A stretch of DNA of 64,000 nucleotides from Thermoproteota archaeon (lineage in GTDB: Archaea; Korarchaeota; Korarchaeia; Korarchaeales; Korarchaeaceae), in assembly GCA_027491415.1 (NCBI GenBank), contig JAOZFH010000018.1:1-64000 (forward strand). The letters are read 5' to 3'. The notes below the pieces were generated by a model, which ran no database searches, was not told where the DNA came from, and worked only from the letters and a program-made list of their open reading frames with translations. This document shows, piece after piece, positions 1-64,000 of this stretch; the first letter of the stretch is position 1, and the number at the start of each line of letters is the position of its first letter. Position numbers and translations under genes: made by a program.

Positions 1-257
1 ATGATGAACTCGCCCGTTATGGCCTCGGCGACCTGCTTAGCCCCGGCCGAGAGCCCGTAGGTTCCCGGGAGGTCGACTATCTTCAGCTGGATGCCGTGGT
101 GCTCGACGTACCCCTGGTTCACCCGCACCGTGACCCCGGGCCAGTTGGCCACGTGAGCGGTCTCCCCGGTCAGAGTGTTGAAGAGGGTGCTCTTCCCCAC
201 GTTGGGGTTGGCCACGAGCGCCACTACGATCTCCTCGCCTTGGCTCGATCTCCTCAA
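1..257 (-). CDS. feoB: Ferrous iron transport protein B, N-terminal part
   Basis: This is the N-terminal GTPase part of the FeoB inner-membrane Fe(II) transporter; the gene runs off the left edge of the window. The reverse-strand reading has the G1 loop NPNVGKSTLFNT, a switch region with HVANWPGVTV, and the G3 motif DLPGTYGLSA. The most likely start is TTG at 257, 17 bases after the feoA stop, because the GTG overlapping that stop reaches a stop codon after seven codons. It follows feoA in the same direction, so both are probably one iron-regulated operon. The membrane permease domain lies outside the window. Confidence 0.9.
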   Translation of the reverse strand, partial: MRRSSQGEEIVVALVANPNVGKSTLFNTLTGETAHVANWPGVTVRVNQGYVEHHGIQLKIVDLPGTYGLSAGAKQVAEAITGEFI

Positions 258-273
258 GGCGACCCCCCGCCTC

Positions 274-594
274 TCACGCGAGCTGAACGAAGACCTTCGA
301 GGCAATCCCTCGGCCGAGGGACAGGGTGACCCCTCGGACGGAGACGAGGAGGGGGCCCGCGGAGTTGGATAGAACGGTTATCTCGCTTCCGGGCAGGAGC
401 CCCATCTCCATCAGCCGCCTGGTCAGCCCCCTGCCAGCCCTGATTTCTATGACGACGGCCCGAGCCCCAGGCGGTAGGTTGGACAGTGGTATCAACGGCT
501 GCCCCGACAATCGCTCCACCTCGTTGCCGATGGTTTCGGCGGGATACTCGACGGCCCTGAGATAACCCTTGCCCTCCCCTCTCCCCCTCCTCAT
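274..594 (-). CDS. feoA: FeoA family ferrous iron transport protein
   Basis: FeoA is a small SH3-like cytosolic protein that supports FeoB-dependent Fe(II) uptake. Residues from about 35 to 106 match the family: a PPGARAVV opening, the RLMEMGLLPGSEITV segment, and a C-terminal strand with LGRGIASKVFV. The first 30 or so residues (ATG at 594) are basic and longer than in a typical 75-85 residue FeoA, so a later start is possible. However, a TATA-like element at 620-630 sits about 30 bases before ATG 594, which supports that start and a leaderless mRNA. It precedes feoB and follows a DtxR-type regulator gene. Confidence 0.9.
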   Translation of the reverse strand: MRRGRGEGKGYLRAVEYPAETIGNEVERLSGQPLIPLSNLPPGARAVVIEIRAGRGLTRRLMEMGLLPGSEITVLSNSAGPLLVSVRGVTLSLGRGIASKVFVQLA

Positions 595-605
595 GGATAA
601 CCCTG

Positions 606-631
606 TTAGGTTGACCTAAATTATATTTAGG
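606..631. promoter_or_regulatory. Overlapping palindromic DtxR-type operators on the feo promoter
   Basis: Positions 606-619 read TTAGGTTGACCTAA, a perfect palindrome with a two-base centre. Positions 615-631 read CCTAAATTATATTTAGG, a second perfect palindrome that shares a half-site with the first and contains the TATA-like core for feoA on the minus strand. TTAGG/CCTAA arms are the hallmark of DtxR/IdeR operators, and a DtxR-family gene ends 7 bases away. The layout suggests a metal-loaded repressor blocking TATA recognition and transcription start. The site is seen directly; the regulation is inferred. Confidence 0.75.
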
Positions 632-637
632 TTTTTC

Positions 638-1114
638 TCAAAGGTCCTCACCCGACCCGCCCCTGCTGCACTCCTCTGGGCATTCTCCCGTCTCGACGAA
701 ATGCTGAAAGTGTCGAAGGAAATTCGGTTGATCCCTTGGGCACTTAGAGATGAATTCTAGGAAGAGTAGGACCCTCTCAAGCGTCTCTCTGTGGATTCCG
801 TGCTCAAGATAGCAGGCGTCCCTCTCGGCTACGTCCTCACTTATCCCCAGCACCTCGACGAAGAATCTTTTGAGGATCTCGTGCCGCTTCGCTATCTCCC
901 GAGCCATCTCAAGGCCCGAGTTGGTCAGCGAAATCTCTCCCCTCTTTCTGTAGGCCACGAGACCCTTGTCTGCGAGTCTCTCCAGGGCGTCCACCACGCT
1001 CGACGGCTTGACTCCCAGTTCCCTGGCCAGGTCCCTAACCCGAATGGCCCCCTTTCTCCACAGGAGAAAGAGCATCGCCTCCAGGTACTCCTGATCCCTG
1101 ACCGTGAGGTCCAT
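638..1114 (-). CDS. DtxR/MntR family metal-dependent transcriptional regulator
   Basis: The 158-residue protein has the two-domain DtxR layout without the SH3-like third domain. The N-terminal winged helix (about residues 1-70) includes the recognition region VKPSSVVDALERLADKGLV. The metal-binding and dimerisation domain follows, with the paired helices RHEILKRFF and the ACYLEHGIHRETLERV segment holding Cys, Glu and His ligand candidates. The C-terminus is rich in Cys and His (HFQHFVETGECPEEC). It is upstream of feoA and feoB on the same strand, with the palindromic operators between it and feoA, so iron is the likely effector. Manganese sensing (MntR-like) cannot be excluded. Confidence 0.88.
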   Translation of the reverse strand: MDLTVRDQEYLEAMLFLLWRKGAIRVRDLARELGVKPSSVVDALERLADKGLVAYRKRGEISLTNSGLEMAREIAKRHEILKRFFVEVLGISEDVAERDACYLEHGIHRETLERVLLFLEFISKCPRDQPNFLRHFQHFVETGECPEECSRGGSGEDL

Positions 1115-1227
1115 CCGACTCGAAATTCCCCCAAGGGGGAGCTGGATAAGGATTTCTCCTCCCGCGAGGAAGCCGAGGTTCAGGCTTGGAGTCTTTAAAT
1201 TGGTCGAGAATTAGAGATGCAGGCTGA

Positions 1228-1896
1228 GTGAGGGAAATGGATGCTCCGGACCCTACCCTCTTTGCTGCGAGGGCCACCGCCTACTCAGTTCTGTCCCTCG
1301 CACTTCAGTACCCAGAGGGAGAGGTGGAGGACCTCCTCTTCGGTGGCTGGGCCGAGAAGGCGCTCAGCGGATGCCTGCCAGAACTGGAGGAGCTGGGTTA
1401 CGACTCTGTTGAGGAATTTGAAAAGCTGTTGGCGGCACTCAACGCGGACACAGACGTATCTGATCTCCGGAAGGAGTACACCAGGCTTTTCATCTCCGCC
1501 CATCCCCAGCTACCCTGCCCCCCGTACGAGTCGGTCTACGTGTCGAAGGAGAGGGAGGTTCTGTCAGATGAGGTCTCTGAGATTCTCGCGATCCTGAGGG
1601 GCTGGGGTCTCGGCGTGTCGGACGACTTCAGGGATCTCCCAGAGCACGTGGCAGTTGAGCTGGAGCTTGCGGCCTACCTTCTGGAGCAGGTGAAGCTTGG
1701 AATTCAGGAGGGGGATCCTGAAGAGGCTGAGAAGGCTGAGGGGGATCTCCGTAGGTTGGTGGAACACCTGAGAAGGTGGGTGCCAGCCTTCTCGGAGTGC
1801 GTCAGGCGCGAGTCAAAGGTTGGGTTCTACCGAGAGGTCGTCACGGCCCTCTCGGCGTACGTCGAGGATGAGGCGGGGATCTTGGGACTGCCGTGA
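1228..1896 (+). CDS. TorD/DmsD/NarJ-type molybdoenzyme chaperone
   Basis: This helical 222-residue protein resembles the redox-enzyme maturation chaperones that bind the twin-arginine leader of molybdopterin oxidoreductases and hold the apo-enzyme until cofactor is inserted. The family signature is visible as EYTRLFISAHPQLPCPPYES followed by VY near residue 95, where the P-P-Y-E-S box is typical. A TATA-like element at 1194-1201 is about 28 bases before GTG 1228, so a leaderless start there is likely; ATG at 1237 is the alternative. It converges on the PsrABC-type operon, whose catalytic subunit has an RRDFLK leader and is the obvious client. Confidence 0.82.
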   Translation: MREMDAPDPTLFAARATAYSVLSLALQYPEGEVEDLLFGGWAEKALSGCLPELEELGYDSVEEFEKLLAALNADTDVSDLRKEYTRLFISAHPQLPCPPYESVYVSKEREVLSDEVSEILAILRGWGLGVSDDFRDLPEHVAVELELAAYLLEQVKLGIQEGDPEEAEKAEGDLRRLVEHLRRWVPAFSECVRRESKVGFYREVVTALSAYVEDEAGILGLP

Positions 1897-1970
1897 TCTC
1901 TTTCGCACCAAAACTGAATGGACCTGGCAAGTCTGCGGGGGAAGCCCGGTTCGAGCCGAATATGCAAAAA

Positions 1971-1997
1971 GTGAGGGAGGGGGAGACCCCCGCTCAC
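1971..1997 (-). terminator. Hairpin with T-tract at the end of the psr operon
   Basis: The arms GTGAG (1971-1975) and CTCAC (1993-1997) enclose GGGGG-AGA-CCCCC (1979-1991). Read on the minus strand, the stem is followed at once by TTTTT (complement of 1966-1970). It overlaps the last codons of the membrane subunit gene and lies between two convergent genes. Archaeal termination usually needs only the T-tract, so the hairpin's role is uncertain. Confidence 0.5.
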
Positions 1998-2950
1998 GGG
2001 GCGAACTGGGTCATGACCCCAGCCTCGAGGATCGTCCTCCTGAGCAGGAGCCCACCGATTATTATCAAGATGGCGCCTCCAAGGGGCAGTATGCAGCTCT
2101 TCACGACGCTCTGATCCCTTCCGGCGATCAGGTCCGCCTTCCTCACGTGGTACAGCATCGACAGCAGCGCCGCGCCGAGGAGGACAAAGTCCAGGTAGGC
2201 CAGGAAGGACCTCCTCAGTTCGCCGAAGAGCATCATGCTGACAGCAGAGGACGACTCGGCGGGGCCGAACATGTTGACGTAGTAGTACAGGGCGAGGATG
2301 AACATCTCCGCCCCCACGACTATGGCGGCCCACTTGGAGAGCGTGGTGCAGTATCCGACGAACCTCATCCTCTCCTCTACGGGCCTCCTAAGTCCCTGGA
2401 GGGCGTTGATTATGCCCATGGACGCTATCCCGGTCGCCAGCCCGCTGGCGACGAATAGGGCCGGAAGTGCGGGGGAGTGCCAGAAGGGCACCGCTTTGAG
2501 GACGCCGAGCAGGATTCCCGTGTAGGTTGTGACCAGCAGCCCGAACGCGGAGGCGATCAGCCCGAGCGCGTCCATGGCCTTCTCGCTCTTGGCCCAGGGC
2601 ACCCACTGGAACCAGGGGAGCAGGCCGGCCGCGTAGAGCGCGCCGAACAGGATGAACCCGCTCAGTATCATGGTCCCCCTGAAGACCCACGAGGACGTCT
2701 GGAACTTGATCACGGCCAGGTAGAACTTCTCCGGCTTCTCCAGGTCCAGGATCAGGAACAGCGCACCTAGGACGACCATGATCAGCGACGCTAGCGCCCC
2801 CGGCGCCGCCAGAGACTTCTCTCTCTTGGAGGCGTAGAAGTAGTGGGCCACGATCATGGTGGCTCCGCCCATACCGCCCAAGAACAGGTAGAGGGCGATC
2901 AGCCAGCCCCAAACGTGCTGAACTACCGGCTCCATCGACCACCACCTCAC
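1994..2950 (-). CDS. NrfD/PsrC family membrane subunit of a molybdopterin oxidoreductase
   Basis: This 318-residue integral membrane protein has eight hydrophobic helices, as in the NrfD/PsrC quinone-reactive anchor subunits. It would exchange electrons between membrane quinone and the ferredoxin-like subunit. The first helix begins near HVWGWLIALYLFLGGMGG, a glycine-rich pattern typical of the family. GTG at 2950 overlaps the stop of the preceding gene; ATG at 2935 is also possible. It is the last gene of the three-subunit operon. Confidence 0.88.
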   Translation of the reverse strand: MRWWSMEPVVQHVWGWLIALYLFLGGMGGATMIVAHYFYASKREKSLAAPGALASLIMVVLGALFLILDLEKPEKFYLAVIKFQTSSWVFRGTMILSGFILFGALYAAGLLPWFQWVPWAKSEKAMDALGLIASAFGLLVTTYTGILLGVLKAVPFWHSPALPALFVASGLATGIASMGIINALQGLRRPVEERMRFVGYCTTLSKWAAIVVGAEMFILALYYYVNMFGPAESSSAVSMMLFGELRRSFLAYLDFVLLGAALLSMLYHVRKADLIAGRDQSVVKSCILPLGGAILIIIGGLLLRRTILEAGVMTQFAP

Positions 2951-3510
2951 ATGGACTTAACCTTCGGGACGTAGAGCACCTTCGGGTTTGTCCCGAGGTC
3001 GGGCCTCAGCGGCTTGGCGAGCCCGCTCGCGGCGAGCCTGCCTGCCTCACTGTTGGGGTCGTCGAGGTCGCCGAAGATCCTCACCCTGCCGGGGCAGGTG
3101 GCGTCGCAGGCTGGCACGTCTCCCTTGAGGACCCTGTTGGTGTAGCAGAAGGTGCACTTGTCCACCGAGCGCATCCTCTCGTCCACGTACCTGGCATCGT
3201 AGGGACAGGCGACGACGCAGTACTTGCACCCAATGCAGATCTCGTGGTCTACTAGAACCACGCCATCCACCGTGACGTGGCTGGCACCGGTGGGGCAGAC
3301 GGACACGCAGGGCGGGTTCTCGCAGTGCATGCAGAGCCTCGGCATGTAGACGACGGTGATGTTGGGGTAGCTGCCGAAGGTGAACCTGGGCACGTGGGTC
3401 CTGCGCTTGCCCTCCTCCCACGGGGTCTCGTTCTCCATGTCGCACGCGGCTATACAGGCCCCGCAGCCTATGCAGCTGCGGAGGTCTATAATCATCCCGT
3501 ACCTCGTCAT
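2947..3510 (-). CDS. Four-cluster ferredoxin-like electron transfer subunit (PsrB/DmsB type)
   Basis: The 187-residue protein has sixteen cysteines in four [4Fe-4S] motifs: CIGCGACIAAC near the start, then CMHCENPPCVSVC, CIGCKYCVVAC, and a final set around CTFC and CDATC. This is the standard PsrB/DmsB/NrfC wiring between a molybdopterin catalytic subunit and an NrfD-type anchor. ATG at 3510 is preferred because GGTGGTGA lies just upstream and it leaves a 10-base gap from the catalytic gene. A further upstream start at 3543 would overlap that gene. Confidence 0.92.
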   Translation of the reverse strand: MTRYGMIIDLRSCIGCGACIAACDMENETPWEEGKRRTHVPRFTFGSYPNITVVYMPRLCMHCENPPCVSVCPTGASHVTVDGVVLVDHEICIGCKYCVVACPYDARYVDERMRSVDKCTFCYTNRVLKGDVPACDATCPGRVRIFGDLDDPNSEAGRLAASGLAKPLRPDLGTNPKVLYVPKVKSM

Positions 3511-3520
3511 GCTCACCACC

Positions 3521-6040
3521 TCACGCCTTCTCCACCCTAACAAGTACCTCCTGAGTCATCGCGTTGGGCAGCAGCGTGAACAGGTCCTCGTGCATCGGCC
3601 AGAGCTTGTTCAAGGCAACTCCACCGATCCCCTTGGCGACCTTCAGCTCCTCGCTCTCGGCGCCCCACGCGGACACGGTGAACACGGTGTCCGGCCTCAC
3701 GCCGTCGGTGACGAAGGCCTTGGCGACGACGGACTGGCCGGTGGCCAGGCTGGTCAGCTTCACCATGTCGCCATCCCTGATGCCGAGCTCGGCGGCCCTG
3801 GCAGCGTTGATCCATACGCCGAAGTGCTCGGGCCTCCCTATGCTGGCGAGCAGGTCGTTGTCGGCGGTGTGGGTGTGGCTCGCGATCGGGCTTCTCCCGT
3901 AGGTGAGGTAGAACACGTTGCCGCCGACCCCGTCCATGACCCTGGGCGGGATCCAGGTCGGTATTGGGTCCCAGTGCTCGCTGTAGCCCTTCTTGGCCAT
4001 GATCCCAGCCATCTTAAGGCTGTAGATCTCAACCTTGCCGCTCGGCGTGCCCAAGGGCTTCTTGTACGGCATCGTGCCGATGAGCTGGTCTCTCGTCTTG
4101 AGCACGATGGCGCCCTTCGCCACGATCTCGTCATAGCTAACCCCCTTCGCCTCCACCTGCACCCTCCTTATGCCAGCGATCCCCTCGGACTCATACGCGG
4201 ACTTGAGGGCCGCCCCGTCGACGCCCAGCATGGCCCCAAGGTTCTGGAAGTAGGCATCCTTCTTGCCCAGCCTGTCCGCCAGCTGCACGAGGATGTCGAT
4301 CATCGGCCTGCAGTCGTAGATCGGGTCGATGGCCCTGACGCTGGTCGCCACGGCTGCGTCCGGCGAGAACCCGACGCCGAACATGGGGTCGTCCCTCTCG
4401 GGGTACGTGGTGTCCGGTAGGATGATGTCCGCGTAGGAGACCGTGTCGTTGGGCATGACATCGATGGCTATGACGTCCTCGAGCTTCTTGAACGCCTCCT
4501 TCCACTTCCTGTCGTCGGGCAGGGTTCTGATCCAGTTGCCACCGGTCAGCACGGCGGCCTTTATGGGGTACGGGTCGCCGCTGACTATGGCGTCGTAGTA
4601 GGCCAGGATCATAGGCTGGGCCGTGGAGACTATGATCCCCTTCTTCTTCATCCACTGGACGTCTGCCCTAGCATCCGGCAGGGCAGAGGACTTCAGGCTC
4701 CTGCCCGCAGCGTTGAATATCAGGCCTCCCGGCCTGTCGATGTTGCCCACGAGGGCGTTGAGAATTGCCACCATCCTCCAAGTCTGCACCGAGTTCTGGT
4801 ACTTCGGGTCGTGCCAGCCTGGGTCTATCACGGCGGGTTTTATCGTCCCGAACTCTCTGGCCACCCGCACAATGGTCTCCGCGGGCACGTCGCAGATCTG
4901 CGAGGCCCACTCGGGCGTGTACTGCTGAAGCCTCTCGACAAGCGCCTGGAAGGCCGTCTTCACCCTCACCGTCTCTCCATCGATCTCAACGTCGAACTCA
5001 CCAGCGAGGGCGGGTCGAAGGGCCTCGTCGTGAGCTTTTGCCTCGCCGGTCGCCTCGTCGTATACGAGGTACTTCTTCTTGCCGGTGTCGGGGTCGTCCC
5101 AAGTCTTGGCCGGGGCGTTGCTGTCTGCCCTGAGGAGCATAGGGGCGTTGGTGTGCCTCCTCAAGAACTCCTCGTCGTAGAGCCCTTCGCTGACGATAAC
5201 GTGGCCCATTGCGAGGAGGAAGGCTAGGTCGGTCCCCGGCTTGATTGGAACCCACAGGTCAGCCAGAGCCGCGCTCTCGCTCATCCTAGGATCGAGCACC
5301 ACGATCTTGGCGCCCCGCTTCTTGGCCCTGGCGAACTGCCAGGCGTAGGGGACGCCGATGCTGCCCGCGAGGTTCCTCCTGAGCAGGATGATGTAGTTGG
5401 CGTACTCGTGGTCGGCCCTGATGTGCGGGTGCCCTCCTGCCCCTATCGTGACCGTCCAGGCGAATGCCTTCGGGAAGAAGCAGAGCGGCGGCGGGCTTCC
5501 AACGAAGTTGGGCGTTCCTATGGCCTTTGCGAATGCCACGACGTATGGCTTATAGACGCCGCAGGGGAGCCAGCCCCCTCCGACCATGATCGACTTGGCC
5601 TCCCCGGCGTCGATGTACTTCTTCAGCACGGCCGCGGCCTCGTCGAGGGCCGTGTCCCAGTCGGTCGCCTCGAAGCCCTGCCACGTTCCCCTGAGGGACT
5701 TGTCCCGTCTAATCAGAGGCCTTTTGAGCCTGTCTGGGTTGTAGACCCTCCTGACACCGGCCTGGCCTCTTGCGCACAGGTTACCAGCGTTGGCGGGGTT
5801 GTTGGGGTTGGGGTCGATCTTGCGCAGCCTTCCGTCCTTCACGCGGAAGAATGTGCCGCAGCTGTTGACGCACATCCTGCAGAGCCCCGGAACGGTGTAC
5901 TCCCGCGGCTCGAGCGCCTTTGCCTCCACCTTCTTTAGGATCCTTATCACCACATCTTCCGGCCCTGAGAGCGTGGCCAGCGCGCCCGTGACGGCCGCAA
6001 CCTTCAGGAAGTCCCTCCTTGCGATCTTCACTGAGGCCAT
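3521..6040 (-). CDS. Tat-exported molybdopterin oxidoreductase catalytic subunit (polysulfide/thiosulfate reductase-like)
   Basis: This is the large catalytic subunit of a DMSO-reductase superfamily enzyme, about 839 residues long. It opens with a twin-arginine leader (RRDFLK), so the mature enzyme probably faces outward. A [4Fe-4S] motif follows (CRMCVNSC with a fourth Cys in NLCARGQAG). The region PPPLCFFPKAFAWTVT places a cysteine where PsrA/PhsA enzymes bind molybdenum. The C-terminal cofactor domain has HTHTADNDL and GDMVKLTSLATG. ATG at 6040 follows AGGTG. Genes for both partner subunits follow. Polysulfide or thiosulfate are the best substrate guesses; tetrathionate or arsenate cannot be excluded. 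Confidence 0.88.
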   Translation of the reverse strand: MASVKIARRDFLKVAAVTGALATLSGPEDVVIRILKKVEAKALEPREYTVPGLCRMCVNSCGTFFRVKDGRLRKIDPNPNNPANAGNLCARGQAGVRRVYNPDRLKRPLIRRDKSLRGTWQGFEATDWDTALDEAAAVLKKYIDAGEAKSIMVGGGWLPCGVYKPYVVAFAKAIGTPNFVGSPPPLCFFPKAFAWTVTIGAGGHPHIRADHEYANYIILLRRNLAGSIGVPYAWQFARAKKRGAKIVVLDPRMSESAALADLWVPIKPGTDLAFLLAMGHVIVSEGLYDEEFLRRHTNAPMLLRADSNAPAKTWDDPDTGKKKYLVYDEATGEAKAHDEALRPALAGEFDVEIDGETVRVKTAFQALVERLQQYTPEWASQICDVPAETIVRVAREFGTIKPAVIDPGWHDPKYQNSVQTWRMVAILNALVGNIDRPGGLIFNAAGRSLKSSALPDARADVQWMKKKGIIVSTAQPMILAYYDAIVSGDPYPIKAAVLTGGNWIRTLPDDRKWKEAFKKLEDVIAIDVMPNDTVSYADIILPDTTYPERDDPMFGVGFSPDAAVATSVRAIDPIYDCRPMIDILVQLADRLGKKDAYFQNLGAMLGVDGAALKSAYESEGIAGIRRVQVEAKGVSYDEIVAKGAIVLKTRDQLIGTMPYKKPLGTPSGKVEIYSLKMAGIMAKKGYSEHWDPIPTWIPPRVMDGVGGNVFYLTYGRSPIASHTHTADNDLLASIGRPEHFGVWINAARAAELGIRDGDMVKLTSLATGQSVVAKAFVTDGVRPDTVFTVSAWGAESEELKVAKGIGGVALNKLWPMHEDLFTLLPNAMTQEVLVRVEKA

Positions 6041-6202
6041 GGCCACACCTGAAAGATCGGGCCTATAGCCATTGATATAAACTTGAAGGCTATTACAGAT
6101 GTTAAATATAACATGCGTTGTGTTTTACAACGATATTCCCGTAGTAGAATAACCGCGCGTCCGACCGCGGGCTTTTTCAACACCCGGCCCAGGAGAGGAC
6201 GG
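6041..6202. promoter_or_regulatory. Divergent promoter region with two inverted repeats between psrA-like and polyferredoxin genes
   Basis: This gap separates the divergently transcribed catalytic subunit and the polyferredoxin. A TATA-like element on the minus strand (complement of 6071-6082) sits about 35 bases before ATG 6040. On the plus strand, GTTAAATATA at 6101-6110 would serve the polyferredoxin. Two short inverted repeats overlie the plus promoter: TGTTA-AATA-TAACA at 6100-6113 and GTTGT-GTTTT-ACAAC at 6117-6131. They could be operators for a shared regulator. No regulator gene is adjacent. Confidence 0.5.
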
Positions 6203-7699
6203 ATGAGCGGAAAATCTCCGAAATTGGTCGTGGTAACGCCGACGGAAGAGTGGATCGAGGAGATATCCGCTGAGATCTCCGAGCCAGTCCGCGCAAGCGC
6301 GGCAGACCTCTTCGAGCGCCCGGAGTACTACCTCTCGGGGCCGACCGTCCTGATCCTGAATCCGCTCGGAGAGCCGGACGTCACGGAGTTCAGGAGGATC
6401 CTCTCTGGCTCTGAAATAAACCCGCTGACGCTCATACCAGTCTCCTTGTCGCACTTGGTGGGGCCGGGGCGGGAGGCCGCGGCGGCGGCCGTGCTGAGGT
6501 ACGCCCTGAAGTGGTCTGAGGAGGCTCCAAGGCTCACTCGGGGAATCGAGAGGACTCTTAGGACACCACCGAGGAGGATCTCCAGGAGGGAGCTACTCAG
6601 CCTCCCCCGGCGCGCCTGGAGTTACCCGGAGTCGCCGAAGCTCGTCGGCGCCTGCTCGGGTACGCTGGCCGGTAGCTGCAGGCGCTGCGAGGAGGTATGC
6701 CCGGCAGGCTCCGTAACAATCGGAGATGGGGGTCCCGCGATCTCGGAGTTCTCCTGCAAGGACTGCGGACTCTGCGCGTCGGTGTGCCCGACGGGGGCCC
6801 TTCAGGTTCCAACGTTCTCCGACTGGCAGGCCTCTCACCTGGACCTCCTCTCACCCCCCCAGAGGGCCCTCCCCTGGGTTGTCCTCTTCACGTGCGACGC
6901 CGGCGTGTCTGAGCTTGCCAGGGTGAAGATTCACTCGGCCCACGTGCTGCCAGTGAGGGTGCCGTGCGCCGCCTCGGCGGGGTGGACTTCCATTCTCAGG
7001 GCCGCCGAGTCCGGCTTGGACGGGGTGGCCCTATACTGCCCGAGGCTGGACTGCGACAGGAGGGACGCGTTCGTCAAGATCGTCGGGGAGGCCTCGAAGC
7101 TCGTTCCGCTGATGAACCAGGCGGGCGTAGCCCTTCAGTTCCTCGAGGGTGGACCCCAGGTCATCGCCAAGGCTGCGGAGGAGGTCGAGGTCGGGGGCGC
7201 GGGGGCCTCGCCCACCCCCCTCACCATCCAGAGGAGGAGGGACCTGCTGTCAATGGCGGCCAACCTGTGCTCGCAGCCGGTGAAAATCGAGGGTCTGCTC
7301 TTCGCGGTTGAGGTCGACCAGGGGTGCACCCTCTGTGGTGTGTGCGCGGAGAAGTGTCCGATGGGTGCCCTGCACCTGGTGAAGGGCGGGGAGCTCACGA
7401 GCTTGACCTTCAGGCCAGACCTGTGCGTGGGCTGCGGGTACTGCCTCGAAGTGTGTCCGGAGTCGGCGATGAAGATCCACCCCGCGGAGCTAGATCCCCG
7501 TGAAGATCTATCCGAGCCCAGAGTTCTCCGTTCAGACGAGCTGGCCAGGTGCGTCGAGTGCGGGGAGCCGATAGGACCCCAGAGCCTGGTCATGGCCGTC
7601 TACAGGAGGCTCAAGGCGCAGGGGATGGACAAGGCCGCGGAGACCGCCCTGCTCTGCCAGCAGTGCAGGGCGAAGAAGATGCTAGAGGGGCTCTCATGA
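6203..7699 (+). CDS. Multi-[4Fe-4S] iron-sulfur protein (polyferredoxin) of the Psr module
   Basis: The 498-residue protein has two bacterial-ferredoxin-like domains. The first, near residue 155, has CRRCEEVCPAG and CKDCGLCASVCPTG. The second, near residue 410, has CTLCGVCAEKCPMG and CVGCGYCLEVCPES. Between them is a cysteine-containing region (FTCDAG, RVPCAAS, YCPRLDCDRR) that recalls the MvhD/HdrA electron-transfer proteins. The C-terminus has two CxxC pairs (CVECGEP and CQQCRAKK), possibly a zinc site. ATG at 6203 follows AGGAGAGG. It is divergent from the molybdoenzyme operon and precedes mobA, so an electron-supply role for that enzyme is inferred. Confidence 0.75.
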   Translation: MSGKSPKLVVVTPTEEWIEEISAEISEPVRASAADLFERPEYYLSGPTVLILNPLGEPDVTEFRRILSGSEINPLTLIPVSLSHLVGPGREAAAAAVLRYALKWSEEAPRLTRGIERTLRTPPRRISRRELLSLPRRAWSYPESPKLVGACSGTLAGSCRRCEEVCPAGSVTIGDGGPAISEFSCKDCGLCASVCPTGALQVPTFSDWQASHLDLLSPPQRALPWVVLFTCDAGVSELARVKIHSAHVLPVRVPCAASAGWTSILRAAESGLDGVALYCPRLDCDRRDAFVKIVGEASKLVPLMNQAGVALQFLEGGPQVIAKAAEEVEVGGAGASPTPLTIQRRRDLLSMAANLCSQPVKIEGLLFAVEVDQGCTLCGVCAEKCPMGALHLVKGGELTSLTFRPDLCVGCGYCLEVCPESAMKIHPAELDPREDLSEPRVLRSDELARCVECGEPIGPQSLVMAVYRRLKAQGMDKAAETALLCQQCRAKKMLEGLS

Positions 7700-7711
7700 G
7701 GTGGAGTTGCC

Positions 7712-8365
7712 TTGCTACGGGACCGGGTTTCAGGGGTGATCTTGGCCGGAGGAGAGTCCAAGAGATTGAACGGCCTGTACAAGCCTCTCCTCGAGGTTGG
7801 CGGGAGGCCCATGATCCTGTACTCCCTGGAGGCGCTTCGGCCAGCCTCAGACGAGGTCCTGATCGTCGTCAGGGGGAGGGAGAAGGCTGAAAGCCTGACT
7901 GAGGTCGTCGGGTCCACCGCCAGGATAGTCGTGGAGCCGGATTCAGCCCCCAGGGCGCCGCTGATCGGCCTGATGGAGGGGGCACGATCCGCCGAGGGCT
8001 GCACCGTCCTGGTGGCCCCGGCCGACACGCCCTTCGTCACTCAGAGGGTCTATGAGGTTCTGGAAGCCGAGTTGGCCGGCGGCGACGCGGACGCCGCGGT
8101 CCCGGCGTGGCCCAACGGCTACATCGAACCCCTCGTCGCCGCCTACCGGAGGCAGGAATTCCTCCGAGCTGCCGAGGAGGTCGTATCGCGCGGAGAGCTG
8201 AGGATCTCGTCGGCCCTCTCCCTCCTGAGGGTCAAGCTCGTTCCGGTGGGCGCGCTGTCTGAGAGACCGGAGGTAACCTTCCTCAACGTTAACACGCTTG
8301 AAGACCTCCTCCTAGCCCTCAGAATAGTGAAAAACTTGGGAGGGGCCCGAGAAGTCCCTGGATGA
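7712..8365 (+). CDS. mobA: Molybdenum cofactor guanylyltransferase MobA-like
   Basis: The protein is a nucleotidyltransferase that would attach GMP to molybdopterin to make the guanine dinucleotide cofactor used by DMSO-reductase family enzymes. The N-terminus has the signature VSGVILAGGESKRLNGLYKPL, shortened here to the core LAGGESKRLNG with the catalytic-loop Lys. An acidic metal site is seen in VAPADTPFVT. Its 217 residues match family length. TTG at 7712 follows GGTGGAG. It lies 12 bases behind the polyferredoxin gene, which ties it to the molybdoenzyme module. Other sugar or CTP-type transferases share this fold, but context favours MobA. Confidence 0.8.
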   Translation: MLRDRVSGVILAGGESKRLNGLYKPLLEVGGRPMILYSLEALRPASDEVLIVVRGREKAESLTEVVGSTARIVVEPDSAPRAPLIGLMEGARSAEGCTVLVAPADTPFVTQRVYEVLEAELAGGDADAAVPAWPNGYIEPLVAAYRRQEFLRAAEEVVSRGELRISSALSLLRVKLVPVGALSERPEVTFLNVNTLEDLLLALRIVKNLGGAREVPG

Positions 8366-8380
8366 GGGGCTGGTGGTGCC

Positions 8381-9262
8381 TCACCCAGACCCTCCTTCCC
8401 CTCCCTTCTCCAGGATCTCCACGAGCTTCTTGGCCAGTTCCTCGAAGGCCCTCGTCGTTTCGGACTCGGGGGCGCACAGGGGAACTGGCCTACCCTCATC
8501 CAGACACCGAGCCACGTTTGGATCGAGCGGGAGCCTTCCAAGTAATCTGATGCCCTCCTCCTCGGCGATCTTCTCCCCCGCCCCGCTGCCGAATATTTCC
8601 GTGATCTCCCCGCAGTGCGGACACCTGAAGTAGCTCATGTTCTCTATCACGCCAAGTAGGGGGACGTTCAGCTGCTTGCAGAATTCCGCGGACTTCTCCA
8701 CGGCCACCTGAGAGACGACGCTGGGTATCGTCACCACCAAGGCCCCGGTGACGTCGGGTATGTTCTGGGCGATGTTGAGCGCCTCGTCGCCGGTGCCCGG
8801 CGGCAGGTCGAACAGCAGGAAGTCCAGCTGACCCCAGATGACGTTGCTCATCAGCTCTTGGAGGGCCTTGTTCTTGAGGGGACCCCTCCATATCACCGGA
8901 GTCTTCTCGTCGGGCAGGAGGAACGCCAGCGAGATCACCTTGACGCCGGCCGCCCCCGTGACGGGGAATATCCCCATGGGGAATGCCTGCAGCTGAGCCC
9001 CCAGGACACCCAGCATCCTCGCCATGGCTGGCCCGTGGAAGTCGTAGTCGAACACGCCGACGGAGTAGCCCATCTTGGCCAGCGTCGCCGCAAGGTTGGC
9101 CGTGACGGTGGACTTGCCCACGCCGCCCTTCCCGCTCAGCACGATTATCCTGTACTTGACCCCGCTGAGCCTCTCCCTTATCTGCTGATTCACCCCTACC
9201 TGAGCCGGGGGAGTCAGCGCCGGCGGGGGTGGAGCGGGCTTGCCTCCTTGACCTGCGGCCAC
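8381..9262 (-). CDS. Mrp/NBP35 family P-loop ATPase, Fe-S cluster carrier
   Basis: This is an ApbC/Mrp/Nbp35-type ATPase that binds and transfers [4Fe-4S] clusters to target proteins in the cytosol. The deviant Walker A GKGGVGKST lies near residue 45. The family signature FDLPPGTGDEAL and the VENMSYFRCPHCGE segment, whose CxxC bridges the cluster between subunits, are both present. GTG at 9262 is preferred because GAGGTGAG precedes it and an AT-rich element lies near 9297-9306. Starting further up at 9334 would place that element inside the gene. It is convergent with mobA and divergent from argS. Confidence 0.88.
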   Translation of the reverse strand: MAAGQGGKPAPPPPALTPPAQVGVNQQIRERLSGVKYRIIVLSGKGGVGKSTVTANLAATLAKMGYSVGVFDYDFHGPAMARMLGVLGAQLQAFPMGIFPVTGAAGVKVISLAFLLPDEKTPVIWRGPLKNKALQELMSNVIWGQLDFLLFDLPPGTGDEALNIAQNIPDVTGALVVTIPSVVSQVAVEKSAEFCKQLNVPLLGVIENMSYFRCPHCGEITEIFGSGAGEKIAEEEGIRLLGRLPLDPNVARCLDEGRPVPLCAPESETTRAFEELAKKLVEILEKGGEGGSG

Positions 9263-9367
9263 CGTAAACTCACCTCGCGACGCCTCGTACAACGACGTTA
9301 AAATGACTTCGATTCGAGAGGGCCACGCCGGCACATCCTTAATTAGGGCCGGCGTGCGGAAGGAACG

Positions 9368-11290
9368 ATGCTAGATTCGAGAGATCCCCTCGGCTCTCTG
9401 AAAGAGCACATAGCCAGGGGGATAGCTGAGGCAGCCTCGCGGCTTGGTCTCAAGGTTGACCCAACGGAAATACCTGTTCAAAAGACCCCGAGCAGGGAGG
9501 TAGGACACCTGGGTTCGCCAATAGGATTCAAGCTCGCTGGAAGACTGAAGATGAGCCCAGAGGAAGTCTCAAAGAATGTGGTGGATCGTCTGAACCTCTC
9601 ATCAATCCCCATAGCCGCCAGCGCCTCGCCCGCCCGGGGCTTCGTAAACTTCAGGTTTGACGAGCCCACCCTCATCCGCGCCATAATCGACGCGGCCTCC
9701 TCTCCAGAGTTCGGCCGTGGAGACGTTCGAGGAGGCGTCGTCATGGTTGAGCACACCAGCGCCAATCCCGCCCACCCCCTCCACGTCGGCAGCGGCAGGA
9801 ACGCCGTGATAGGGGACTCCTATGCGAGGATGCTCAGACACGCGGGGCGCAGGGTAGAGACCCACTACCTGGTGAACGATTCGGGCAATCAGACCATCCT
9901 GATGTCCTACGGCTTCTCCAAGGTGACGGGAGAGAAGCCTAAAGGTAAGATCGACCACTGGTTCGGGGCAGTTTACGCGGCGACGAACATAGCGATCGAG
10001 CTGAGGCGCGCCGAGGGGGAGGAGAGGGAGAGGCTCGAGCAGGCGCTGGACAGGCTGAGGGCCGAGCACGGGGAAGTAGTCGACAAGGTCTTCAGGGCCA
10101 TACGGGAGGACCCAGACCCAGAGGGGGGCGTGCGGAACCTGCTCGCCGCGTACCAAGCTGGCGAGACCTGGGCGAAGGAGATCGTGAGGGCGGCGGTCGA
10201 GTCCGTTATGGAGGGCTTTGTCGACACGCTGGACCGCCTAGACATAAAGCACGACGCGTATGACTGGGAGAGCGACCTGATCTGGAACGGGTGGACCGCC
10301 GAGATGCTCGAGAGGCTGAAGGACTCGGGCTACGTGGGTTTCGAGGGCGGCGCCGCCTACGTCGACCTGGCCAGGGCCATTAGGGAAAGGGAGGACGTGG
10401 CGAGGGTCTTCGGTCTCACGGCGGAGAGGGTGAGGGAGCTCGACGCGGAGGGCAGGCTGGAGGAGGTCGTCCCACCGAAGTTCTACCTCACCAGGTCCGA
10501 CGGGACCTGGCTCTACACCGCGACCGACGTCGCGTACTCACTCTATAAGATCGAGGGGGTGGGGGTCGAGGTCTGCCACAACGTGATAGGCGCGGAGCAG
10601 AGGCTGGAGCAGCTCCAGGTCAGGGCGAGCGTGGCCCTCGCCGGGGAGGACCCCGACAGGATACAGCACTTCAGCTACGAGATGGTCAACCTCGTTGGGG
10701 TGGCGATGTCCGGCAGGCTGGGGATCTACGTCACCCTGGACGAGCTCATGGACGAGGCCAAGCGCAAGGTGGTGGAACTCCTCAGGGACAGGCCCGGGTT
10801 GAGTCAGGAAGAGGCGGAGGAGATCGCGGAGAAGGTCGCGGTTGGCGCGATAAGGTTTGCCCTCCTATCGGTGGACCCGTCGAAGCCTGTGGTCTTCTCT
10901 TGGGACAGGGTGCTGAACCTGGAGGCCAACAGCGGTCCCTTCACCCAGTACGCGTACACCAGAGCTTCGGGAATACTGAGGAAGGCGGGGGGATCTCCGC
11001 GGGAGTATCAGGCGGCCGCCCTTGGGACGGACGGCGAGTATGACCTCGTGATGCACCTCGCCGAGTTCCCAGAGACGCTCAGGTCTGCTATCTCGCTCAG
11101 GAGGCCTGACGTGGTGGCACAGTACGCGAACGAGCTGGCCGCGAGGTTCAACAAGTTCTACGAGACCCATCCGGTCCTACCGGCCGAGGAGCCCACCAGG
11201 TCGGCCAGGCTGGCCCTCGTCTCTGCCGTGAGGAACACCCTCGGCCTTGCCATGGACCTCATCGGCGTTCCCAGGTTGGAGAAGATGTGA
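9368..11290 (+). CDS. argS: Arginyl-tRNA synthetase
   Basis: Class I arginyl-tRNA synthetase of 640 residues, attaching Arg to tRNA-Arg. The HIGH-like signature is HPLHVGSGRNAVIGD near residue 140. The KMSKS region appears as a weakly conserved MSGRLG, as is common for archaeal ArgRS. The N-terminal tRNA-binding domain and the C-terminal DALR anticodon domain (TQYAYTRASGILRKA onward) are complete. ATG at 9368 is about 27 bases after CCTTAATTAG, which suggests a leaderless transcript. It is divergent from the Mrp gene. Confidence 0.95.
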   Translation: MLDSRDPLGSLKEHIARGIAEAASRLGLKVDPTEIPVQKTPSREVGHLGSPIGFKLAGRLKMSPEEVSKNVVDRLNLSSIPIAASASPARGFVNFRFDEPTLIRAIIDAASSPEFGRGDVRGGVVMVEHTSANPAHPLHVGSGRNAVIGDSYARMLRHAGRRVETHYLVNDSGNQTILMSYGFSKVTGEKPKGKIDHWFGAVYAATNIAIELRRAEGEERERLEQALDRLRAEHGEVVDKVFRAIREDPDPEGGVRNLLAAYQAGETWAKEIVRAAVESVMEGFVDTLDRLDIKHDAYDWESDLIWNGWTAEMLERLKDSGYVGFEGGAAYVDLARAIREREDVARVFGLTAERVRELDAEGRLEEVVPPKFYLTRSDGTWLYTATDVAYSLYKIEGVGVEVCHNVIGAEQRLEQLQVRASVALAGEDPDRIQHFSYEMVNLVGVAMSGRLGIYVTLDELMDEAKRKVVELLRDRPGLSQEEAEEIAEKVAVGAIRFALLSVDPSKPVVFSWDRVLNLEANSGPFTQYAYTRASGILRKAGGSPREYQAAALGTDGEYDLVMHLAEFPETLRSAISLRRPDVVAQYANELAARFNKFYETHPVLPAEEPTRSARLALVSAVRNTLGLAMDLIGVPRLEKM

Positions 11291-11323
11291 TGCGGAGGGG
11301 TCCGAGGGGACCGAGGAGATTCC

Positions 11324-12538
11324 TCAGAGCCCGGCGGCGGCCATCGAGATGGCCATCTCTATCTGCCTCCTCAGCTCGTCCGGGATCCCCTCCAGCTTTA
11401 CCTCCATGAAGCCCCGGACGAGCATACTCGTCGCCTCGTCCTCGGAGAACCCCCTTGACATCAGGTAGAATATCTGGTCCTCACTCAGCTTGCCGACGGC
11501 GGCCTCATGGGAGAGCTGGACGTCGCTGTGCTTGGCGTCTAGGGCCGGGAGCGTGAGGATCCGGGACTGATTCGACAGGAGGAGGCCGTCGCACTCTATG
11601 TGGCCCCTCACCCCGGGCGCCTCCGCGGAGATGAGGGACCTCGCGATCATCTCGGCCCTGTCCTTCGTGACCGCCCTGGACACGATCTCCGCCGAAGTGT
11701 CCGGGGCCTGGAGATAGACCGTCCCGCCCACGTCCATGACGGAGTCCCCCTTGGCGACGATTACGGAGGACAGGTAGGCCCTGGCCCCCCTCCCGACCAG
11801 CCAAACCTTTGGGTCGGTCTGGAGCGAGGCGGTCGGGGTCATGTTCACGTAGTGGCTTATGTACTGGCCGCCCTCCTCGACCACGACCCCGGTCCTCGGT
11901 CTCACGTGGGTCTGCTCGTCCCAGGCGTGTATCATGGTGTAGGTGAGCTTCCCGCCCCGCTTGACGTAGAACTCCGACACGCCGGCATGAAGGCCAGCGC
12001 GCTCCATCATGGTCAGGCACCCGGTCACCACGTGGAGCTCGGCCCCCTCCTCCACTATGACGATGTTGTGTGGCGCCTGGATGGCCCCAGGAGCCGACAT
12101 GAGGAGGCACGTCTGGACGGGCGTCTCGATCTTGGCTCCCCTCTCTACTATCACCACGTATCCCTGCCTCCGACCGAAGAGCTCCGCAGCCGCGGTGTAC
12201 TTGTCGGCGTCAACCGGCACGGCCCTCCAGAGGTAGCCGTCCACGATTCCCTCCTCCAGGGCCTGCTGAAGGTTCAAGACCCTGAGACCTGGGGTCCTCA
12301 CCTCGACCTCGACCGCCTCCTCGTCCACTTGGAGGTAGGTTCCGGCGCTCCCCCTCCCGGTCAGGTCGACTCCGACGCTGGCCAGCAGGTGGGAGCTGGC
12401 GCTCAGTATCTCTTCGTACGACGTTGGAGGGGGCGGAACGGAGAACTGGGTCACGTCAACGTCTGGACCATATGCAGCCGGCTTGGAGAGGGCGGCCTCC
12501 GCCCTCTTCCTCAGCTCCTCGAGCTCTACCTCGTTCAA
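11324..12538 (-). CDS. sufB: SufB/SufD family Fe-S cluster scaffold protein
   Basis: The 404-residue protein has the right-handed beta-helix core of SufB/SufD, with VVEEGGQYISHYVNMTPTAS and the C-terminal DAKHSDVQLSHEAAVGKLSE segment, where H and E residues belong to the assembly site. It builds Fe-S clusters with the SufC ATPase. TTG at 12538 overlaps the sufC stop codon (TTGA); no ATG or GTG is available nearby. It is shorter than most SufB proteins. No sufD, sufS or sufE is adjacent, so this is a minimal two-gene SUF system, an arrangement widespread in archaea and often treated as ancestral. Confidence 0.9.
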   Translation of the reverse strand: MNEVELEELRKRAEAALSKPAAYGPDVDVTQFSVPPPPTSYEEILSASSHLLASVGVDLTGRGSAGTYLQVDEEAVEVEVRTPGLRVLNLQQALEEGIVDGYLWRAVPVDADKYTAAAELFGRRQGYVVIVERGAKIETPVQTCLLMSAPGAIQAPHNIVIVEEGAELHVVTGCLTMMERAGLHAGVSEFYVKRGGKLTYTMIHAWDEQTHVRPRTGVVVEEGGQYISHYVNMTPTASLQTDPKVWLVGRGARAYLSSVIVAKGDSVMDVGGTVYLQAPDTSAEIVSRAVTKDRAEMIARSLISAEAPGVRGHIECDGLLLSNQSRILTLPALDAKHSDVQLSHEAAVGKLSEDQIFYLMSRGFSEDEATSMLVRGFMEVKLEGIPDELRRQIEMAISMAAAGL

Positions 12539-13290
12539 TCCCTCCTCACCTCGGCGAAGATGCAGTTGAGGCAGCCTTCGAACCCGTACTTCTCCACGTC
12601 TCTGAGGATGGCCTGCGCGTCCCCGTAGCACTTAATGACGCCGTCCACCATGATGAAGGCCCTCGTCGCCTGTAGGTACTTCGCTATGTGCCCAGTGTGG
12701 GTGACCACCAACGCAGACCTCCTCTCCTGAGCCCTGTCTCCGTCCTGCGAGATCACGCTCCTGATGGACTTTCCTAGCACGGGCAAGCTGTCCAGATCCA
12801 CTCCCGAGTCGGGCTCGTCCAGTAGAGCGACTCTTGGTCTCTGGGCGGCCAGGAGGAGGACCTCGGCCCTCTTCACCTCTCCCCCGCTGAACCCGACGTG
12901 CAGGTCCCTGTCGAGCAGGTGAGCCGCGCCCATCTCCTCCGCCATCTTCATGAGGCTCTGGTAATCCGCCCCGCTCCTCTCAGCAAGTCTCCTAAGCAGG
13001 TCCCTGAGCTTGATACCCCTGAGCTTTGGCGGCATTTGGAAGACTGCCCCCAGGCCCAAGGCGGCCCTCTCGTTCGCCGGGAGGTCGGTAATGTCCCTCC
13101 CGTCGAGGAGGATCCTGCCAGATTTGATCCGATACTTGGGGTTTCCTAGGAGGGTCTGGATGAGAGAGGACTTCCCAGAGCCGTTTGGGCCCAGGAGCAG
13201 GGCTATCTCGCTGGCCCCCAGCTCGAGGTTAACGCCCTTCAGCACCTCCCTCCCATCGACCGCCACGCGCAGATCTTCGATCCTAAGCAT
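12535..13290 (-). CDS. sufC: SufC Fe-S assembly ABC-type ATPase
   Basis: This soluble ABC ATPase of 251 residues powers the SufB scaffold. It has Walker A GPNGSGKSS, the signature FSGGEVKRAE and Walker B VALLDEPDSGVDLDS, where the aspartate after DEP is typical for SufC rather than transporters. The C-terminal HTGHIAKYL supplies the switch histidine. It is first in a two-gene operon with sufB, overlapping it by four bases. Confidence 0.94.
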   Translation of the reverse strand: MLRIEDLRVAVDGREVLKGVNLELGASEIALLLGPNGSGKSSLIQTLLGNPKYRIKSGRILLDGRDITDLPANERAALGLGAVFQMPPKLRGIKLRDLLRRLAERSGADYQSLMKMAEEMGAAHLLDRDLHVGFSGGEVKRAEVLLLAAQRPRVALLDEPDSGVDLDSLPVLGKSIRSVISQDGDRAQERRSALVVTHTGHIAKYLQATRAFIMVDGVIKCYGDAQAILRDVEKYGFEGCLNCIFAEVRRD

Positions 13291-13391
13291 CGGACACCCC
13301 CCTCCGACCGGGTGTTAGATTAACCCCCTCCCGACAGGGATTTAACGGCGTTATAAAAAGTTATGACCAGTCTGCCGCCCGCCCGGAGGGG

Positions 13392-14225
13392 ATGCTCAAC
13401 GTAAGAGTCGCGAGGAGGACGTTCCTCGCCGCGTCCTTGGCGGCAGCGGCCTCCACGGTGCTCTACGCCAGGTTCCACGAGTTGAACGACGTCACGGTGG
13501 AGAGGTTCGAGCTGACCCTTGGCTCTCGCGGCGCCTCCCTCAGGATCGCCCACCTCTCGGACCTCCACCTCCGCGGCATTGGAGACAGGGAGGAGAGGGC
13601 CATCTCCGCAGTTGAGGAGGCCTCACCGGACCTGATAGCGGTGACTGGCGATCACGTGGACTCCCCAGAGGGGGGGAAGGCGCTCAGGGATTTCTACTCG
13701 GATCTATGCGGATTGGGCCCCGTTTATGCCGTGCTGGGGAACTGGGACCACTGGGCCGCCGGTAGGGGCGGGCCCACGGTCGACGAGATAGTCCAGACGA
13801 TAGAGGGCGCCGGAGGCCGGGTGCTCCTGAACAGCGGGGAGTCCGTCGAGCTTGACGGCGGGTCCATCTGGTTGGCCGGCGTCGACGATCCCCACACCGG
13901 GAGGGACGACGCTCGGTCGGCCCTGGAGGGCCGCTCCAGATCGGAGGACCAGCCGATCCTGCTGCTGGCGCACTCTCCAGAGATCGTCGACGGCCTCACC
14001 GGGCAGGAGAGGCTGGTCCTCTGCGGGCACACCCACGGGGGCCAGGTGAGGCTTCCCCTCGTGGGCCCCCTGTACGTCCCGTCCCGCCTGGGGAGGAGGT
14101 ACGTGTCGGGCCTCTATCGCCTGGGAGAGGCGCTAATGTACGTGAACAGGGGGTTGGGCTGGTCCTTTGCTCCCCTCAGGCTGAACTGCCCACCTGAGGT
14201 CACCGTGCTGGACCTCCGCCTCTGA
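13392..14225 (+). CDS. Exported or membrane-anchored metallophosphoesterase (YkuE-like)
   Basis: This calcineurin-like phosphoesterase has all metal-binding blocks: SDLHL near residue 57, TGDHVD, GNWDHW, LAHSP and GHTHGGQ. The N-terminus (RRTFLAASLAAAAS) looks like a Tat or membrane signal, so the catalytic domain is probably outside the cell. YkuE-type relatives act on phosphate esters in lipids or cell-envelope precursors; the substrate here is unknown. TTATAAAAAG at about 13350 gives a good promoter. The last 26 bases overlap the end of a convergent radical SAM gene. Confidence 0.8.
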   Translation: MLNVRVARRTFLAASLAAAASTVLYARFHELNDVTVERFELTLGSRGASLRIAHLSDLHLRGIGDREERAISAVEEASPDLIAVTGDHVDSPEGGKALRDFYSDLCGLGPVYAVLGNWDHWAAGRGGPTVDEIVQTIEGAGGRVLLNSGESVELDGGSIWLAGVDDPHTGRDDARSALEGRSRSEDQPILLLAHSPEIVDGLTGQERLVLCGHTHGGQVRLPLVGPLYVPSRLGRRYVSGLYRLGEALMYVNRGLGWSFAPLRLNCPPEVTVLDLRL

Positions 14226-15288
14226 GCCCCTTTTGAAACGCGTCACTCCCCGTCGGCCTGGCCCTTCCGACTACCGGCACCTCCGCCCCGCAGAGCGGGC
14301 ACCTGCCCTCCTCAAGCCTGACGTCGACGACCCTGGGCCCGAACCTCCTTATGAGGAGGCAGCCGCACTCCGGGCAGTAGGTGTTCTCCATCCTGTGGCC
14401 CGGGACGTTGCCAACGTACGCGAACCTTACCCCCTCCTCCCTCGCCATCTCGCACGCCCTTTCGAGCGCCTCGACGGGCGTGGGCGGCGCGTTGAAACGG
14501 TGGGCGGGGAAGTAGCGCGTGAAGTGCAGGGGGACGTTCCCCTCCCCCAGCCGGGCCGCCAGCCTGGCCACTGTCCTGACGTCGTCTTCGCCGTCGTTCA
14601 CGCCGGGGATGAGCAGGTAGACGAGTTCGACGTGCACGCCCCTCTCCAACGCCAACTCGGCGTTCCTCCACGGGACCCTCCAGTCGGCCCCAGGCGCGTA
14701 CTTTGCGTAGGCCAGCTCGCCCCCCTTGATGTCTATCTTCAGCCCGTCTAGGCCGGCGTCCACGAGCGCCTCCAGCGCCTCTCTCGTCATGTAGCCGTTG
14801 GAGACGTAGGTGCAGTAGAGCCCCCTCTCCCTGGCCAGCCTGAACAGGTCGAGGGAGTACTCGAACAGCATCGTCGGCTCGTTGAAGCTGACGCAAACTC
14901 CCTCGTCCCCCCACGCGAGCGCCGCCTTGACCACGTCTTCGGGGGGGACGTAGGAGGGGCTCGCGGGGGGATAGACCTGACTGATGTGCCAGTTCTGGCA
15001 CCAGGGGCACCTGAAGTTGCACCCCCACGTCGAGATCGTGGCGGCGCTGGATCCCGGCCAGAAGTGATAGAAGGGCTTGACCTCGATGGGCCTGCTCTCC
15101 ATGGCGCTCAGCGCCCCGTAGACCGTGGTCTGGAGCCCGCCCTCAAGGTTCACCCTCGTGCGGCAGAACCCAACCTGGCCCGGCCGTAGGAAGCACCTCC
15201 TCTCGCACACCAGGCACCTGACGGCGCCGCCCTGGAGACGCTCGCAGAGGGGCGTCTCCCTCAGGGTCGGGCGGCCGGCCTCACCCAT
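14200..15288 (-). CDS. AmmeMemoRadiSam-type radical SAM enzyme
   Basis: The 362-residue protein carries the radical SAM motif CNFRCPWCQNW near residue 90 and the N-terminal cysteines RCLVCERRCFLRPGQVGFC typical of the pyruvate-formate-lyase-activating-enzyme-like AmmeMemoRadiSam family. The C-terminus has two more CxxC pairs (YCPECGC and CPLCGAE) that may bind zinc or a second cluster. Family members co-occur with AMMECR1 and Memo proteins, and the reaction is not known. Neither partner is in this window. It overlaps the preceding Fe-S protein gene by eight bases, indicating an operon. Confidence 0.85.
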   Translation of the reverse strand: MGEAGRPTLRETPLCERLQGGAVRCLVCERRCFLRPGQVGFCRTRVNLEGGLQTTVYGALSAMESRPIEVKPFYHFWPGSSAATISTWGCNFRCPWCQNWHISQVYPPASPSYVPPEDVVKAALAWGDEGVCVSFNEPTMLFEYSLDLFRLARERGLYCTYVSNGYMTREALEALVDAGLDGLKIDIKGGELAYAKYAPGADWRVPWRNAELALERGVHVELVYLLIPGVNDGEDDVRTVARLAARLGEGNVPLHFTRYFPAHRFNAPPTPVEALERACEMAREEGVRFAYVGNVPGHRMENTYCPECGCLLIRRFGPRVVDVRLEEGRCPLCGAEVPVVGRARPTGSDAFQKGLRGGGPAR

Positions 15289-15958
15289 CCCCCGTCAGGC
15301 GTATGCGCAGCTCCACCTCCTTAATGTCCTTCGGGACGCCCTTCAGGGTCCTGAGGTAGGCCAGCGCGAGCTCCCGCAGCTGACGCTCCACGAACCTCAC
15401 TAGCCCGACGGGCCTGCCGTTCACCTTCAGGGTGGTGGGCTTGGGCTCCCCGGGCGGGCAGAACACGTCCTCGCCCCTGGCGGCCGCCTTGAGGTAATCG
15501 AAGCAGGTCTTGAATCCGCACTCCCCGCAGTTGAGCCAGGCCGGGTAGACGGGCAGACCGGCTATGAACTCTCCCAGCTCCCCCATTGGCACGAACCTCA
15601 CGCCCTTGACGTCGACCTCCTCGCTGGACGTGACGGCCACGGTCAGATCATCGACCAGCTCGCGGGCCTCCTCCTCGCCCCTCACGGCGAGTATCCTCAG
15701 CGCCAGGGGGGAGGTGAGCCCGACGAGGATCGCGTACTCGCACTCCTCCGATCCCATGAGCAGGGAGAGGGGGTCAGCGTCGGTCGCCCTGTGCTCCACG
15801 ACACCTCCGCGCCGCAGGATCGTCCTCTTGACGACTCCCTTCGGCAGGGGCTTGGGCTCGCCGCCCTCAACCACGCAGGTAGAGCCTACCTGGGCGGCGG
15901 CAGCGAGAGCGGCGTCTCTAGCCAGGGACCCTACGATTGAGACGACTCTGGTGGGCAT
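15281..15958 (-). CDS. Iron-sulfur protein with MobB-like N-terminal domain
   Basis: The 225-residue protein has a C-terminal [4Fe-4S] motif NCGECGFKTCFDYLKAAARG with a fourth Cys in VFCPPG, like the small FeS domains of archaeal MobB-like and corrinoid proteins. The first 110 residues resemble the Rossmann-like fold of MobB, but the P-loop that would read GxxGxGKT is replaced by VGSLARDAALAAAA, so GTP binding is doubtful. It overlaps the AmmeMemoRadiSam gene downstream and may deliver electrons or act as an accessory there. A role in molybdenum cofactor handling is only inferred. Confidence 0.55.
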   Translation of the reverse strand: MPTRVVSIVGSLARDAALAAAAQVGSTCVVEGGEPKPLPKGVVKRTILRRGGVVEHRATDADPLSLLMGSEECEYAILVGLTSPLALRILAVRGEEEARELVDDLTVAVTSSEEVDVKGVRFVPMGELGEFIAGLPVYPAWLNCGECGFKTCFDYLKAAARGEDVFCPPGEPKPTTLKVNGRPVGLVRFVERQLRELALAYLRTLKGVPKDIKEVELRIRLTGDG

Positions 15959-16040
15959 CGCTCAGCCGGTGGGAGTGTCGGCAATTTATGGTTCGGCGGC
16001 CAGACCCAATCGACAGACCCTCCTGACTAACGTTTATTCC

Positions 16041-17390
16041 ATGTTCACAACCGGACCCCGGGGTGCCCAGTTGGATCCCAAGATGGCTTATGACAGGGTA
16101 TTCTCCCTTTTGGAGGAGCATCACGCCTGGTTTGATTCCTCTATCCCCCTCATAGCCAGCGAGAACGTGACCAGCTACGCGGTGCGAGAGGCCCTGCTGT
16201 CGGACTTCGGCCACAGGTACGCGGAGGGCTGGGTGGGCGAGCGCGTCTACGCGGGCTGCAGGTACATCGACCAGGTGGAGCAGCTGGCCATGGACCTGAT
16301 GAAGGACATCTTCAGGGTCAAGCACGCGGACGTCAGACCGATCAGCGGCGTGATGGCGAACCTTGCCGTGTACACGGCCTTCACTCAGCCGGGAGACGTG
16401 ATGATGGCCCTCCCCATCACGAAAGGTGGCCACATAAGCATGGGCCCGCTCTACGGGAAGAAGGGGACCAGGATCGGCGGGACCGCGGGGGCCGTCCACG
16501 GCCTGAGGGTGGAGTACATCGCGTTCAACGACGAGGAGTTCAACATCGACGTCGACAGGACCATCAAGAGGGTCGAAAAGTACAAGCCCAAGCTGATCAT
16601 GTTCGGCGCCTCCGAGATCCTGTTCCCGCAGCCCATACGTGAGATCGCCGAGGTCGCCCACTCCTTAGGGGCCCACGTGAACTACGACGCCGCCCATGTG
16701 GCAGGCCTGATTGGCGCGGGGAGGTTCCAGGACCCGCTCCGCGAGGGCGCCGACAGCATGACCATGAGCACCCACAAGACGCTGCCCGGCCCGCAGCACG
16801 GCGCCGTGGTGACCAACGACGACGAGAAGTTCGAGCTGATCAAGCAGGCCTGCTTCCCCGGCCTGCTCAGCAACCACCACCTGAACGCCGTCGCCGCCCT
16901 GGCCGTGGCGCTGGCGGAGCTGAAGGCCTTCGGGGAGTCCTACGCCGATCAGATCATCAGGAACGCCAAGGCTCTGGCCCAGGCCCTCCACGACCAGGGA
17001 TTCAAGGTGTTGGGCGAGAAGAGGGGCTTCACCGAGAGCCACCAGGTGATGGTGGAGGTCGCGGACCTGGGAGGCGGGATGTGGGCCGAGAAGACGCTGG
17101 AGGAGGCGAACATCATCGTCAACCGGAACCTCCTGCCCTGGGACATCAAGATGGGCAGGAGCTTCATAGACCCAGGCGGAATCCGCCTCGGGACGTCGGA
17201 GGTAACGAGGCTTGGGATGAAGGAGGGTGACATGGAGGAGATAGCCAGGTTCTTCAAGAGGGCCCTGATAGACAAGGAAGATCCCAAGAAGGTTGCCAAG
17301 GACGTGGCAGAGTTTAGGGAGAACTTCAGGCACATACACTACGCATTTGAGAGCGCGAAGGAGGCCTACGCCTACATCAGGCTGAGGTGA
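16041..17390 (+). CDS. glyA: Serine hydroxymethyltransferase
   Basis: This PLP enzyme interconverts serine and glycine while charging a pterin with a one-carbon unit. The PLP lysine lies in MSTHKTLPGPQHG, and the N-terminal family block LIASENVTSYAVREA is intact. About 449 residues from ATG 16041 fits the archaeal form, which normally uses tetrahydromethanopterin-type pterins. TTG at 16071, preceded by GGGGTG, is a possible later start. An AT-rich element at 15985-15994 seems shared with the divergent Fe-S gene. Confidence 0.93.
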   Translation: MFTTGPRGAQLDPKMAYDRVFSLLEEHHAWFDSSIPLIASENVTSYAVREALLSDFGHRYAEGWVGERVYAGCRYIDQVEQLAMDLMKDIFRVKHADVRPISGVMANLAVYTAFTQPGDVMMALPITKGGHISMGPLYGKKGTRIGGTAGAVHGLRVEYIAFNDEEFNIDVDRTIKRVEKYKPKLIMFGASEILFPQPIREIAEVAHSLGAHVNYDAAHVAGLIGAGRFQDPLREGADSMTMSTHKTLPGPQHGAVVTNDDEKFELIKQACFPGLLSNHHLNAVAALAVALAELKAFGESYADQIIRNAKALAQALHDQGFKVLGEKRGFTESHQVMVEVADLGGGMWAEKTLEEANIIVNRNLLPWDIKMGRSFIDPGGIRLGTSEVTRLGMKEGDMEEIARFFKRALIDKEDPKKVAKDVAEFRENFRHIHYAFESAKEAYAYIRLR

Positions 17391-17408
17391 GGGCTCGGCC
17401 GGTCTTCG

Positions 17409-17609
17409 CTATCCCTCCCTCTCCTCTCTCTTCGCCCCATCTTCCCCGACCTCCACCTCTATCTCCCCGTATATCGGCCCCCTGTACCCACAGTCTGGGC
17501 ACACCCAAATCTCAGGCGTGAGCCATCCCGAGAGGGGGGACTCCTTCCTCAGCCTCGTGCTGCCGCAGATGGGGCAAACCCTGACCCTCTGCGCCTTTCT
17601 CCCGCCCAT
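17409..17609 (-). CDS. Small zinc-ribbon protein
   Basis: This 66-residue protein has two CPxC knuckles, VCPICGS near residue 11 and VCPDCGYRG near residue 36, with an acidic C-terminal tail. Such archaeal zinc ribbons often bind nucleic acids or partner proteins, but no specific function can be assigned. It is the last of three tightly packed minus-strand genes with a membrane protein and a beta-rich protein, separated by six bases from the latter. Confidence 0.65.
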   Translation of the reverse strand: MGGRKAQRVRVCPICGSTRLRKESPLSGWLTPEIWVCPDCGYRGPIYGEIEVEVGEDGAKREEREG

Positions 17610-17615
17610 CTGTCG

Positions 17616-18398
17616 TCACCACAGCGGCGGGCCCCTCTTTTCCTTCGTTGGCTCGAATCGAGGCAGCCTCGGAGATATGGGCAGGGGAACCTCCTTGACA
17701 CCCTCGGGCAGGGTCACCACGAGGTAGGTCTCCGTTCCAAACCTCATCCCGCCGAAGTCGGCGGAGAAGGTGTAGGGGTAGAAGAAGAACAGGTCCTTGG
17801 GAACGGTGGGGTCGTGCGGCAGCTCGACCCTGATCGCCGTCTCCCCGGCGAGCGTGCCGGAGTCGCCCGGGGCGAGGGTCCAAGTGTACTCCCTCCTGTC
17901 GCCGTCCACCTCGAGCCACTCCCTCACCATGAGCTCGGCCGTCACGTCCTCGGGGGCAACGCCCTCGACCTTGATTCTGCCGAGGAGTTCGTCGTCGGGG
18001 TGGAACCTCCGACTGTTCAGGACCAGCCAGCCCAGGTCAGTCTCTATCTCCTCTGGAATCGGGGGGAGGACCTTGATCCGCAGGGTCGACCTCGGGAACA
18101 GGATCCTCCCGCCCAGCCGAGGGACCCCGAAGGTGATCGACCACCTCACCTTGTGCGCCCTGGTGGAGATGGTGGGCGGCAGGCCCCTGGGGTAGCGTAT
18201 CTCGAACCTCCCGGGCTCAAGCCAGAAGGACTCTTTGTACAGCAGCCTCGCGCTGGGGATCGCCTCCCCCCTCGTCAGGAGGGTCGACGCCATCCACACT
18301 GAGAACACGGCGTAGACCCTGTCGCCCTCTACCACCCCGGCAATGGGCTCGCCCAGCCTGATGACGCTCCTCTCCACCCTCACGCTAGCCCGCGGCAT
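17616..18398 (-). CDS. Uncharacterised beta-rich protein, possibly arrestin-like
   Basis: The 260-residue protein has no signal peptide or membrane helix. It is rich in predicted beta strands with two similar halves. The segment RFEIRYPRGLPPTISTRAHK, followed by VRWSITF, resembles the way arrestin-fold sandwiches pair a P-x-x-L-P-P turn with a Y/W-x-I strand. That likeness is weak and unverified. It overlaps the end of an upstream membrane protein gene by 14 bases and is followed by a zinc-ribbon gene, so the three probably act together. Confidence 0.5.
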   Translation of the reverse strand: MPRASVRVERSVIRLGEPIAGVVEGDRVYAVFSVWMASTLLTRGEAIPSARLLYKESFWLEPGRFEIRYPRGLPPTISTRAHKVRWSITFGVPRLGGRILFPRSTLRIKVLPPIPEEIETDLGWLVLNSRRFHPDDELLGRIKVEGVAPEDVTAELMVREWLEVDGDRREYTWTLAPGDSGTLAGETAIRVELPHDPTVPKDLFFFYPYTFSADFGGMRFGTETYLVVTLPEGVKEVPLPISPRLPRFEPTKEKRGPPLW

Positions 18399-19056
18399 CG
18401 AGCAGCACCTCCACCACGTACGTGTCCCTCAGGATGTTGGGCTTCTTGATCACGCGGATTCCCTCGTAGTCGGTCTTGAAGAGGTGGAGCCTGTGCTTCT
18501 TTGGCTTGAGGTCGTGCTCCTTGATAAGCTGGGCAAGCTTCCTTATCAGGCGGTTCGCCGTCTCCCTGAGGATCTTATCGCGGCCGGGCCTCTTGGCGAA
18601 TTCCTGCAGGTAGAACTCCTCGAGCTTGACGAGGCTGTACCACCTCAGGAAGAAGACGACGTAGAGTATGCCGGTCGAGGTGTAGAGGAGCCAGGGTGCC
18701 CAGTCCTTCCCGAGCGTCACAACGATCAGGCCGACCATGAATCCGAGCAGAGCGATCCTGAGGAGGAACCTCACCACCAAGAACACTGCCGACCATTTTT
18801 TGGCTACATGGTCAATAGCGGGAAGATTGATCACGTAATCCGCGGTCTTCTCAAACTTCTTCCTCAAACCCCCCGCAAAGACGTCGGTCAGCTCCTTTGC
18901 CCGACGGTCCATCACGTCTCTTATCCTGCGTAGGTCTGTATTTCGGCCAACTCTATAACCGTCTGCGGCCTCTATCAGCAAAGCAATGTCCTCTGCCAGT
19001 TCTTTGTGTGGTTTCTTTGCACGCAGCCTCAATCCACCACCACCGCTCCCGGGCAC
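18385..19056 (-). CDS. Two-helix membrane protein of unknown function
   Basis: The protein has about 223 residues and a basic N-terminal cytosolic part with charged helices. Two adjacent transmembrane helices near residues 88-136 (FLLRIALLGFMVGLIVVTLG, then a segment ending in YVVFFLRWYSL) are followed by a basic C-terminal domain. No family is recognised. GTG at 19056 is the longest start; TTG at 19032, directly after GGTGGTGGTGG, is equally plausible. It heads a three-gene operon with the beta-rich protein and the zinc ribbon. Confidence 0.6.
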   Translation of the reverse strand: MPGSGGGGLRLRAKKPHKELAEDIALLIEAADGYRVGRNTDLRRIRDVMDRRAKELTDVFAGGLRKKFEKTADYVINLPAIDHVAKKWSAVFLVVRFLLRIALLGFMVGLIVVTLGKDWAPWLLYTSTGILYVVFFLRWYSLVKLEEFYLQEFAKRPGRDKILRETANRLIRKLAQLIKEHDLKPKKHRLHLFKTDYEGIRVIKKPNILRDTYVVEVLLDAAG

Positions 19057-19107
19057 CCGTCAGCGGCTCACTAAAACATTTCATGGAGGTTAGGCGGGTC
19101 AATTTGT

Positions 19108-19133
19108 CGAAAGAGTTTTAATATAGACTTTCG
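19108..19133 (+). promoter_or_regulatory. Permease promoter with inverted repeat flanking the TATA element
   Basis: CGAAAG (19108-19113) and its exact complement CTTTCG (19128-19133) flank TTTTAATATA (19117-19126). A dimeric regulator bound here would cover the TATA box. The mRNA start would be near 19150, leaving a leader of roughly 50 bases and GGGGGTG before the permease ATG. No regulator gene is adjacent. Confidence 0.5.
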
Positions 19134-19197
19134 TTGAGGGATCCAGCCGTATCCTACGGCATAAGTCGAACATAGGGGTTGTAGGGGGTGTATCGCG

Positions 19198-20904
19198 ATG
19201 TCTGAGACCCCGACCCTGTTCGTAAGGAGGGCTTCAGGGCTGGTCAGGACAGTGGGTCCCTTCACGGCCTTCATGATAGTCTTCACACACACCGTCGGCG
19301 GAGGAATACACAGGCTCGCCGTAATCGCCGCCTACCAGCACCCCGACGCCTTCGTGCCCTTCTCGTTCCTGGTTACGGGCATCCTCGCCATGATTCCGAC
19401 CGCCCTCGTCTACACCATGCTGGGCTCCATGATGCCCAGGACCGGCGGAGACTACATCTTCATCACCAGGGGCTTGAGCCCCGCCCTGGGCTTCTTGGCC
19501 TCTTGGGGATTCTGGTTCACCGAGGTGCTGAGCTACGGAATCATAGCTTGGTATAGCATTGACTTCTTCGTCAGCGCGGCCACCGCGGCTGGAGTCGCTC
19601 TGAAGAGCGAGGCATGGCTCTCTAGGGCCCAGTGGATGGCGAGTACTGAGGGGCACTGGGTTCTGGGTCTGCTGTTCGTCATAGTGTTCGGCGCCATAGC
19701 CCTCTTCGGAATGAAGATCTACGGGTGGATCATCAACATCCTAGGGATCATTGCGATAATTGGGTGCCTCAGCAATCTGCTCATCTTGGGAGCCTGGGGT
19801 AACAACACCGTCGCCGGTTGGAACTCCATCTACGGCCAGGGCGCCTATCAGAAGATAGTCGAGGAGGCGTTTAAGCTGGGCATCCAGAATGGCGATCTGC
19901 CCGTGGCTGCCTTCAGCTGGGGCGGCACGATGAAGGCCAGCATAGGGGCCATCTGGGCATACATAGGAATCGTCTCAGCGGTCTTCGTCGGTGGCGAGCT
20001 TAAGTCTCCAGCCATGTCGCTCCTCGTGGCTCAGGTCGTTGGCACGCTTGTGATCATGGCCTACTACATAGCCCTGCCGTTCATGGTGTACGGCGCCTGG
20101 AAGGTGCCTGAGCAGTACATACCCGCCGATGGCCTCGCCTACCTCAGGGCCAACAACATCCCAACTGACAGAGTGTACTTCACCGCGCTCTACGCCTACC
20201 TGAAGGGGAAGCTAGGCGCCGACGGAGTGGCTCAGCTGCTCGGCGTACCCTCGAGCTGGCTCCTGCCCGAGAGGGTGATAACCAGCTTCACCATCCCGCT
20301 CGTGCCGAAGGGCATGGAGTGGCTCCAGGTGCTCAACGGCACCATAGTCGGCATCATCCTGCTGAAGGACATCCCGGCGTTCTTCGTCGTCGCCAGCAGG
20401 ATGGTCTTCGCCTGGGCGTTCGACAGGTTCTTCCCGGAGGTCTTCGCCTCGGTCAACGAGCAGTTCCACAGCCCGCACTGGGCCATCATCCTCACCATGA
20501 TAGGGGGCATCGTGGGCGTCTGGCTCACCGCCCAGGGAGACTGGGCCGCTGCGGCGGACACGACCAACCTGTACCAGTTCGCCGTCATGATGGCCTCGCT
20601 GGCTGCCGCGGTCCTGCCGTTCCTCAGGTCCGACCTCTACGAGAAGGCGCCGTACAAGTGGGAGATAGGCGGAGTCCCCTTGCTCAGCATCATCGGAGCC
20701 TATGCATTTGCGGTGAACTTCTTCTTCTTCTTCGTGGCCACTCACGAGATCTTCTACTACTTCGGCGGCTTCAGGCTGATGATCGCGCTGCATCAGGCCT
20801 TCTGGATGGGCCTTGGCGCCTTCATCTTCATGGGCTTCTTGGCCTACAACCAGAGGCGCGGCATCGACGTGAGGACCATCTACACGGAGATCCCGCCCGC
20901 CTGA
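19198..20904 (+). CDS. APC superfamily amino acid permease
   Basis: This 568-residue membrane protein has about twelve hydrophobic helices and an APC-type first helix with a VGGGIHRLA break, the unwound substrate-binding region of amino acid/polyamine/organocation transporters. MPRTGGDYIFITRGLSPALG is the family's second conserved block. A large loop of about 60 residues near residue 320 is unusual. The substrate is probably an amino acid. It stands alone with its own promoter and a roughly 50-base leader, so regulated expression is likely. Confidence 0.85.
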   Translation: MSETPTLFVRRASGLVRTVGPFTAFMIVFTHTVGGGIHRLAVIAAYQHPDAFVPFSFLVTGILAMIPTALVYTMLGSMMPRTGGDYIFITRGLSPALGFLASWGFWFTEVLSYGIIAWYSIDFFVSAATAAGVALKSEAWLSRAQWMASTEGHWVLGLLFVIVFGAIALFGMKIYGWIINILGIIAIIGCLSNLLILGAWGNNTVAGWNSIYGQGAYQKIVEEAFKLGIQNGDLPVAAFSWGGTMKASIGAIWAYIGIVSAVFVGGELKSPAMSLLVAQVVGTLVIMAYYIALPFMVYGAWKVPEQYIPADGLAYLRANNIPTDRVYFTALYAYLKGKLGADGVAQLLGVPSSWLLPERVITSFTIPLVPKGMEWLQVLNGTIVGIILLKDIPAFFVVASRMVFAWAFDRFFPEVFASVNEQFHSPHWAIILTMIGGIVGVWLTAQGDWAAAADTTNLYQFAVMMASLAAAVLPFLRSDLYEKAPYKWEIGGVPLLSIIGAYAFAVNFFFFFVATHEIFYYFGGFRLMIALHQAFWMGLGAFIFMGFLAYNQRRGIDVRTIYTEIPPA

Positions 20905-21047
20905 GGGGCCCTCCCCCTCCTTTCCCTTTTTGGCTCTCTCAGGTGCCTTAAGTGGGTGGTTTGACCTCCTGATTTGCTCCTCCCAGAGTTCAACCTTTAT
21001 TTGGGTCGTGACTCATGTCATGGTCCGACAGTGAGAGGTGGTTTCTG

Positions 21048-22019
21048 TTGGAGAGTTTCAGGATATTCTTCTCGGCGGACACCCACGGGAACACCGTGGT
21101 CTGGAGGAAGTGGCTCAGCGCCGTGCAGGTCTACAAGGCCGACGTGCTGATCTTCGCCGGAGACCTCACCGGCAAGGCTATTGTCCCCGTCTTCGACTAC
21201 GGTGACCACTACGAGGCCGAGGTGCTGGGGCAGAAGAGGAAGGCGAAGACCAGGGATGAGCTCCAGAAGCTCCTAGACTTCATCGAGGGCCTGAGCTACT
21301 ACTACATTGTGGCCACCCCGGACGAGATCCAGGAGATAGCCGCAGATCCCAAGAAGCAGGCGGAACTGTTCGAGAGGCTGATGAAAGAGAGGATGAAGAA
21401 GTGGCTTGACCTCATCATTGAGAAGCTGAACCTAAACGAGGTGCTCCCCATCGTAATGCCTGGGAACGACGACGAGCAGTACATAGACGAGATAATCAAG
21501 TCCTACGAGGACAGGGGCATCGTCTACCCCCTGGATAAGGTTGTGGAGATTCCCCTGGGCTACGCGATCGTGAGCCACGAGTACGTCAATCCCACCCCCT
21601 GGAACACGCCTAGGGAGGCCCCTGAGCCCAAGCTGAAGAAGATGCTTGAGAAGAAGATCAAGTGGGCAATGGACAAGGGCTACACCGACTTCGACAAGAT
21701 AATCTTCAACTTCCACTGCCCGCCCTGGAACACGAAGCTCGACCTGGCGCCCAAGCTCACGAAGGACCTCAAGCCAGTCTACATCGGCGGCAAGCCCGTG
21801 ATGGTTCACGTGGGATCCAAGGCGGTCAGGGAGGTCATAGAGAAGTACCAGCCCATCCTGGGCCTGCACGGACACATCCACGAAAGCTACGCCAGCGACA
21901 AGATCGGCAGGACCGTGGTGCTCAACCCCGGGAGCGAGTACAGCGAGGGCATCCTGAGGGGCTTCGTGGTGGAGCTCACCGAGGAGGGCCTCAAGAACTG
22001 GTGGAAGATCGAGGGCTGA
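21048..22019 (+). CDS. Calcineurin-like metallophosphoesterase
   Basis: About 323 residues with the complete metal site: SADTHGN near the start, FAGDLTG, MPGNDDEQ, NFHCPPWNT and GLHGHIHES. A large charged insert of about 80 residues lies between the second and third blocks. TTG at 21048 follows GAGAGGTGG and lies after the transcription start expected from CTTTATTTG at 20995-21003; ATG at 21015 lies upstream of that start. The next gene, 16 bases on, encodes a nucleotidyltransferase-like protein, so the two probably form a unit. The substrate is unknown. Confidence 0.78.
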   Translation: MESFRIFFSADTHGNTVVWRKWLSAVQVYKADVLIFAGDLTGKAIVPVFDYGDHYEAEVLGQKRKAKTRDELQKLLDFIEGLSYYYIVATPDEIQEIAADPKKQAELFERLMKERMKKWLDLIIEKLNLNEVLPIVMPGNDDEQYIDEIIKSYEDRGIVYPLDKVVEIPLGYAIVSHEYVNPTPWNTPREAPEPKLKKMLEKKIKWAMDKGYTDFDKIIFNFHCPPWNTKLDLAPKLTKDLKPVYIGGKPVMVHVGSKAVREVIEKYQPILGLHGHIHESYASDKIGRTVVLNPGSEYSEGILRGFVVELTEEGLKNWWKIEG

Positions 22020-22035
22020 ACCCAGGGGTGCCCGC

Positions 22036-22878
22036 ATGACCGAGGGTCACGAGGGAATCCACTTCGTCGAGCTGGATCCGGAGAAGTTCGTTCAGGAGTG
22101 CGTCGACATAATCAAGAGGGCCCAGGATAGGGGCATCGTCATCAGGATCCTCGGCGCGATGGCCGTCTACTTACACACCCAAGACAACCCCCGCGCCAGG
22201 GAGATACACCAGACCAGGTTCGGGGCCGGAGCGCCGATGTTCACCGACCTAGACGTCATGGCCTACAAGAAGCAGAAGAAGAAGATCAAGGAGTTCTTCG
22301 AGAAGGAGCTGAGGTTCCTCCCCGACAAGATGATCAACGCCCTGTTCGGAGACAGGAGGCTGATCTACTACCACCCGGAGGGGAAGTACCACGTCGATGT
22401 CTTCTTCGACAAGCTGGAGTTCAGCCACGACGTCCCGTTCGGGAAGAAGCCCGGCGAGGGGAGGCTCGAGCTGAGCTTCCCCGCCATCTCCCCGACTGAC
22501 GTGGTGCTCGAGAAGCTCCAGATCCACGAGATCAACCCCAAGGACCTCGTCGATCTGATCGTCCTATTCCTGACGCACGAGATCGCGGATGAGGAGGGGG
22601 AGGGCAAGATCAACGGCAAGTACATCGCCCAGCTCCTGGCGGAGGACTGGGGCTTCTGGTACGACGCCGTGAACAACCTGAACCTGGTCAAGAAGTACGC
22701 CGACCAGATGGTGGGGGAGGGTAGGCTGAAGCCCGAGGAGAGAGATCTCGTTGCCCAGAAGGTGGATCGACTTCTCGGGAAGATAGAGGCGGAACCGAAG
22801 TCCAAGAAGTGGCAGAAGAGGGCCAAGACGGGCACCAAGAAGAAGTGGTGGCGCGACGTCGAGGAGGTCGTGAGGTAG
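22036..22878 (+). CDS. Nucleotidyltransferase-like protein (AbiEii/MNT superfamily)
   Basis: The 280-residue protein contains the weak nucleotidyltransferase pattern ILGAMAVYLH near residue 40, followed by FTDLDVMAYKK near residue 74, where D-x-D would bind metal. A third acidic position is in YHVDVFFDK. The arrangement matches AbiEii-like or uncharacterised nucleotidyltransferases. The C-terminal 35 residues are strongly basic, suggesting nucleic acid binding. It is cotranscribed with the metallophosphoesterase 16 bases upstream; whether one reverses the other's reaction is speculation. The usual toxin-antitoxin partner is absent. Confidence 0.6.
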   Translation: MTEGHEGIHFVELDPEKFVQECVDIIKRAQDRGIVIRILGAMAVYLHTQDNPRAREIHQTRFGAGAPMFTDLDVMAYKKQKKKIKEFFEKELRFLPDKMINALFGDRRLIYYHPEGKYHVDVFFDKLEFSHDVPFGKKPGEGRLELSFPAISPTDVVLEKLQIHEINPKDLVDLIVLFLTHEIADEEGEGKINGKYIAQLLAEDWGFWYDAVNNLNLVKKYADQMVGEGRLKPEERDLVAQKVDRLLGKIEAEPKSKKWQKRAKTGTKKKWWRDVEEVVR

Positions 22879-22924
22879 ACCTCCCCACCCAAACTATTTG
22901 AGGAGCCACCCGCAGGCCCGGGTG

Positions 22925-24310
22925 ATGCCAGACGTCGAGTGGCTCGTTGAGAGGGCCGAGTCTCTGGGGGCTGAGTTCGCGGAGGTCAGGTGGCAGAGGG
23001 TCGAGAGCACGCGACTCGTGGTCGTTGACGGCACGCTGAGGGAGCTCAACACCGGCGTCCGCGAGGGCTTCGGCATCAGGGCATTTGTGGGCGGAGCCTG
23101 GGGTTTCTCCACCGTCCACGGCGGAGACGAGTCCGCCGCCATGAGGGCCGTCGAGGAGGCCGTCAGGCTGGCCTCAGCCGCCTCCAAGCTGAAGTCCGAG
23201 AGCTTCAAGATGGGAGGCGAACCGAGCTCGGGCACGTGGGAGACCCGCGCCCGGATGGACCCGAGGGAGGTGGACATATCCCGGAAGATCGACTTCACGA
23301 TGGAGCTGAACGACTCAGCCAGGGCCGTCGACCAGAGGGTCAAGAACGTGAACGCGGCATACGTCGACACGGTCTCTGAGGAGAGGATAGCGAACACGCT
23401 GGGGACTCGAGTGTCCCAGGAAATCGTCAGGACGCGGGCAGCCGTTCAGATCTTTGCCCACGAGGCCGGGACGACCGAGAGGGCGTTTGAAAGCGTCGGC
23501 GGACTCGGAGGCTTTGAGATGGTTCAGACCGACAAGGCCTTGGCCATGGGGGAGGAGGCCGCCAGGCGCGCCGTCGACCTCCTCTCGGCCAAGTCGGCTC
23601 CGGCCGGTCCGTTCAAGGCCATACTGGACCCCAAGCTTGCGGGGGTCTTCATCCACGAGGCGTTTGGCCACGCCTGCGAGGCCGACGAGGTTCTGGCGAA
23701 GATGAGCATCCTCGAGGGGAGGATAGGCGAGAGGGTCGGCAGGGAGATCGTGAACGTGTCAGACGACCCGACCCTACCGGGCCTGTACGGTTCCTACGCG
23801 TTCGACTCCGAGGGTTCCCGCGCGAGGAAGAAGCACCTAGTCAGGGAGGGGGTGCTGACTTCATTCATGCACAACCTGGAGACGGCCAGCCGAATGGGCA
23901 CGGTCAGCACCGGCAACGGGAGGGCCACGGACTACTCCCACCCGCCCATAGTCCGGATGAGCAACACGTTCATAGAGCCCGGGGACTGGGGCGTCGAGGA
24001 GATGTTCGCGGAGGTGAGAGACGGGATATACGCCGCGGGCAGCCTCTACGGCTACACCGACCCAGCGAAGGGAGAGTTCGTGTTCAAGGCCGAGGGAGGG
24101 TGGCGCATCAAGAACGGAGAGCGGGTGGAGAGGCTCAGGGAGGTGGCCATAACCGGCACGATCTTGGAGATACTTCACAACATCTCCGCAGTCGGCAGGG
24201 ATCTCCAGTATGACCCAGGCCACTGCGGCAAGTTCGGCCAGTGGGTGCCGGTGACGACCGGGTCTCCACACATACTGGTGGAGCGGGTCGTCTTCGGGGG
24301 CATGAGGTGA
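22925..24310 (+). CDS. tldD: TldD metalloprotease subunit
   Basis: This subunit of the TldD/TldE heterodimeric protease holds the active site. The zinc motif HEAFGHACEAD is near residue 245. The heterodimer degrades unfolded or short peptides and matures some peptide-derived natural products. ATG at 22925 fits a promoter near 22890-22900 and gives 461 residues, normal for the family. The partner gene follows five bases later. Confidence 0.93.
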   Translation: MPDVEWLVERAESLGAEFAEVRWQRVESTRLVVVDGTLRELNTGVREGFGIRAFVGGAWGFSTVHGGDESAAMRAVEEAVRLASAASKLKSESFKMGGEPSSGTWETRARMDPREVDISRKIDFTMELNDSARAVDQRVKNVNAAYVDTVSEERIANTLGTRVSQEIVRTRAAVQIFAHEAGTTERAFESVGGLGGFEMVQTDKALAMGEEAARRAVDLLSAKSAPAGPFKAILDPKLAGVFIHEAFGHACEADEVLAKMSILEGRIGERVGREIVNVSDDPTLPGLYGSYAFDSEGSRARKKHLVREGVLTSFMHNLETASRMGTVSTGNGRATDYSHPPIVRMSNTFIEPGDWGVEEMFAEVRDGIYAAGSLYGYTDPAKGEFVFKAEGGWRIKNGERVERLREVAITGTILEILHNISAVGRDLQYDPGHCGKFGQWVPVTTGSPHILVERVVFGGMR

Positions 24311-24315
24311 TCGGT

Positions 24316-25650
24316 ATGGTGGACCTGCTGAGCGTAGGCGAGGATGTCGTCAGGAGGGCCGCCTCCGAGGGGGCCGAGGAGGCCGAGGCCTTCCTCGTCA
24401 CCGGGAGGAGGATCTCCGTCGAGGTGGAGAAGGGAGAGGTCAAGACCGCCCGCTCCGAGATACTGTCGGGCATAGGCGTCAGGTCGGTCGTTCAGGGGAA
24501 GGTGGGCTTCGCCTACGCCACCAGCCTTTCTGACGCGCTCGATGTGGCTGTCAAGTCCGTAAAGAACGCCCTGGCCAGCAAGCCCGACCCTCACTTCAAG
24601 GGCCTGCCGGAACCCGGCCGCGTGTCTCCAGTAGAGGGTCTGTTTGACCCGCGGGTCGCCGACCTAGACGTGGCAGAGGCCGTGGAGTTCATCGGCGAGA
24701 TGGTGTCCGCGGCAAGTTCCAAGGCCGGAGTCGTGTCGGTCGGCGGCGCCATGAGCGCCTCTTCCCAAGAGGTCGCAGTGGTGAGCAGCCGGGGAGTGAG
24801 CCTCTCCGAGAAGAGGACCTCCACATCTCTCTACGCGTTCGTGGCCGCGAGGGATGGAGACAAGAGCAGCTCTGGCTTCGAGGTCAACTCTGGAAGGTTC
24901 TTGGGGGAGATAAATCCTTCGTGGGTGGGCTTCCAGGCCGGGGAGCTTGCCTCTACCCTCCTCGAGGCCGTCAGAATCGAGACGGGCACGTACCCGATGG
25001 TGATAGACCCGCTGACCATGAGGCCCTTCATAGGCTTCCTGGTCTCTGCGGCGGCGAACGGCGAGAACGTGATGTATGGGAGGAGCTTTCTGGCGGGAAA
25101 GATCGGCCAGACGGTGGCGTCCGAGGGGGTGACCATACTCGACGACGGGACCCTGGCAGGGGGGGAGGGCAGCGCGAGCTTCGACGGGGAGGGCGTTCCG
25201 ACTAGGAGGACCCCGATAGTGGAGAGGGGGGTACTCAGGAACTACATTCACAACACGTATACCGCCGGCAGGATGGGGGTCGAGTCCACAGGAAACGCCT
25301 CCAGGTCCTTCGACTCGCTCCCCGGGGTAGGGTCTCGCAACGTCATCTTGGAGGCACCGGATCTGGAGGTGTCGAACGAAGACCTCTTTGACGTCAAGAG
25401 GGGAGTTCTGCTCAAACTTACGGAGGACAGGCCAAACTTGGCCAACGGAGAGTTCAGCGGAATGGTCTACATGGGCTTCCTCATCGAGAACGGGGAGGTC
25501 ACCACGGGCATCAGGGAGGCCAGCTTCGGGATACACCTCGTCGATCTCCTTAGGGGCATAGACGCGGTTGGCAGGGAAAAGAGGGCTGTGATGGGCACCA
25601 TTTCACCGCCTGTGAGGGTTAGGGAGGTCCGGGTGGCCGGACCCTCCTGA
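24316..25650 (+). CDS. tldE: TldE/PmbA metalloprotease subunit
   Basis: The non-catalytic partner of TldD, 444 residues, lacking the HExxxH motif at the matching position as expected. The C-terminal half carries the family pattern RNYIHNTYTAGRMGVESTGN. ATG at 24316 follows GGTGA. Both genes form one operon and both proteins are needed for activity in characterised members. Confidence 0.92.
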   Translation: MVDLLSVGEDVVRRAASEGAEEAEAFLVTGRRISVEVEKGEVKTARSEILSGIGVRSVVQGKVGFAYATSLSDALDVAVKSVKNALASKPDPHFKGLPEPGRVSPVEGLFDPRVADLDVAEAVEFIGEMVSAASSKAGVVSVGGAMSASSQEVAVVSSRGVSLSEKRTSTSLYAFVAARDGDKSSSGFEVNSGRFLGEINPSWVGFQAGELASTLLEAVRIETGTYPMVIDPLTMRPFIGFLVSAAANGENVMYGRSFLAGKIGQTVASEGVTILDDGTLAGGEGSASFDGEGVPTRRTPIVERGVLRNYIHNTYTAGRMGVESTGNASRSFDSLPGVGSRNVILEAPDLEVSNEDLFDVKRGVLLKLTEDRPNLANGEFSGMVYMGFLIENGEVTTGIREASFGIHLVDLLRGIDAVGREKRAVMGTISPPVRVREVRVAGPS

Positions 25651-25713
25651 CGCCCTCCCCCTATAACCACCGTTGAGTTTTAATCTGGGGCCTGGTTAAC
25701 ACCGTGATAGGAT

Positions 25714-25947
25714 ATGTTGCTCGAGTCCCACATTCGGATGCTGAGAGAGGTCGCCGAGGCGGGCGAGGATGGTGTTCCAGCGAGCGAGCTCATCCCAAAG
25801 AGGGAGTACAGGGAGTTTGTCCTGAAGTTCCTCTCAAGAAAGGGGTACATCAGGGTCAAGAGGCAGGGCGCCGGTGGGAGGGTCTACATAACCCCCAAGG
25901 GGCTTCGGCTCATCAGGTCTAGGGCCCGATCGGAGAAGAGGGCTTAG
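25714..25947 (+). CDS. Small winged-helix DNA-binding protein
   Basis: A 77-residue protein that folds as a single winged helix: helix 1 (HIRMLREVAEAG), helix 2 and recognition helix (ASELIPKREYREFVLKFLSR) and the wing YIRVKRQGAGGRVYITPKG, ending in a basic tail. Typical of archaeal one-domain regulators. AGTTTTAATC at 25677-25686 gives a near-leaderless start at ATG 25714. It converges with moaC with only one base between. The target is unknown. Confidence 0.7.
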   Translation: MLLESHIRMLREVAEAGEDGVPASELIPKREYREFVLKFLSRKGYIRVKRQGAGGRVYITPKGLRLIRSRARSEKRA

Positions 25948-25948
25948 G

Positions 25949-26425
25949 TTAAGAACCCGTTACACTGAAGCCGTCTAACCTTCCCTTCTCTTTCTCGACA
26001 ACCTCAATCCGCTCGATCTTGGTGTGAGGGTACTGGCCGCGCTCGTCCTTCTCGTACTTCTTTACCATGTCCCACACCGCCAAGAGCGCCGCGGAGACGC
26101 CGGCGAGGGCCTCCATCTCAACCCCCGTCTTGCCGACGCTCTTCACGATGACCTCCACCTCGACCCCATCGTCTAGCGCCCGGATGTCCACCTCTACCCC
26201 GGTGATGGGGATGGGGTGGCAGAGGGGCACCAGCTCGGGGGTCCTCTTGACAGCCAAGATTGCGGCCACCCTGGCCACCGAGTACACGTCGCCCTTCTCG
26301 ACCTTTCCCTCTCTTATTCTCCTCAGGCTCTCCTCGGTCAGCCTGATGAATCCGCGGGCACGCGCGGCCCTGAACACGTCCCCCTTACCCGTTATGTCCA
26401 CCATCCTAACGTCCAGCGACAACAC
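25949..26425 (-). CDS. moaC: Cyclic pyranopterin monophosphate synthase
   Basis: MoaC converts the MoaA product to cyclic pyranopterin monophosphate in molybdopterin synthesis. The 158-residue protein has the family motifs MVDITGKGDVFR, KRTPELVPLCHPIPITGVEV and GKTGVEMEALAGVSAALL, including the catalytic Lys and His positions. GTG at 26425 after GGAGGGG gives a short extension before MVDIT; ATG at 26404 is the alternative. It overlaps the end of moaA. Confidence 0.95.
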   Translation of the reverse strand: MLSLDVRMVDITGKGDVFRAARARGFIRLTEESLRRIREGKVEKGDVYSVARVAAILAVKRTPELVPLCHPIPITGVEVDIRALDDGVEVEVIVKSVGKTGVEMEALAGVSAALLAVWDMVKKYEKDERGQYPHTKIERIEVVEKEKGRLDGFSVTGS

Positions 26426-27371
26426 CCCCCTCCTCCGCCACCGGAACCACCCACCCGAAGTACGGCTTCCTGAGGGAGACCGCCCTTAGGTATATCTGCC
26501 TGAGTTCCTCGTCGCTGGCCCCCGATCTCATGGAACTAAGGAAGTCCACGGTGTTTTCCTCTAGAAACAGGCACGGCTTGAAGCGGCCGTCGCTTGTTAT
26601 CCTTATCCTTGTGCACCTCGCGCAGAAGTCGGGGTTCCCCATTGGCCCGACCAGCTCCACCTCAACCCCGCCCACGTCGAAGACCAGCCGGTTCTGCATG
26701 TCGTGTCTGATGTGGACGAGCCTACCCCCCAGCCCCTTGACGGTCTCGACGAGCTCCTCGAGCGTGATCCCGTACCTCCTTATTAGGGGGGACTCCGGAT
26801 CGGCATCCTCCAGCTGAATGAGCTGAACCACGGCTCCGACGTCCCTGGCAAGGTCGATGAGTTCGCGCGTCTCATCCTCATTCACGCCTCTCAGGAGGAC
26901 CCTGTTCAGCTTGAGCTGCCTGAACCCGACGGCCGCGGCGGCCTCTACCCCCCGGACGACCTCTCTCAGCATGTCCACCCGTGTTATGGCACGGAACCTC
27001 TCAGGGTACAGGCTGGGGAGACTCACGTTCAGCCTGTCTAGGCCAGCGTCCCTCAGCTCGGCGGCCAGGCCCGCGAGCTTCGACCCGTTGGTCACCATGC
27101 TCAGGTCGGCTATTCCATCCACCTCCGAGATGCGGCGGACTATTTCGACTATGTCGGGTCTGACGGTGGGCTCGCCGCCCGTGAGCTTCACCCTCGAGAC
27201 GCCGGTCTCGGCCAAGATCTTTACGATCCTCCCTATCTCCTCCGCGGTCATCTCTGCGCCGTTGGGTACGTACCCCTCCCTGTGGCAGTAGAAGCAGGAG
27301 AAGTTGCAGGCGCTCGTGACGGATATCCTGACGTTGTGGACCGGTCGATCGAACGGGTCAACCACCCTCAA
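26406..27371 (-). CDS. moaA: GTP 3',8-cyclase, radical SAM
   Basis: MoaA starts molybdopterin synthesis by rearranging GTP. The N-terminal cluster motif is CNFSCFYCHREG near residue 22. The C-terminal GTP-binding cluster has FCARCTRIRITSDGRFKPCL, with all three cysteines. Length (321) is normal. It precedes moaC and follows the MoaD-MoaE fusion gene in the same direction. The GG terminus that activates many MoaA proteins is absent; this one ends in VVAGR. Confidence 0.95.
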   Translation of the reverse strand: MRVVDPFDRPVHNVRISVTSACNFSCFYCHREGYVPNGAEMTAEEIGRIVKILAETGVSRVKLTGGEPTVRPDIVEIVRRISEVDGIADLSMVTNGSKLAGLAAELRDAGLDRLNVSLPSLYPERFRAITRVDMLREVVRGVEAAAAVGFRQLKLNRVLLRGVNEDETRELIDLARDVGAVVQLIQLEDADPESPLIRRYGITLEELVETVKGLGGRLVHIRHDMQNRLVFDVGGVEVELVGPMGNPDFCARCTRIRITSDGRFKPCLFLEENTVDFLSSMRSGASDEELRQIYLRAVSLRKPYFGWVVPVAEEGGVVAGR

Positions 27372-27413
27372 TTCGATCGAAGGCCCGGCTGAGGAGGAGG
27401 TAAAAAACCCACC

Positions 27414-28094
27414 TCAACCCCACGGGGTTCCCTCTTCGACCCATCTGCCGCCCTTTTCGGTGATTTCCTTCTTCCAGATCGGAACCCTGCTCTTAACGGC
27501 GTTAACCACGCGAGCGATCGTCTCGAACGCCTCCTTCCTGTGCTCGGCGGCCACGGCCACCAGCATCACGGGATCTCCCGGCTCCCTCACGCCGAGAGCG
27601 TGGTAGATCGCGACGTCCCTGATCCCCCTTGTCTGGAGCGCCTCCGCCCGGATTAACTCCATCTCCCTGAGGGCCATCTCCTCGTAGGCCTCGTACTCCA
27701 GCCGGCGCACCCTGCCCTCCGGAGAGTGCCCCCTGACCACGCCGACGAACACAACCACGGCCCCAGCCTCCCCGGACTCAGGAGACACCTCCGAAAGCAG
27801 GTCATCCACCGAGGGAAGTTCGTCGAAGAGGCCCACCTTGGGCCCCCCGCCCGACACAGGAGGGAAGACGGCCACCAGATCCCCGTCGCGCAGGGAGTCG
27901 TCAGGCCTCGCGAAGCGTCCGTTGACCGCCACGACGACCCTGCCTTCCTCGAGCCTTGCGACTATGTCGGGGATTAGACCTTCGAGTTTCCTAACTAGGT
28001 CCTTTACCTTCGAACCATCCCCCAGTTCCATATCCAGCTGAGACCTACCGGCAGCCTCCCTGAACGAGGCGAAGAGCCTCACTTGGACCCGCAC
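27414..28094 (-). CDS. MoaD-MoaE fusion, molybdopterin synthase
   Basis: Residues 1-83 are a MoaD ubiquitin-like domain ending in PPVSGG. Residues from about 86 to 226 are MoaE, with VVFVGVVRGHSPEGRV, the AVAAEHRKEAF block and the catalytic lysines in PIWKKEI. Molybdopterin synthase normally needs MoaD with a free Gly-Gly C-terminus to carry the thiocarboxylate. Here that Gly-Gly is internal and directly followed by GPKVG. In known MoaD-MoaE fusions such as mycobacterial MoaX the chain is cut after Gly-Gly; the same is inferred here. Confidence 0.88.
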   Translation of the reverse strand: MRVQVRLFASFREAAGRSQLDMELGDGSKVKDLVRKLEGLIPDIVARLEEGRVVVAVNGRFARPDDSLRDGDLVAVFPPVSGGGPKVGLFDELPSVDDLLSEVSPESGEAGAVVVFVGVVRGHSPEGRVRRLEYEAYEEMALREMELIRAEALQTRGIRDVAIYHALGVREPGDPVMLVAVAAEHRKEAFETIARVVNAVKSRVPIWKKEITEKGGRWVEEGTPWG

Positions 28095-28164
28095 GGGGGT
28101 TCGGAACGGGGGTGGGAAATAAAGCCGTGGCTCTCCTTATAGCCACCCCGGAACGACGTATCCG

Positions 28165-29136
28165 GTGCCTCTACCCCCCGGACCCGTCTACGTGGAGATC
28201 TTGAGGGCAGCCAGCTCGGTTCCCAGGGGGAAGCTGACGACCTTCGGAGAGATAGCGAGGACGCTCGGCGACTACAGGGCGGCCAAGGCGGTGGCCGAGG
28301 TGATTTCGGTCATGGGGAGGGCCTACGGGGTTCCGTGGCATAGGGTAGTGTCGTCGCGGGGCGAGATCCTGCGCGGGGCAGAGGACCCCCTGAGGGAGGA
28401 GGGCGTCGTCGTTAAGGGGGGGAGGGTGGTTGACCTGACTAGAAGGCTCGTAGAAGCCGGAGAACTCGAGGCCAGGCCCATTCTGGCTGAGATGAGAAGA
28501 ACTCAACGGATATTGGCCGAGAGAGTGGTTTTGGAGGACGAGGTCGAGAGGCCAGAGCTCGTTGCGGGGGCCGACGTGGCGTACCGCTGGGAGCGCGACG
28601 AGGGGGGCCTCCCAGTCGAGGTCGCAAGAGGGGCCGTCGTCGTCGTGGACACGGATCTCAGGGTGGTCGACGGGTCTATTCAGATCTCTCCGGCGGTAAT
28701 GCCCTACGTGCCGACCTACCTGGGCTTTCGAGAGTTCCCGGCCCTGGCACGGGCGCTGTCGAGGCTGAGCTTTGACGTGGCAATGATGGACGGCCACGGA
28801 ATTGCGCATCCGGTGTTCTTCGGTGAGGCCAGCCACGTCGGAGTCTGCCTCGACATTCCAGCCCTAGGGGTGGCCAAGCGGAGGCTGGTCGGTAAGATCC
28901 GCGGAGAGGAGCTGATCTACATGACCAGGCAGGTGGGGTGGGCCCTCCCGGTGAAGCCTGAGGGCAGGCCGGTCTACGTCTCTCCCGGCCACAAGGTGTC
29001 CTTGGAGGGCTCTGCCGAGGTAGTCAAGAAGTTCAGGGGAGGAACGAGGATTCCCGCGCCTGTGAGGCTTGCCCACAAGTTAGCTGAGTTTCCCAAGCCG
29101 GGAGAGGGTCGCTTTGGTGAGGCTTCAAGTCTTTAA
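28165..29136 (+). CDS. Alkyltransferase-like domain fused to endonuclease V
   Basis: Residues 1-75 form an O6-alkylguanine-DNA alkyltransferase-like domain with the helix RAAKAVAEVI, but the active-site PCHR is PWHRV (57-61). Cys-to-Trp is the hallmark of ATL proteins, which bind alkylated guanine without repairing it. Residues from about 105 are a complete endonuclease V with GADVAY, VPTYLGFREFPAL, DGHGIAHP and IPALGVAKRRLVG, keeping the metal-binding Asp/Glu set and the Tyr wedge. The enzyme would nick DNA (or RNA) near inosine. GTG 28165 lies about 27 bases after CTCCTTATAG. The fusion may direct cleavage to alkylated sites. Confidence 0.9.
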   Translation: MPLPPGPVYVEILRAASSVPRGKLTTFGEIARTLGDYRAAKAVAEVISVMGRAYGVPWHRVVSSRGEILRGAEDPLREEGVVVKGGRVVDLTRRLVEAGELEARPILAEMRRTQRILAERVVLEDEVERPELVAGADVAYRWERDEGGLPVEVARGAVVVVDTDLRVVDGSIQISPAVMPYVPTYLGFREFPALARALSRLSFDVAMMDGHGIAHPVFFGEASHVGVCLDIPALGVAKRRLVGKIRGEELIYMTRQVGWALPVKPEGRPVYVSPGHKVSLEGSAEVVKKFRGGTRIPAPVRLAHKLAEFPKPGEGRFGEASSL

Positions 29137-29184
29137 CGTTTATGCCCGACAGCGCCTCCACGATCCAATTTGCCGCGGAGGCTG

Positions 29185-30609
29185 ATGGCCCACCCAATTC
29201 TCGAGTTCGACAGGGGGAGAGAGGTCGAGTTCAACTTCGAGGGCAGGCGAATAAGGGCCTTTGAGTCGGAGAGCATCGCCGCAGCCCTTGTGGCCGAGGG
29301 GATCCTCACCCTGGGCTGGAGCCCAAAGAGGCGGAGACCAAGAGGGTTCTTCTGCGGAATCGGGAAGTGCTCCTCCTGCCTGATGACCGTGGACGGCGTT
29401 CCAAACGTCAGGACGTGCATCACACCCGTGAGGGACGGCGTGGAGGTCCGGAGGCAGCGCCCCCTCGGCGAACTCCCAAAGGCCCCCCCTCCCGAGGCCA
29501 AGGCCGGCGAGCTGGACGTCGACCTCCTGGTGATAGGCGGCGGCCCGGCTGGGCTGTCTGCCGCCATAGAGGCGTCCAGGCTCGGGGCCAGGGTGGCCAT
29601 CGCAGACGAGAACGTGAGGCCCGGCGGGCAGCTGATCAAGCAGACCCACAAGTTCTTCGGGTCGAGGGAGAACTACGCTGGCGTGAGGGGAATAGAGATA
29701 GCGAGGATCCTCCTCAGGGAGCTAGACGGGCTAAGCGCCACATGGCTCACCCGGGCGACCGTCATCGCCGATTACGCGGGTAGATCGCACGACGTCGTGG
29801 TGAGCACGCCCGAGGGGCCCTGGAGGATCAGGGCGGACGCGGTGGTGGTCTCCACCGGGGCCACGGAGAACATGATCCCCTTCCCGAACAACGACCTGCC
29901 GGGGGTGATGGGGGCTGGCGGGCTGCAGACGCTCATGCACGTCTTCGGGGTGGTGCCCGGGGAGAGCGCCCTGATCGTGGGCGCCGGAAACGTGGGACTC
30001 ATACTGGCCTACCAGCTCCTCCAGGCCGGGGTTGACGTCAAGGCGATCGTGGAGATAATGCCGAAGATCGGGGGCTACGCGGTGCACGCCGCCAAGGTCA
30101 GGAGGATGGGGGTCCCCATTCTCCTGAGGCATACCCTCAGGAGGGCGGTCGGGAGGGAGAGGGTGGAGGGGGCGGAGATAGTCCGGGTGGACGAGAGTTT
30201 CAGGCCCATCGAGGGCACCGAGGAGCGCTTCGACGTGGACATGATCGTGCTGGCGGTGGGACTCACGCCCTCCACGGAGGTACCCCGGCAGGCTGGGGCC
30301 GCGTGGGACTACGTGCCGGAGCTGGGAGGGCCCGTCCCGATACACGACCCTTACCTCAGAACCTCCGTGGAGGGTATGTACGTGGCTGGAGACTCCTCGG
30401 GCATTGAGGAGGCGACGACGGCCATGCTGGAGGGGAGGGTGGCGGGCGCGCACGCCGCCGCCGAGCTGGGACTGAGGCCTGACAGGGCCGAGGGGGTGAT
30501 CAAGGAGGCCCTTCGCCAGCTCGAGTCGTTCAGGAGCGGCCCGTTCAGCGCGAAGGTCGTGAGAGGCAAGCAGAGGGTGTGGGAGAGGGCCAGGGAGGTG
30601 ATCGGATGA
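29185..30609 (+). CDS. FAD/NAD oxidoreductase subunit with [2Fe-2S] domain, proline dehydrogenase alpha-like
   Basis: The N-terminal 100 residues form a [2Fe-2S] domain with GFFCGIGKCSSCLMTVDG and a fourth Cys in RTCITP. The rest is a disulfide-reductase-like FAD fold with GGGPAGLSAAIEASRLGA and VGAGNVGLILAYQLLQAG. This matches alpha subunits of the archaeal dye-linked L-proline dehydrogenase and sarcosine oxidase family. ATG at 29185 follows CGGAGG. It leads a four-gene operon whose other genes encode a ferredoxin, a BFD-like protein and a DAAO-type oxidoreductase, the same set as in the Thermococcales proline dehydrogenase. Confidence 0.83.
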   Translation: MAHPILEFDRGREVEFNFEGRRIRAFESESIAAALVAEGILTLGWSPKRRRPRGFFCGIGKCSSCLMTVDGVPNVRTCITPVRDGVEVRRQRPLGELPKAPPPEAKAGELDVDLLVIGGGPAGLSAAIEASRLGARVAIADENVRPGGQLIKQTHKFFGSRENYAGVRGIEIARILLRELDGLSATWLTRATVIADYAGRSHDVVVSTPEGPWRIRADAVVVSTGATENMIPFPNNDLPGVMGAGGLQTLMHVFGVVPGESALIVGAGNVGLILAYQLLQAGVDVKAIVEIMPKIGGYAVHAAKVRRMGVPILLRHTLRRAVGRERVEGAEIVRVDESFRPIEGTEERFDVDMIVLAVGLTPSTEVPRQAGAAWDYVPELGGPVPIHDPYLRTSVEGMYVAGDSSGIEEATTAMLEGRVAGAHAAAELGLRPDRAEGVIKEALRQLESFRSGPFSAKVVRGKQRVWERAREVIG

Positions 30610-31091
30610 GCGAGCCCGGCGTCATTCCGGAGGATGTGCTGGCCGAGCTCCTCCCGCCGGACGAGAAGGCCGAGGGAAGAGCCGTCGCGGTCATAGAGTG
30701 CCACGAGGAGATCCCATGCGACACCTGCAGGTGGGTGTGCCCCGTCAAGGCGGTCATCAAGCCCGCCATCACGACTCCGCCGAGGTGCGACTGGGACGCG
30801 TGCATCGGGTGCGGGACCTGCGTGCTGGCCTGCCCCGGGCTGGCGATCTTCATGGTGAAGCTCGACGGGGAGTGGGCCGAGGTGTCCGTCCCGTACGAGT
30901 TCCTCCCTGTCCCCAAGAGGGGGGAGGTCGTCTGGGCTCTGGACAGGGTGGGCAGGAGGGTGGCGACGGCCGAGGTGGTTAGGGCGGTGACGTCAAAGGA
31001 CAGGACCTCCATGGTCACGATCAGAGTACCGAGGGGGCTGGCCCACAGCGTGCGGGCAATCCTCCCGCCGGAGGAGGGGACGGAGGGGTGA
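30606..31091 (+). CDS. Ferredoxin-like electron transfer subunit of the oxidoreductase complex
   Basis: The 161-residue protein has cysteines in ECHEEIPCDTCRWVCPVKAV and CDWDACIGCGTCVLACPGLA, allowing one or two [4Fe-4S] clusters. ATG 30606 overlaps the stop of the preceding gene by four bases. In proline dehydrogenase-like complexes a subunit of this type passes electrons between flavin sites and an acceptor. No transmembrane helix is present. Confidence 0.78.
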   Translation: MSEPGVIPEDVLAELLPPDEKAEGRAVAVIECHEEIPCDTCRWVCPVKAVIKPAITTPPRCDWDACIGCGTCVLACPGLAIFMVKLDGEWAEVSVPYEFLPVPKRGEVVWALDRVGRRVATAEVVRAVTSKDRTSMVTIRVPRGLAHSVRAILPPEEGTEG

Positions 31092-31098
31092 TGGTGGG

Positions 31099-31416
31099 TT
31101 GGCGGGCGAGGACGAGGTGACGATATGCAGGTGCGAGGATGTTACGATGGCTGAGGTCCTGGAGGCGATCAGGGTCCACGGCGCCAGGACGCTCGACGAG
31201 CTGAAGCGAATACTGAGGATCGGGATGGGGCCGTGCCAGGGGAGGACCTGCCTGAGGCTGGCCGCCGGGGTCTTGGCGAGGGAGCTGGGGGTCCCCGCCT
31301 CAGAGGTCATGCGAGAGCTCCCGAGGGTCAGGCCCCCCATAGTGCCCGTCCCCATTGGACACCTGGTCCTGCTTGGGACCGGAGGGCGCGAGCCCAAGGG
31401 AGGGGGTGATCCGTGA
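31099..31416 (+). CDS. BFD-like [2Fe-2S] protein, small subunit of the oxidoreductase complex
   Basis: This 105-residue protein has the BFD pattern ICRCEDVT followed by MGPCQGRTC, four cysteines that bind a [2Fe-2S] cluster. It starts at TTG 31099 after GGTGGG. It sits between the ferredoxin and flavin subunits, as the delta subunit of dye-linked L-proline dehydrogenases does. The final 30 residues (after VMREL) are Pro/Gly rich and unlike the core. Confidence 0.75.
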   Translation: MAGEDEVTICRCEDVTMAEVLEAIRVHGARTLDELKRILRIGMGPCQGRTCLRLAAGVLARELGVPASEVMRELPRVRPPIVPVPIGHLVLLGTGGREPKGGGDP

Positions 31417-32570
31417 GGCGGCCGAGGGAGAGTTACGACGTCGCCGTGATTGGGGCGGGGATAATCGGCTGCGCGACCGCCTACTACCTCGCCAGCAGGG
31501 GACTGAGCGTTGCGGTCTTCGACCGCTCCTACATAACCTCGGGGGCGACAGGCCGCTGTCCTGGCGGGATAAGGCAGCAGTGGTCCACCGAGGATCATGT
31601 CAGACTGGCGATGAAGAGCGTCGAGATCTACAAGAACCTCGACCAGGAGCTGGGCGTTGAGACCGGATATAGGCAGGGCGGGTACTTGATCCTGGCGAAG
31701 ACCGAGCGGGAGGTCAAGGACTTCGAGAGGAACATGAGGATGCAGAGGTCACTCGGCCTCCCCGTCAGGTGGCTGGAGCCCGGGGAAATTCGGGAGATAG
31801 TGCCCGAGCTGGACGTCGAGGGTATAGGGGCCCTTGGGGCGGCCTGGAATCCGACAGACGGGTACGCGGATCCTTTCAAGGTCACGTTCGGCTATGCGAG
31901 GGCCGCCGAGAGGCTGGGGGCCGAGATATTCACCTTCACGGGGGTGGAGAGGGTAATCGTGGAGGACGGCCAGGCCAGGGGCGTCAAGACCTCCAGGGGA
32001 GTAGTCAGGGCGGAGTGGGTCGTCAACGCGGCCGGAGCCTGGTCAAGGCTGGTCGCCGAGACGGCTGGGGTCAGTCTGCCCAACAAGCCCTACAGGCACG
32101 AGATACTGGTCACCGAACCAGTCAAGCCCTTCCTGAGGCCAATGGTGATCTCCTTCCACGACAACGTCTACTTCAGACAGTCCTCCCGGGGCGGGATAAT
32201 CGGCGGCTGGGGAGACCCTAACGAGAAGCCGGGATACAACTTCGAGTCCAGCCCTAGGTTCCTGATCACCATGGCGAGACTCCTGGCCAAGTACATCCCT
32301 CCGCTGAGGGGGGTGAGGGTCGTCAGACAGTGGGCGGGTCTGTACGACGTCACCCCGGACGCGCGTCAGATCACGGGCCCTGTTAGGGGCGTTGAGGGCT
32401 TCATACAGGTCAACGGCTTCAGCGGGCACGGATTCATGATGGGCCCGGCCACAGCCCACCTGGTGGCCCAGTTCATAGCAGGGGAACCCCTTGACCTCCC
32501 ACTGGAGCCGTTCTCGCCCGACAGATTTGAGAGAGGCGCGTTCGAGGGTGAAACGGCGGTGGTGGGGTAG
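31413..32570 (+). CDS. DAAO-family FAD-dependent amino acid dehydrogenase subunit
   Basis: The 385-residue protein has a dinucleotide-binding start VAVIGAGIIGCATAYYLASRG, quoted here in part, and the family's SGATGRCPGGIRQQWS block where FAD attaches in related sarcosine oxidases. The C-terminal GFSGHGFMMGPATA is the second FAD motif. It is the likely substrate-oxidising (beta) subunit for proline, hydroxyproline or another secondary amine. GTG 31413 overlaps the preceding stop. The substrate cannot be read from sequence. Confidence 0.82.
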   Translation: MRRPRESYDVAVIGAGIIGCATAYYLASRGLSVAVFDRSYITSGATGRCPGGIRQQWSTEDHVRLAMKSVEIYKNLDQELGVETGYRQGGYLILAKTEREVKDFERNMRMQRSLGLPVRWLEPGEIREIVPELDVEGIGALGAAWNPTDGYADPFKVTFGYARAAERLGAEIFTFTGVERVIVEDGQARGVKTSRGVVRAEWVVNAAGAWSRLVAETAGVSLPNKPYRHEILVTEPVKPFLRPMVISFHDNVYFRQSSRGGIIGGWGDPNEKPGYNFESSPRFLITMARLLAKYIPPLRGVRVVRQWAGLYDVTPDARQITGPVRGVEGFIQVNGFSGHGFMMGPATAHLVAQFIAGEPLDLPLEPFSPDRFERGAFEGETAVVG

Positions 32571-32595
32571 GCGACCTCCCGCGCTGGGCGCGAGG

Positions 32596-33414
32596 CTACT
32601 CGAGGTGCTTGGCTATCGCCCTCAGGAGGTCCATCTCAGTCACTATGCCGACGAGCCGCCCCGCCGTCACCACCGGTAGCGCGCCTACCCCGGCCTCGGT
32701 GGTCCTCCTGACGGCGGCCATCACCCCGAACTGGGGGCTCACGGTCAGAGGATTCTTGGTCATGACCCTCTCCACAGGACCAAAGAAGGAGTCGGCGGCC
32801 GAGACATCCTCCTCGCACCCCGAAGCCAGGGCCACGAGATCCCGCGCCGTCACTATGCCGAGGAGTTTGCCGCCCTCGTCCACCACGGGGTACCTCCTGA
32901 ACCCGCCCTCGACCATGCCCCTGACGGCCATGTAAACCGGGTCGCCGGGCTTCAGGGTTCTCACATCCCGGGTCATGATCTCTTCGACGCTCTCCCGGAC
33001 CTCTACAGAGTCTTTTAGGGCGTTGAGGAGGTCCCTCTCGGTAACTATGCCTAGCAGCCTTCCACTCTCGTCAACCACCAGCGCGGCTCCCGCGTCGGTC
33101 GACAGCACGGTCTCCAGCACATCCTTTATCGGGGCATAGGGGTCGACGACGGCGGGAGGGGCGTGGAGGACGCTCTTTAGGGGTTTTCTAAGGGCCTCTA
33201 TTACGCAGGAGCGACCTGCGTCCGGTCTGATGGCCTCCGAGATGGCCTTCAACACGTCTCTGGCCGTCACGAGCCCGATCACTCGGCCCTCCTCCAGCAC
33301 CGGCAGGCGCCGGAACCACCCCCTCGTCATCACCTTGGCTGCCTTCAGAATAGCGTCTTCAGGTCGGGCGGTGACTACTGAGAGCGTGGAGATCTCTATA
33401 GCCTTCCTCTTCAG
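32596..33414 (-). CDS. Four-CBS-domain protein with an unusual start
   Basis: The protein consists of four CBS motifs in tandem, each with the pattern LP/YPVV-x-GGKLLGIVTARDLV. CBS pairs bind adenosine nucleotides and usually regulate; nothing else is fused. The annotatable starts GTG 33336 or ATG 33333 would cut off the first half of CBS 1. The frame remains open upstream and encodes EISTLSVVTARPEDAILKAA, a convincing CBS opening, but offers no ATG, GTG or TTG before a stop near 33468. CTG at 33414 with GGGGGT six bases upstream and a TATA-like GTTTTAAAC near 33450 is the best candidate. Confidence 0.72.
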   Translation of the reverse strand: MKRKAIEISTLSVVTARPEDAILKAAKVMTRGWFRRLPVLEEGRVIGLVTARDVLKAISEAIRPDAGRSCVIEALRKPLKSVLHAPPAVVDPYAPIKDVLETVLSTDAGAALVVDESGRLLGIVTERDLLNALKDSVEVRESVEEIMTRDVRTLKPGDPVYMAVRGMVEGGFRRYPVVDEGGKLLGIVTARDLVALASGCEEDVSAADSFFGPVERVMTKNPLTVSPQFGVMAAVRRTTEAGVGALPVVTAGRLVGIVTEMDLLRAIAKHLE

Positions 33415-33502
33415 CCCAAGACCCCCGGGGATGGGCGCGCCGCCAATTTGTTTAAAACATTCACACTAATCGCGTAGAGACTGCCCTCAATGTCCAAAGA
33501 TC

Positions 33503-33907
33503 TCATGGGAACATTGGCTCGGCCCTCTGAGCCTCGCGGTTCCACACCATGAGCTTATCCCCCTTTTTCTCCCTTGGAATAACCATTAGGCGCCTGTTGG
33601 CTTGCTTCAGGGGGAGAATGAAGTACTCTTCCACCGCCCCGTCGTCTCCGATGAGCACGAGCTTGTACTTGTCCTCCGTCCTCTCCATGGTCTCCGGGTC
33701 CAGATACTCAATCAGGGCAAACTTACCCCTCCTGACTAGGGCTCTCACCTCCACCCTACCCTTTTTGGAGACGGTCAACACTTCTTCGGGGAACTCGGGC
33801 ATCCTTGATCGGGCGGGTCTTCCGCCCGCAAAAAACGTTTCACCAGGCAGATAGACCGCCCCCACGACCCGCTCGAAAAGGCTCGCTTGGTTCGCATCCC
33901 TCGTCAT
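33503..33907 (-). CDS. Hypothetical protein
   Basis: A 134-residue soluble protein with no recognised motif. The C-terminal half has alternating charged and hydrophobic strands (YKLVLIGDDGAVEEYFILPL, then RRLMVIPREKKGDKLMVWN), which suggests a small beta fold. ATG 33907 is the start. It is divergent from a secreted-protein gene and the codon pattern looks native to the region. No function can be proposed. Confidence 0.55.
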   Translation of the reverse strand: MTRDANQASLFERVVGAVYLPGETFFAGGRPARSRMPEFPEEVLTVSKKGRVEVRALVRRGKFALIEYLDPETMERTEDKYKLVLIGDDGAVEEYFILPLKQANRRLMVIPREKKGDKLMVWNREAQRAEPMFP

Positions 33908-34007
33908 CGTCGTCCTCGGACCTCTCGGTATGGTGGGGGGTAGAGAAACCTCGGTTTCGCTAGGGTGAAGCGAGGTATAAAGGTCGTTTCGCCATTACGT
34001 CGACTTG

Positions 34008-35360
34008 ATGGCCGCGCTAGGGCCCTGGAGGGCCGCCGCTGGGGCGATGCTGCTAGCGATGACTTTGGGCTACCTTCTGTCTCAAGGCGATCTGAGGCTC
34101 GTCGGACCACCCACGGCTCCTGTGCAGGGGTATTTGGCTGGGAAGTTGTGCGGCAGGCTGCCCGACGGCCGCACCGTTGGGGCGTTGGTGGATCTGAGGA
34201 TCGAGGACTTGGCCCTCTCGCAGGTGTTCAAGACGGGATGGCCCGCGTACGTCTCCGTAAAGCTGTGGGGAAAGCTGGACAACTCGGAGATCGGGGAGTC
34301 CCTCGGCTTGGATTCGAGGGCTGTAGTCAAAATGTCGGGGGGAGGATTTGAGACCTGCTATCTAGGGGACCGCGATATCGAGGTGGCGAGGTTTCACGTA
34401 CACCTCCACCCCCGTACCGAGGACGAGCTGATGGGCGGTGGGGAAGTCGGGGCCCTGGGGAGAGGTGTAGATGTGATCGTCGGGCAGATCGGCTACACCC
34501 TAAGACTCACGGACGGCGACGGGAGGGAGGTCTGGAGGTTGGACGCCCGCCCTCCCTTGTTTGAGGGCTCCTGGGTGGATTACTCTCCCGGGTACGACTT
34601 CACAACGTGGAGCTGGCGAAGGTGGGGCTGGTTCCTGGTGCCCGACCTCCAACCCGGCAACTACACACTTGTGGTTGTAGTGATAGATCTGCTCACCAAC
34701 CTCACGGCCAGGGCGACTAGGCCCGTGGAGGTTGCGCCAGGCGAGGACCCCAGATCCATCTTCAGACCCGAGCCCATCGGGATAGAGGGGGGCAAGGCAG
34801 CTCGTCGCGGGTTCCTGAGGCAGGCAGCCCTGTTGGGTTGGGGGACGTGTTGGACGTCGGAGGGGATGCTTTGGGATGTCCAAGTCGGCCTCACGGGTGA
34901 CCCGAGGCCAGCGTGGGCGTGGAGGGCGACCCTGATCTCCATGGCGGAGGGCAGGCCTCGCGTGGTCTTCGCGTCGATGTGGATACTCTCCGACGAAGGG
35001 CGAGCCTCCAGGTGGATGCTCTCCCTCCACCAACGCGGGTCTGAGTACGTAGAGGAGCTGAGGGGTCTAGGCAGTGAGGCCGTGATCCTGCGTGACCCCA
35101 GAAGCACCTTTAAGGACCCGGAGACGGGAGAGGTGGTGACGACCGGGGCGAGCGTCGAACTGGTGTTCAGGAAGGGTAACGTCGTCGTGAGCCTGTACTC
35201 CGAAGAGTTCAACCTCACCCCCCAGGCGCCAGCTCGGGGGATCTGCTCGTTGCGGGCCGACCGAGCAGTGGAGACCGCCCTGCCGTACGATGCGGAACTC
35301 CTAGCGCTGGCTGAGGCGATGGACTCAGCCCTCTCGAAGACTGCTGGATCAGGTGGGTAG
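34008..35360 (+). CDS. Predicted secreted or membrane-anchored protein of unknown function
   Basis: The 450-residue protein opens with a hydrophobic signal (AAAGAMLLAMTLGYLLSQ) and then a beta-rich body with several Trp and a PDLQPGNYTLVVVVIDLLTN segment resembling an immunoglobulin-like strand pair. Two cysteines (GKLCGRL and FETCYLG) could form a disulfide. GGTATAAAGG at about 33974 gives a leaderless start at ATG 34008. Its stop abuts the start of a membrane-bound winged-helix gene, so the pair may be a surface sensor and its regulator; that is inference. Confidence 0.6.
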   Translation: MAALGPWRAAAGAMLLAMTLGYLLSQGDLRLVGPPTAPVQGYLAGKLCGRLPDGRTVGALVDLRIEDLALSQVFKTGWPAYVSVKLWGKLDNSEIGESLGLDSRAVVKMSGGGFETCYLGDRDIEVARFHVHLHPRTEDELMGGGEVGALGRGVDVIVGQIGYTLRLTDGDGREVWRLDARPPLFEGSWVDYSPGYDFTTWSWRRWGWFLVPDLQPGNYTLVVVVIDLLTNLTARATRPVEVAPGEDPRSIFRPEPIGIEGGKAARRGFLRQAALLGWGTCWTSEGMLWDVQVGLTGDPRPAWAWRATLISMAEGRPRVVFASMWILSDEGRASRWMLSLHQRGSEYVEELRGLGSEAVILRDPRSTFKDPETGEVVTTGASVELVFRKGNVVVSLYSEEFNLTPQAPARGICSLRADRAVETALPYDAELLALAEAMDSALSKTAGSGG

Positions 35361-35361
35361 G

Positions 35362-35880
35362 TTGAAGCCTAGTGCCCGGAAAGGCCTGACTCTGGCCGCC
35401 CTATTTGCCTCCATGTTGGCTCTCACGAATCTGCTCGTAAAGAGGGAGACCCTCGTGATCTTGATGCCCGGTGGCGACAGGCTCGTGGTGACTAGCCCAC
35501 TAATGTACAGCCTCGGGGAGACTCTCCTCATATCTGCCGCGTCGGCCGCGGCCGGATTCTCTTTGGCCCTTCTCCTAGCTGGGAAGGGGGGTAACTCCGC
35601 CGGCCCTGAATTCCGGGGGCTGACTCGGAGCCCGAGTGCGGAGGAAGTGTTGAGGATGCTTGACCCCAGGGACAGGGAGATAGTCAGGTTCCTCATTAGG
35701 AAGGGAGGTGAGGCGCTCCAGCGGGAGGTGTGGGCGGAACTCGGGATGAGCAGAGTGACTGCGTCAAGGAGGCTGGACTCTCTGGAGGAGAGGGGGGTCG
35801 TGGTCAGGGAGAGGGTGGGGGGAACATACAGGGTCAGGCTGAATGACTGGCTCAGGAGGCTCGCGTCGGTGGGAGGCTGA
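35362..35880 (+). CDS. Membrane-anchored winged-helix transcriptional regulator
   Basis: The protein (about 172 residues) has two hydrophobic helices, GLTLAALFASMLALTNLLV and LLISAASAAAGFSLALLLA, then a cytosolic MarR/ArsR-like winged helix with REVWAELGMSRVTASRRLDS as recognition region and a short wing (RERVGGTYRV). TTG 35362 follows GGTGGGTAGG; GTG 35353 is possible. A short loop between the helices faces outward. It follows a secreted protein gene directly, which suggests signal input from the cell surface. Confidence 0.7.
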   Translation: MKPSARKGLTLAALFASMLALTNLLVKRETLVILMPGGDRLVVTSPLMYSLGETLLISAASAAAGFSLALLLAGKGGNSAGPEFRGLTRSPSAEEVLRMLDPRDREIVRFLIRKGGEALQREVWAELGMSRVTASRRLDSLEERGVVVRERVGGTYRVRLNDWLRRLASVGG

Positions 35881-35935
35881 ACTACCACGCCGCTTCCCGA
35901 CCCGCCCTTTGAGCAACGCCGAACGAGGCCGGATG

Positions 35936-36691
35936 TTAAGGCGAGAGCGCTTCGACCGCGGCCTTCGCGAGCGCCCTCCGAGACCTGTCTACCTTGCGCG
36001 ATGAGAACCTCGCCCTCCAGACCCCCTCGAACAGCTCGTCGGTAATCGCTAGCCCGGCCGCCAGCCTGACCCCCCTGAACTCCGCCACCGCCATCAGGGC
36101 AGAGCACTCCATCTCAACCGCCAGGGCCCCGAGCAGAGAGTACCTTCGAACCTTTCCGACGGTCTCGCGAAACGGCGAGTCGGTGGTCCAGACCCCGCCC
36201 CTCAGCACCCTTACGCCCGACCCTCCGAGCGAGGATTCCAGGGCCTCGATCATCTCTGGGTCGGCGAGGGGGATCCTCTCAGGCGGCAGGTAGTGATAGC
36301 TCGTCCCCTCCTCCCTGATGGCCCACTCCGGCAGCACCACGTCCCCAATCCCAACATCGGGTGATATGGAGCCCGCCTCTCCCAGGACCAAGATCCTCTT
36401 CGCCCCACTTGCTGCCAGGACCTCCAGCAGCATTGCGGCCGCCGGCGCCCCGAAGTAGGCCAGCAGAAATGGGATGCCCTCGAAGTGGAACCTCTCCAAG
36501 CACCCGGCCGCCCGGCACCTCTCCGGGGTCGCCCCGAGGGTCTCGGCGGCGAGCCTAAAGATCCTGGGGGTCAGGGCGATGACGGCCGAACCTCCCCCCA
36601 GCCAGTCAACCCTCAGCTCGTATGGGTCTATTATAGGCTCGTCCCCCTCCGCCGGCAGGAAGTCGAGGACCGGCACACCCGTCGGATCCAA
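35936..36691 (-). CDS. Nucleoside phosphorylase (uridine phosphorylase-like)
   Basis: The 251-residue protein belongs to the PNP/UDP phosphorylase superfamily, splitting nucleosides with phosphate. GEAGSISPDVGIGDVVLPEWA and the substrate loop VEMECSALMAVAEFRGV match the uridine phosphorylase type. Start is TTG 36691 or GTG 36676; CCTTAATAG near 36707 fits either. A second family member is at 51910-52686 and is closer to classical Udp; this one lacks its GDPGR phosphate loop near the N-terminus and may use another substrate. Confidence 0.78.
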   Translation of the reverse strand: MDPTGVPVLDFLPAEGDEPIIDPYELRVDWLGGGSAVIALTPRIFRLAAETLGATPERCRAAGCLERFHFEGIPFLLAYFGAPAAAMLLEVLAASGAKRILVLGEAGSISPDVGIGDVVLPEWAIREEGTSYHYLPPERIPLADPEMIEALESSLGGSGVRVLRGGVWTTDSPFRETVGKVRRYSLLGALAVEMECSALMAVAEFRGVRLAAGLAITDELFEGVWRARFSSRKVDRSRRALAKAAVEALSP

Positions 36692-36719
36692 TCGGCCGGC
36701 TATTAAGGCCTCTCAGTGT

Positions 36720-37616
36720 TCAGACGAGCCTTAGAATCTTGGCGAGGGCCGTCTTCAGGAGTCCCTTGAGGAACGCCCTGCCCATGTTAGAGACCGGGGC
36801 CGTAACCGTGGAGTACCTGGCGTCGTCGCTCAGCGTCACCGGCGCCCCCCTGACGAGCACCGCAGGGATTCCCTCGGACCCCTGCCCCATGAGGAGGGCG
36901 GCCGCTGCCGCGAGCTCGTCGGCCACGAGGTCCACGCCCCCGAACTTGGGCTTCCCATAGAGGTCCGGCTCTCCGAAAGACCTCCTCACGGGGTCGATTC
37001 CGGAGACACCCACGGCCCAGTCCACGGAGCCCATCCTGAACGGCGCGAAGTCCGTGTCCGAGATCACCACGCCGACCCTGGCCCCCGTCAGCTCCCTGAT
37101 GCGCTCCGCTATCTCCCGGGCCTCGGCGTCTGGGTCGGGGGGAGGGAGCGCGGCCACACCCTCCGGGCAGTTGGACCAGTCGATCCCTGCGTCCGTGATC
37201 ACGACTCCGGCCACCTCGGCCAGTATCGTCCCCCCCTCCTCCTCGACCATAGCCCTCGCCGCCTCCGGGTCCGGGGAGAACTCCTCCGGGAAGCCGGTCC
37301 CCCTGCTTGCCTCCGAGAAGGGAAGTATCAGCACGATCCTCCCGACGCTCCTGACGAGTTCCACGAGCCAGGCCGGCCTGCCCGCTATCCTGGCCAAGAT
37401 CCTGGACTTGAGGGAAGGCTTCACGTCAGAGATCCGCACCAAGTGGCCCTTCGCCTTGGAGACCACCTTGCTGGCTACCACCAGCACGTCGCCGTCACTG
37501 AGCTCGATTCCCATGGAATCGATCGCGGAGAGGATCACACTCGGGAGATCGTCTCCCTGCCTGAGTTCCGGGAGCCTCAACCCAATTAACTCAATCCTCC
37601 CACCCGGATTAGACAT
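36720..37616 (-). CDS. CofE-like ligase (coenzyme F420-0:gamma-glutamyl ligase family), copy 1
   Basis: The 298-residue protein matches the CofE family, which adds glutamates to F420-0. It has DGDVLVVASKVVSKAKG near residue 40, the metal/substrate block VVISDTDFAPFRMGSVDWAVG and DLVADELAAAAALLMGQG near the C-terminus. Canonical CofE usually reads SDT-x-GRPWR at the block; here it is altered, so another acceptor substrate is possible. ATG 37616 has GGAGG seven bases upstream. It is divergent from a membrane protein gene, the same arrangement as copy 2 at 61669-62583. No other F420 genes are in the window. Confidence 0.75.
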   Translation of the reverse strand: MSNPGGRIELIGLRLPELRQGDDLPSVILSAIDSMGIELSDGDVLVVASKVVSKAKGHLVRISDVKPSLKSRILARIAGRPAWLVELVRSVGRIVLILPFSEASRGTGFPEEFSPDPEAARAMVEEEGGTILAEVAGVVITDAGIDWSNCPEGVAALPPPDPDAEAREIAERIRELTGARVGVVISDTDFAPFRMGSVDWAVGVSGIDPVRRSFGEPDLYGKPKFGGVDLVADELAAAAALLMGQGSEGIPAVLVRGAPVTLSDDARYSTVTAPVSNMGRAFLKGLLKTALAKILRLV

Positions 37617-37749
37617 GAAATATCCTCCCCCCTGATCAGACGCCAAGACTATTAGCTGGTTTGCCTTCTACATACAAGCGTTCGTGGTGTTCGGCTCTCA
37701 CTATGAATGAACCTGACGAGTCGAAGGGGAGCGCGGGAGGAGGTTGAAA

Positions 37750-39162
37750 ATGTCCCCGAGGTCTCACGCTCTTTCCGCCTCCAGCACAAACATACCAGAG
37801 ATTGCGTCGCTTGTCTGGGTTATCTTGGCCACGATCGTGCTGCTGGAGAGCACGGGAGACTGGGTGCCGAAGCAGGTCGACCCACTGAGCTTGCTCGGCA
37901 GGGCCGTGGGGCTCCTGGCGGCTGGTATGGCCCTCATCATCCTGTATTTCATCGTGCTTCAGAGGCTGGAGGCCCTTCTCTGGAGGGACTGGAAGTACTT
38001 CACCTGGGGGCAGGCACTCCTGGCATACTTCCTGCTCATCGAACTCGTCGACTCGGCCTTCGTCCTCCCTGAGTACGTGCACGTGATGGAACTCCTCACG
38101 ATCCTAATCTCGGTGGGGATATGCTCCTGGTCACTCACGTCGATAATGGCCAGGCTGGCCTCCCTATTGACCGCCAAGAGGGGGGTCCCCAGGGTTCGAC
38201 CGACTTGGATATTCGCAGCGTGGCTAGCTGTGCTGATCTCAGTCACCGCGTGGTCGCTTCGATACGTCAGGCCGCTCCCACGGCCGAGGTATCTGGACCT
38301 TACCTTGGACATAGCGATCGCGGGCGTGCTCGCCGCGAACCTGTGGAGGCTCACCAAAGCCCTGGGGACGGTCACAGGGGCCGGCAGGTGGCTAGTCGAG
38401 GCCTCCATCACCTCGATGGCACTTGGCGCGGTGGCGGAACTCTACGTGATGTTCGAGGACCTGTTCCTCACCCCAAAGACGATGAACGTTTTCGGTTACA
38501 CTCTCACGGGAGCCATCGCTCTTGGGGTGGCCATATCCGGGTTCGGCTACTATCTGCTGGGAACCACGCCATATAGGGAGCCCCCCAACACGGAGGGGGA
38601 GGGTGGACCGGAGATTGACTGGAGGGAGTTTGGCCTGGACGTCGGAGGAGAGGGCGAGGTTATTCTGATGGAGTTCGAGCCTCTAACATCTCCCTCGGAG
38701 ATGATAGCTAGCCTAGTGTCGTGGCTTAGGGAGCTCGACATGAAGATCGTGGTGATCGCTAGGCGGGGTATCCCTCTGAGGGAGGTGGCGTCGGAGTCTG
38801 ACCTGACTATCCGGGTCAGCCCTGGCAGGATGGCCGCGCCTAAGGAGCTGTCTCCGGGCGAGCTGGAGGTGGGCCTGAGCCCATCCGTGATCCTGGGGAT
38901 CGTGAGCAGGTTGATCACGCCCGAGAGGAGGATGTCGCTCGTGGTGGAGAACGTCAGCGATATGACCACTCTCATCGGGTTGGACGGGGCCTACCGCCTG
39001 ATCAGGGCCCTCATAGACATGCTGATCCCGGAGAGGGCCGTGGTAGTGCTCGTAGTGAACCGAGGCGCCCACGGCGATCGGGAGATGAACCTGATGAGGG
39101 GTCTCGCCACTTGGATCATTAACGCCACGCGATACCCACCCGAGATCAGGAAGGTGGCCTGA
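37750..39162 (+). CDS. Multispanning membrane protein with DUF835-like C-terminal domain, copy 1
   Basis: The 470-residue protein has about seven to eight hydrophobic helices in residues 15-275 and a soluble C-terminal domain of about 170 residues. The latter includes LVVENVSDMTTLIGLDGAYR and a strand-rich VVVLVVNRGAHG, resembling the archaeal DUF835 domain, a degenerate RecA/KaiC-like fold. It is homologous along its length to the product of 60102-61505 (for example LTAKR, GRMAAPKE versus GRMGPPKQ, YRLIRALID versus YRLLRAMID). ATG 37750 follows GGAGG. A signalling role is plausible but unproven. Confidence 0.7.
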   Translation: MSPRSHALSASSTNIPEIASLVWVILATIVLLESTGDWVPKQVDPLSLLGRAVGLLAAGMALIILYFIVLQRLEALLWRDWKYFTWGQALLAYFLLIELVDSAFVLPEYVHVMELLTILISVGICSWSLTSIMARLASLLTAKRGVPRVRPTWIFAAWLAVLISVTAWSLRYVRPLPRPRYLDLTLDIAIAGVLAANLWRLTKALGTVTGAGRWLVEASITSMALGAVAELYVMFEDLFLTPKTMNVFGYTLTGAIALGVAISGFGYYLLGTTPYREPPNTEGEGGPEIDWREFGLDVGGEGEVILMEFEPLTSPSEMIASLVSWLRELDMKIVVIARRGIPLREVASESDLTIRVSPGRMAAPKELSPGELEVGLSPSVILGIVSRLITPERRMSLVVENVSDMTTLIGLDGAYRLIRALIDMLIPERAVVVLVVNRGAHGDREMNLMRGLATWIINATRYPPEIRKVA

Positions 39163-39198
39163 GGTTTTTGGGGATCTAGGTTAGGGTTAAGACGGCCC

Positions 39199-40524
39199 TC
39201 AGCCGGATGCGAGCCTCGTCGCGGCCCGGGAGGCCCGCTCCACCACCTCCCCCGCGTCCATCGTCATTATCCGTCTGGCCCTGACAATCACCCTCCCGTC
39301 GACTATCACCGTGTCCACGTCGTCGCCGGTGGCAGAGAAGACCAGCGCCGATACCGGGTCCCTCTGAGTGGAGAGGTGGGGCCTCCTGAGGTCCACCAGG
39401 ATTAGGTCGGCCCTCTTGCCGGCCTCCAGCGTTCCGATCTCATCGGCGAGTCCCAGCGCCCTCGCCCCGTTCACGGTCGCCATCCTGAGCACGTCCCAGG
39501 AGGTCAGCGCCCTTGGGTCGAGCCTACTCCCCCTCTGGAGGAGGGCCGCAAGGCGCATCTCTCTGAACATGTCGAGGGAGTCGTTGCTAGCCGGGCCGTC
39601 GGTCCCCAGGGCGACGTTCACCCCCTCCCTGAGCATGTCGGCCACCGGGGCGATGCCGGACGCCAGCTTTAGGTTGCTGGCCGGGCAGTGGACCACGCTC
39701 GCCCCCTTGGAGGCCAAGAGTGAGATCTCCTCCCGGTCGAGCCAGACCCCGTGGGCCGCCAGGACGTTGGGTCCCAGCACCCCGAGGGAGTCCAGGTAGG
39801 AGGGGGGCCCCTCCCCAGCTCTCTCCCTGAGCTCCTCAACCTCCCTCCTGGTCTCGGAGAGGTGTATGTGGAGCCTCAGACCCCTGGACCTGGCGAGCTC
39901 GGCGGAGGCGCGGAGGAGCTCCTCAGAGCACGTGTACGGGGCGTGCGGACCCACTGCCGCCCTTATTCTGCCGCCGCCAGCCATGTGCCAATCCTCTATG
40001 AACCTCTCGGCCTCCCTGAGCTCCTTAACGGTCTTGTCCGGATCCCTCTCCCAACCCGGGGCGTCTATCATCCCGTAGGAAAGGACTGCCCTCACCCCGG
40101 ACTCCAGAGCGGCCCTTGCCACCGAGTCCTCGTGGAAGTACATGTCCGAGAAGGTGGTTGTTCCCGAGAGGAGCATCTCCAAGATCCCCAGCCTCGCGCC
40201 GTCTAGCACCTCCTCTGGACCCATCTTGGCCTCTACCCTCCATATCTCCCTGAGCCACTCGTCCAGCGGCCTGTCGGAGGCGAGCCCCCTCAGCAGGGTC
40301 ATGGCCACGTGGGTGTGGGCGTTTACCAGGCCGGGTAAGGCGACCATGCCCCTCCCCTCGACGACCTCCTCTGCGGAGACGGGCGGCATGGATGACCTCC
40401 TGCCGATTGAGACAATCCTACCTCCCTCGACGGCCACGTACCCATCTCGGATCACGAGCCCTGGCGGGTCGACGGGGATCATTGCGGAGGCCAGCACCAG
40501 GAGGTCCACATTTAGCCTGGTCAT
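39199..40524 (-). CDS. Amidohydrolase, S-adenosylhomocysteine/5-methylthioadenosine deaminase-like
   Basis: The 441-residue metal-dependent hydrolase has NAHTHVAMTLLRG, the metal pair HIHLSETRREVEEL, AHGVWLD and GTDGPASNDSLDMFREM, the pattern of MtaD/SAH deaminases and the wider ATZ/TRZ group. It would deaminate adenosine-derived nucleosides such as SAH or MTA; in several archaea this replaces SAH hydrolase steps. ATG 40524 is about 30 bases from the shared promoter at 40553-40562. Confidence 0.82.
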   Translation of the reverse strand: MTRLNVDLLVLASAMIPVDPPGLVIRDGYVAVEGGRIVSIGRRSSMPPVSAEEVVEGRGMVALPGLVNAHTHVAMTLLRGLASDRPLDEWLREIWRVEAKMGPEEVLDGARLGILEMLLSGTTTFSDMYFHEDSVARAALESGVRAVLSYGMIDAPGWERDPDKTVKELREAERFIEDWHMAGGGRIRAAVGPHAPYTCSEELLRASAELARSRGLRLHIHLSETRREVEELRERAGEGPPSYLDSLGVLGPNVLAAHGVWLDREEISLLASKGASVVHCPASNLKLASGIAPVADMLREGVNVALGTDGPASNDSLDMFREMRLAALLQRGSRLDPRALTSWDVLRMATVNGARALGLADEIGTLEAGKRADLILVDLRRPHLSTQRDPVSALVFSATGDDVDTVIVDGRVIVRARRIMTMDAGEVVERASRAATRLASG

Positions 40525-40552
40525 CTTCAGCCGAGGCGGACCTCGGTCCGTC

Positions 40553-40562
40553 AAAACGTTTT
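40553..40562. promoter_or_regulatory. Shared palindromic TATA-like element for divergent genes
   Basis: AAAACGTTTT is a perfect ten-base palindrome. It lies 29-38 bases before ATG 40524 on the minus strand and 27-36 bases before ATG 40589 on the plus strand, so one AT-rich core could serve both divergent genes with leaderless transcripts. Extension by TAT on the plus-strand side makes GTTTTAT, the better TATA match. Confidence 0.5.
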
Positions 40563-40588
40563 ATCCACCGACCGACACGCGGAACGCG

Positions 40589-41818
40589 ATGAGGATAGAA
40601 CTCCCCTACGGGCGGGGCTTCGTCTCCGCCGAGATACCAGAGACCGCGGACGTGACCGTGCTGCATCCAAGGCCCCTCAAACCTGACGCCCAGGCAAGGG
40701 GGATCGTCTCCGAGGCGCTGGAGTCCGCGAGCCCGGGCCTGGAGGAGGAGCCCTCCGGCAGGGTCGTGATAGTGGTCGACGACCACACTAGGCCCTGCCC
40801 GACCGAGGTTATGCTGGACCACGTGCTGGGGAGGCTGAGGGTCCCCAGGAACCGGATAACGGTGATCTTCGCAACCGGCACCCACAGGCCCGTTTCCCCG
40901 GATGAGGCGAAGGAGATCCTGGGAAAGCACCACGGAACCGTCGAGGCGGTCAGCCACGACTGCAGGGGGGCCCACGTCTACCTCGGGGAGACCGGCAGGG
41001 GCACCCCCGTCGCGGTGGACGAGCTCTACAAGACCGCGGACTACCGCATCCTCCTGGGCGACGTCGAGCCGCACTACTTCGCCGGGTACGGCGGCGGTAG
41101 GAAGAGCGTACTCCCGGGAGTGAGCTCCTACGAGACCATACAGGCCAACCACAAGATGATGTTCCTCCCGGGAGCCGAGGTGGGCGTCCTAGACGGGAAC
41201 CCAGTCAGCGAGGACATGGAGGAGGCCGCCGACATGGCCGGGGCAGAGTTCACGCTCAACGTGGTGCAGAACGCCGAGCACGAGATAGTCTCTGCGCACG
41301 GCGGGCATCATAGGGACGTGCTCAGGGCCGGCGCGAGGGTCGTGGACCGAATGTACAAGGTGAGGTACGAGGGGGAGCCAGCGGACGTGGTGATCGTTGC
41401 TGCCAACGGATACCCGCACGACGTAGACCTTTACCAGGCCTACAAGGCTCTTCACATGGCCCTCAGGGTCGTAAAGCCCGGGGGGGCGGTGGTGTTCGTC
41501 GCGGAGTGCAGGGACGGGGCGGGGAATAGGAAGTTTGTCGAGTACATGAGGAGGTACTCCTCCTCAGACGAGGTCGAGGCTGCCCTCAAGCGGACGTTCG
41601 AGTTGGGGGGTCACAAGGCCTACTATCACCTTAGAGCCGTGGAGAGGAACAGGATCCTGTCCCTGACCTCCATGGACCCCGCCGAGGTGAGGGGGCTCTA
41701 CAAGATGGAGCCAATCTCCTCGCTCCAGGAGGGGGTCGACGCGGCCCTGAGGGGGCTCTCAAACCCGAGGGTCGTGGTGATGCCTGAGGGAACTACCACG
41801 ATCCCCGCGCCAACCTGA
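40589..41818 (+). CDS. LarA family nickel-dependent racemase/epimerase
   Basis: The 409-residue protein belongs to the lactate racemase LarA (DUF2088) family, which binds a nickel-pincer nucleotide covalently to a lysine. The core EPHYFAGYGGGRKSVLPGVS holds the attachment Lys and nickel-ligand His; catalytic His candidates are in AVSHDC near residue 110. The preceding VVDDHTRPCP is also conserved. No larB, larC or larE cofactor genes are in the window. Many archaeal homologues act on other hydroxy acids, so the substrate is open. Confidence 0.85.
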   Translation: MRIELPYGRGFVSAEIPETADVTVLHPRPLKPDAQARGIVSEALESASPGLEEEPSGRVVIVVDDHTRPCPTEVMLDHVLGRLRVPRNRITVIFATGTHRPVSPDEAKEILGKHHGTVEAVSHDCRGAHVYLGETGRGTPVAVDELYKTADYRILLGDVEPHYFAGYGGGRKSVLPGVSSYETIQANHKMMFLPGAEVGVLDGNPVSEDMEEAADMAGAEFTLNVVQNAEHEIVSAHGGHHRDVLRAGARVVDRMYKVRYEGEPADVVIVAANGYPHDVDLYQAYKALHMALRVVKPGGAVVFVAECRDGAGNRKFVEYMRRYSSSDEVEAALKRTFELGGHKAYYHLRAVERNRILSLTSMDPAEVRGLYKMEPISSLQEGVDAALRGLSNPRVVVMPEGTTTIPAPT

Positions 41819-41825
41819 GCTCGGG

Positions 41826-43553
41826 TCAGACGGCCTTGGTTTGCCCTATCACCCTAGCGACGATGAAGTTCAGCGGGGGCGAGAGCCTCAGACACTCGCT
41901 GAGGGGGACTGTTGGGTACAGCTCCTTGTTTATGGCCACCTCCTTGTTAATGGTCAGCTCTCTGGCCCTCTCCAAGAACTCGGACTCCTCTTCTGGTGTG
42001 AGCGGTCCCCTCTGGAGTCTGGAGAATATTTCCCTGTCCAGCGCCACTCTCTCCTCGATTATCTCGTAGAGATCCTCCCCGATCATGCCCCTATTCCTCT
42101 TGACCCTCGCCAGATTAAGGGAGGCATTCAGGCTGGCCTCGACTATGTCCGGCCGATCCATCCACTTCGTCCTGTAGTTGAGGGTGAGACTCCAGTGGGG
42201 CTCCTCGAGGGCCCTGCGGTGGGACTCCAAGTCCCTGAACAGAATCTCGTACCCGTAGGCTTCTGGATGCTCAAACGCCGGGCTCCCAGGGTCAACGAAG
42301 GGGGCGAGGGGGGCCGTGAAGGCGTCCATCCGTCCTCCGCCGTGCAGGTTGATGAGTCTATCCACGTAGTCCGCCACCCCGGCCGCTATCTCGGGGGTCT
42401 GCCTGGGGAGGCCAGTCATGAAGTAAAGGTCCAGCCTCCTGAAGCCCAGCTCTCCCGACGCCCTCACCATCCGCTCTAGCTCCTCGTTCCCGTAGATCCT
42501 CCCAAAGGCTCGTCTCACGGACTCATCTTGGCTCTCAGGCGAGATCTGTATGTAGACGTCGTATCCGAGGGACCTCAAGGCCTCAAGGAGCCTCCTGCTG
42601 GCCGGGTAGAAGAACTCGAACATAAGGGGGTTGTCTAGGTCGGCCCTCTTGAGCCTCTCCACTACTTCCAGGGCCCCTTCCTCCCCTCTGCCGAGCCTTA
42701 GGTCCCCGATGAAGAATATCGTCATCTTGGAGATGGACGAGATCGACTCTGCCTCTCTGACTATGGCCTCTGGGCTCTTCAGGGCTACCCCTCTCCTGCC
42801 GAAGATCCTCTCCTGGGCGCTCCTCGAGCCGCCGCAGGTCACGCAGTTGTACGGACAGCCCTTAACGGTCAGGACGGCGGCGATGGGCGTGCTGATGAAG
42901 GAGGCGCAGGGCGCCACGAGGGCCAGGTCCCTCTCCCGGAGCGTCATCTTCACCAGGATCCTGTGGTCCACCTCGTAAGGGTCGAGAGTCTGGGGAGGGT
43001 CTCGAGGAGGCTCGAGCCTGATCCTGCCGTCGGCATCCCTCCAGGCCACTCCGGGAATCCCCTCCAGGCCCCTCCCCCGGTCGACTCTCTCGACTATCTG
43101 CTCGACCGCCTCCTCCGTCGTGTCGCCCAGCGCGACAGCATCAACGTATGGGTGAGCCTCCAAGATCTCTCTCCAGAAGTACGTGGCCGAGACCCCCCCA
43201 AGGAGGACGAGAGAGTCGGGGTGCTCGGACTTGATCAACCTGGCTACCTCAAGGGCCCCGTGAGCGTGGACGAGCCAGTGAAGGTCCACGCCGTAGACGA
43301 GGGAGTTCACGGACCGGATCGTCTTCAGTGGGTCATAGTCGGGGTCGAGTATCATCTTGGAAGCCAGGTTGAAGATGCCGACCCTCCTTCCCCGTCGGGA
43401 CAGCCATGTGGAGAGGGTCAGGAAGCCGTAGGGGTACATGTCGAATACCTGGAAGGAGGGCACTACCTCGCTCGTCAGGCACTTAAACATGGCTCTGCGC
43501 CTGAAGTCGAAGACACTGGGGGCGTGGAACAGGGCGAGGTCGTATTTAGCCAT
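41826..43553 (-). CDS. B12-binding domain radical SAM protein
   Basis: The 575-residue protein has an N-terminal cobalamin-binding Rossmann region (VLLGGVSATYFWREI and ALGDTTEEAVEQ) and a central radical SAM motif VKGCPYNCVTCGGS (CxxxCxxC) near residue 240. The rest resembles the Thermoplasma Ta0216-type family. Archaeal enzymes of this architecture include tetraether lipid cyclising (Grs) proteins and methyltransferases. It lies behind a GGPP synthase and a UbiE-like methyltransferase in the same direction, so a lipid or quinone substrate is inferred. A T7 tract precedes it, so it may be partly uncoupled from those genes. Confidence 0.8.
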   Translation of the reverse strand: MAKYDLALFHAPSVFDFRRRAMFKCLTSEVVPSFQVFDMYPYGFLTLSTWLSRRGRRVGIFNLASKMILDPDYDPLKTIRSVNSLVYGVDLHWLVHAHGALEVARLIKSEHPDSLVLLGGVSATYFWREILEAHPYVDAVALGDTTEEAVEQIVERVDRGRGLEGIPGVAWRDADGRIRLEPPRDPPQTLDPYEVDHRILVKMTLRERDLALVAPCASFISTPIAAVLTVKGCPYNCVTCGGSRSAQERIFGRRGVALKSPEAIVREAESISSISKMTIFFIGDLRLGRGEEGALEVVERLKRADLDNPLMFEFFYPASRRLLEALRSLGYDVYIQISPESQDESVRRAFGRIYGNEELERMVRASGELGFRRLDLYFMTGLPRQTPEIAAGVADYVDRLINLHGGGRMDAFTAPLAPFVDPGSPAFEHPEAYGYEILFRDLESHRRALEEPHWSLTLNYRTKWMDRPDIVEASLNASLNLARVKRNRGMIGEDLYEIIEERVALDREIFSRLQRGPLTPEEESEFLERARELTINKEVAINKELYPTVPLSECLRLSPPLNFIVARVIGQTKAV

Positions 43554-43588
43554 CTCCGGGCGGCCTTCTCAGCAATAGGAAAAAAATT

Positions 43589-44314
43589 TCACCGCAGCCT
43601 CTCGGCTACCACCCCAGTGAAGGTGCCCAGCGCGCGCCTGAACACCGTCCTTACCTCAAAGAGCCTTCTTATCTCTCTGACGAACTCTGATGAGGTCCAC
43701 ATGGCTTCGTACGTTGGGTAGAGCTCCCTCCACGGTGAGACGTCGACCCTCATGGTGGCCAGCCCGGCCAGGGCCGGGGCGATCCACCTGACGTAGGTCT
43801 TAGCCAGGGCGTCGACTGCCCGCCAGTCGGGCCTGGTGAGGTCGAGCACCCCCAGCCTCCCTCCTATCCTCAGGACGCGCCGCAGCTCCCTGAGGGCCTC
43901 TCTCCTATCTACGGCGTCCCGGAGGGAGTAGGCGGCCAGGGCCAGGTCCACGGACTCGTCAGCCAGCGGGATGTCCTCGAACGTTGCCCTGACGGCTAGC
44001 AACGTGAGTCCACTCCCCGCGCGGCTCGCCCTCTCCCTAGCCGCGACGAGCATCTCATTGAGCGGGTCGAGGAGTATCAAGGTTCCACCTGGCGAGAGGG
44101 CCTTCGCCAGCAGTTCGGAAGACTGACCCGGGCCGCAGCCGGCGTCCAACGCTGCCTCCCCGGGTCTGGGCCGCAAGTCGACCACGAGCCTCTCCCTTAG
44201 CCTTCCCGCGAGTCCCAGCGACATGGCGGCGTTGGCCCTCTCGTACACATCCGTGAGTTCGCTCAGCGCGGCCTCCACCCTCCCCCAGCGGTCGCCGGGG
44301 AGACCGTCGCTCAA
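43589..44314 (-). CDS. UbiE/MenG-like SAM-dependent methyltransferase
   Basis: About 241 residues with the class I SAM motif ALDAGCGPGQSSELLAKAL, and SVDLALAAYSLRDAVDRREA, which closely matches the UbiE/MenG motif around Y-x-L-R-N. These enzymes methylate the ring of demethylmenaquinone or related quinones. TTG 44314, overlapping the GGPP synthase stop and preceded by GGTGGGAGG, is preferred over GTG 44323. The gene ends before a run of seven T on the minus strand. Confidence 0.8.
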   Translation of the reverse strand: MSDGLPGDRWGRVEAALSELTDVYERANAAMSLGLAGRLRERLVVDLRPRPGEAALDAGCGPGQSSELLAKALSPGGTLILLDPLNEMLVAARERASRAGSGLTLLAVRATFEDIPLADESVDLALAAYSLRDAVDRREALRELRRVLRIGGRLGVLDLTRPDWRAVDALAKTYVRWIAPALAGLATMRVDVSPWRELYPTYEAMWTSSEFVREIRRLFEVRTVFRRALGTFTGVVAERLR

Positions 44315-45132
44315 CCCTCCCACCTCGTCGCGTAAAGGGCTAGCTCCTTCAGGAGGTTCCTGGCCTCCGACGGCGGGACCAGGTCCTCCAGCAAGTCGAC
44401 GGCCCTGCGAGTGAAGTCCTCTGACGCGGCGCCTATCGGGCCGACGGGTTTGGCCTCAACCAAGGCGCTTATCTCACCCGGCTTTCCGAAGTCCAGCAGG
44501 TCGTCCCTCAGCTGGTAGGCCATGCCGACCAGCCTGCCGAACTCGGCCATCCCGCTGATCACCCGATCCTCGGCCCCCGCGATGATCGCGCCCAGCTCGG
44601 TAGACGCGCTGAAGAGCGAGGCGGTCTTCTTCTCCAGTATCTGGAGGTAGGCGTCGAAGGATATCGGCTCACCCCTCGCCCTGATCCTAGCCTCCTCCGC
44701 CTCGCCCTCGCTCATGACCCTCGTGGTCCTCGACAGGGCCCTGGCGATCCTCGGATTGCCGTAGTCGGCCGTCACGTCCAGCACGAGGGAGAGGACGAAG
44801 TCGGAGACGAGGATCGCGAGGTCTCGGCCGAACCTCATGTGAAAGGCGAGCTTCCCCCTACGGACCTGGTCGCCGTCTATCAGGTCGTCGTGAATCAGAG
44901 AGGCGGTGTGTATGAGCTCCACGGCCGCCGCGGCGGGGTCTGGATCTGGGTCTGCTCCGCCCCCGCAGACCTCGTGGCTCAAGTAGAGAAGGACCGGCCT
45001 GACCCTCTTCCCCCCAGAGACGAACTCCACGAGGGGCGCCGCGAATGGAGAGGACACGTGCTCGGACAGGAGCTTAGACAGGGCCTTATCAGCCCTCTCG
45101 ACGTAGGGGCGGAGCCTCTCCCGGAGCAACAC
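44311..45132 (-). CDS. Geranylgeranyl diphosphate synthase-type polyprenyl synthetase
   Basis: The 273-residue trans-isoprenyl diphosphate synthase makes the C20 (or related) chains for archaeal lipids or quinones. The first Asp-rich motif is HDDLIDGD and the second YQLRDDLLDFG. Upstream of the first motif, AVELIHTASLIH sets chain length in part. It is somewhat shorter than usual (about 320). GTG 45132 is about 30 bases after GGTTAATTTT. It starts a minus-strand operon with a methyltransferase. Confidence 0.88.
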   Translation of the reverse strand: MLLRERLRPYVERADKALSKLLSEHVSSPFAAPLVEFVSGGKRVRPVLLYLSHEVCGGGADPDPDPAAAAVELIHTASLIHDDLIDGDQVRRGKLAFHMRFGRDLAILVSDFVLSLVLDVTADYGNPRIARALSRTTRVMSEGEAEEARIRARGEPISFDAYLQILEKKTASLFSASTELGAIIAGAEDRVISGMAEFGRLVGMAYQLRDDLLDFGKPGEISALVEAKPVGPIGAASEDFTRRAVDLLEDLVPPSEARNLLKELALYATRWEG

Positions 45133-45225
45133 CGATCGGTAGGGGGCTGTGAGTGGGGCGAAAATTAACCTTAGCCGACCAGGAGAGGGGAGCGCTTAAT
45201 TCGGTTGGCCGACGAGGGCGGCCCC

Positions 45226-46389
45226 GTGGGTGACAGCGAGACCGTCGGGAAGAGGAACGTCGTGGCAATGGGGCTCACCAGCCTCCTGACCGACGTGAGC
45301 ACCGAGATGGTGCTGGCTGGGCTCCCATTCTTCCTGACACAGGAGCTGGGCGGAGGAATGGCCGCTCTGGGCGCCATAGAGGGCTCGGCCGAGCTCACGG
45401 CGAGCCTCCTCAAGGCAATCTCTGGGAGGCTCAGCGACATCATGGGACGGAGGAAGCCCCTAGCCGTGCTGGGATACGCAGTCTCTGCCGTTCTGAAGCC
45501 CACGCTGGCGCTCGCCACCAGCTGGTGGCACGCCCTAGCCGTGAGGGTAGGGGACAGGGTGGGCAAGGGCATCAGGACCTCCCCAAGGGACGCGCTAATA
45601 GCCGACAGCGTAGCGGAGGAGTTCAGAGGCAGAGCTTTCGGCCTCCACAGGGCGATGGACACCGCCGGCGCCGTCTTGGGGCCGCTCCTGGCCCTGGCGC
45701 TGATCCCCAGGGTTGGGTACCGGGGCACCTTCGCCGCGTCGGCCATCCCCGGCCTGCTGGGAGTGCTCGTGCTGGCCGCCCTGGTGGCCGAGGTGAGGCC
45801 GAGGGAGAGGAGAAGGGTCCCGCCAGCGAAGGGCGCGCTGACTCCGGAGTTCAGGCTCTACTTGGCGTCGGTGGCGACCTTCAGCGCCGCGCAGTTCAGC
45901 TACGCCTTCCTTCTCACCAGACTCGTGGAGCTTGGCTGGAGCGTCGGGAGCGCCATTGCTCTCTACGTAGCCGCCAACCTTGTGTACAGCTCCGCGGCGA
46001 TACCCGTCGGGACGCTCGGGGACAAGGTCGGGAACCTGAGGGCCCTCCTTCTAGGGTATCTGAGCCTCGCGTTCACCGCCGTCATAGCCTCCACCGAGAG
46101 CAGGTGGACGGGCCCCGCGGCAGTGGTCGCGTTTGGGGTTTACATGGCCCTGGTGGACACCCTCGAGAGGGCCGCGCTTCCTTCCTTGGTGCCCGAGGAT
46201 CTGAGGGGGACCGCGTACGGCGCGTTCCACGCCACCAAGGGGATCGCCACGATGCCAGGGAACCTCGCCTTCGGGCTCATCTATGACGCCTGGGGCGCCA
46301 GGGCGGCCTTCAGCCTCTCCTGCGTCCTTGCACTCCTGGCGACGATCCCGCTGGTAGGGCTGATCAGGAAGAGGTCTGGCCGGGGGTGA
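45226..46389 (+). CDS. Major facilitator superfamily transporter
   Basis: The protein has twelve predicted helices and the MFS loop signature GRLSDIMGRRKPLAVLGYA between helices 2 and 3, with a matching half-repeat GTLGDKVGNLRALLLGY. VGDRVGKGIRTSPRDALIAD is a conserved block seen in many prokaryotic MFS proteins of unknown substrate. GTG 45226 lies about 28 bases after GCTTAATTC; TTG 45205 is an upstream alternative. It stands alone. Confidence 0.85.
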   Translation: MGDSETVGKRNVVAMGLTSLLTDVSTEMVLAGLPFFLTQELGGGMAALGAIEGSAELTASLLKAISGRLSDIMGRRKPLAVLGYAVSAVLKPTLALATSWWHALAVRVGDRVGKGIRTSPRDALIADSVAEEFRGRAFGLHRAMDTAGAVLGPLLALALIPRVGYRGTFAASAIPGLLGVLVLAALVAEVRPRERRRVPPAKGALTPEFRLYLASVATFSAAQFSYAFLLTRLVELGWSVGSAIALYVAANLVYSSAAIPVGTLGDKVGNLRALLLGYLSLAFTAVIASTESRWTGPAAVVAFGVYMALVDTLERAALPSLVPEDLRGTAYGAFHATKGIATMPGNLAFGLIYDAWGARAAFSLSCVLALLATIPLVGLIRKRSGRG

Positions 46390-46401
46390 GAGGGAGGCCG
46401 C

Positions 46402-47055
46402 TCAGGGAATACGGGTCAGCATTCTGAGGAGCTCTCCGAACCCGGAGACTCGGGCAACCCTCCTGACGGACTCTCTCTGGCCCAGAAAGATGGGCATCAG
46501 ACCCAGCTGGGAGCTCGCAAGGGCCCTCTCAACGGCACCGGTGACGAAGACATCGGGAGGGTCGCCTCCCAGCGCCGAGAGGAGCCTCTTCAGAGACTCG
46601 AGCCACCCCTCCGAGCCGGAGTACAGGGAGACGTCAACGAGGCCAGCCAGGCCGGTGGACCTGAGGACTTCCGTCGGCGCCCTCTCCTCGGCCTCGACTC
46701 CGATGAACAAGACTCCAATGGAAGCCCCCATCCGCCTCAGAGACTCTAAGAGGCTCTTGGCGCCATGAACGGGCGTTACGGTGGATGTCCAAGCCTTGAT
46801 GAAGGCGTCCACCGCCCTCTGGATGTCGTGAGGGGTGGGATGTATCCCCCTCTCGGAAAGGTACTCCCTGAGGAGCTCCCCGCGATTCACGCGCCCCGAG
46901 GAGCGTCGTAGAGATTCCAGCAGCGCCAGATCTCTGGCCATCTCCCTAGCCTCTCGCAGGTCCACGCCGAGGCTCCTCAGGGCGGCCAGATAGCAGACCG
47001 GGAGGCTGCTAGAGTCCTGTAGGATGGTGGTGAGGCCGTCGAAGACGACCCTCAT
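46402..47055 (-). CDS. HAD-like hydrolase, probably inactive
   Basis: The 217-residue protein has the length and helical cap layout of a small HAD phosphatase, but the catalytic DxDGT is read as VVFDGLTT, with the second Asp missing, and no clear motif III Lys or DD pair is seen. It may be a degenerate or binding-only member. It follows the gene at 47081-47350 by 25 bases with GGAGGG before ATG 47055. No substrate can be named. Confidence 0.5.
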   Translation of the reverse strand: MRVVFDGLTTILQDSSSLPVCYLAALRSLGVDLREAREMARDLALLESLRRSSGRVNRGELLREYLSERGIHPTPHDIQRAVDAFIKAWTSTVTPVHGAKSLLESLRRMGASIGVLFIGVEAEERAPTEVLRSTGLAGLVDVSLYSGSEGWLESLKRLLSALGGDPPDVFVTGAVERALASSQLGLMPIFLGQRESVRRVARVSGFGELLRMLTRIP

Positions 47056-47080
47056 GCCCGACGCGCCCTCCCGGCCCGGT

Positions 47081-47350
47081 TCACGGCCCGACCTGCCAAA
47101 GGCATATTCTGATCACCCTGGAGCGGGGTTTCTGAGACGTGGTGGCGACGAACCCCATCCTGCTGATCGAGTTCTCCAGCTCCACAAGGTCTATGGGGCC
47201 GTTAGACCTCACGAGCACCTCATACGAGACCGTCCTCGTTCCGTCCGGGAGGAATGCGTCTGACTCTGCCACGCTCTCTATTTGGCCTAGCTTGGAGAGA
47301 TACCCCAGCAGGCCGTTCAGGATGGGGTTATCGCCTCGGTATTGTCCCAT
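47081..47350 (-). CDS. Hypothetical protein
   Basis: An 89-residue soluble protein with a mixed alpha/beta pattern and no recognised motif. GGGTTAAATC near 47386 gives a promoter about 35 bases before ATG 47350. It is probably cotranscribed with the HAD-like gene downstream. The segment SYEVLVRSNGPIDLVELENS is the most strongly patterned part. Confidence 0.5.
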   Translation of the reverse strand: MGQYRGDNPILNGLLGYLSKLGQIESVAESDAFLPDGTRTVSYEVLVRSNGPIDLVELENSISRMGFVATTSQKPRSRVIRICLWQVGP

Positions 47351-47406
47351 GCACCTACCGATCCTGCGCGGCGGGCGACCGATTTAACCCCAACTCAACC
47401 CAGCGC

Positions 47407-47838
47407 TCACCTGCCGGAAACTCTCAGGAACTCGTTCACGTACGCAAGAACCTTCCTGGCCACAGATTGGAGAGATTCCGCCTCTCTGGTTGCCCGCTCC
47501 ATGTCCTCCAGTATCCGGGACAGGGCCCTCTCGACCATCCCGTCTGGCGGGTACAAGGGGAGCGAGACATTCCAGGCGACCGAGATGTCCCTGGCGCGCC
47601 TGATCAGACCCCTGAGCTGATCTTCCAGGTCCTTAGAGGTCCTCCTGTCCAGACCCGTGGGCCGGCCGCGCGGTGGAGAGTTGAGACGGGCGAGGGCTAG
47701 CCTCAGCCTCCGCCTGAGGTCGGAGGCCGGGTCGTACCTCACCTGGATCAGCACCCTTCGACCCCTGACTGTGACGGTCGCCCAGTCGCCGAGGGCGGCC
47801 CGCACGCGGTGCACCCACTCTGGATCTGGATCGCGCAC
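47407..47838 (-). CDS. Hypothetical protein downstream of tsr3
   Basis: The 143-residue basic protein is arginine-rich and helical in its second half (ARDISVAWNVSLPLYPPDG, then a long helix RATREAESLQSVARKV). It begins at GTG 47838, three bases after the tsr3 stop, with GGGGGTGA upstream, so translation is coupled. A role in rRNA maturation would fit the neighbour but is not shown. Confidence 0.5.
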   Translation of the reverse strand: MRDPDPEWVHRVRAALGDWATVTVRGRRVLIQVRYDPASDLRRRLRLALARLNSPPRGRPTGLDRRTSKDLEDQLRGLIRRARDISVAWNVSLPLYPPDGMVERALSRILEDMERATREAESLQSVARKVLAYVNEFLRVSGR

Positions 47839-47841
47839 AGC

Positions 47842-48354
47842 TCACCCCCTCGCCAGCTCCTCGTAGAACTTCCTACTGAGCTCCTCTACCTCATCGGGAC
47901 CCTCAGCCCTTGAGTAGGCCTCAAGCCAGTCCTCATTCAGCCTGAGGAACTCTGGACCCCACTTGAACTCCGAGAGCACCCTCTCGGCCTGATCTCTGCG
48001 GCCCAAGATGAACAGAGCCGCGGCGAGGGCCTCTGCGGTTGAGAGCCTGAAGGGCCTGCCGTAGTTTATCGGATTGGCCGCAACTAGTAGCGGGAGCACC
48101 CTCCTCCTCCCTCGGGGCCACCTGACCTCGTCGATCCTGCGCCAGGAGGCGTCGACCGCCACGAGACCCCTGGATTCCGCCGATTCGCGGTCTGCAGGGC
48201 TCAGGTAAACGTGAGAGGTTGGGTCCAAGATTACAGCCCCCCGTGGGGGTCTGTGAGTCCTCACGGCAAGGCCCCGCCTAATCAGCCTGATCCCTGTGGC
48301 CTTCCTCGGGTCGTCGTGCTCGAGCCTGACTACGAACAGCCTGATTTCCCTCAC
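47842..48354 (-). CDS. tsr3: Tsr3 rRNA aminocarboxypropyltransferase
   Basis: Tsr3 transfers an aminocarboxypropyl group from SAM to the hypermodified pseudouridine of small-subunit rRNA. The 170-residue protein has HDDPRKATGIRL near the start, VILDPTSHVYLSPAD, VAVDASWRRID and the strongly conserved LPLLVAANPINYGRPFRLST, shortened here to the core VAANPINYGRP. GTG 48354 overlaps the stop of the upstream gene by four bases. Confidence 0.92.
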   Translation of the reverse strand: MREIRLFVVRLEHDDPRKATGIRLIRRGLAVRTHRPPRGAVILDPTSHVYLSPADRESAESRGLVAVDASWRRIDEVRWPRGRRRVLPLLVAANPINYGRPFRLSTAEALAAALFILGRRDQAERVLSEFKWGPEFLRLNEDWLEAYSRAEGPDEVEELSRKFYEELARG

Positions 48355-48590
48355 TTCAGCCTCTCCAGGACTATGAATGTCACGGTCTCCACTACATCCT
48401 CGTCGGACCTGATGTCCTCAAGCACCTTCGAGAGTTCGAAGGTGTTGTCGGCGACTATCCTCAGGAGGAAGTCGAATGGTCCGGTGACGTAGAGGACCTC
48501 GACCACGTTGTTGAGGGTGGGGAAGACCTCCTTGAACTTGGGAGCTTTCGGGGGCTTGACTTTCACCGCCGTGTAGGCCTCCACCGGCAT
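48351..48590 (-). CDS. Stand-alone Lrp/AsnC ligand-binding (RAM) domain protein
   Basis: This 79-residue protein is the effector-binding half of Lrp/AsnC regulators with no DNA-binding domain. VYVTGPFDFLLRIVADN-type strand order and the C-terminal VETVTFIVLERLK match the RAM fold. Such solo proteins may sense amino acids or pair with a full-length Lrp. A strong AT-rich element at 48614-48626 lies just upstream. It overlaps tsr3 by four bases. Confidence 0.75.
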   Translation of the reverse strand: MPVEAYTAVKVKPPKAPKFKEVFPTLNNVVEVLYVTGPFDFLLRIVADNTFELSKVLEDIRSDEDVVETVTFIVLERLK

Positions 48591-48714
48591 GGCGGGTCAG
48601 GCGGCCCCACGGCTGAATATAATAAGGTGGGCATGCTGTCCAAATCGGCGGGGGATGATGAGGCCGACTTGCCGGGCCTCCGCCGTGGCCGACGGTCGGC
48701 TTGCCGACCCCTCC
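48591..48714. other. Intergenic region with promoter and strong hairpin
   Basis: This gap between two minus-strand genes holds the promoter of the RAM-domain gene near 48614-48626 and a GC-rich structured stretch. On the minus strand it contains GGTCGGC-AA-GCCGACC, a perfect stem with a very small loop; a near-identical overlapping palindrome GCCGAC-G-GTCGGC is also present. It could mark termination of the upstream gene or a structured RNA. No gene is seen. Confidence 0.35.
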
Positions 48715-48921
48715 CTACCTCCTGACGGTCGCCCTGATCTCGGTCGGGCTGGCCAGCTCATCGAGAACGATCAAGATCCCCGACTCGTCAACCCTCCTCA
48801 CGCCCGACAGTTCGGGGGACTCTACCGCGCCGATCCTCCACTCAGGTCTGACCGACAGCTCGATCGCCAGGCCCCTCACCGGCCTCTCGGCTTTGAGGTC
48901 AGCCCATAGCTCCCTTGCCAT
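48715..48921 (-). CDS. Small hypothetical protein
   Basis: The 68-residue protein overlaps the end of the preceding minus-strand gene by 23 bases. It has a two-strand-helix pattern ending in LDELASPTEIRATVRR, loosely like the Pcc1 subunit of the KEOPS tRNA-modification complex, which also ends with an LRA-type helix. The similarity is too weak to name it. Confidence 0.45.
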   Translation of the reverse strand: MARELWADLKAERPVRGLAIELSVRPEWRIGAVESPELSGVRRVDESGILIVLDELASPTEIRATVRR

Positions 48922-49774
48922 CGTAGCCCGGAGTGGCGGAGACTCCCCAGCGGCCTATCCACCAGGAGACGTAGGCCTTGAGGCCAACCCTGATGCCCGA
49001 GTCGTTCGAGCTTGTCGATAGGGCTACGAGCTTCCAGGCCCTGGTCTCAACGCTCAGCCCAGACTGGGGCGGTTCCAGTATCGGAAGGAGGCGTCCTCCA
49101 GGCATGGGGCGGAAGGGGAACGTCGTCCCTGCGCAGGGCCTGTCTCCAGTGGCTCTGAGGGACGTGACCACCCCTCTTCCGCCCGACCGGACGAACTTCA
49201 GCCAGTGAGCTCCATCGGGGGCGGGGGTCAGCCTCCTCGGGACTGGACTTACCGCCGTGAAATCTGCGCCCCTGGGGTGCGGCCAGATCCTCACGAAGGG
49301 CAGGTCCCAAGAGTGATAACAGGCCTCCAGCAGGCGCCTCAGCAGATCGGCCATGGAGTCCAGCGGGGGTATCCTCCCCCTGCACGGCCCTCCCCTGCCA
49401 GAGTAGAACTCCAGCGCGGCCCCGACGGGGTCCACACCTAGGTGGATGACCTCGCCGACCGCCGAGATGAACCCGTCCGCATCCACCCTGGCGCCGTCGG
49501 GAGTGTGCATCGGGCCGGCTACCGGGAACCTCCTGCCGAAGACCCGGATGTAGCCGGAGGAGGCGGCCTTCGGAGACTCGACGCTCCGACCCCTCGCCCC
49601 TCTCGCGCCAAGAACTACCGAGGTGACTGTGGGGTCGGGTGGATCCATGCCGGGCGGGACTATTACGACTTGGTGCTTCTCGGGGTCTGGCCGGCCCGTA
49701 AGCTGTCTCGGGACTCCAATTACGTTCAGCAGCTGCTCCAGGGCGGCCGCGCTCGTGCGGTCCGCCTCCAGCAC
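48899..49774 (-). CDS. Hypothetical protein
   Basis: The 291-residue protein has no recognised motif. It begins AVLEADRTSAAALEQLLNVI in the open frame, with GTG 49774 as start and an AT-rich element (ACAATTAAG) near 49826. The middle includes a basic and aromatic stretch (RLLEACYHSWDLPFVRIWPH). Codon use matches the neighbours. It leads a two-gene unit with the 68-residue protein. Confidence 0.5.
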   Translation of the reverse strand: MLEADRTSAAALEQLLNVIGVPRQLTGRPDPEKHQVVIVPPGMDPPDPTVTSVVLGARGARGRSVESPKAASSGYIRVFGRRFPVAGPMHTPDGARVDADGFISAVGEVIHLGVDPVGAALEFYSGRGGPCRGRIPPLDSMADLLRRLLEACYHSWDLPFVRIWPHPRGADFTAVSPVPRRLTPAPDGAHWLKFVRSGGRGVVTSLRATGDRPCAGTTFPFRPMPGGRLLPILEPPQSGLSVETRAWKLVALSTSSNDSGIRVGLKAYVSWWIGRWGVSATPGYDGKGAMG

Positions 49775-49807
49775 GGCCAGCCTCAGGTGAGGACCCTAAG
49801 CGCGTGA

Positions 49808-50071
49808 CGGCGGGAGTGGGCTTAATTGTGCGGCGCAGCGGAGTAACTACGCATGTAATACGGAGGGTATAGGAAGAAATGAGTCCATAATTTGGCACGT
49901 TCGTCTGTCAGATGCGTTGAGGGAAGCATCGGCCCCGTGGGACCACTTGGGTCCGCGAAATAGGCCCGTTTCGGCTGAAAGCTCAAACCTTCGGAGTGGA
50001 GTTATCTCGCTCGATGTAACGCGACCCCTACGAGGAAAGAGAAGGCGCTGAGGCCTTTTTCGAGCTCACAG
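49808..50071. other. Long intergenic region, possible noncoding RNA
   Basis: This is one of the longest gaps in the window. An AT-rich CCATAATTTGG near 49890-49900 could start a plus-strand transcript. A stem GGACC-ACTTG-GGTCC lies near 49940-49955, and TTTTT at 50053-50057 precedes the KaiC-like gene. It could be a short structured RNA or a long leader for that gene. It lacks the conserved parts of RNase P, SRP or a tRNA as far as can be seen by eye. Confidence 0.3.
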
Positions 50072-50956
50072 ATGACTTTTTACTTGACGCACGTGCCGCC
50101 GAACCCTGAAGAAGCTCTGTCGGGGTGGTCACGATTGACGGCCAGCCCGACCGATAGGCTGATGACGGGGATCGAACCCATCGACTACACCCTTGGCGGC
50201 CTGCCCCGCGGCTACAACGTCCTGATCCTAGGGAAGCCCGGAACGGGCAAGACCCTATTCAGCATCAAGATGGCGTATCACATGGCTTCTTCAGGCGAGA
50301 GGGTAGTCTTCGTCACTATCCCCACCCCAAAGAGCATGTTCGAGGCCCAAGTGGCCTCGATGGGCATCGACCTAGCCGAGCTGGAGAGGAGGGGGGTCCT
50401 CAAGCTCATCTCGCTGGCCGACCCGAGCAACCGGGTTGAGGGGGAGAGCCTCTTCGTCTCGATGCTAGGCACGATAGAGGAGCACGATCCTTCCGTCGTG
50501 ATAGTGGACGACCCCTCCATCTTGGTCACTAGGGTGAGCGTGCCCTTCCTAGTGGGGACGATCTCAGGCGAGCTGGGCAGGGAGACAAAAGAGCTAGGGA
50601 GGCTTCTGGTGGCTGCCATGGACGAGGACATCCTCAGGATATACAGAGAGCACCACGCGTTCCTGCTTAGCAGGGCAGACATCGTTTTGAGGCTGGAGAG
50701 CGAGAAGCGGGGCGGGAGGATGGTTAGGAGGATGGTCGTCGTGAAGTCCAGGGGTATGGCCCCAACCGCCCACTGCGTCGACTTCGAGGTGGACCAGGCG
50801 GGGAGAATCCGCCTGGCTCACCCCAGCCGGCCCGGGTGCTCTGAGGGGGTGAGGAGGGGGCTCGAGTGGGAGAGGAGATCCCCCAGGGCGTCCCAGGGGA
50901 GGGTCAGAGGGGTCGGCGCTGAGGACCTGGCGCCCGGGGCCGACCAGATGGCGTGA
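50072..50956 (+). CDS. KaiC/RadA-like RecA-superfamily ATPase
   Basis: The 294-residue single-domain ATPase has Walker A GKPGTGKT at 54-61 after GIEPIDYTLGGLPRGYNVLI, the typical KaiC opening, and Walker B SVVIVDDPS near residue 145. The C-terminal 60 residues are arginine-rich and probably disordered. Archaeal KaiC-like proteins act in signalling or regulation rather than recombination; no partner gene is adjacent. Confidence 0.8.
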   Translation: MTFYLTHVPPNPEEALSGWSRLTASPTDRLMTGIEPIDYTLGGLPRGYNVLILGKPGTGKTLFSIKMAYHMASSGERVVFVTIPTPKSMFEAQVASMGIDLAELERRGVLKLISLADPSNRVEGESLFVSMLGTIEEHDPSVVIVDDPSILVTRVSVPFLVGTISGELGRETKELGRLLVAAMDEDILRIYREHHAFLLSRADIVLRLESEKRGGRMVRRMVVVKSRGMAPTAHCVDFEVDQAGRIRLAHPSRPGCSEGVRRGLEWERRSPRASQGRVRGVGAEDLAPGADQMA

Positions 50957-51001
50957 TGGGAATCGTTAAGGTGGTCCTAACGCGCGGCCTCGGGGTCGGC
51001 G

Positions 51002-51829
51002 TTGAGGGTCTACGTGTCGGCGGACCTCGAGGGAGTGTGGGGAGTCGTCCACGGAGAGCACACCTTTAGGGATGGGAGGGAGCACGACAGGGCCAGGAGG
51101 TGGATGACTGAAGAGGTGAACGCGGCCGTCGAGGGTGCGATCAGGGCTGGGGCGGAGGAGGTCATGGTGAACGACTCGCACGGGACCATGAGGAACGTTA
51201 TCCCGGAGGAGCTTCACCCCGAGGCCTCGCTCATCACCGGGTCGCCCAAGCCCATGGGCGTGCTGGAGGGGCTGACCGCCGAGTTCGACTGCGCATTCTT
51301 CCTAGGCTACCAGCCATGGCCGGGGAGAGGGGCGTGCTGAGCCACACCTACAGCGGGAGGACCGTCAGGCGCGTGGCGGTGGGCGGGAGAGAAGTGGGCG
51401 AGTTCGGGCTCAACGCGATGGTCGCCCACCACCTGGGCGTGCCAGTGGTCCTGGTGACGGGGGACGACGCGCTCGCGGGGGAGGCGAGAGAGGCCGCGCC
51501 GGAGGCGGTAGCAGTGGCGACGAAGAGAGCGCTCGGCAGGTACGCCGCGATGTGCCCGCCTCGAAGGAGGGTGCTGGAGGAGATAGAGGAGGCCGCGTTC
51601 CAGGCAGCGAGGGGGGGTCGCGGAGGGGCGCGTCAGGGTCAGGCCCCCGGCTGGGCCGCTGGATGTCGAGGTCGAGTTCACGGATCCCGGGATGGCCGAC
51701 GTCGCCCACCTGGTCCCGGGGTTGGTGAGAGTGAGTCCGACAACCCTGAGGTTTCGGGCGGAGGACGCGCTCGAGGCATACAGGGTCGTCAGGGCGTTCA
51801 TGTACCTCGCCATCGCCGTGGCAAGGTAG
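51002..51829 (+). pseudogene. M55 family D-aminopeptidase (DppA-like), two frameshifts
   Basis: The reading begins at TTG 51002 with MRVYVSADLEGVWGVV, followed by GEHTFRDGREHDRARRWM and NDSHGTMRNV, all typical of M55 zinc peptidases. Near 51313 the frame breaks: the expected GYxAMAGERGVLSHTYSGRT continues one frame later. In the run of seven G at about 51611-51617 it shifts back, and the family's C-terminus (FTDPGMADVAHLVPGLVRVS) continues to TAG at 51827-51829. Start and end frames agree, so one missing and one extra base would restore a 275-residue protein. Sequencing error or real decay cannot be separated here. Confidence 0.8.
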
Positions 51830-51909
51830 GCAGAAGGAGATCCTCGTGGGGGGTGGGGGCCCTCCCGCCGTTATAACTTGCCGAAGGCGCCCCACCCCCG
51901 GTGGTCTGA

Positions 51910-52686
51910 GTGGCCGTCGACAAGAGAGAGGTCTCCAAGGGGAGGCTGCAGTATCACCTCAAGGTGAGGCCGGGCGACGTGGCCCGGTACGTCCTCCTCC
52001 CTGGCGACCCTGGTAGAGTCAGGAGGATAGCCGAGCACATGGACGAGGCTGAGGAGGTGGCCCACAACAGGGAGTTTCTGACCGTCACCGGGACCTACAA
52101 GGGGGTCAGGGTCTCCGCCACCTCCACGGGGATAGGGTGCCCTTCCGCCTCGATAGCCGTGGAGGAACTCGCGAACGTGGGGGCCGAGGTGTTCATCCGC
52201 GTAGGCACCTCCGCGGCGCTCCAGCCTCACGTGAGAATAGCCGACCTGATCATACCCAACGGGGCCGTTAGGAACGAGGGGACGTCGTACTTCTACGTGC
52301 CCGAGGGATTCCCGGCCGTGCCCAGCCTTGGGGTGCTCCTGGCCCTCAGGAGGGCGGCGGAGTCGCTGGGATACAGGCACCACGTGGGCATTATCAGCTC
52401 CGATGATGCCTTCTACGCCGAGACGCCAGAGTACCTAGAAGGGCTCAGGGAGCTCGGGGTGATCAGCCTAGACATGGAGAGTTCCGCCATATTCATCGTG
52501 AGTCACCTGCGCGGGCTGGAGGCGGGCACGGTCAACGGCGTCGTTGCGAATCTCAGCACGGGCGAGGGCGGTCTGGTCGATCAGGACGACCCCAGGCGGG
52601 CCGAGGCCATAGACAGGGCAATCAAGACCGCACTGGAGGCCGTCGTCATCCTTGAGGGGGAGAGGGAGGGGAAGAGGGGAGGGTAG
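51910..52686 (+). CDS. udp: Uridine phosphorylase-like nucleoside phosphorylase
   Basis: The 258-residue protein has the phosphate loop VLLPGDPGRVRRIAEHMDEA, the family block STGIGCPSASIAVEELANVG and the substrate motif ISLDMESSAIFIVSHLRG. This is a classical uridine phosphorylase-type member that would release uracil from uridine. GTG 51910 is about 35 bases after CCGTTATAAC. It is the second nucleoside phosphorylase in the window. Confidence 0.88.
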   Translation: MAVDKREVSKGRLQYHLKVRPGDVARYVLLPGDPGRVRRIAEHMDEAEEVAHNREFLTVTGTYKGVRVSATSTGIGCPSASIAVEELANVGAEVFIRVGTSAALQPHVRIADLIIPNGAVRNEGTSYFYVPEGFPAVPSLGVLLALRRAAESLGYRHHVGIISSDDAFYAETPEYLEGLRELGVISLDMESSAIFIVSHLRGLEAGTVNGVVANLSTGEGGLVDQDDPRRAEAIDRAIKTALEAVVILEGEREGKRGG

Positions 52687-52966
52687 GGTTCTGGGGGCCC
52701 TGGAGAGGCTGAGGGAGAGCTACAGGCGGTACGGGCTGGCGCTCACCCTGGCAACGCTGGCCTGCGTCCTCGGATCCATCGGGACCGCTGTCAGCGCTCT
52801 TCGGGGGTCGAGGGCCTCGGCGATCATCTACGCGACCCTGACCGCCGCCGCCCTGGCGGCCGTCGTCAGGGCCTGGAGGAGGAGGAAGGGGGCCGGAGCC
52901 CCGCTGAAGTACCTAGAGGAGGTCTGGGAGGAGGGTGATCCTCGGCGGTCAAGCGGGCCGTCTTGA
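52652..52966 (+). CDS. Small two-helix membrane protein
   Basis: About 90-104 residues with two hydrophobic helices (ALTLATLACVLGSIGTAVSAL and ASAIIYATLTAAALAAVV, quoted in part) and basic flanks. The start is unclear: TTG 52652 overlaps the phosphorylase end, and the region near 52690 after GGAGGGTAGGG offers no ATG, GTG or TTG. No function can be assigned. Confidence 0.5.
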   Translation: MRGRGRGRGEGRVLGALERLRESYRRYGLALTLATLACVLGSIGTAVSALRGSRASAIIYATLTAAALAAVVRAWRRRKGAGAPLKYLEEVWEEGDPRRSSGPS

Positions 52967-53206
52967 GGATCAGGAGCCTCCAGAACTCGCCTCCAGGGTC
53001 TACTGCCCCGCCCTGCCGGGGAGCGCCGTCAGAGGAGATCTCTTAGAGTGCAGGAACGACGTAGATCTCTTCTTGATGATCGAGTGGCCCAGGATCACGA
53101 GGGAGAACTGGAGAGGGAGGTCAGGTCCGCCTTCGAGGGGGGAGTAGAGTCCCCCATCTGTGAAGGCCATTCTTTTATACCATGTGAAGAATTTTTCTTT
53201 CACACG
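52967..53206 (+). promoter_or_regulatory. Intergenic region with HTH promoter and inverted-repeat operator
   Basis: The last part holds TTCTTTTATACC (53170-53181), a TATA element for the HTH gene at 53207, followed by the inverted repeat TGTGAA-N10-TTCACA at 53183-53204 that fills the space between TATA and ATG. The operator is well placed for self-repression by the downstream winged-helix protein. The first 190 bases have short open frames without family matches and no clear element. Confidence 0.55.
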
Positions 53207-53536
53207 ATGGAAGGAATAATCGACACGGTAGTCCGCACCCTCGGACTGAGGCCCAGGGCCGCGGAGATCCTCCACCTCCTGGCGAAGGAGGGCGAGCTCA
53301 CCATATCCGAGGTGGCCAGGGCGCTCAGCATCTCGCGGAGGGCCGCCCACGACTGGCTCCACCACCTCCTCTCCAGGAGGCTGATCAGGCGGCGACCGGT
53401 GGAGAGGGGTGGCAGGCTGTCCTACGCCTACTTCCTGCCGCCCCCCTCGGAGATGATCCAGGCGGCCGCGGATCACCTGAGGGAAAGGATCCGGGAGCTG
53501 GAGCGCCTGCTCGAGGGAGGTGAGCGGCTTGAGTGA
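53207..53536 (+). CDS. Winged-helix transcriptional regulator
   Basis: The 109-residue protein has a helix-turn-helix EVARALSISRRAAHDWLHHL after LRPRAAEILHLLAKEG, a wing (RRPVERGGRLSYAYFL) and a C-terminal amphipathic helix for dimerisation, as in TrmB- or ArsR-like regulators. ATG 53207 lies just after an inverted repeat. Its stop overlaps the start of the SPASM radical SAM gene, so it probably controls that gene and itself. Confidence 0.8.
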   Translation: MEGIIDTVVRTLGLRPRAAEILHLLAKEGELTISEVARALSISRRAAHDWLHHLLSRRLIRRRPVERGGRLSYAYFLPPPSEMIQAAADHLRERIRELERLLEGGERLE

Positions 53537-54977
53537 CCTGGCCGGGTCCGTCGGGGCCTTCAAGAGGGTCATCGAGAGCCCGGCCTCGAGGATGCTGCTT
53601 CGGAGGCTCCTGAAGGAATGCCCTGGGACGGGAAAGACCAGACTTGAGGTGTCCCTGGAGGTCATCGCGGGGGTCAGAGACCGGGAGCGCCTACCGATGC
53701 CCTGCCGGACGGCCGCAAGGCTGACCGAGCTCGTGCTCAGGATGGGCGCCAAGGCGTTCGGGGCCGACTTCTCGGAGCTGAGGAGCAGGATGGGCGAAGA
53801 GCACTGGAGGAGGGCGCTGGTCAGCGTCATAAGGGGGCTGGAGGCCTTCGGCGTGCGCAGGCCCTTCGTGCCTGGGGCCCCCTTCCTGGTGGTCTGGGAC
53901 GTCACGTACGCCTGCAACCTCCGGTGCAGGCACTGCTACGCCAACGCGGGCGTGCCTCTGGAGGACGAGCTGACCACGCAGGAGGCGAGGAGGGTCATCG
54001 ACATCCTGCACAGGGCCGGCGTCGTGGCGATAGCCTGGTCCGGGGGAGAGCCCCTGGTGAGGCCCGACATATACGAGCTGAGCAGGTACGCCCACCAGAA
54101 GGGGTTCTACGTGGCCATGGCGACGAACGGCACGCTCATAGACGAGGAGACCGCCGACAGGCTCTGGGACTCCGGGGTGAGGTTCCTCCAGATAAGCCTC
54201 GATGGGGCCTCGCCGGAGACCCACGACGGGTTCAGGGGCGTCCCCGGCGCCTGGGAGAGGACTGTGAGGGGGATAAAGGTCGCGGTCAAGAGGGGCTTCT
54301 TCGTCAACGTGGCGACCACGGCGACGAAGCTGAACTACCGGGAGATTCCCCGGATCGTGGATCTCGTGCGGGAGCTTGGGGCCCAGTGGTTCATGGTGTA
54401 CAACTTTGTGCCCACCGGCAGGGGCGTGTTCATCGACCGGTTCGACCTCTCGCCAGAGGAGAGGGAGGAGCTGCTCAGGTGGCTCTGGGAGAAGCTGAGG
54501 GAAGGAGGAAGCCCGAAGGTGCTGACCACGGCCCCCCAGTTCGCCAGGGTGTCCCTGCAGGCGGAGGCGAGGGAGGGCAGGCGTAGCAAGCTGGTGCTGC
54601 CGACCCACTTCTACGACGCCGAGCTGGGCGGGAGGCTCAGGAGCCTGGCCGACTTCATAGGCGGTTGCGGGGCTGGCAGGTTCTACATCGGGCTCTCGCC
54701 CAACGGGGACGTGAGGCCGTGCGTGTTCTTCCCGAAGACCCTGGCCAACGTGCTCGAGCTGGAGAACGACTTCGAGGAGTGGTGGCGCACCGACGAGTTC
54801 CTGTGGAGGCTCAGGGACAAGGACTCCCTGAAGGAGCCCTGCGGGACCTGCCCGTTCAGGTACGTCTGCGGGGGGTGCAGGGCGAGGGCCTACGGCTACC
54901 TGGGAGACCCACAGGCGCCCGACCCCGGTTGCCTGCTGGTCGCGAGGGCAAGGGCGGAGAAGGTCCGCGTCGCGTGA
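53529..54977 (+). CDS. Radical SAM/SPASM domain protein
   Basis: The 482-residue enzyme has the radical SAM motif CNLRCRHCYANAG near residue 135 and a C-terminal SPASM region with GGCGAGRFYIGLSPNGDVRPC and CGTCPFRYVCGGCRARAYG, which would bind auxiliary [4Fe-4S] clusters. The N-terminal 100 residues are a helical extension. SPASM enzymes modify peptides or build cofactors, and heme-biosynthesis types are similar in archaea. TTG 53529 follows a strong GGAGGTGA; GTG 53520 is an alternative. No small precursor peptide gene was identified next to it. Confidence 0.83.
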   Translation: MSDLAGSVGAFKRVIESPASRMLLRRLLKECPGTGKTRLEVSLEVIAGVRDRERLPMPCRTAARLTELVLRMGAKAFGADFSELRSRMGEEHWRRALVSVIRGLEAFGVRRPFVPGAPFLVVWDVTYACNLRCRHCYANAGVPLEDELTTQEARRVIDILHRAGVVAIAWSGGEPLVRPDIYELSRYAHQKGFYVAMATNGTLIDEETADRLWDSGVRFLQISLDGASPETHDGFRGVPGAWERTVRGIKVAVKRGFFVNVATTATKLNYREIPRIVDLVRELGAQWFMVYNFVPTGRGVFIDRFDLSPEEREELLRWLWEKLREGGSPKVLTTAPQFARVSLQAEAREGRRSKLVLPTHFYDAELGGRLRSLADFIGGCGAGRFYIGLSPNGDVRPCVFFPKTLANVLELENDFEEWWRTDEFLWRLRDKDSLKEPCGTCPFRYVCGGCRARAYGYLGDPQAPDPGCLLVARARAEKVRVA

Positions 54978-55741
54978 GCGACCGCCGACGCAAGCTCAGC
55001 TCGACCGGCCCGCCTGGAGAGGAGCGGGAGCGCTCGGCTCGCCCCGCCCCGCCCCCTGGACCCTCCTCCAGCCTCGACTATCTCACCGTCCCTGATCCTC
55101 ACTATCCTCTCCATCCTCCTGGCCACGTCTACGTCGTGGGTCACGACCAAGAGGGTCGTGCCGAGCCTATCTTTCACATCCAGCAGGAGGCCCAGCACCT
55201 GCTCCCGCGTCTTGCTGTCCAGGGCCCCGGTGGGCTCGTCGGCGATTATCAGCTTCGGGGACTTGGCCAGCGCCATGGCGATGGCCACCCTCTGCTGCTG
55301 ACCCCCGCTCAGCTCGTGCGGCCTGTGGTTCGCGTGTCCCTCGAGGCCAACGAGTCTTAGGGTTCTGAGGGCCTCCTCCCTGTCTGTCCTGCCGAACCTC
55401 GCCTTCTGGGCCAACATGACGTTCTCCAGGGCCGTGAGCTCCGATATGAGGTTGTAGCTCTGGAAGATGAAGCTCACCCTCGACCTCCTGAACCTCGCCA
55501 GCTCGTCCTCGCTCAGGTAGACGAGGTCCACCCCGTCGACGTAGACGTGGCCGTAGGAGGGTCTGTCTAGGCCAGCAATGATGTTGAGGAGGGTCGTCTT
55601 GCCCGAGCCGCTCTTCCCCAGGATGGCGACGGACTCCCCCCTCTCGACCTCCAGGCTCACGCCCCTCAGCACGACCAGGTACCTGCTGCCGATCCTATAG
55701 GCCTTGTAGACGTCGACCAGCCTCACCATCGGCTCACTCAT
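54896..55741 (-). CDS. ABC transporter ATPase, MacB/LolD type
   Basis: The 281-residue ATPase has Walker A GKSGSGKTTLL, signature LSGGQQQRVAIAMAL and Walker B LIIADEPTGALDS, the MacB/LolD/FtsE pattern. The standard domain ends near residue 220 (RDGEIVEAGG). The final 60 residues are low-complexity and read antisense into the convergent SPASM gene by 82 bases, so they look like read-through after loss of an earlier stop. It overlaps the permease gene by eight bases. Confidence 0.88.
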   Translation of the reverse strand: MSEPMVRLVDVYKAYRIGSRYLVVLRGVSLEVERGESVAILGKSGSGKTTLLNIIAGLDRPSYGHVYVDGVDLVYLSEDELARFRRSRVSFIFQSYNLISELTALENVMLAQKARFGRTDREEALRTLRLVGLEGHANHRPHELSGGQQQRVAIAMALAKSPKLIIADEPTGALDSKTREQVLGLLLDVKDRLGTTLLVVTHDVDVARRMERIVRIRDGEIVEAGGGSRGRGGASRALPLLSRRAGRAELASAVAHATRTFSALALATSRQPGSGACGSPR

Positions 55742-56906
55742 GGGACAGCGCCTCCACGACCCTCATGCTCGCCGCCCTCCTCGCGGGTGGGATGGAGGCA
55801 ATCAGGCTGACCGCGAGCGATATGGCGAGTCCAGCCACCACGGACTGCGGGCCGAACTCAAGGGGGAGCGCGTAGCCCCTGACCGACAGGGCCGAGGACA
55901 CGAACTTGGCCGCCAGCACGCCCGCGGCAACGCCGATCGGCCCCCCGACCGCCGAGTACGCCAGCCCCTCGACGATGAATATACGGAGGATCTCGCCCCT
56001 CGTGTAGCCGAGGGCCTTCAGGATGCCGATCTCCCTGACCTTCTCGTTCACGCTCATCATGACCGAGTTCGTTATGCTCAGGCCCGCAATTAGCATGGAT
56101 ATGCTCCCTATGCCCAGCAGGACCGCGTCCAGTATCCCGAGTATCGAGCCGACGTTTTGCATCACCTGGTCGGTCTCCACTATCATGAGGTCGGGGTACC
56201 TCTTGACCAGGACCTCCCTGACGGCCTCGGCCGCCTCGGGGTCGTCGACCCTCACGAAGACCAGATTCACAACGCCCTCCTGACCATAGAACTCCTGGAC
56301 GGTCTCAAGCGGCAGGTAGATCGCCTGGTCCTGGAGGAATGTCCCGGTGGAGGACAGGATCCCCACGACCCTCACTGAGAGCCCCTCCTTGTCGTAGGGC
56401 CTCTTCAGGATCTCTATTCTGTCCCCGGGCTTGGCCGACAGCATCTTGGCTGCCGTGGCCCCCAACACGGCCTCCCTGTCGCCCGTCCAGTAGGACCCCT
56501 CGATGAGGCCCGGCAGCCCCTTCTCCAGCCCGCTGAGCGGCGTGCCTATCACGAGCAGGGCGGAGTCCCCCGTCTGCCTGGTGAACCCGACCTGGGTCAG
56601 CACGGGCGTCACGAGGCTGACGCCGTAGATCTCGTCGATGCCCTCGATCTCCCCCTCTGGGATGACCCCCATCGGGGATACGGATCCCAGGCCGAGCCCA
56701 CCGGAGGACGTCCCCCCGGAGGGCATGAGGATGAAGCCCATGTTCACCAGGCCCTCTAGGTTCTCCCTCACGGCCGCCCTCATCCCGTACCCTATGGCCA
56801 GGAGAGAGACCAGGGAGGCCACTCCAATCACTATCCCCAGCGCCGTGAGCACGGTCCGCAGGTTCCGGGGGTTGAGGTCCGCTAGGACTATCCTGTAGAG
56901 CGTCAC
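55734..56906 (-). CDS. ABC transporter permease, FtsX/MacB type
   Basis: The 390-residue permease has an N-terminal helix (TALGIVIGVASLVSLLAIGYG), a large extracellular domain and three C-terminal helices, the FtsX/MacB layout. MacB-type systems transmit force across the membrane rather than moving substrate through it, for example to release lipoproteins or peptides. It works with the ATPase downstream and overlaps a secreted protein gene upstream by four bases. Confidence 0.87.
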   Translation of the reverse strand: MTLYRIVLADLNPRNLRTVLTALGIVIGVASLVSLLAIGYGMRAAVRENLEGLVNMGFILMPSGGTSSGGLGLGSVSPMGVIPEGEIEGIDEIYGVSLVTPVLTQVGFTRQTGDSALLVIGTPLSGLEKGLPGLIEGSYWTGDREAVLGATAAKMLSAKPGDRIEILKRPYDKEGLSVRVVGILSSTGTFLQDQAIYLPLETVQEFYGQEGVVNLVFVRVDDPEAAEAVREVLVKRYPDLMIVETDQVMQNVGSILGILDAVLLGIGSISMLIAGLSITNSVMMSVNEKVREIGILKALGYTRGEILRIFIVEGLAYSAVGGPIGVAAGVLAAKFVSSALSVRGYALPLEFGPQSVVAGLAISLAVSLIASIPPARRAASMRVVEALSHE

Positions 56907-58891
56907 GCCCCCTCACCCCCAGCCGCGGCCGGAACCGGGGAGAATCCCTCGGGCTCGTAGTGCGGCCCTCCCCGCCTCCTCCTCACGGTCGCGAGGCCGA
57001 GGGCGCCCGCCGCCCCTGACCCCGCCAGGAGGACGATCCAGGGAGTTAGAGACCTCAGGCTCACCCCTCCGGAGACCTGGGAGGGAGGCTCCACCACCAC
57101 GACGGCGGTAGACTCCGCGTAGAAGGTCTGGGAGAGCCCGCCCCTGTAGGACACGCGGAAGATTAGCTCGTAAGTCCCGGGTGGAGTCGCGTCGCTCACC
57201 AGCAGTCGTATGCCGACGTCCTCTCTGTCCACGGTAGGGATTCTGGACACCACCGCCGGGGCGAGCTGCCTGAAGTACCCGCCGCCGTCAACGAGTTCCA
57301 CCACGACCCCCTCGGCGTCCCCCTCCCCGAGGTTCACGAGGTCCCCCCTGAGGGTTACCTCCCCCCCAGGGTGGGCTGTCGAGTCCTCGAGGATGAGGGC
57401 GAGCTCCGCCCGCCTCGCGACGGGGATCGCGATTCTGAGGGACTCCTCGTACCTGTTCCCGAGCTCGTCCCGGTACCTCAGCAGGAGGGGAACCTCTAGG
57501 AAGCCCGACTCCGCCGAGGAGTCGACGCCGACCTCGAAGCTCACCGTGACGTTCTCCCCGGCCTTCAGGTCCCCGAGGAAGATCCTGTTGGCCCCCCTGA
57601 GGACCCTTAGCGGAGACTCGCCGCCCTCTGCCTGCGAAGCCTGTGGAGCTCCCATGTACGGGATGCCGCCCGCCATCCCCATCAGGCCGGCCAGCGACGC
57701 CTGCTGCGCCTCCTCGCCAGCTGGGAGGAGGTCCAGCGACAGGCCGTAGGCGTCCCCAGGGCCCGCGTTGAGGAGGACGAGCGTCAGGCTGCCAGCGCCG
57801 CCCACCGGCAGGGGGTCAGGCGAGGTCAGCGCAGAGACCAGGTTGACGTGCGGCCTGTCTGGCTCTATCGATGTCGGCCTGCTGAGCGGGGTGGAGACGA
57901 CAACCTGAGCCACGGTTAGCTCCTCCACGTGGGTCCCGTCGACCCTCCTGTACGAGACCCTAACGGGGAGCTGGTAGATGCCCCTCGGGCAGCCCTCGCT
58001 CACCCTCACGCTGATGGTGAAGCGGGCCGAGCCCATCGGGGGTATGCTCTCGAAGAAGAACTCCCTCCTACCCTCGACGGCCACCCCAGCCGACTGTAGA
58101 GAAGAGCCGCCGGTCGTCAGCCCCCCGAGGTCGAACCCCGGAGAACCGCCGCCCGCATGGAAGCTGGCCCCGATTCCGACGGGCTCCACCTCCACCAGCA
58201 CGTCCCTGAGCGCCTCCCTGCCCAGGTTCCTGAGGGAGATGATCAGGGCGCCGGCGTCGCCCGCCCTGAGCACGGCCGGATACTGGGTCACCCCGAGGGA
58301 CAGGACCCCGCAGGGCCTGCCGACGACTACCTCGACCACGAACTCCTGCTCGACCTCCGGCCCGTAGGCCAGAACGGGTAGGGTCACCGCGGCGCTCCCG
58401 GTGGAGTCGAACGTGTCGTTGTTCACCCAGCTGATCGAGATCGGAGAGCTGTGGTCGATCTCTATGGTGCGGTAGGTGAGCGTCAGCGGGATCCGGTACA
58501 CCCCTGGGGTGGCGTTCCCCAAGACTTCCAAGAGGAACGTGGCCTCGAACGCCCCGCCCGGCAGGACGATTATCGGCGAGACGACGGCCCTCGGATCGTT
58601 CTCACCTCCCCCGCCGCGGAACGGGAGGCCCTCCAGGTGCGCCACGACAGAGATGGCCCCTATGGCCTGCTCCCCGTTTACGAAGGTGACTTTCAGAGGA
58701 ACCTGCCTGTCGCCCGGGTATACTCCGCACCCCCACTCCCAGCCCCACCTGACCGCGGCTATCTGGACATCTCCTGCCGCCTGCTGGGCCGCAGGCTGGG
58801 AGAGAGGGGTAAGCGAGATCACCAGAGCGGCCGTTAGCCAGATCGCGAGAGTCCTGAGTGTAGCACCCGCGCCCGATCGCTCCGCCGACAC
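56903..58891 (-). CDS. Secreted surface protein with CARDB/COG1361-like domains
   Basis: The 662-residue protein has an N-terminal signal (LAIWLTAALVISLTPLSQPA), several beta-sandwich repeats of the CARDB/COG1361 type (pattern L-N-G-D-A-x-G-V-V-V-E-L) and a C-terminal transmembrane helix (WIVLLAGSGAAGALGLA) with a basic stop-transfer. It is probably exposed at the cell surface. Archaeal proteins like this often sit beside MacB-type ABC genes, as here, and may be the periplasmic adaptor. Confidence 0.8.
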   Translation of the reverse strand: MSAERSGAGATLRTLAIWLTAALVISLTPLSQPAAQQAAGDVQIAAVRWGWEWGCGVYPGDRQVPLKVTFVNGEQAIGAISVVAHLEGLPFRGGGGENDPRAVVSPIIVLPGGAFEATFLLEVLGNATPGVYRIPLTLTYRTIEIDHSSPISISWVNNDTFDSTGSAAVTLPVLAYGPEVEQEFVVEVVVGRPCGVLSLGVTQYPAVLRAGDAGALIISLRNLGREALRDVLVEVEPVGIGASFHAGGGSPGFDLGGLTTGGSSLQSAGVAVEGRREFFFESIPPMGSARFTISVRVSEGCPRGIYQLPVRVSYRRVDGTHVEELTVAQVVVSTPLSRPTSIEPDRPHVNLVSALTSPDPLPVGGAGSLTLVLLNAGPGDAYGLSLDLLPAGEEAQQASLAGLMGMAGGIPYMGAPQASQAEGGESPLRVLRGANRIFLGDLKAGENVTVSFEVGVDSSAESGFLEVPLLLRYRDELGNRYEESLRIAIPVARRAELALILEDSTAHPGGEVTLRGDLVNLGEGDAEGVVVELVDGGGYFRQLAPAVVSRIPTVDREDVGIRLLVSDATPPGTYELIFRVSYRGGLSQTFYAESTAVVVVEPPSQVSGGVSLRSLTPWIVLLAGSGAAGALGLATVRRRRGGPHYEPEGFSPVPAAAGGEGA

Positions 58892-58897
58892 CGCTGA

Positions 58898-59401
58898 TCA
58901 CCTCTCGCCCCTCACCGTCACCTTCCCGACCCCGCGGCAGACGGACAGGACTAGGACCTTCGGGAGGCCCTCGGGGATCACGACCTCTCCGCAGCGATAG
59001 ATTCCCCTCACCCTGGACCTGAAGGTCTCCTCGTCGACGTCGTCCGCGAACTCGAGCCTCTTGATCCGGATCAGGACCAGCTCCCTGTCCGCCTCAAGCA
59101 GGTCCTTCCTCGTGAGGGTGAGCTCGTCTATGTCCTCTATGACGCGCCCAAGCCCCTCCAAGAAGCCCCTCATGAATTCGGCCGAAATGCCGATGGCCCC
59201 TCCGGGGAGGGGCGGCTCTCGGTCGTGGGGAAACATCGAGAGAAAGAGCTCCATGGACTGGTTGAGGAGCGTGCCGACATTTACCCCCATCCTCCTGGCC
59301 AGCCGACTCAGCCGCCTGTAGAGGGAGCGATCCACGCCCCGCACGGTGATCTGCCCGAACCTCCTCTCCTGGCGGCTCTCCCCGTTTCCCGCGCTGTGCA
59401 T
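58898..59401 (-). CDS. Ribbon-helix-helix-like regulator with C-terminal extension
   Basis: The 167-residue protein opens with RFGQITVRGVDRSLYRRLSR and RRMGVNVGTLLNQSMELFLS, a strand-helix-helix pattern of the RHH/CopG family. The C-terminal 100 residues are acidic then beta-rich and may be a sensor. ATG 59401 is preferred because the promoter and a tandem repeat at 59412-59443 lie directly upstream; an open frame extends further but is low-complexity. It precedes the surface protein and ABC genes and may control them. Confidence 0.65.
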   Translation of the reverse strand: MHSAGNGESRQERRFGQITVRGVDRSLYRRLSRLARRMGVNVGTLLNQSMELFLSMFPHDREPPLPGGAIGISAEFMRGFLEGLGRVIEDIDELTLTRKDLLEADRELVLIRIKRLEFADDVDEETFRSRVRGIYRCGEVVIPEGLPKVLVLSVCRGVGKVTVRGER

Positions 59402-59411
59402 TTGTGATCGG

Positions 59412-59443
59412 ATGTAGTGCAAATGTAATGCGTATATAAATGA
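59412..59443 (-). promoter_or_regulatory. Promoter with tandem-repeat operator for the RHH-like gene
   Basis: ATGTAGTGCAA (59412-59422) and ATGTAATGCGT (59423-59433) form an 11-base direct repeat. On the minus strand they lie just downstream of ATTTATATACG (complement of 59433-59443), which is the TATA element for the gene starting at 59401. RHH proteins bind tandem sites, so self-regulation is likely. Confidence 0.5.
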
Positions 59444-59598
59444 CGCAGCCGGGCCACCTGGTCGAGCTGGTGCGAAGGGGGACGAGCGGCGCTGAGGCCG
59501 ACGCGATCGACCTCGCCGGGGCCACGACCTCTCGCCCGCGGAGCGTCTGGCGGAGGGGACTCTCGACCTCCTGCTAGATCTGGGAGGTCCTCGCAACC

Positions 59599-59607
59599 GT
59601 TATATAC
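59599..59607 (+). promoter_or_regulatory. Promoter of the tRNA-Trp gene
   Basis: GTTATATAC is a good archaeal TATA match. It lies 26-34 bases before the first base of the tRNA (59633), the expected spacing for a start at or just before the mature 5' end. Confidence 0.6.
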
Positions 59608-59632
59608 TGCCTGGCCCCAGAGGGCGTGCGGT

Positions 59633-59771
59633 GGGGCCGTGGCCCAGCCAGGTGGCCTCCCGATGATAAGGCCGAGGTCGCCCTGGAAAGGTCAGGGCGG
59701 CGGGCTCCAGTCGGTGGAGCACTGAGGGGGAGACCCGTAGGACGTGGGTTCAAATCCCACCGGCCCCACCA
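59633..59771 (+). tRNA. tRNA-Trp(CCA) with two probable introns and encoded CCA
   Basis: The acceptor arms are GGGGCCG (59633-59639) and CGGCCCC (59761-59767) with discriminator A and an encoded CCA. D-stem arms are GCCC (59642-59645) and GGGC (59695-59698). The anticodon stem pairs GCGGG (59700-59704) with CCCGT (59734-59738). The T-arm is GTGGG-TTCAAAT-CCCAC. The anticodon loop is C-T-CCA-G-A, giving Trp, if a 22-base intron (59711-59732) is removed at the canonical 37/38 site. About 39 further bases (59653-59691 or shifted by one) must be removed from the D-loop. Both introns can form hairpins. Arg was considered but the loop fits Trp best. Confidence 0.75.
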
Positions 59772-59773
59772 CG

Positions 59774-59795
59774 CTTTTCTGCCCGTTTTTGGGCT
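59774..59795 (+). terminator. T-rich terminator after the tRNA
   Basis: TTTT at 59775-59778 and TTTTT within GCCC-GTTTTT-GGGC (about 59781-59795) follow the tRNA at once. T-runs are the usual archaeal stop signal; the GCCC/GGGC arms could form a small stem. Confidence 0.45.
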
Positions 59796-59837
59796 CTCTT
59801 ATTTCTTATCTTCTCGCTTGGGCCATTCTCCGGGCGA

Positions 59838-60098
59838 TTAGATGCGGCAGGTACGCCGACCCAAGGGCAACGAGCCCCGGAGGAGGGCTCCAGCAAGCAG
59901 CGCGGCAACCCTGAGGCTCTCAGTCGGGTTGAAGACGTCCCAGACGATCATCATTGCCAAGAAGGCTGCCGATGGAGCCAGCGTGAGGAAAGTCCCAAAA
60001 ACTACGTTGAGGTCACGCTGAGGGCCTACCCAGCGATCGTATGGCCAGGCGAGCCGATCTGGATGGAGGCCTTCGCCCCCGTGGCGATCCCGCCTCAA
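59838..60098 (-). CDS. Small membrane protein, hypothetical
   Basis: An 86-residue frame three bases behind the membrane protein gene, with TTG 60098 as the only usable start. It has one or two hydrophobic helices (VVFGTFLTLAPSAAFLAMMI and SLRVAALLAGALL). The short gap suggests translation coupled to the upstream gene. No homologue is recognised and the basic N-terminus could be non-coding. Confidence 0.4.
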   Translation of the reverse strand: MRRDRHGGEGLHPDRLAWPYDRWVGPQRDLNVVFGTFLTLAPSAAFLAMMIVWDVFNPTESLRVAALLAGALLRGSLPLGRRTCRI

Positions 60099-60101
60099 CC
60101 C

Positions 60102-61505
60102 CTAGGTCAGGTCGATTATGTTCGTGGCGAGGCTCCTCAGCAGGTTGACCAGCTTCGGGTCGTGGGCCTCCGGCGGCAGGACTATCACCACCACGGAATC
60201 GTGAGCGGCCAGCTGGTCGATCATCGCCCTGAGGAGCCTGTAGGTGCTCTCCCCACCCAGGAGAACCAGCAGGCCGGTGGTGTCCTCGACGATCACAGCC
60301 AGCCTGTCTCCCTCCTCCCTGGCCCTGGATATCATCCCCAGGATTACGGCCGGATCCGCCCCTATCTCGAACTCCCCCACCCCGACCTGCTTAGGCGGTC
60401 CCATCCTGCCGGCGGAGACGTAGAGAGCGAGCGAGGCGTGCTTGGCGATCTTGGGGGCCGCGGGGGATGACCTCCTCCCTATCAGCACGACCCTGTACCC
60501 CTCCGACTCCAGGTGGGAGGCCAGGTCCTCGAGCGCATCGGCGTAGCCCCTCATTGTGGAGACCTCGAACAGGATGACCCTCCCGGAGAACGTCCCCAGG
60601 CGGCTCCACTCGTCCGGACGCCTGGACCTGATTGGCCCCACCTCTGGCAGGCCCAAGGGCCGGGTAACTTCGGGGAGCGGAGGCCTGAGAGCCGTCGTGC
60701 CGTACAGGTAGTAGGCGACCAGCGCGAGCGCCAACCCCAGGGCCACGGCGGCGCTCCCGCTCACCCCGACGATTCTCACGACGTGGGGGATGATCAGCGT
60801 GTCGTCCAGCGTGGTGAAGACGCTGGCGGCGGCCCCCAGGTACAGCGCGCCGGAGCCGCACCTCAGCAGCCACCTGGCCGGGTAGCCGGACCTCCTCGAC
60901 TCCAGCAGGAGCCTCGTGCCCAGGACGGCGTCGAACGCGAGGTTGATTATGTCGAACGGGACCTCCCCCAGCTTGGGTTCGGGCATCGTCGGCCACTCCC
61001 ACGGCCTCTGGGCGATAACCACTGCAGTCAGGAATGCGAGCCAGCCGACGAGCACCAGCAGGGGGTCCACCCGCGGGGTCGCCCTCTTGGCCGTTAGCCC
61101 ACTCGTTAGGTCGGTCAGGTAGCTCGCGAGGCTCCAGCCAGCCACGAGCGTTGCCAGCACCGTGCACCCGAGCTTGTAGAAGTGCACGATGGGCGGAACC
61201 TCGAAGACCGTCTCTACTACGTCCAGCCAGCCGAACATCACCATCACGCTCAGGCCCGCCAGGACTCCCCTCCAGTGCCCCGACAGGAGCGCCTCGACCT
61301 TCGACTTCCAGGCCGTGTAGAGGAGCGAAGTGAAGGCCATTGCCCCTAGGAGGCCGATAAACCTCAGGAGGAACTCAGCCTGGGTGAGGGGGCGGAGGCT
61401 CCACTGGCGAGATGTGGCGGCGACGACGATGGCCCCTAAGGCGATCCAGATGGCAGCGAGGGCCTCCTGAACTGAGAGCCGCAGGCCCCTACCCTCCTCG
61501 TTCAA
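60102..61505 (-). CDS. Multispanning membrane protein with DUF835-like C-terminal domain, copy 2
   Basis: The 467-residue paralogue of the protein at 37750-39162 has the same plan: seven to eight helices, then a soluble domain with VIVEDTTGLLVLLGGESTYR, YRLLRAMIDQ and VIVLPPEAHDPKLVNLLRSL, core motifs of the DUF835-like region. LTAKRATPRVDP in a loop matches LTAKRGVPRVRP in the other copy. TTG 61505 is the start, with CACTTTTATGG about 45 bases upstream. It is divergent from a CofE-like gene, as is the first copy. Confidence 0.7.
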   Translation of the reverse strand: MNEEGRGLRLSVQEALAAIWIALGAIVVAATSRQWSLRPLTQAEFLLRFIGLLGAMAFTSLLYTAWKSKVEALLSGHWRGVLAGLSVMVMFGWLDVVETVFEVPPIVHFYKLGCTVLATLVAGWSLASYLTDLTSGLTAKRATPRVDPLLVLVGWLAFLTAVVIAQRPWEWPTMPEPKLGEVPFDIINLAFDAVLGTRLLLESRRSGYPARWLLRCGSGALYLGAAASVFTTLDDTLIIPHVVRIVGVSGSAAVALGLALALVAYYLYGTTALRPPLPEVTRPLGLPEVGPIRSRRPDEWSRLGTFSGRVILFEVSTMRGYADALEDLASHLESEGYRVVLIGRRSSPAAPKIAKHASLALYVSAGRMGPPKQVGVGEFEIGADPAVILGMISRAREEGDRLAVIVEDTTGLLVLLGGESTYRLLRAMIDQLAAHDSVVVIVLPPEAHDPKLVNLLRSLATNIIDLT

Positions 61506-61668
61506 CGCCTAAACACCCGTCTACGGTTTCTTCGTGGGCACCCGAGGCCCCCCCATAAAAGTGATAGGTCGGTTAGGCTTTCGAACCCGGCCGCCGCTAC
61601 GTTCGCCCCTCCTGTCCGGAAAAAACGCCGCGGTCAGATTAAATTCCGAGCCGAGAGTGCGTCGCCTA

Positions 61669-62583
61669 ATGAGATCTCCCTCCAAGGAGGATTCTCACCC
61701 CGCGGATGTCAGGATGATCGGGCTCAGGCTCCCTCGGGTTTTGGAGGGAGATGACCTGGCCGGGCTCATCGTCCAGGCCGCAGGTGAGGTTGGAGAGAGG
61801 CTCGAGGACGGAGACGTGCTCGTGGTGGCGAGCAAGGTGGTCTCTCGCGCCAAGGGATACGTCGTGAAGCCAGGGGAGGTCAAGCCGAGTATCAGGAGCA
61901 AGCTGTTGGCGTGGCTGACAGGCCGAGAGCCCTGGGAGGTCGAGCTGATCAGGGAGAGGGGAAGCCTCGCGTTCATCATGCCCTTCTCTAAGGCCACCAG
62001 GGGGACGGGCTTCCCGGAGAGGTTCGCGGTTGACCCGGAAGAAGCCAGGAAGATGGTGGAGTCCGCCGGGGATGTCATGCTCATGAGAGCCAGGGGGCTG
62101 ACCCTCGTCGACGCTGGGATGGACTACTCCAACTGCCCCGAGGGCCACGTCTGCCTGCTGCCGACAGATCCGGATGAGGAGGCCCGAGAGATAGCCGACC
62201 GCATAAGGGAACTCACGGGCGCCAGGGTGGGGGTCGTGATCTCTGACACGGAGTTTCAGCCCATGAAGATCGGCTCCATCGACGTGGCGGTGGGGGTCGC
62301 CAACGTCTTTCCGATCCGCAGGAGGTTCGGGGCCAGAGACTACTTTGGAAGGCCGAAGTTCGGGGGAGACGACTCCGTGGCCGACGAGCTCGCGGCCGCG
62401 GCGGCCCTGCTCATGGGGCAGGCCGACGAGGGCATACCCGTCGTGCTGTTCAAGGGGTTAGATGTTGAGATGGACGAAGAGGCCAGCTCCGAGGATTGGA
62501 TAGCCCCCAGCGGGAAGGTGACCCGGGTCATTATCGTAGGGGCCCTAAAGACGCTGATCGCAAAGCTCCTGAGGCTGGCTTAG
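61669..62583 (+). CDS. CofE-like ligase (coenzyme F420-0:gamma-glutamyl ligase family), copy 2
   Basis: The 304-residue protein is a close paralogue of the product of 36720-37616. It has DGDVLVVASKVVSRAKG, YSNCPEGHVC, VVISDTEFQPMKIGSIDVAVG (in part) and DSVADELAAAAALLMGQAD. ATG 61669 is about 30 bases after CAGATTAAATTCC, supporting a leaderless start; an open frame continues upstream without a good start. The altered GRPWR region, shared with copy 1, suggests a substrate other than canonical F420-0. It may still ligate glutamate to a cofactor. Confidence 0.75.
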   Translation: MRSPSKEDSHPADVRMIGLRLPRVLEGDDLAGLIVQAAGEVGERLEDGDVLVVASKVVSRAKGYVVKPGEVKPSIRSKLLAWLTGREPWEVELIRERGSLAFIMPFSKATRGTGFPERFAVDPEEARKMVESAGDVMLMRARGLTLVDAGMDYSNCPEGHVCLLPTDPDEEAREIADRIRELTGARVGVVISDTEFQPMKIGSIDVAVGVANVFPIRRRFGARDYFGRPKFGGDDSVADELAAAAALLMGQADEGIPVVLFKGLDVEMDEEASSEDWIAPSGKVTRVIIVGALKTLIAKLLRLA

Positions 62584-62632
62584 TCGACGAGCGGGACGAC
62601 CTCAGTTAATTAGAGGGCGGCAGCGGCCGCCC

Positions 62633-63574
62633 ATGATGGCGACCGAGCGCTGCTTGTACTGCGAGAGACCCGGGGAGCACTTCGTCCCGAACCTCGGCGG
62701 CAGGGTCTGCACCGAGCACTTCCTGAGGTACTTCAGGAAGAGGGTGAGGAGGGTCCTCAGGAGGGTGGGCAGGGGCAAGAGGGTGCTCGTCGGCGTCTCC
62801 GGCGGGAAGGACTCTGTGGCAGCCCTCTACGCGCTTGCGGAGATGGCCGACGAGTTCTCCCTGGAGATAGGGGCCCTAATGATAGATGTGGGCGTGCCAG
62901 GCAACGAGGCGTGCGTCGAGGTGTTCGGGAGGGCGGTCTCGGAAGTCGGGGCCAGGAGGCACCTCGTCTCGCTGAGGGACGACCTCGGCATCAGGGTGCC
63001 GGACGACCCCTCATTCGCCTGCGTGGTCTGCGGGACCGTTACGAGGTACGTCCTTAACAGGGTGGCCCACGAGGCGGGCTACGACTACGTCGCGACGGGA
63101 CACAACCTGGACGACATGGCCTACTTCGCCCTCAACAACATGATCACCCACAACATCGCTTACCTTCGATCCCTCGACTCGGTCACGCCGCCCATCCCCG
63201 AGCTCAAGCTGGTCGGGAGGGTGAGGCCCCTCTTCTGGCTCAGCGACGCCGACGCCGAGACGTACGTGAGGATCATCGGAGCCCCGAGGTGCTCCACTAA
63301 GTGCCCACACGAGGGCCAGGACAAGCAGGCTCTCGTAAAGCCCCTCCTCAACGACCTCCGCTCGCTCTGGCCCACCAGCATCGTGAACTTCGTCGACTCG
63401 ATGAGGGAGCTGGCCAGAATGGCTGGCCTGCTGGGGGAGAAGATGGAGGGATTCAGAGAGTGCGTCAGGTGCGGCTACCCGAGCAGAACGGAGGTGTGCT
63501 CGTTCTGCAGGCTGGTAGAGAAGCTGGGGGGCAGGGTCCCGAGCAGGCTGGTCGGTGGCGAGTCAAGGGGTTAA
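62633..63574 (+). CDS. ttuA: TtuA/Ncs6-type tRNA 2-thiolation ATPase
   Basis: This PP-loop ATP pyrophosphatase (about 313 residues) thiolates tRNA at U54 or U34. The PP-loop is VSGGKDSVAALYAL. N-terminal zinc finger CLYCERPGEHF with VCTEHF, the catalytic Cys pair SFACVVCGTVTRY and APRCSTKCPHEGQ, and C-terminal zinc finger CVRCGYPSRTEVCSFC are all present. The sulfur donor is usually a ubiquitin-like protein ending in Gly-Gly; none is next to it. CAGTTAATTAG near 62608 gives the promoter. Confidence 0.9.
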   Translation: MMATERCLYCERPGEHFVPNLGGRVCTEHFLRYFRKRVRRVLRRVGRGKRVLVGVSGGKDSVAALYALAEMADEFSLEIGALMIDVGVPGNEACVEVFGRAVSEVGARRHLVSLRDDLGIRVPDDPSFACVVCGTVTRYVLNRVAHEAGYDYVATGHNLDDMAYFALNNMITHNIAYLRSLDSVTPPIPELKLVGRVRPLFWLSDADAETYVRIIGAPRCSTKCPHEGQDKQALVKPLLNDLRSLWPTSIVNFVDSMRELARMAGLLGEKMEGFRECVRCGYPSRTEVCSFCRLVEKLGGRVPSRLVGGESRG

Positions 63575-63605
63575 TTTTATACCACCATCGGACGCGGGTC
63601 CGGAA

Positions 63606-63899
63606 ATGCGTGAGGTCGAGTGTCCCATCTGCGGGGCCAGGATCCCGGTTGGGTCCCCCGACTTTCAGGGCGAGGTGGAGTGCCCTGACTGCGGAGCGCG
63701 GCTCTTTGTCGTTATTGAAGGGGGCTCTGTTCGGCTGATTGAACTCCGGGAGGAGGAACTCGAGTTTGAGGAGGAAGAGCTCGAGCTTTCGGAACTTGAG
63801 GCCGAGGTAGAGGGACTGGAGCTTGAGGATGACCTTGAGCCGGAGGATGTCGACCTGGAGGACCTCGAGGAGCTGGATGAAGGGTTGGGGGGCTTCTGA
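63606..63899 (+). CDS. LysW-like zinc-ribbon protein with long acidic tail
   Basis: The 97-residue protein starts with two CPxCG knuckles (Cys 6, 9, 26 and 29), the pattern of LysW, the carrier protein of lysine and arginine biosynthesis. LysW normally has about 55 residues and ends in EDWGE-like residues whose last Glu is modified. Here an acidic, leucine-patterned tail of about 50 residues follows and the end is DEGLGGF, so LysW function is doubtful. GTTAATTTTATACC near 63572 gives a leaderless start at ATG 63606. It is 31 bases after ttuA. Confidence 0.7.
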   Translation: MREVECPICGARIPVGSPDFQGEVECPDCGARLFVVIEGGSVRLIELREEELEFEEEELELSELEAEVEGLELEDDLEPEDVDLEDLEELDEGLGGF

Positions 63900-63914
63900 C
63901 CGGGTCGGAGTGGG

Positions 63915-64000
63915 GTGGTAACCCTGCCCTTGATCGAGGCGCCCGGGTCGATGAGGCTGGGCCTCAAGGTCCCCCCTGGGTGGTACGACCTCCACGTGCA
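63915..64000 (+). CDS. Possible start of a further gene, truncated by the window end
   Basis: A frame from GTG 63915 runs open to the window edge and reads VTLPLIEAPGSMRLGLKVPP before continuing with GWYDLHV. GGAGTGG lies just upstream. About 28 codons are too few to name it. Confidence 0.35.
   Translation, partial: MVTLPLIEAPGSMRLGLKVPPGWYDLHV

Follow-up and report, generated by a model that had tools for sequence, protein, structure and literature searches.

The stretch of DNA analysed here (the window, 64,000 nucleotides) is part of an 80.9-kb contig from a genome, G000, that is 96% complete and whose close relatives are Korarchaeia; among the Korarchaeia from marine hydrothermal vents are MAGs with the INS_M prefix (PMC10667645). 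Comparisons covered 24 genomes of the host family, 29 of the phylum (Korarchaeia) and 394 in the whole sample; G001 is of the same genus as G000 and close to it, G004 belongs to another genus, and G133 is a distant archaeon. The window holds two gene pairs, each composed of a CofE-like ligase and a membrane protein encoded head to head, and each ligase has a close neighbour on its own strand:

35936..36691, minus strand: nucleoside phosphorylase family gene (PF01048, 5e-34), 28-bp gap to ligase 1; order identical in G001
36720..37616, minus strand: ligase copy 1, PKFGG-type CofE-like gamma-glutamyl ligase, 298 aa, reading frame open upstream to 37646 (PF01996, E=2.6e-58)
37617..37743: divergent intergenic region of pair 1, 127 bp, near-identical in G001
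37744..39162, plus strand: membrane protein copy 1, ATG at 37750, eight predicted helices followed by a putative degenerate RecA/KaiC-like domain (DUF835/DUF7504-type) at the C-terminus
60102..61505, minus strand: membrane protein copy 2 (DUF7504, E=6.4e-6; DUF835, E=0.0046)
61506..61668: divergent intergenic region of pair 2, 163 bp
61669..62583, plus strand: ligase copy 2, PKFGG-type CofE-like gamma-glutamyl ligase, 304 aa, ATG at 61669 (PF01996, E=8.5e-57)
62633..63574, plus strand: TtuA-like PP-loop enzyme gene (NF049949, 9.5e-47), 49-bp gap to ligase 2

The gap of pair 1 becomes 133 bp if counted from ATG to ATG, and the reading frame of ligase 2 listed from 61534 is over-long. Apart from such choices of start codon, the sequence-only reading, a first interpretation made without database searches, had placed the first pair correctly, and the second pair that it reported at 60102-62583 has the same families in the same arrangement, as it said. 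Its family names are also right: the ligases match PF01996, and the membrane protein has DUF835/DUF7504-type similarity. The nucleoside phosphorylase gene is possibly co-transcribed with ligase 1, and the TtuA-like gene possibly with ligase 2.

Both ligases belong to a subclade of the CofE family (PF01996), here called PKFGG type or long type, whose members form a clade with support of 100/99. G000 and G001 have two each, and G004, G005, G019, G023 and G133 one each; the type is thus present in 6 of the 29 genomes of the phylum and in 7 of the 394 sampled, with G133 as the only distant one. All long-type ligases carry D(A/S)GxDxSN and (K/R)PKFGG and have, before the DAG motif, about 30 residues more than CofE; this extra stretch adjoins F92, a residue of the F420 chromophore pocket (Af-CofE numbering, as below). 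D109, N112, D150 and T151 are retained in all six tabulated long-type rows; we take these to be the residues of the catalytic metal/phosphate site, where the aspartates bind the metals (2PHN structure). In the same rows, N105 is always replaced by D, E188 by F and T190 by G. G153-R154, present in 18 of 18 F420-type rows, are replaced or deleted in every long-type row, and R234 is not kept in the window copies, in a part where the alignment is less certain. Crystal structures show that G153-C155, R234 and F92 surround the F420 chromophore (PMC10861534). Since the metal-site residues are kept and the F420-contact residues are lost, the site of catalysis seems to have been preserved and the F420 pocket remodelled.

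The sequence-only reading had held that the CofE fold blocks are kept and that a GRPWR-like segment is altered. The alignment bears out the altered segment in both ligases, and the fold blocks are seen in the PF01996 match, in the overall block order and in structural comparison: the template-free model of copy 1 (mean pLDDT 58, low confidence) has 2PHN as its top Foldseek match (E=8e-24). The window ligases therefore resemble CofE proper (F420-0:L-glutamate ligase; PF01996/TIGR01916; Af-CofE 2PHN, 7ULD) in fold, profile, block order and the D109/N112/D150/T151 set, but differ from it in the pocket insert of about 30 residues, in DAG for NAG, in PKFGG for the E-x-T segment, in the loss of G153-R154 (common to the long type) and of R234 (in the window copies), and in being encoded by a genome without the F420 pathway. 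On the NCBI F420_cofE equivalog model they nevertheless score 197.8 and 204.1 against a cut-off of 180.65. Because both pass, genomes unable to make F420 would be annotated as F420-capable.

The sequence-only reading had noticed no other F420 genes in the window, and our searches of the genome show no CofC, CofD or CofH. CofD was found in 0 of 24 host-family genomes and not in G133, by a search that was positive in 18 other sampled genomes. CofC had no match in G000, G001 or G004, and weak matches in G008 and G017 only; CofH gave no family match over the cut-off, and in G000, G001 and G004 not even a weaker one. With these pathway genes missing and the F420-contact positions replaced, it is very unlikely that the window ligases act on F420-0, which we rejected as a candidate substrate. 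The proposal that the ligase acts on something other than F420-0 is very probably right, given the absent pathway, the replaced contact positions and the kept metal positions, and the long-type enzyme probably adds glutamate to some molecule other than F420. There is a precedent for a CofE-family protein working on an acceptor other than F420: Chlamydia, which has no further cof genes, encodes the CofE homologue FolC2 (CT611), and E. coli folC is complemented by it (PMC1971073). The likeness is to the description in that paper, not to the CT611 sequence, and whereas CT611 is encoded with folate genes, the window ligases are not near pterin genes.

The other CofE-like genes of the genome give further context. 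G000 has four PF01996 genes. The one on contig C29 adjoins an MptE-like gene, followed by a divergent dihydropteroate synthase (DHPS) gene (L036:7049-9931). CofE-like genes of this type have MptE and DHPS neighbours in nine Korarchaeia, namely G000, G001, G003, G004, G005, G007, G008, G010 and G011 (loci L036, L038, L041 and L019-L028; the tally leaves out G019 and G023). This clade is likely to be a pterin or folate gamma-glutamyl ligase in genomes without F420 genes, a good candidate because of its gene context, as with CT611 in Chlamydia. The gene on contig C60 overlaps the end of a DUF359 GTP-dependent dephospho-CoA kinase gene (L037:6650-8028). Neither the C29 nor the C60 gene adjoins a DUF835-like gene, and our gene-neighbourhood comparison found no MptE or DHPS gene beside the long-type ligases. 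These contexts suggest that the CofE family does non-F420 work here and that the PKFGG type has a further role; for a pterin acceptor, the MptE/DHPS-linked ligase is already a candidate in G000.

The membrane protein has about 470 residues. The sequence-only reading had described 7-8 helices and a cytosolic domain, and the model of copy 1 (mean pLDDT 53, low confidence) accordingly has eight predicted helices followed by an alpha/beta domain, the helix count agreeing with the hydropathy of the membrane paralogues. DUF835 scores 17.2 bits in both copies (E~0.0045) against a Pfam cut-off of 33.1, and DUF7504 reaches 27.2 bits against a cut-off of 27 in copy 2 only (6.4e-6). There is no Walker A motif in the membrane protein; two KaiC proteins used as controls have one. 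Foldseek searches with the low-confidence model gave weak matches, none with E below 0.001, many of which were RecA, Rad51 and KaiC; hhalign profile comparison with the KaiC of the window itself gave nothing, and no relative with a solved structure was found by sequence. DUF835 is listed as an inactivated KaiC (iKaiC) in archaeal signal transduction (PMC5847659). The window proteins resemble such DUF835/DUF7504/DUF7090 archaeal proteins in their C-terminal domain and in having no Walker A motif, but they score at or under the Pfam cut-offs, and they have an eight-helix membrane domain fused to the C-terminal domain and a ligase gene next door. G000 has nine DUF835-like matches. Its membrane paralogue L104 adjoins KaiC ATPase and V4R protein genes, and L091 adjoins Roadblock/LC7, V4R and B3/4 genes. 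This company of KaiC, V4R or Roadblock genes suggests, by context, a signalling, regulatory or receptor role for the membrane protein. None of the four pair proteins has a PADLOC match, which is evidence against a defence function.

The two pairs have a common history. The ligase copies are 57% identical over 290 residues and are sisters in two maximum-likelihood trees (support 100/93 and 98/84), with the G004 ligase outside. The membrane copies, far from being unrelated, are homologous over their full length (32% identical over 463 aa) and are likewise sisters in a maximum-likelihood tree (support 97/96). The flanks of the two pairs have nothing else closely related in common, only distant phosphorylase paralogues. 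As both components are sister paralogues, the simplest history is that one pair was duplicated as a unit; an independent origin of the two pairs is thereby rejected, and with it the argument of the sequence-only reading from two independent pairs. Both pairs are conserved in G001. Because the two genomes are closely related, the gene order that they have in common is weak evidence. Ka/Ks against G001 is 0.07 for ligase 1, 0.30 for membrane protein 1, 0.26 for ligase 2 and 0.17 for membrane protein 2, and all four genes are under purifying selection.

In G004, the long-type ligase gene is 8 bp away from, and tail to tail with, a gene for a membrane protein that shares the architecture of the window proteins. 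Its BLAST similarity to the window copies (~30%) is significant in the C-terminal domain only, it groups with another G000 paralogue in the tree, and its grouping with the window copies is disfavoured by the AU test (p=0.03), on long branches. The G004 protein was considered as an orthologue of the window proteins because of a score of 574 bits, obtained with the protein itself inside the profile, and was rejected on the tree and that test. From these comparisons, it is probably not orthologous, and the orientation differs as well, so that the pairing may have two origins or owe something to chance; in G004, the two families would either have come together independently a second time or be neighbours by chance. 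Such a membrane protein is absent from four of the seven genomes with a long-type ligase (G005, G019, G023 and G133). The expectation of pairing in related genomes thus held for G001, with both pairs, and, through another member of the family, for G004, but not for these four.

Based on these findings, we propose that the long-type enzyme is a GTP- and metal-dependent non-F420 gamma-glutamyl ligase to which the membrane protein is coupled as an anchor or a receptor-like regulator, a reading that we think somewhat better than even. We start from the computed family membership, metal positions, chromophore positions, missing F420 pathway, pair duplication and purifying selection, and infer from them the ligase activity, a non-F420 acceptor and the functional coupling with the membrane protein. 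GTP and two divalent metals would bind at the retained site of the CofE-fold ligase. The carboxylate of the acceptor, held in the rebuilt pocket, would be phosphorylated to an acyl-phosphate, as the conserved residues suggest; L-glutamate would then attack the acyl-phosphate and be joined to a small non-F420 acceptor, by the chemistry worked out for CofE. The membrane protein may anchor the ligase or gate it via its putatively nucleotide-dead KaiC-like domain, a role suggested by gene context, and could in this way link the activity or the product of the ligase with signals from the membrane or the environment. A bolder form of the proposal is a receptor-controlled system, in which the CofE-derived enzyme would add glutamate to a cofactor or signal molecule that is neither F420 nor the MptE/DHPS-linked pterin, under the control of the eight-helix protein with the dead KaiC-like domain; we regard this form as speculative and rather unlikely.

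The functional link between ligase and membrane protein is plausible, the balance lying slightly in its favour. The unit envisaged by the sequence-only reading gains a little from the keeping of the pair in G001, and also from the G004 ligase lying beside the same membrane family, and loses from the G004 partner being a different member placed tail to tail and from the four genomes without a partner. The adjacency could instead be an accident around a real non-F420 ligase, the product of one chance juxtaposition, a block duplication and inheritance, which we hold to be a serious but lesser possibility. It would fit the paralogy of the two pairs, the ligases without a partner in G005, G019, G023 and G133, the apparently non-orthologous partner in G004, the abundance of DUF835-like genes in these genomes (nine and seven matches) and the fact that a TtuA-like neighbour recurs too (copy 2 of G000/G001, and G005). 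However, a rough expectation (with the nine matches of G000) gives each ligase of G000 or G004 a chance of about 1% of neighbouring a DUF835-like gene. The head-to-head order has also been retained in both copies, although their other neighbours are not the same and the ligases are now 57% and the membrane proteins 32% identical.

The remaining alternatives concern the acceptor. The ligase might glutamylate the membrane protein itself, gamma-glutamylation of the protein serving as a regulatory mark, and not a small molecule. The adjacency of the genes and an insert that alters the acceptor pocket would suit this scheme, but the membrane proteins have no conserved C-terminus and the ligase exists in genomes without the membrane protein, which make it improbable; to our knowledge, no CofE-family member modifies a protein. 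Less probable still, and hardly to be expected, is that the ligases are true CofE enzymes in cells that import F420-0 or shorter-tailed F420 and then extend it: their passing of the equivalog cut-off would be explained, but not the lost chromophore-contact residues, the pocket insert or a genome with no CofC, CofD or CofH. On our preferred reading of a non-F420 ligase, the PKFGG subclade is a clear candidate set for a new glutamylated metabolite in archaea, and the three-way split of the family into CofE proper, the PKFGG type and the MptE/DHPS-linked type makes acceptor switching on one fold testable.

Several further features lie near the pairs. TtuA-like genes adjoin long-type ligases in two lineages, at copy 2 in G000/G001 and in G005, with 31% identity between them; in G005, the gene is divergent from the ligase (L034:8715-9599). 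Downstream of ligase 2 and its TtuA-like gene, a small protein with a LysW-like zinc ribbon and a very acidic tail is encoded at 63555-63899 and is conserved in G001. A lactate racemase LarA-like gene (40142-41818) lies two genes from membrane copy 1. About 4.5 kb at 55034-59534, with genes for an ABC transporter, a permease, a NEW3-domain protein and a small unassigned protein, is cleanly missing in G001, where the equivalent gap lies between a radical SAM gene and membrane copy 2. Adjoining this insertion is a tRNA gene at 59633-59768 (Rfam, 45.5 bits), missed by ARAGORN, which probably bears an intron, since it spans 136 bp.
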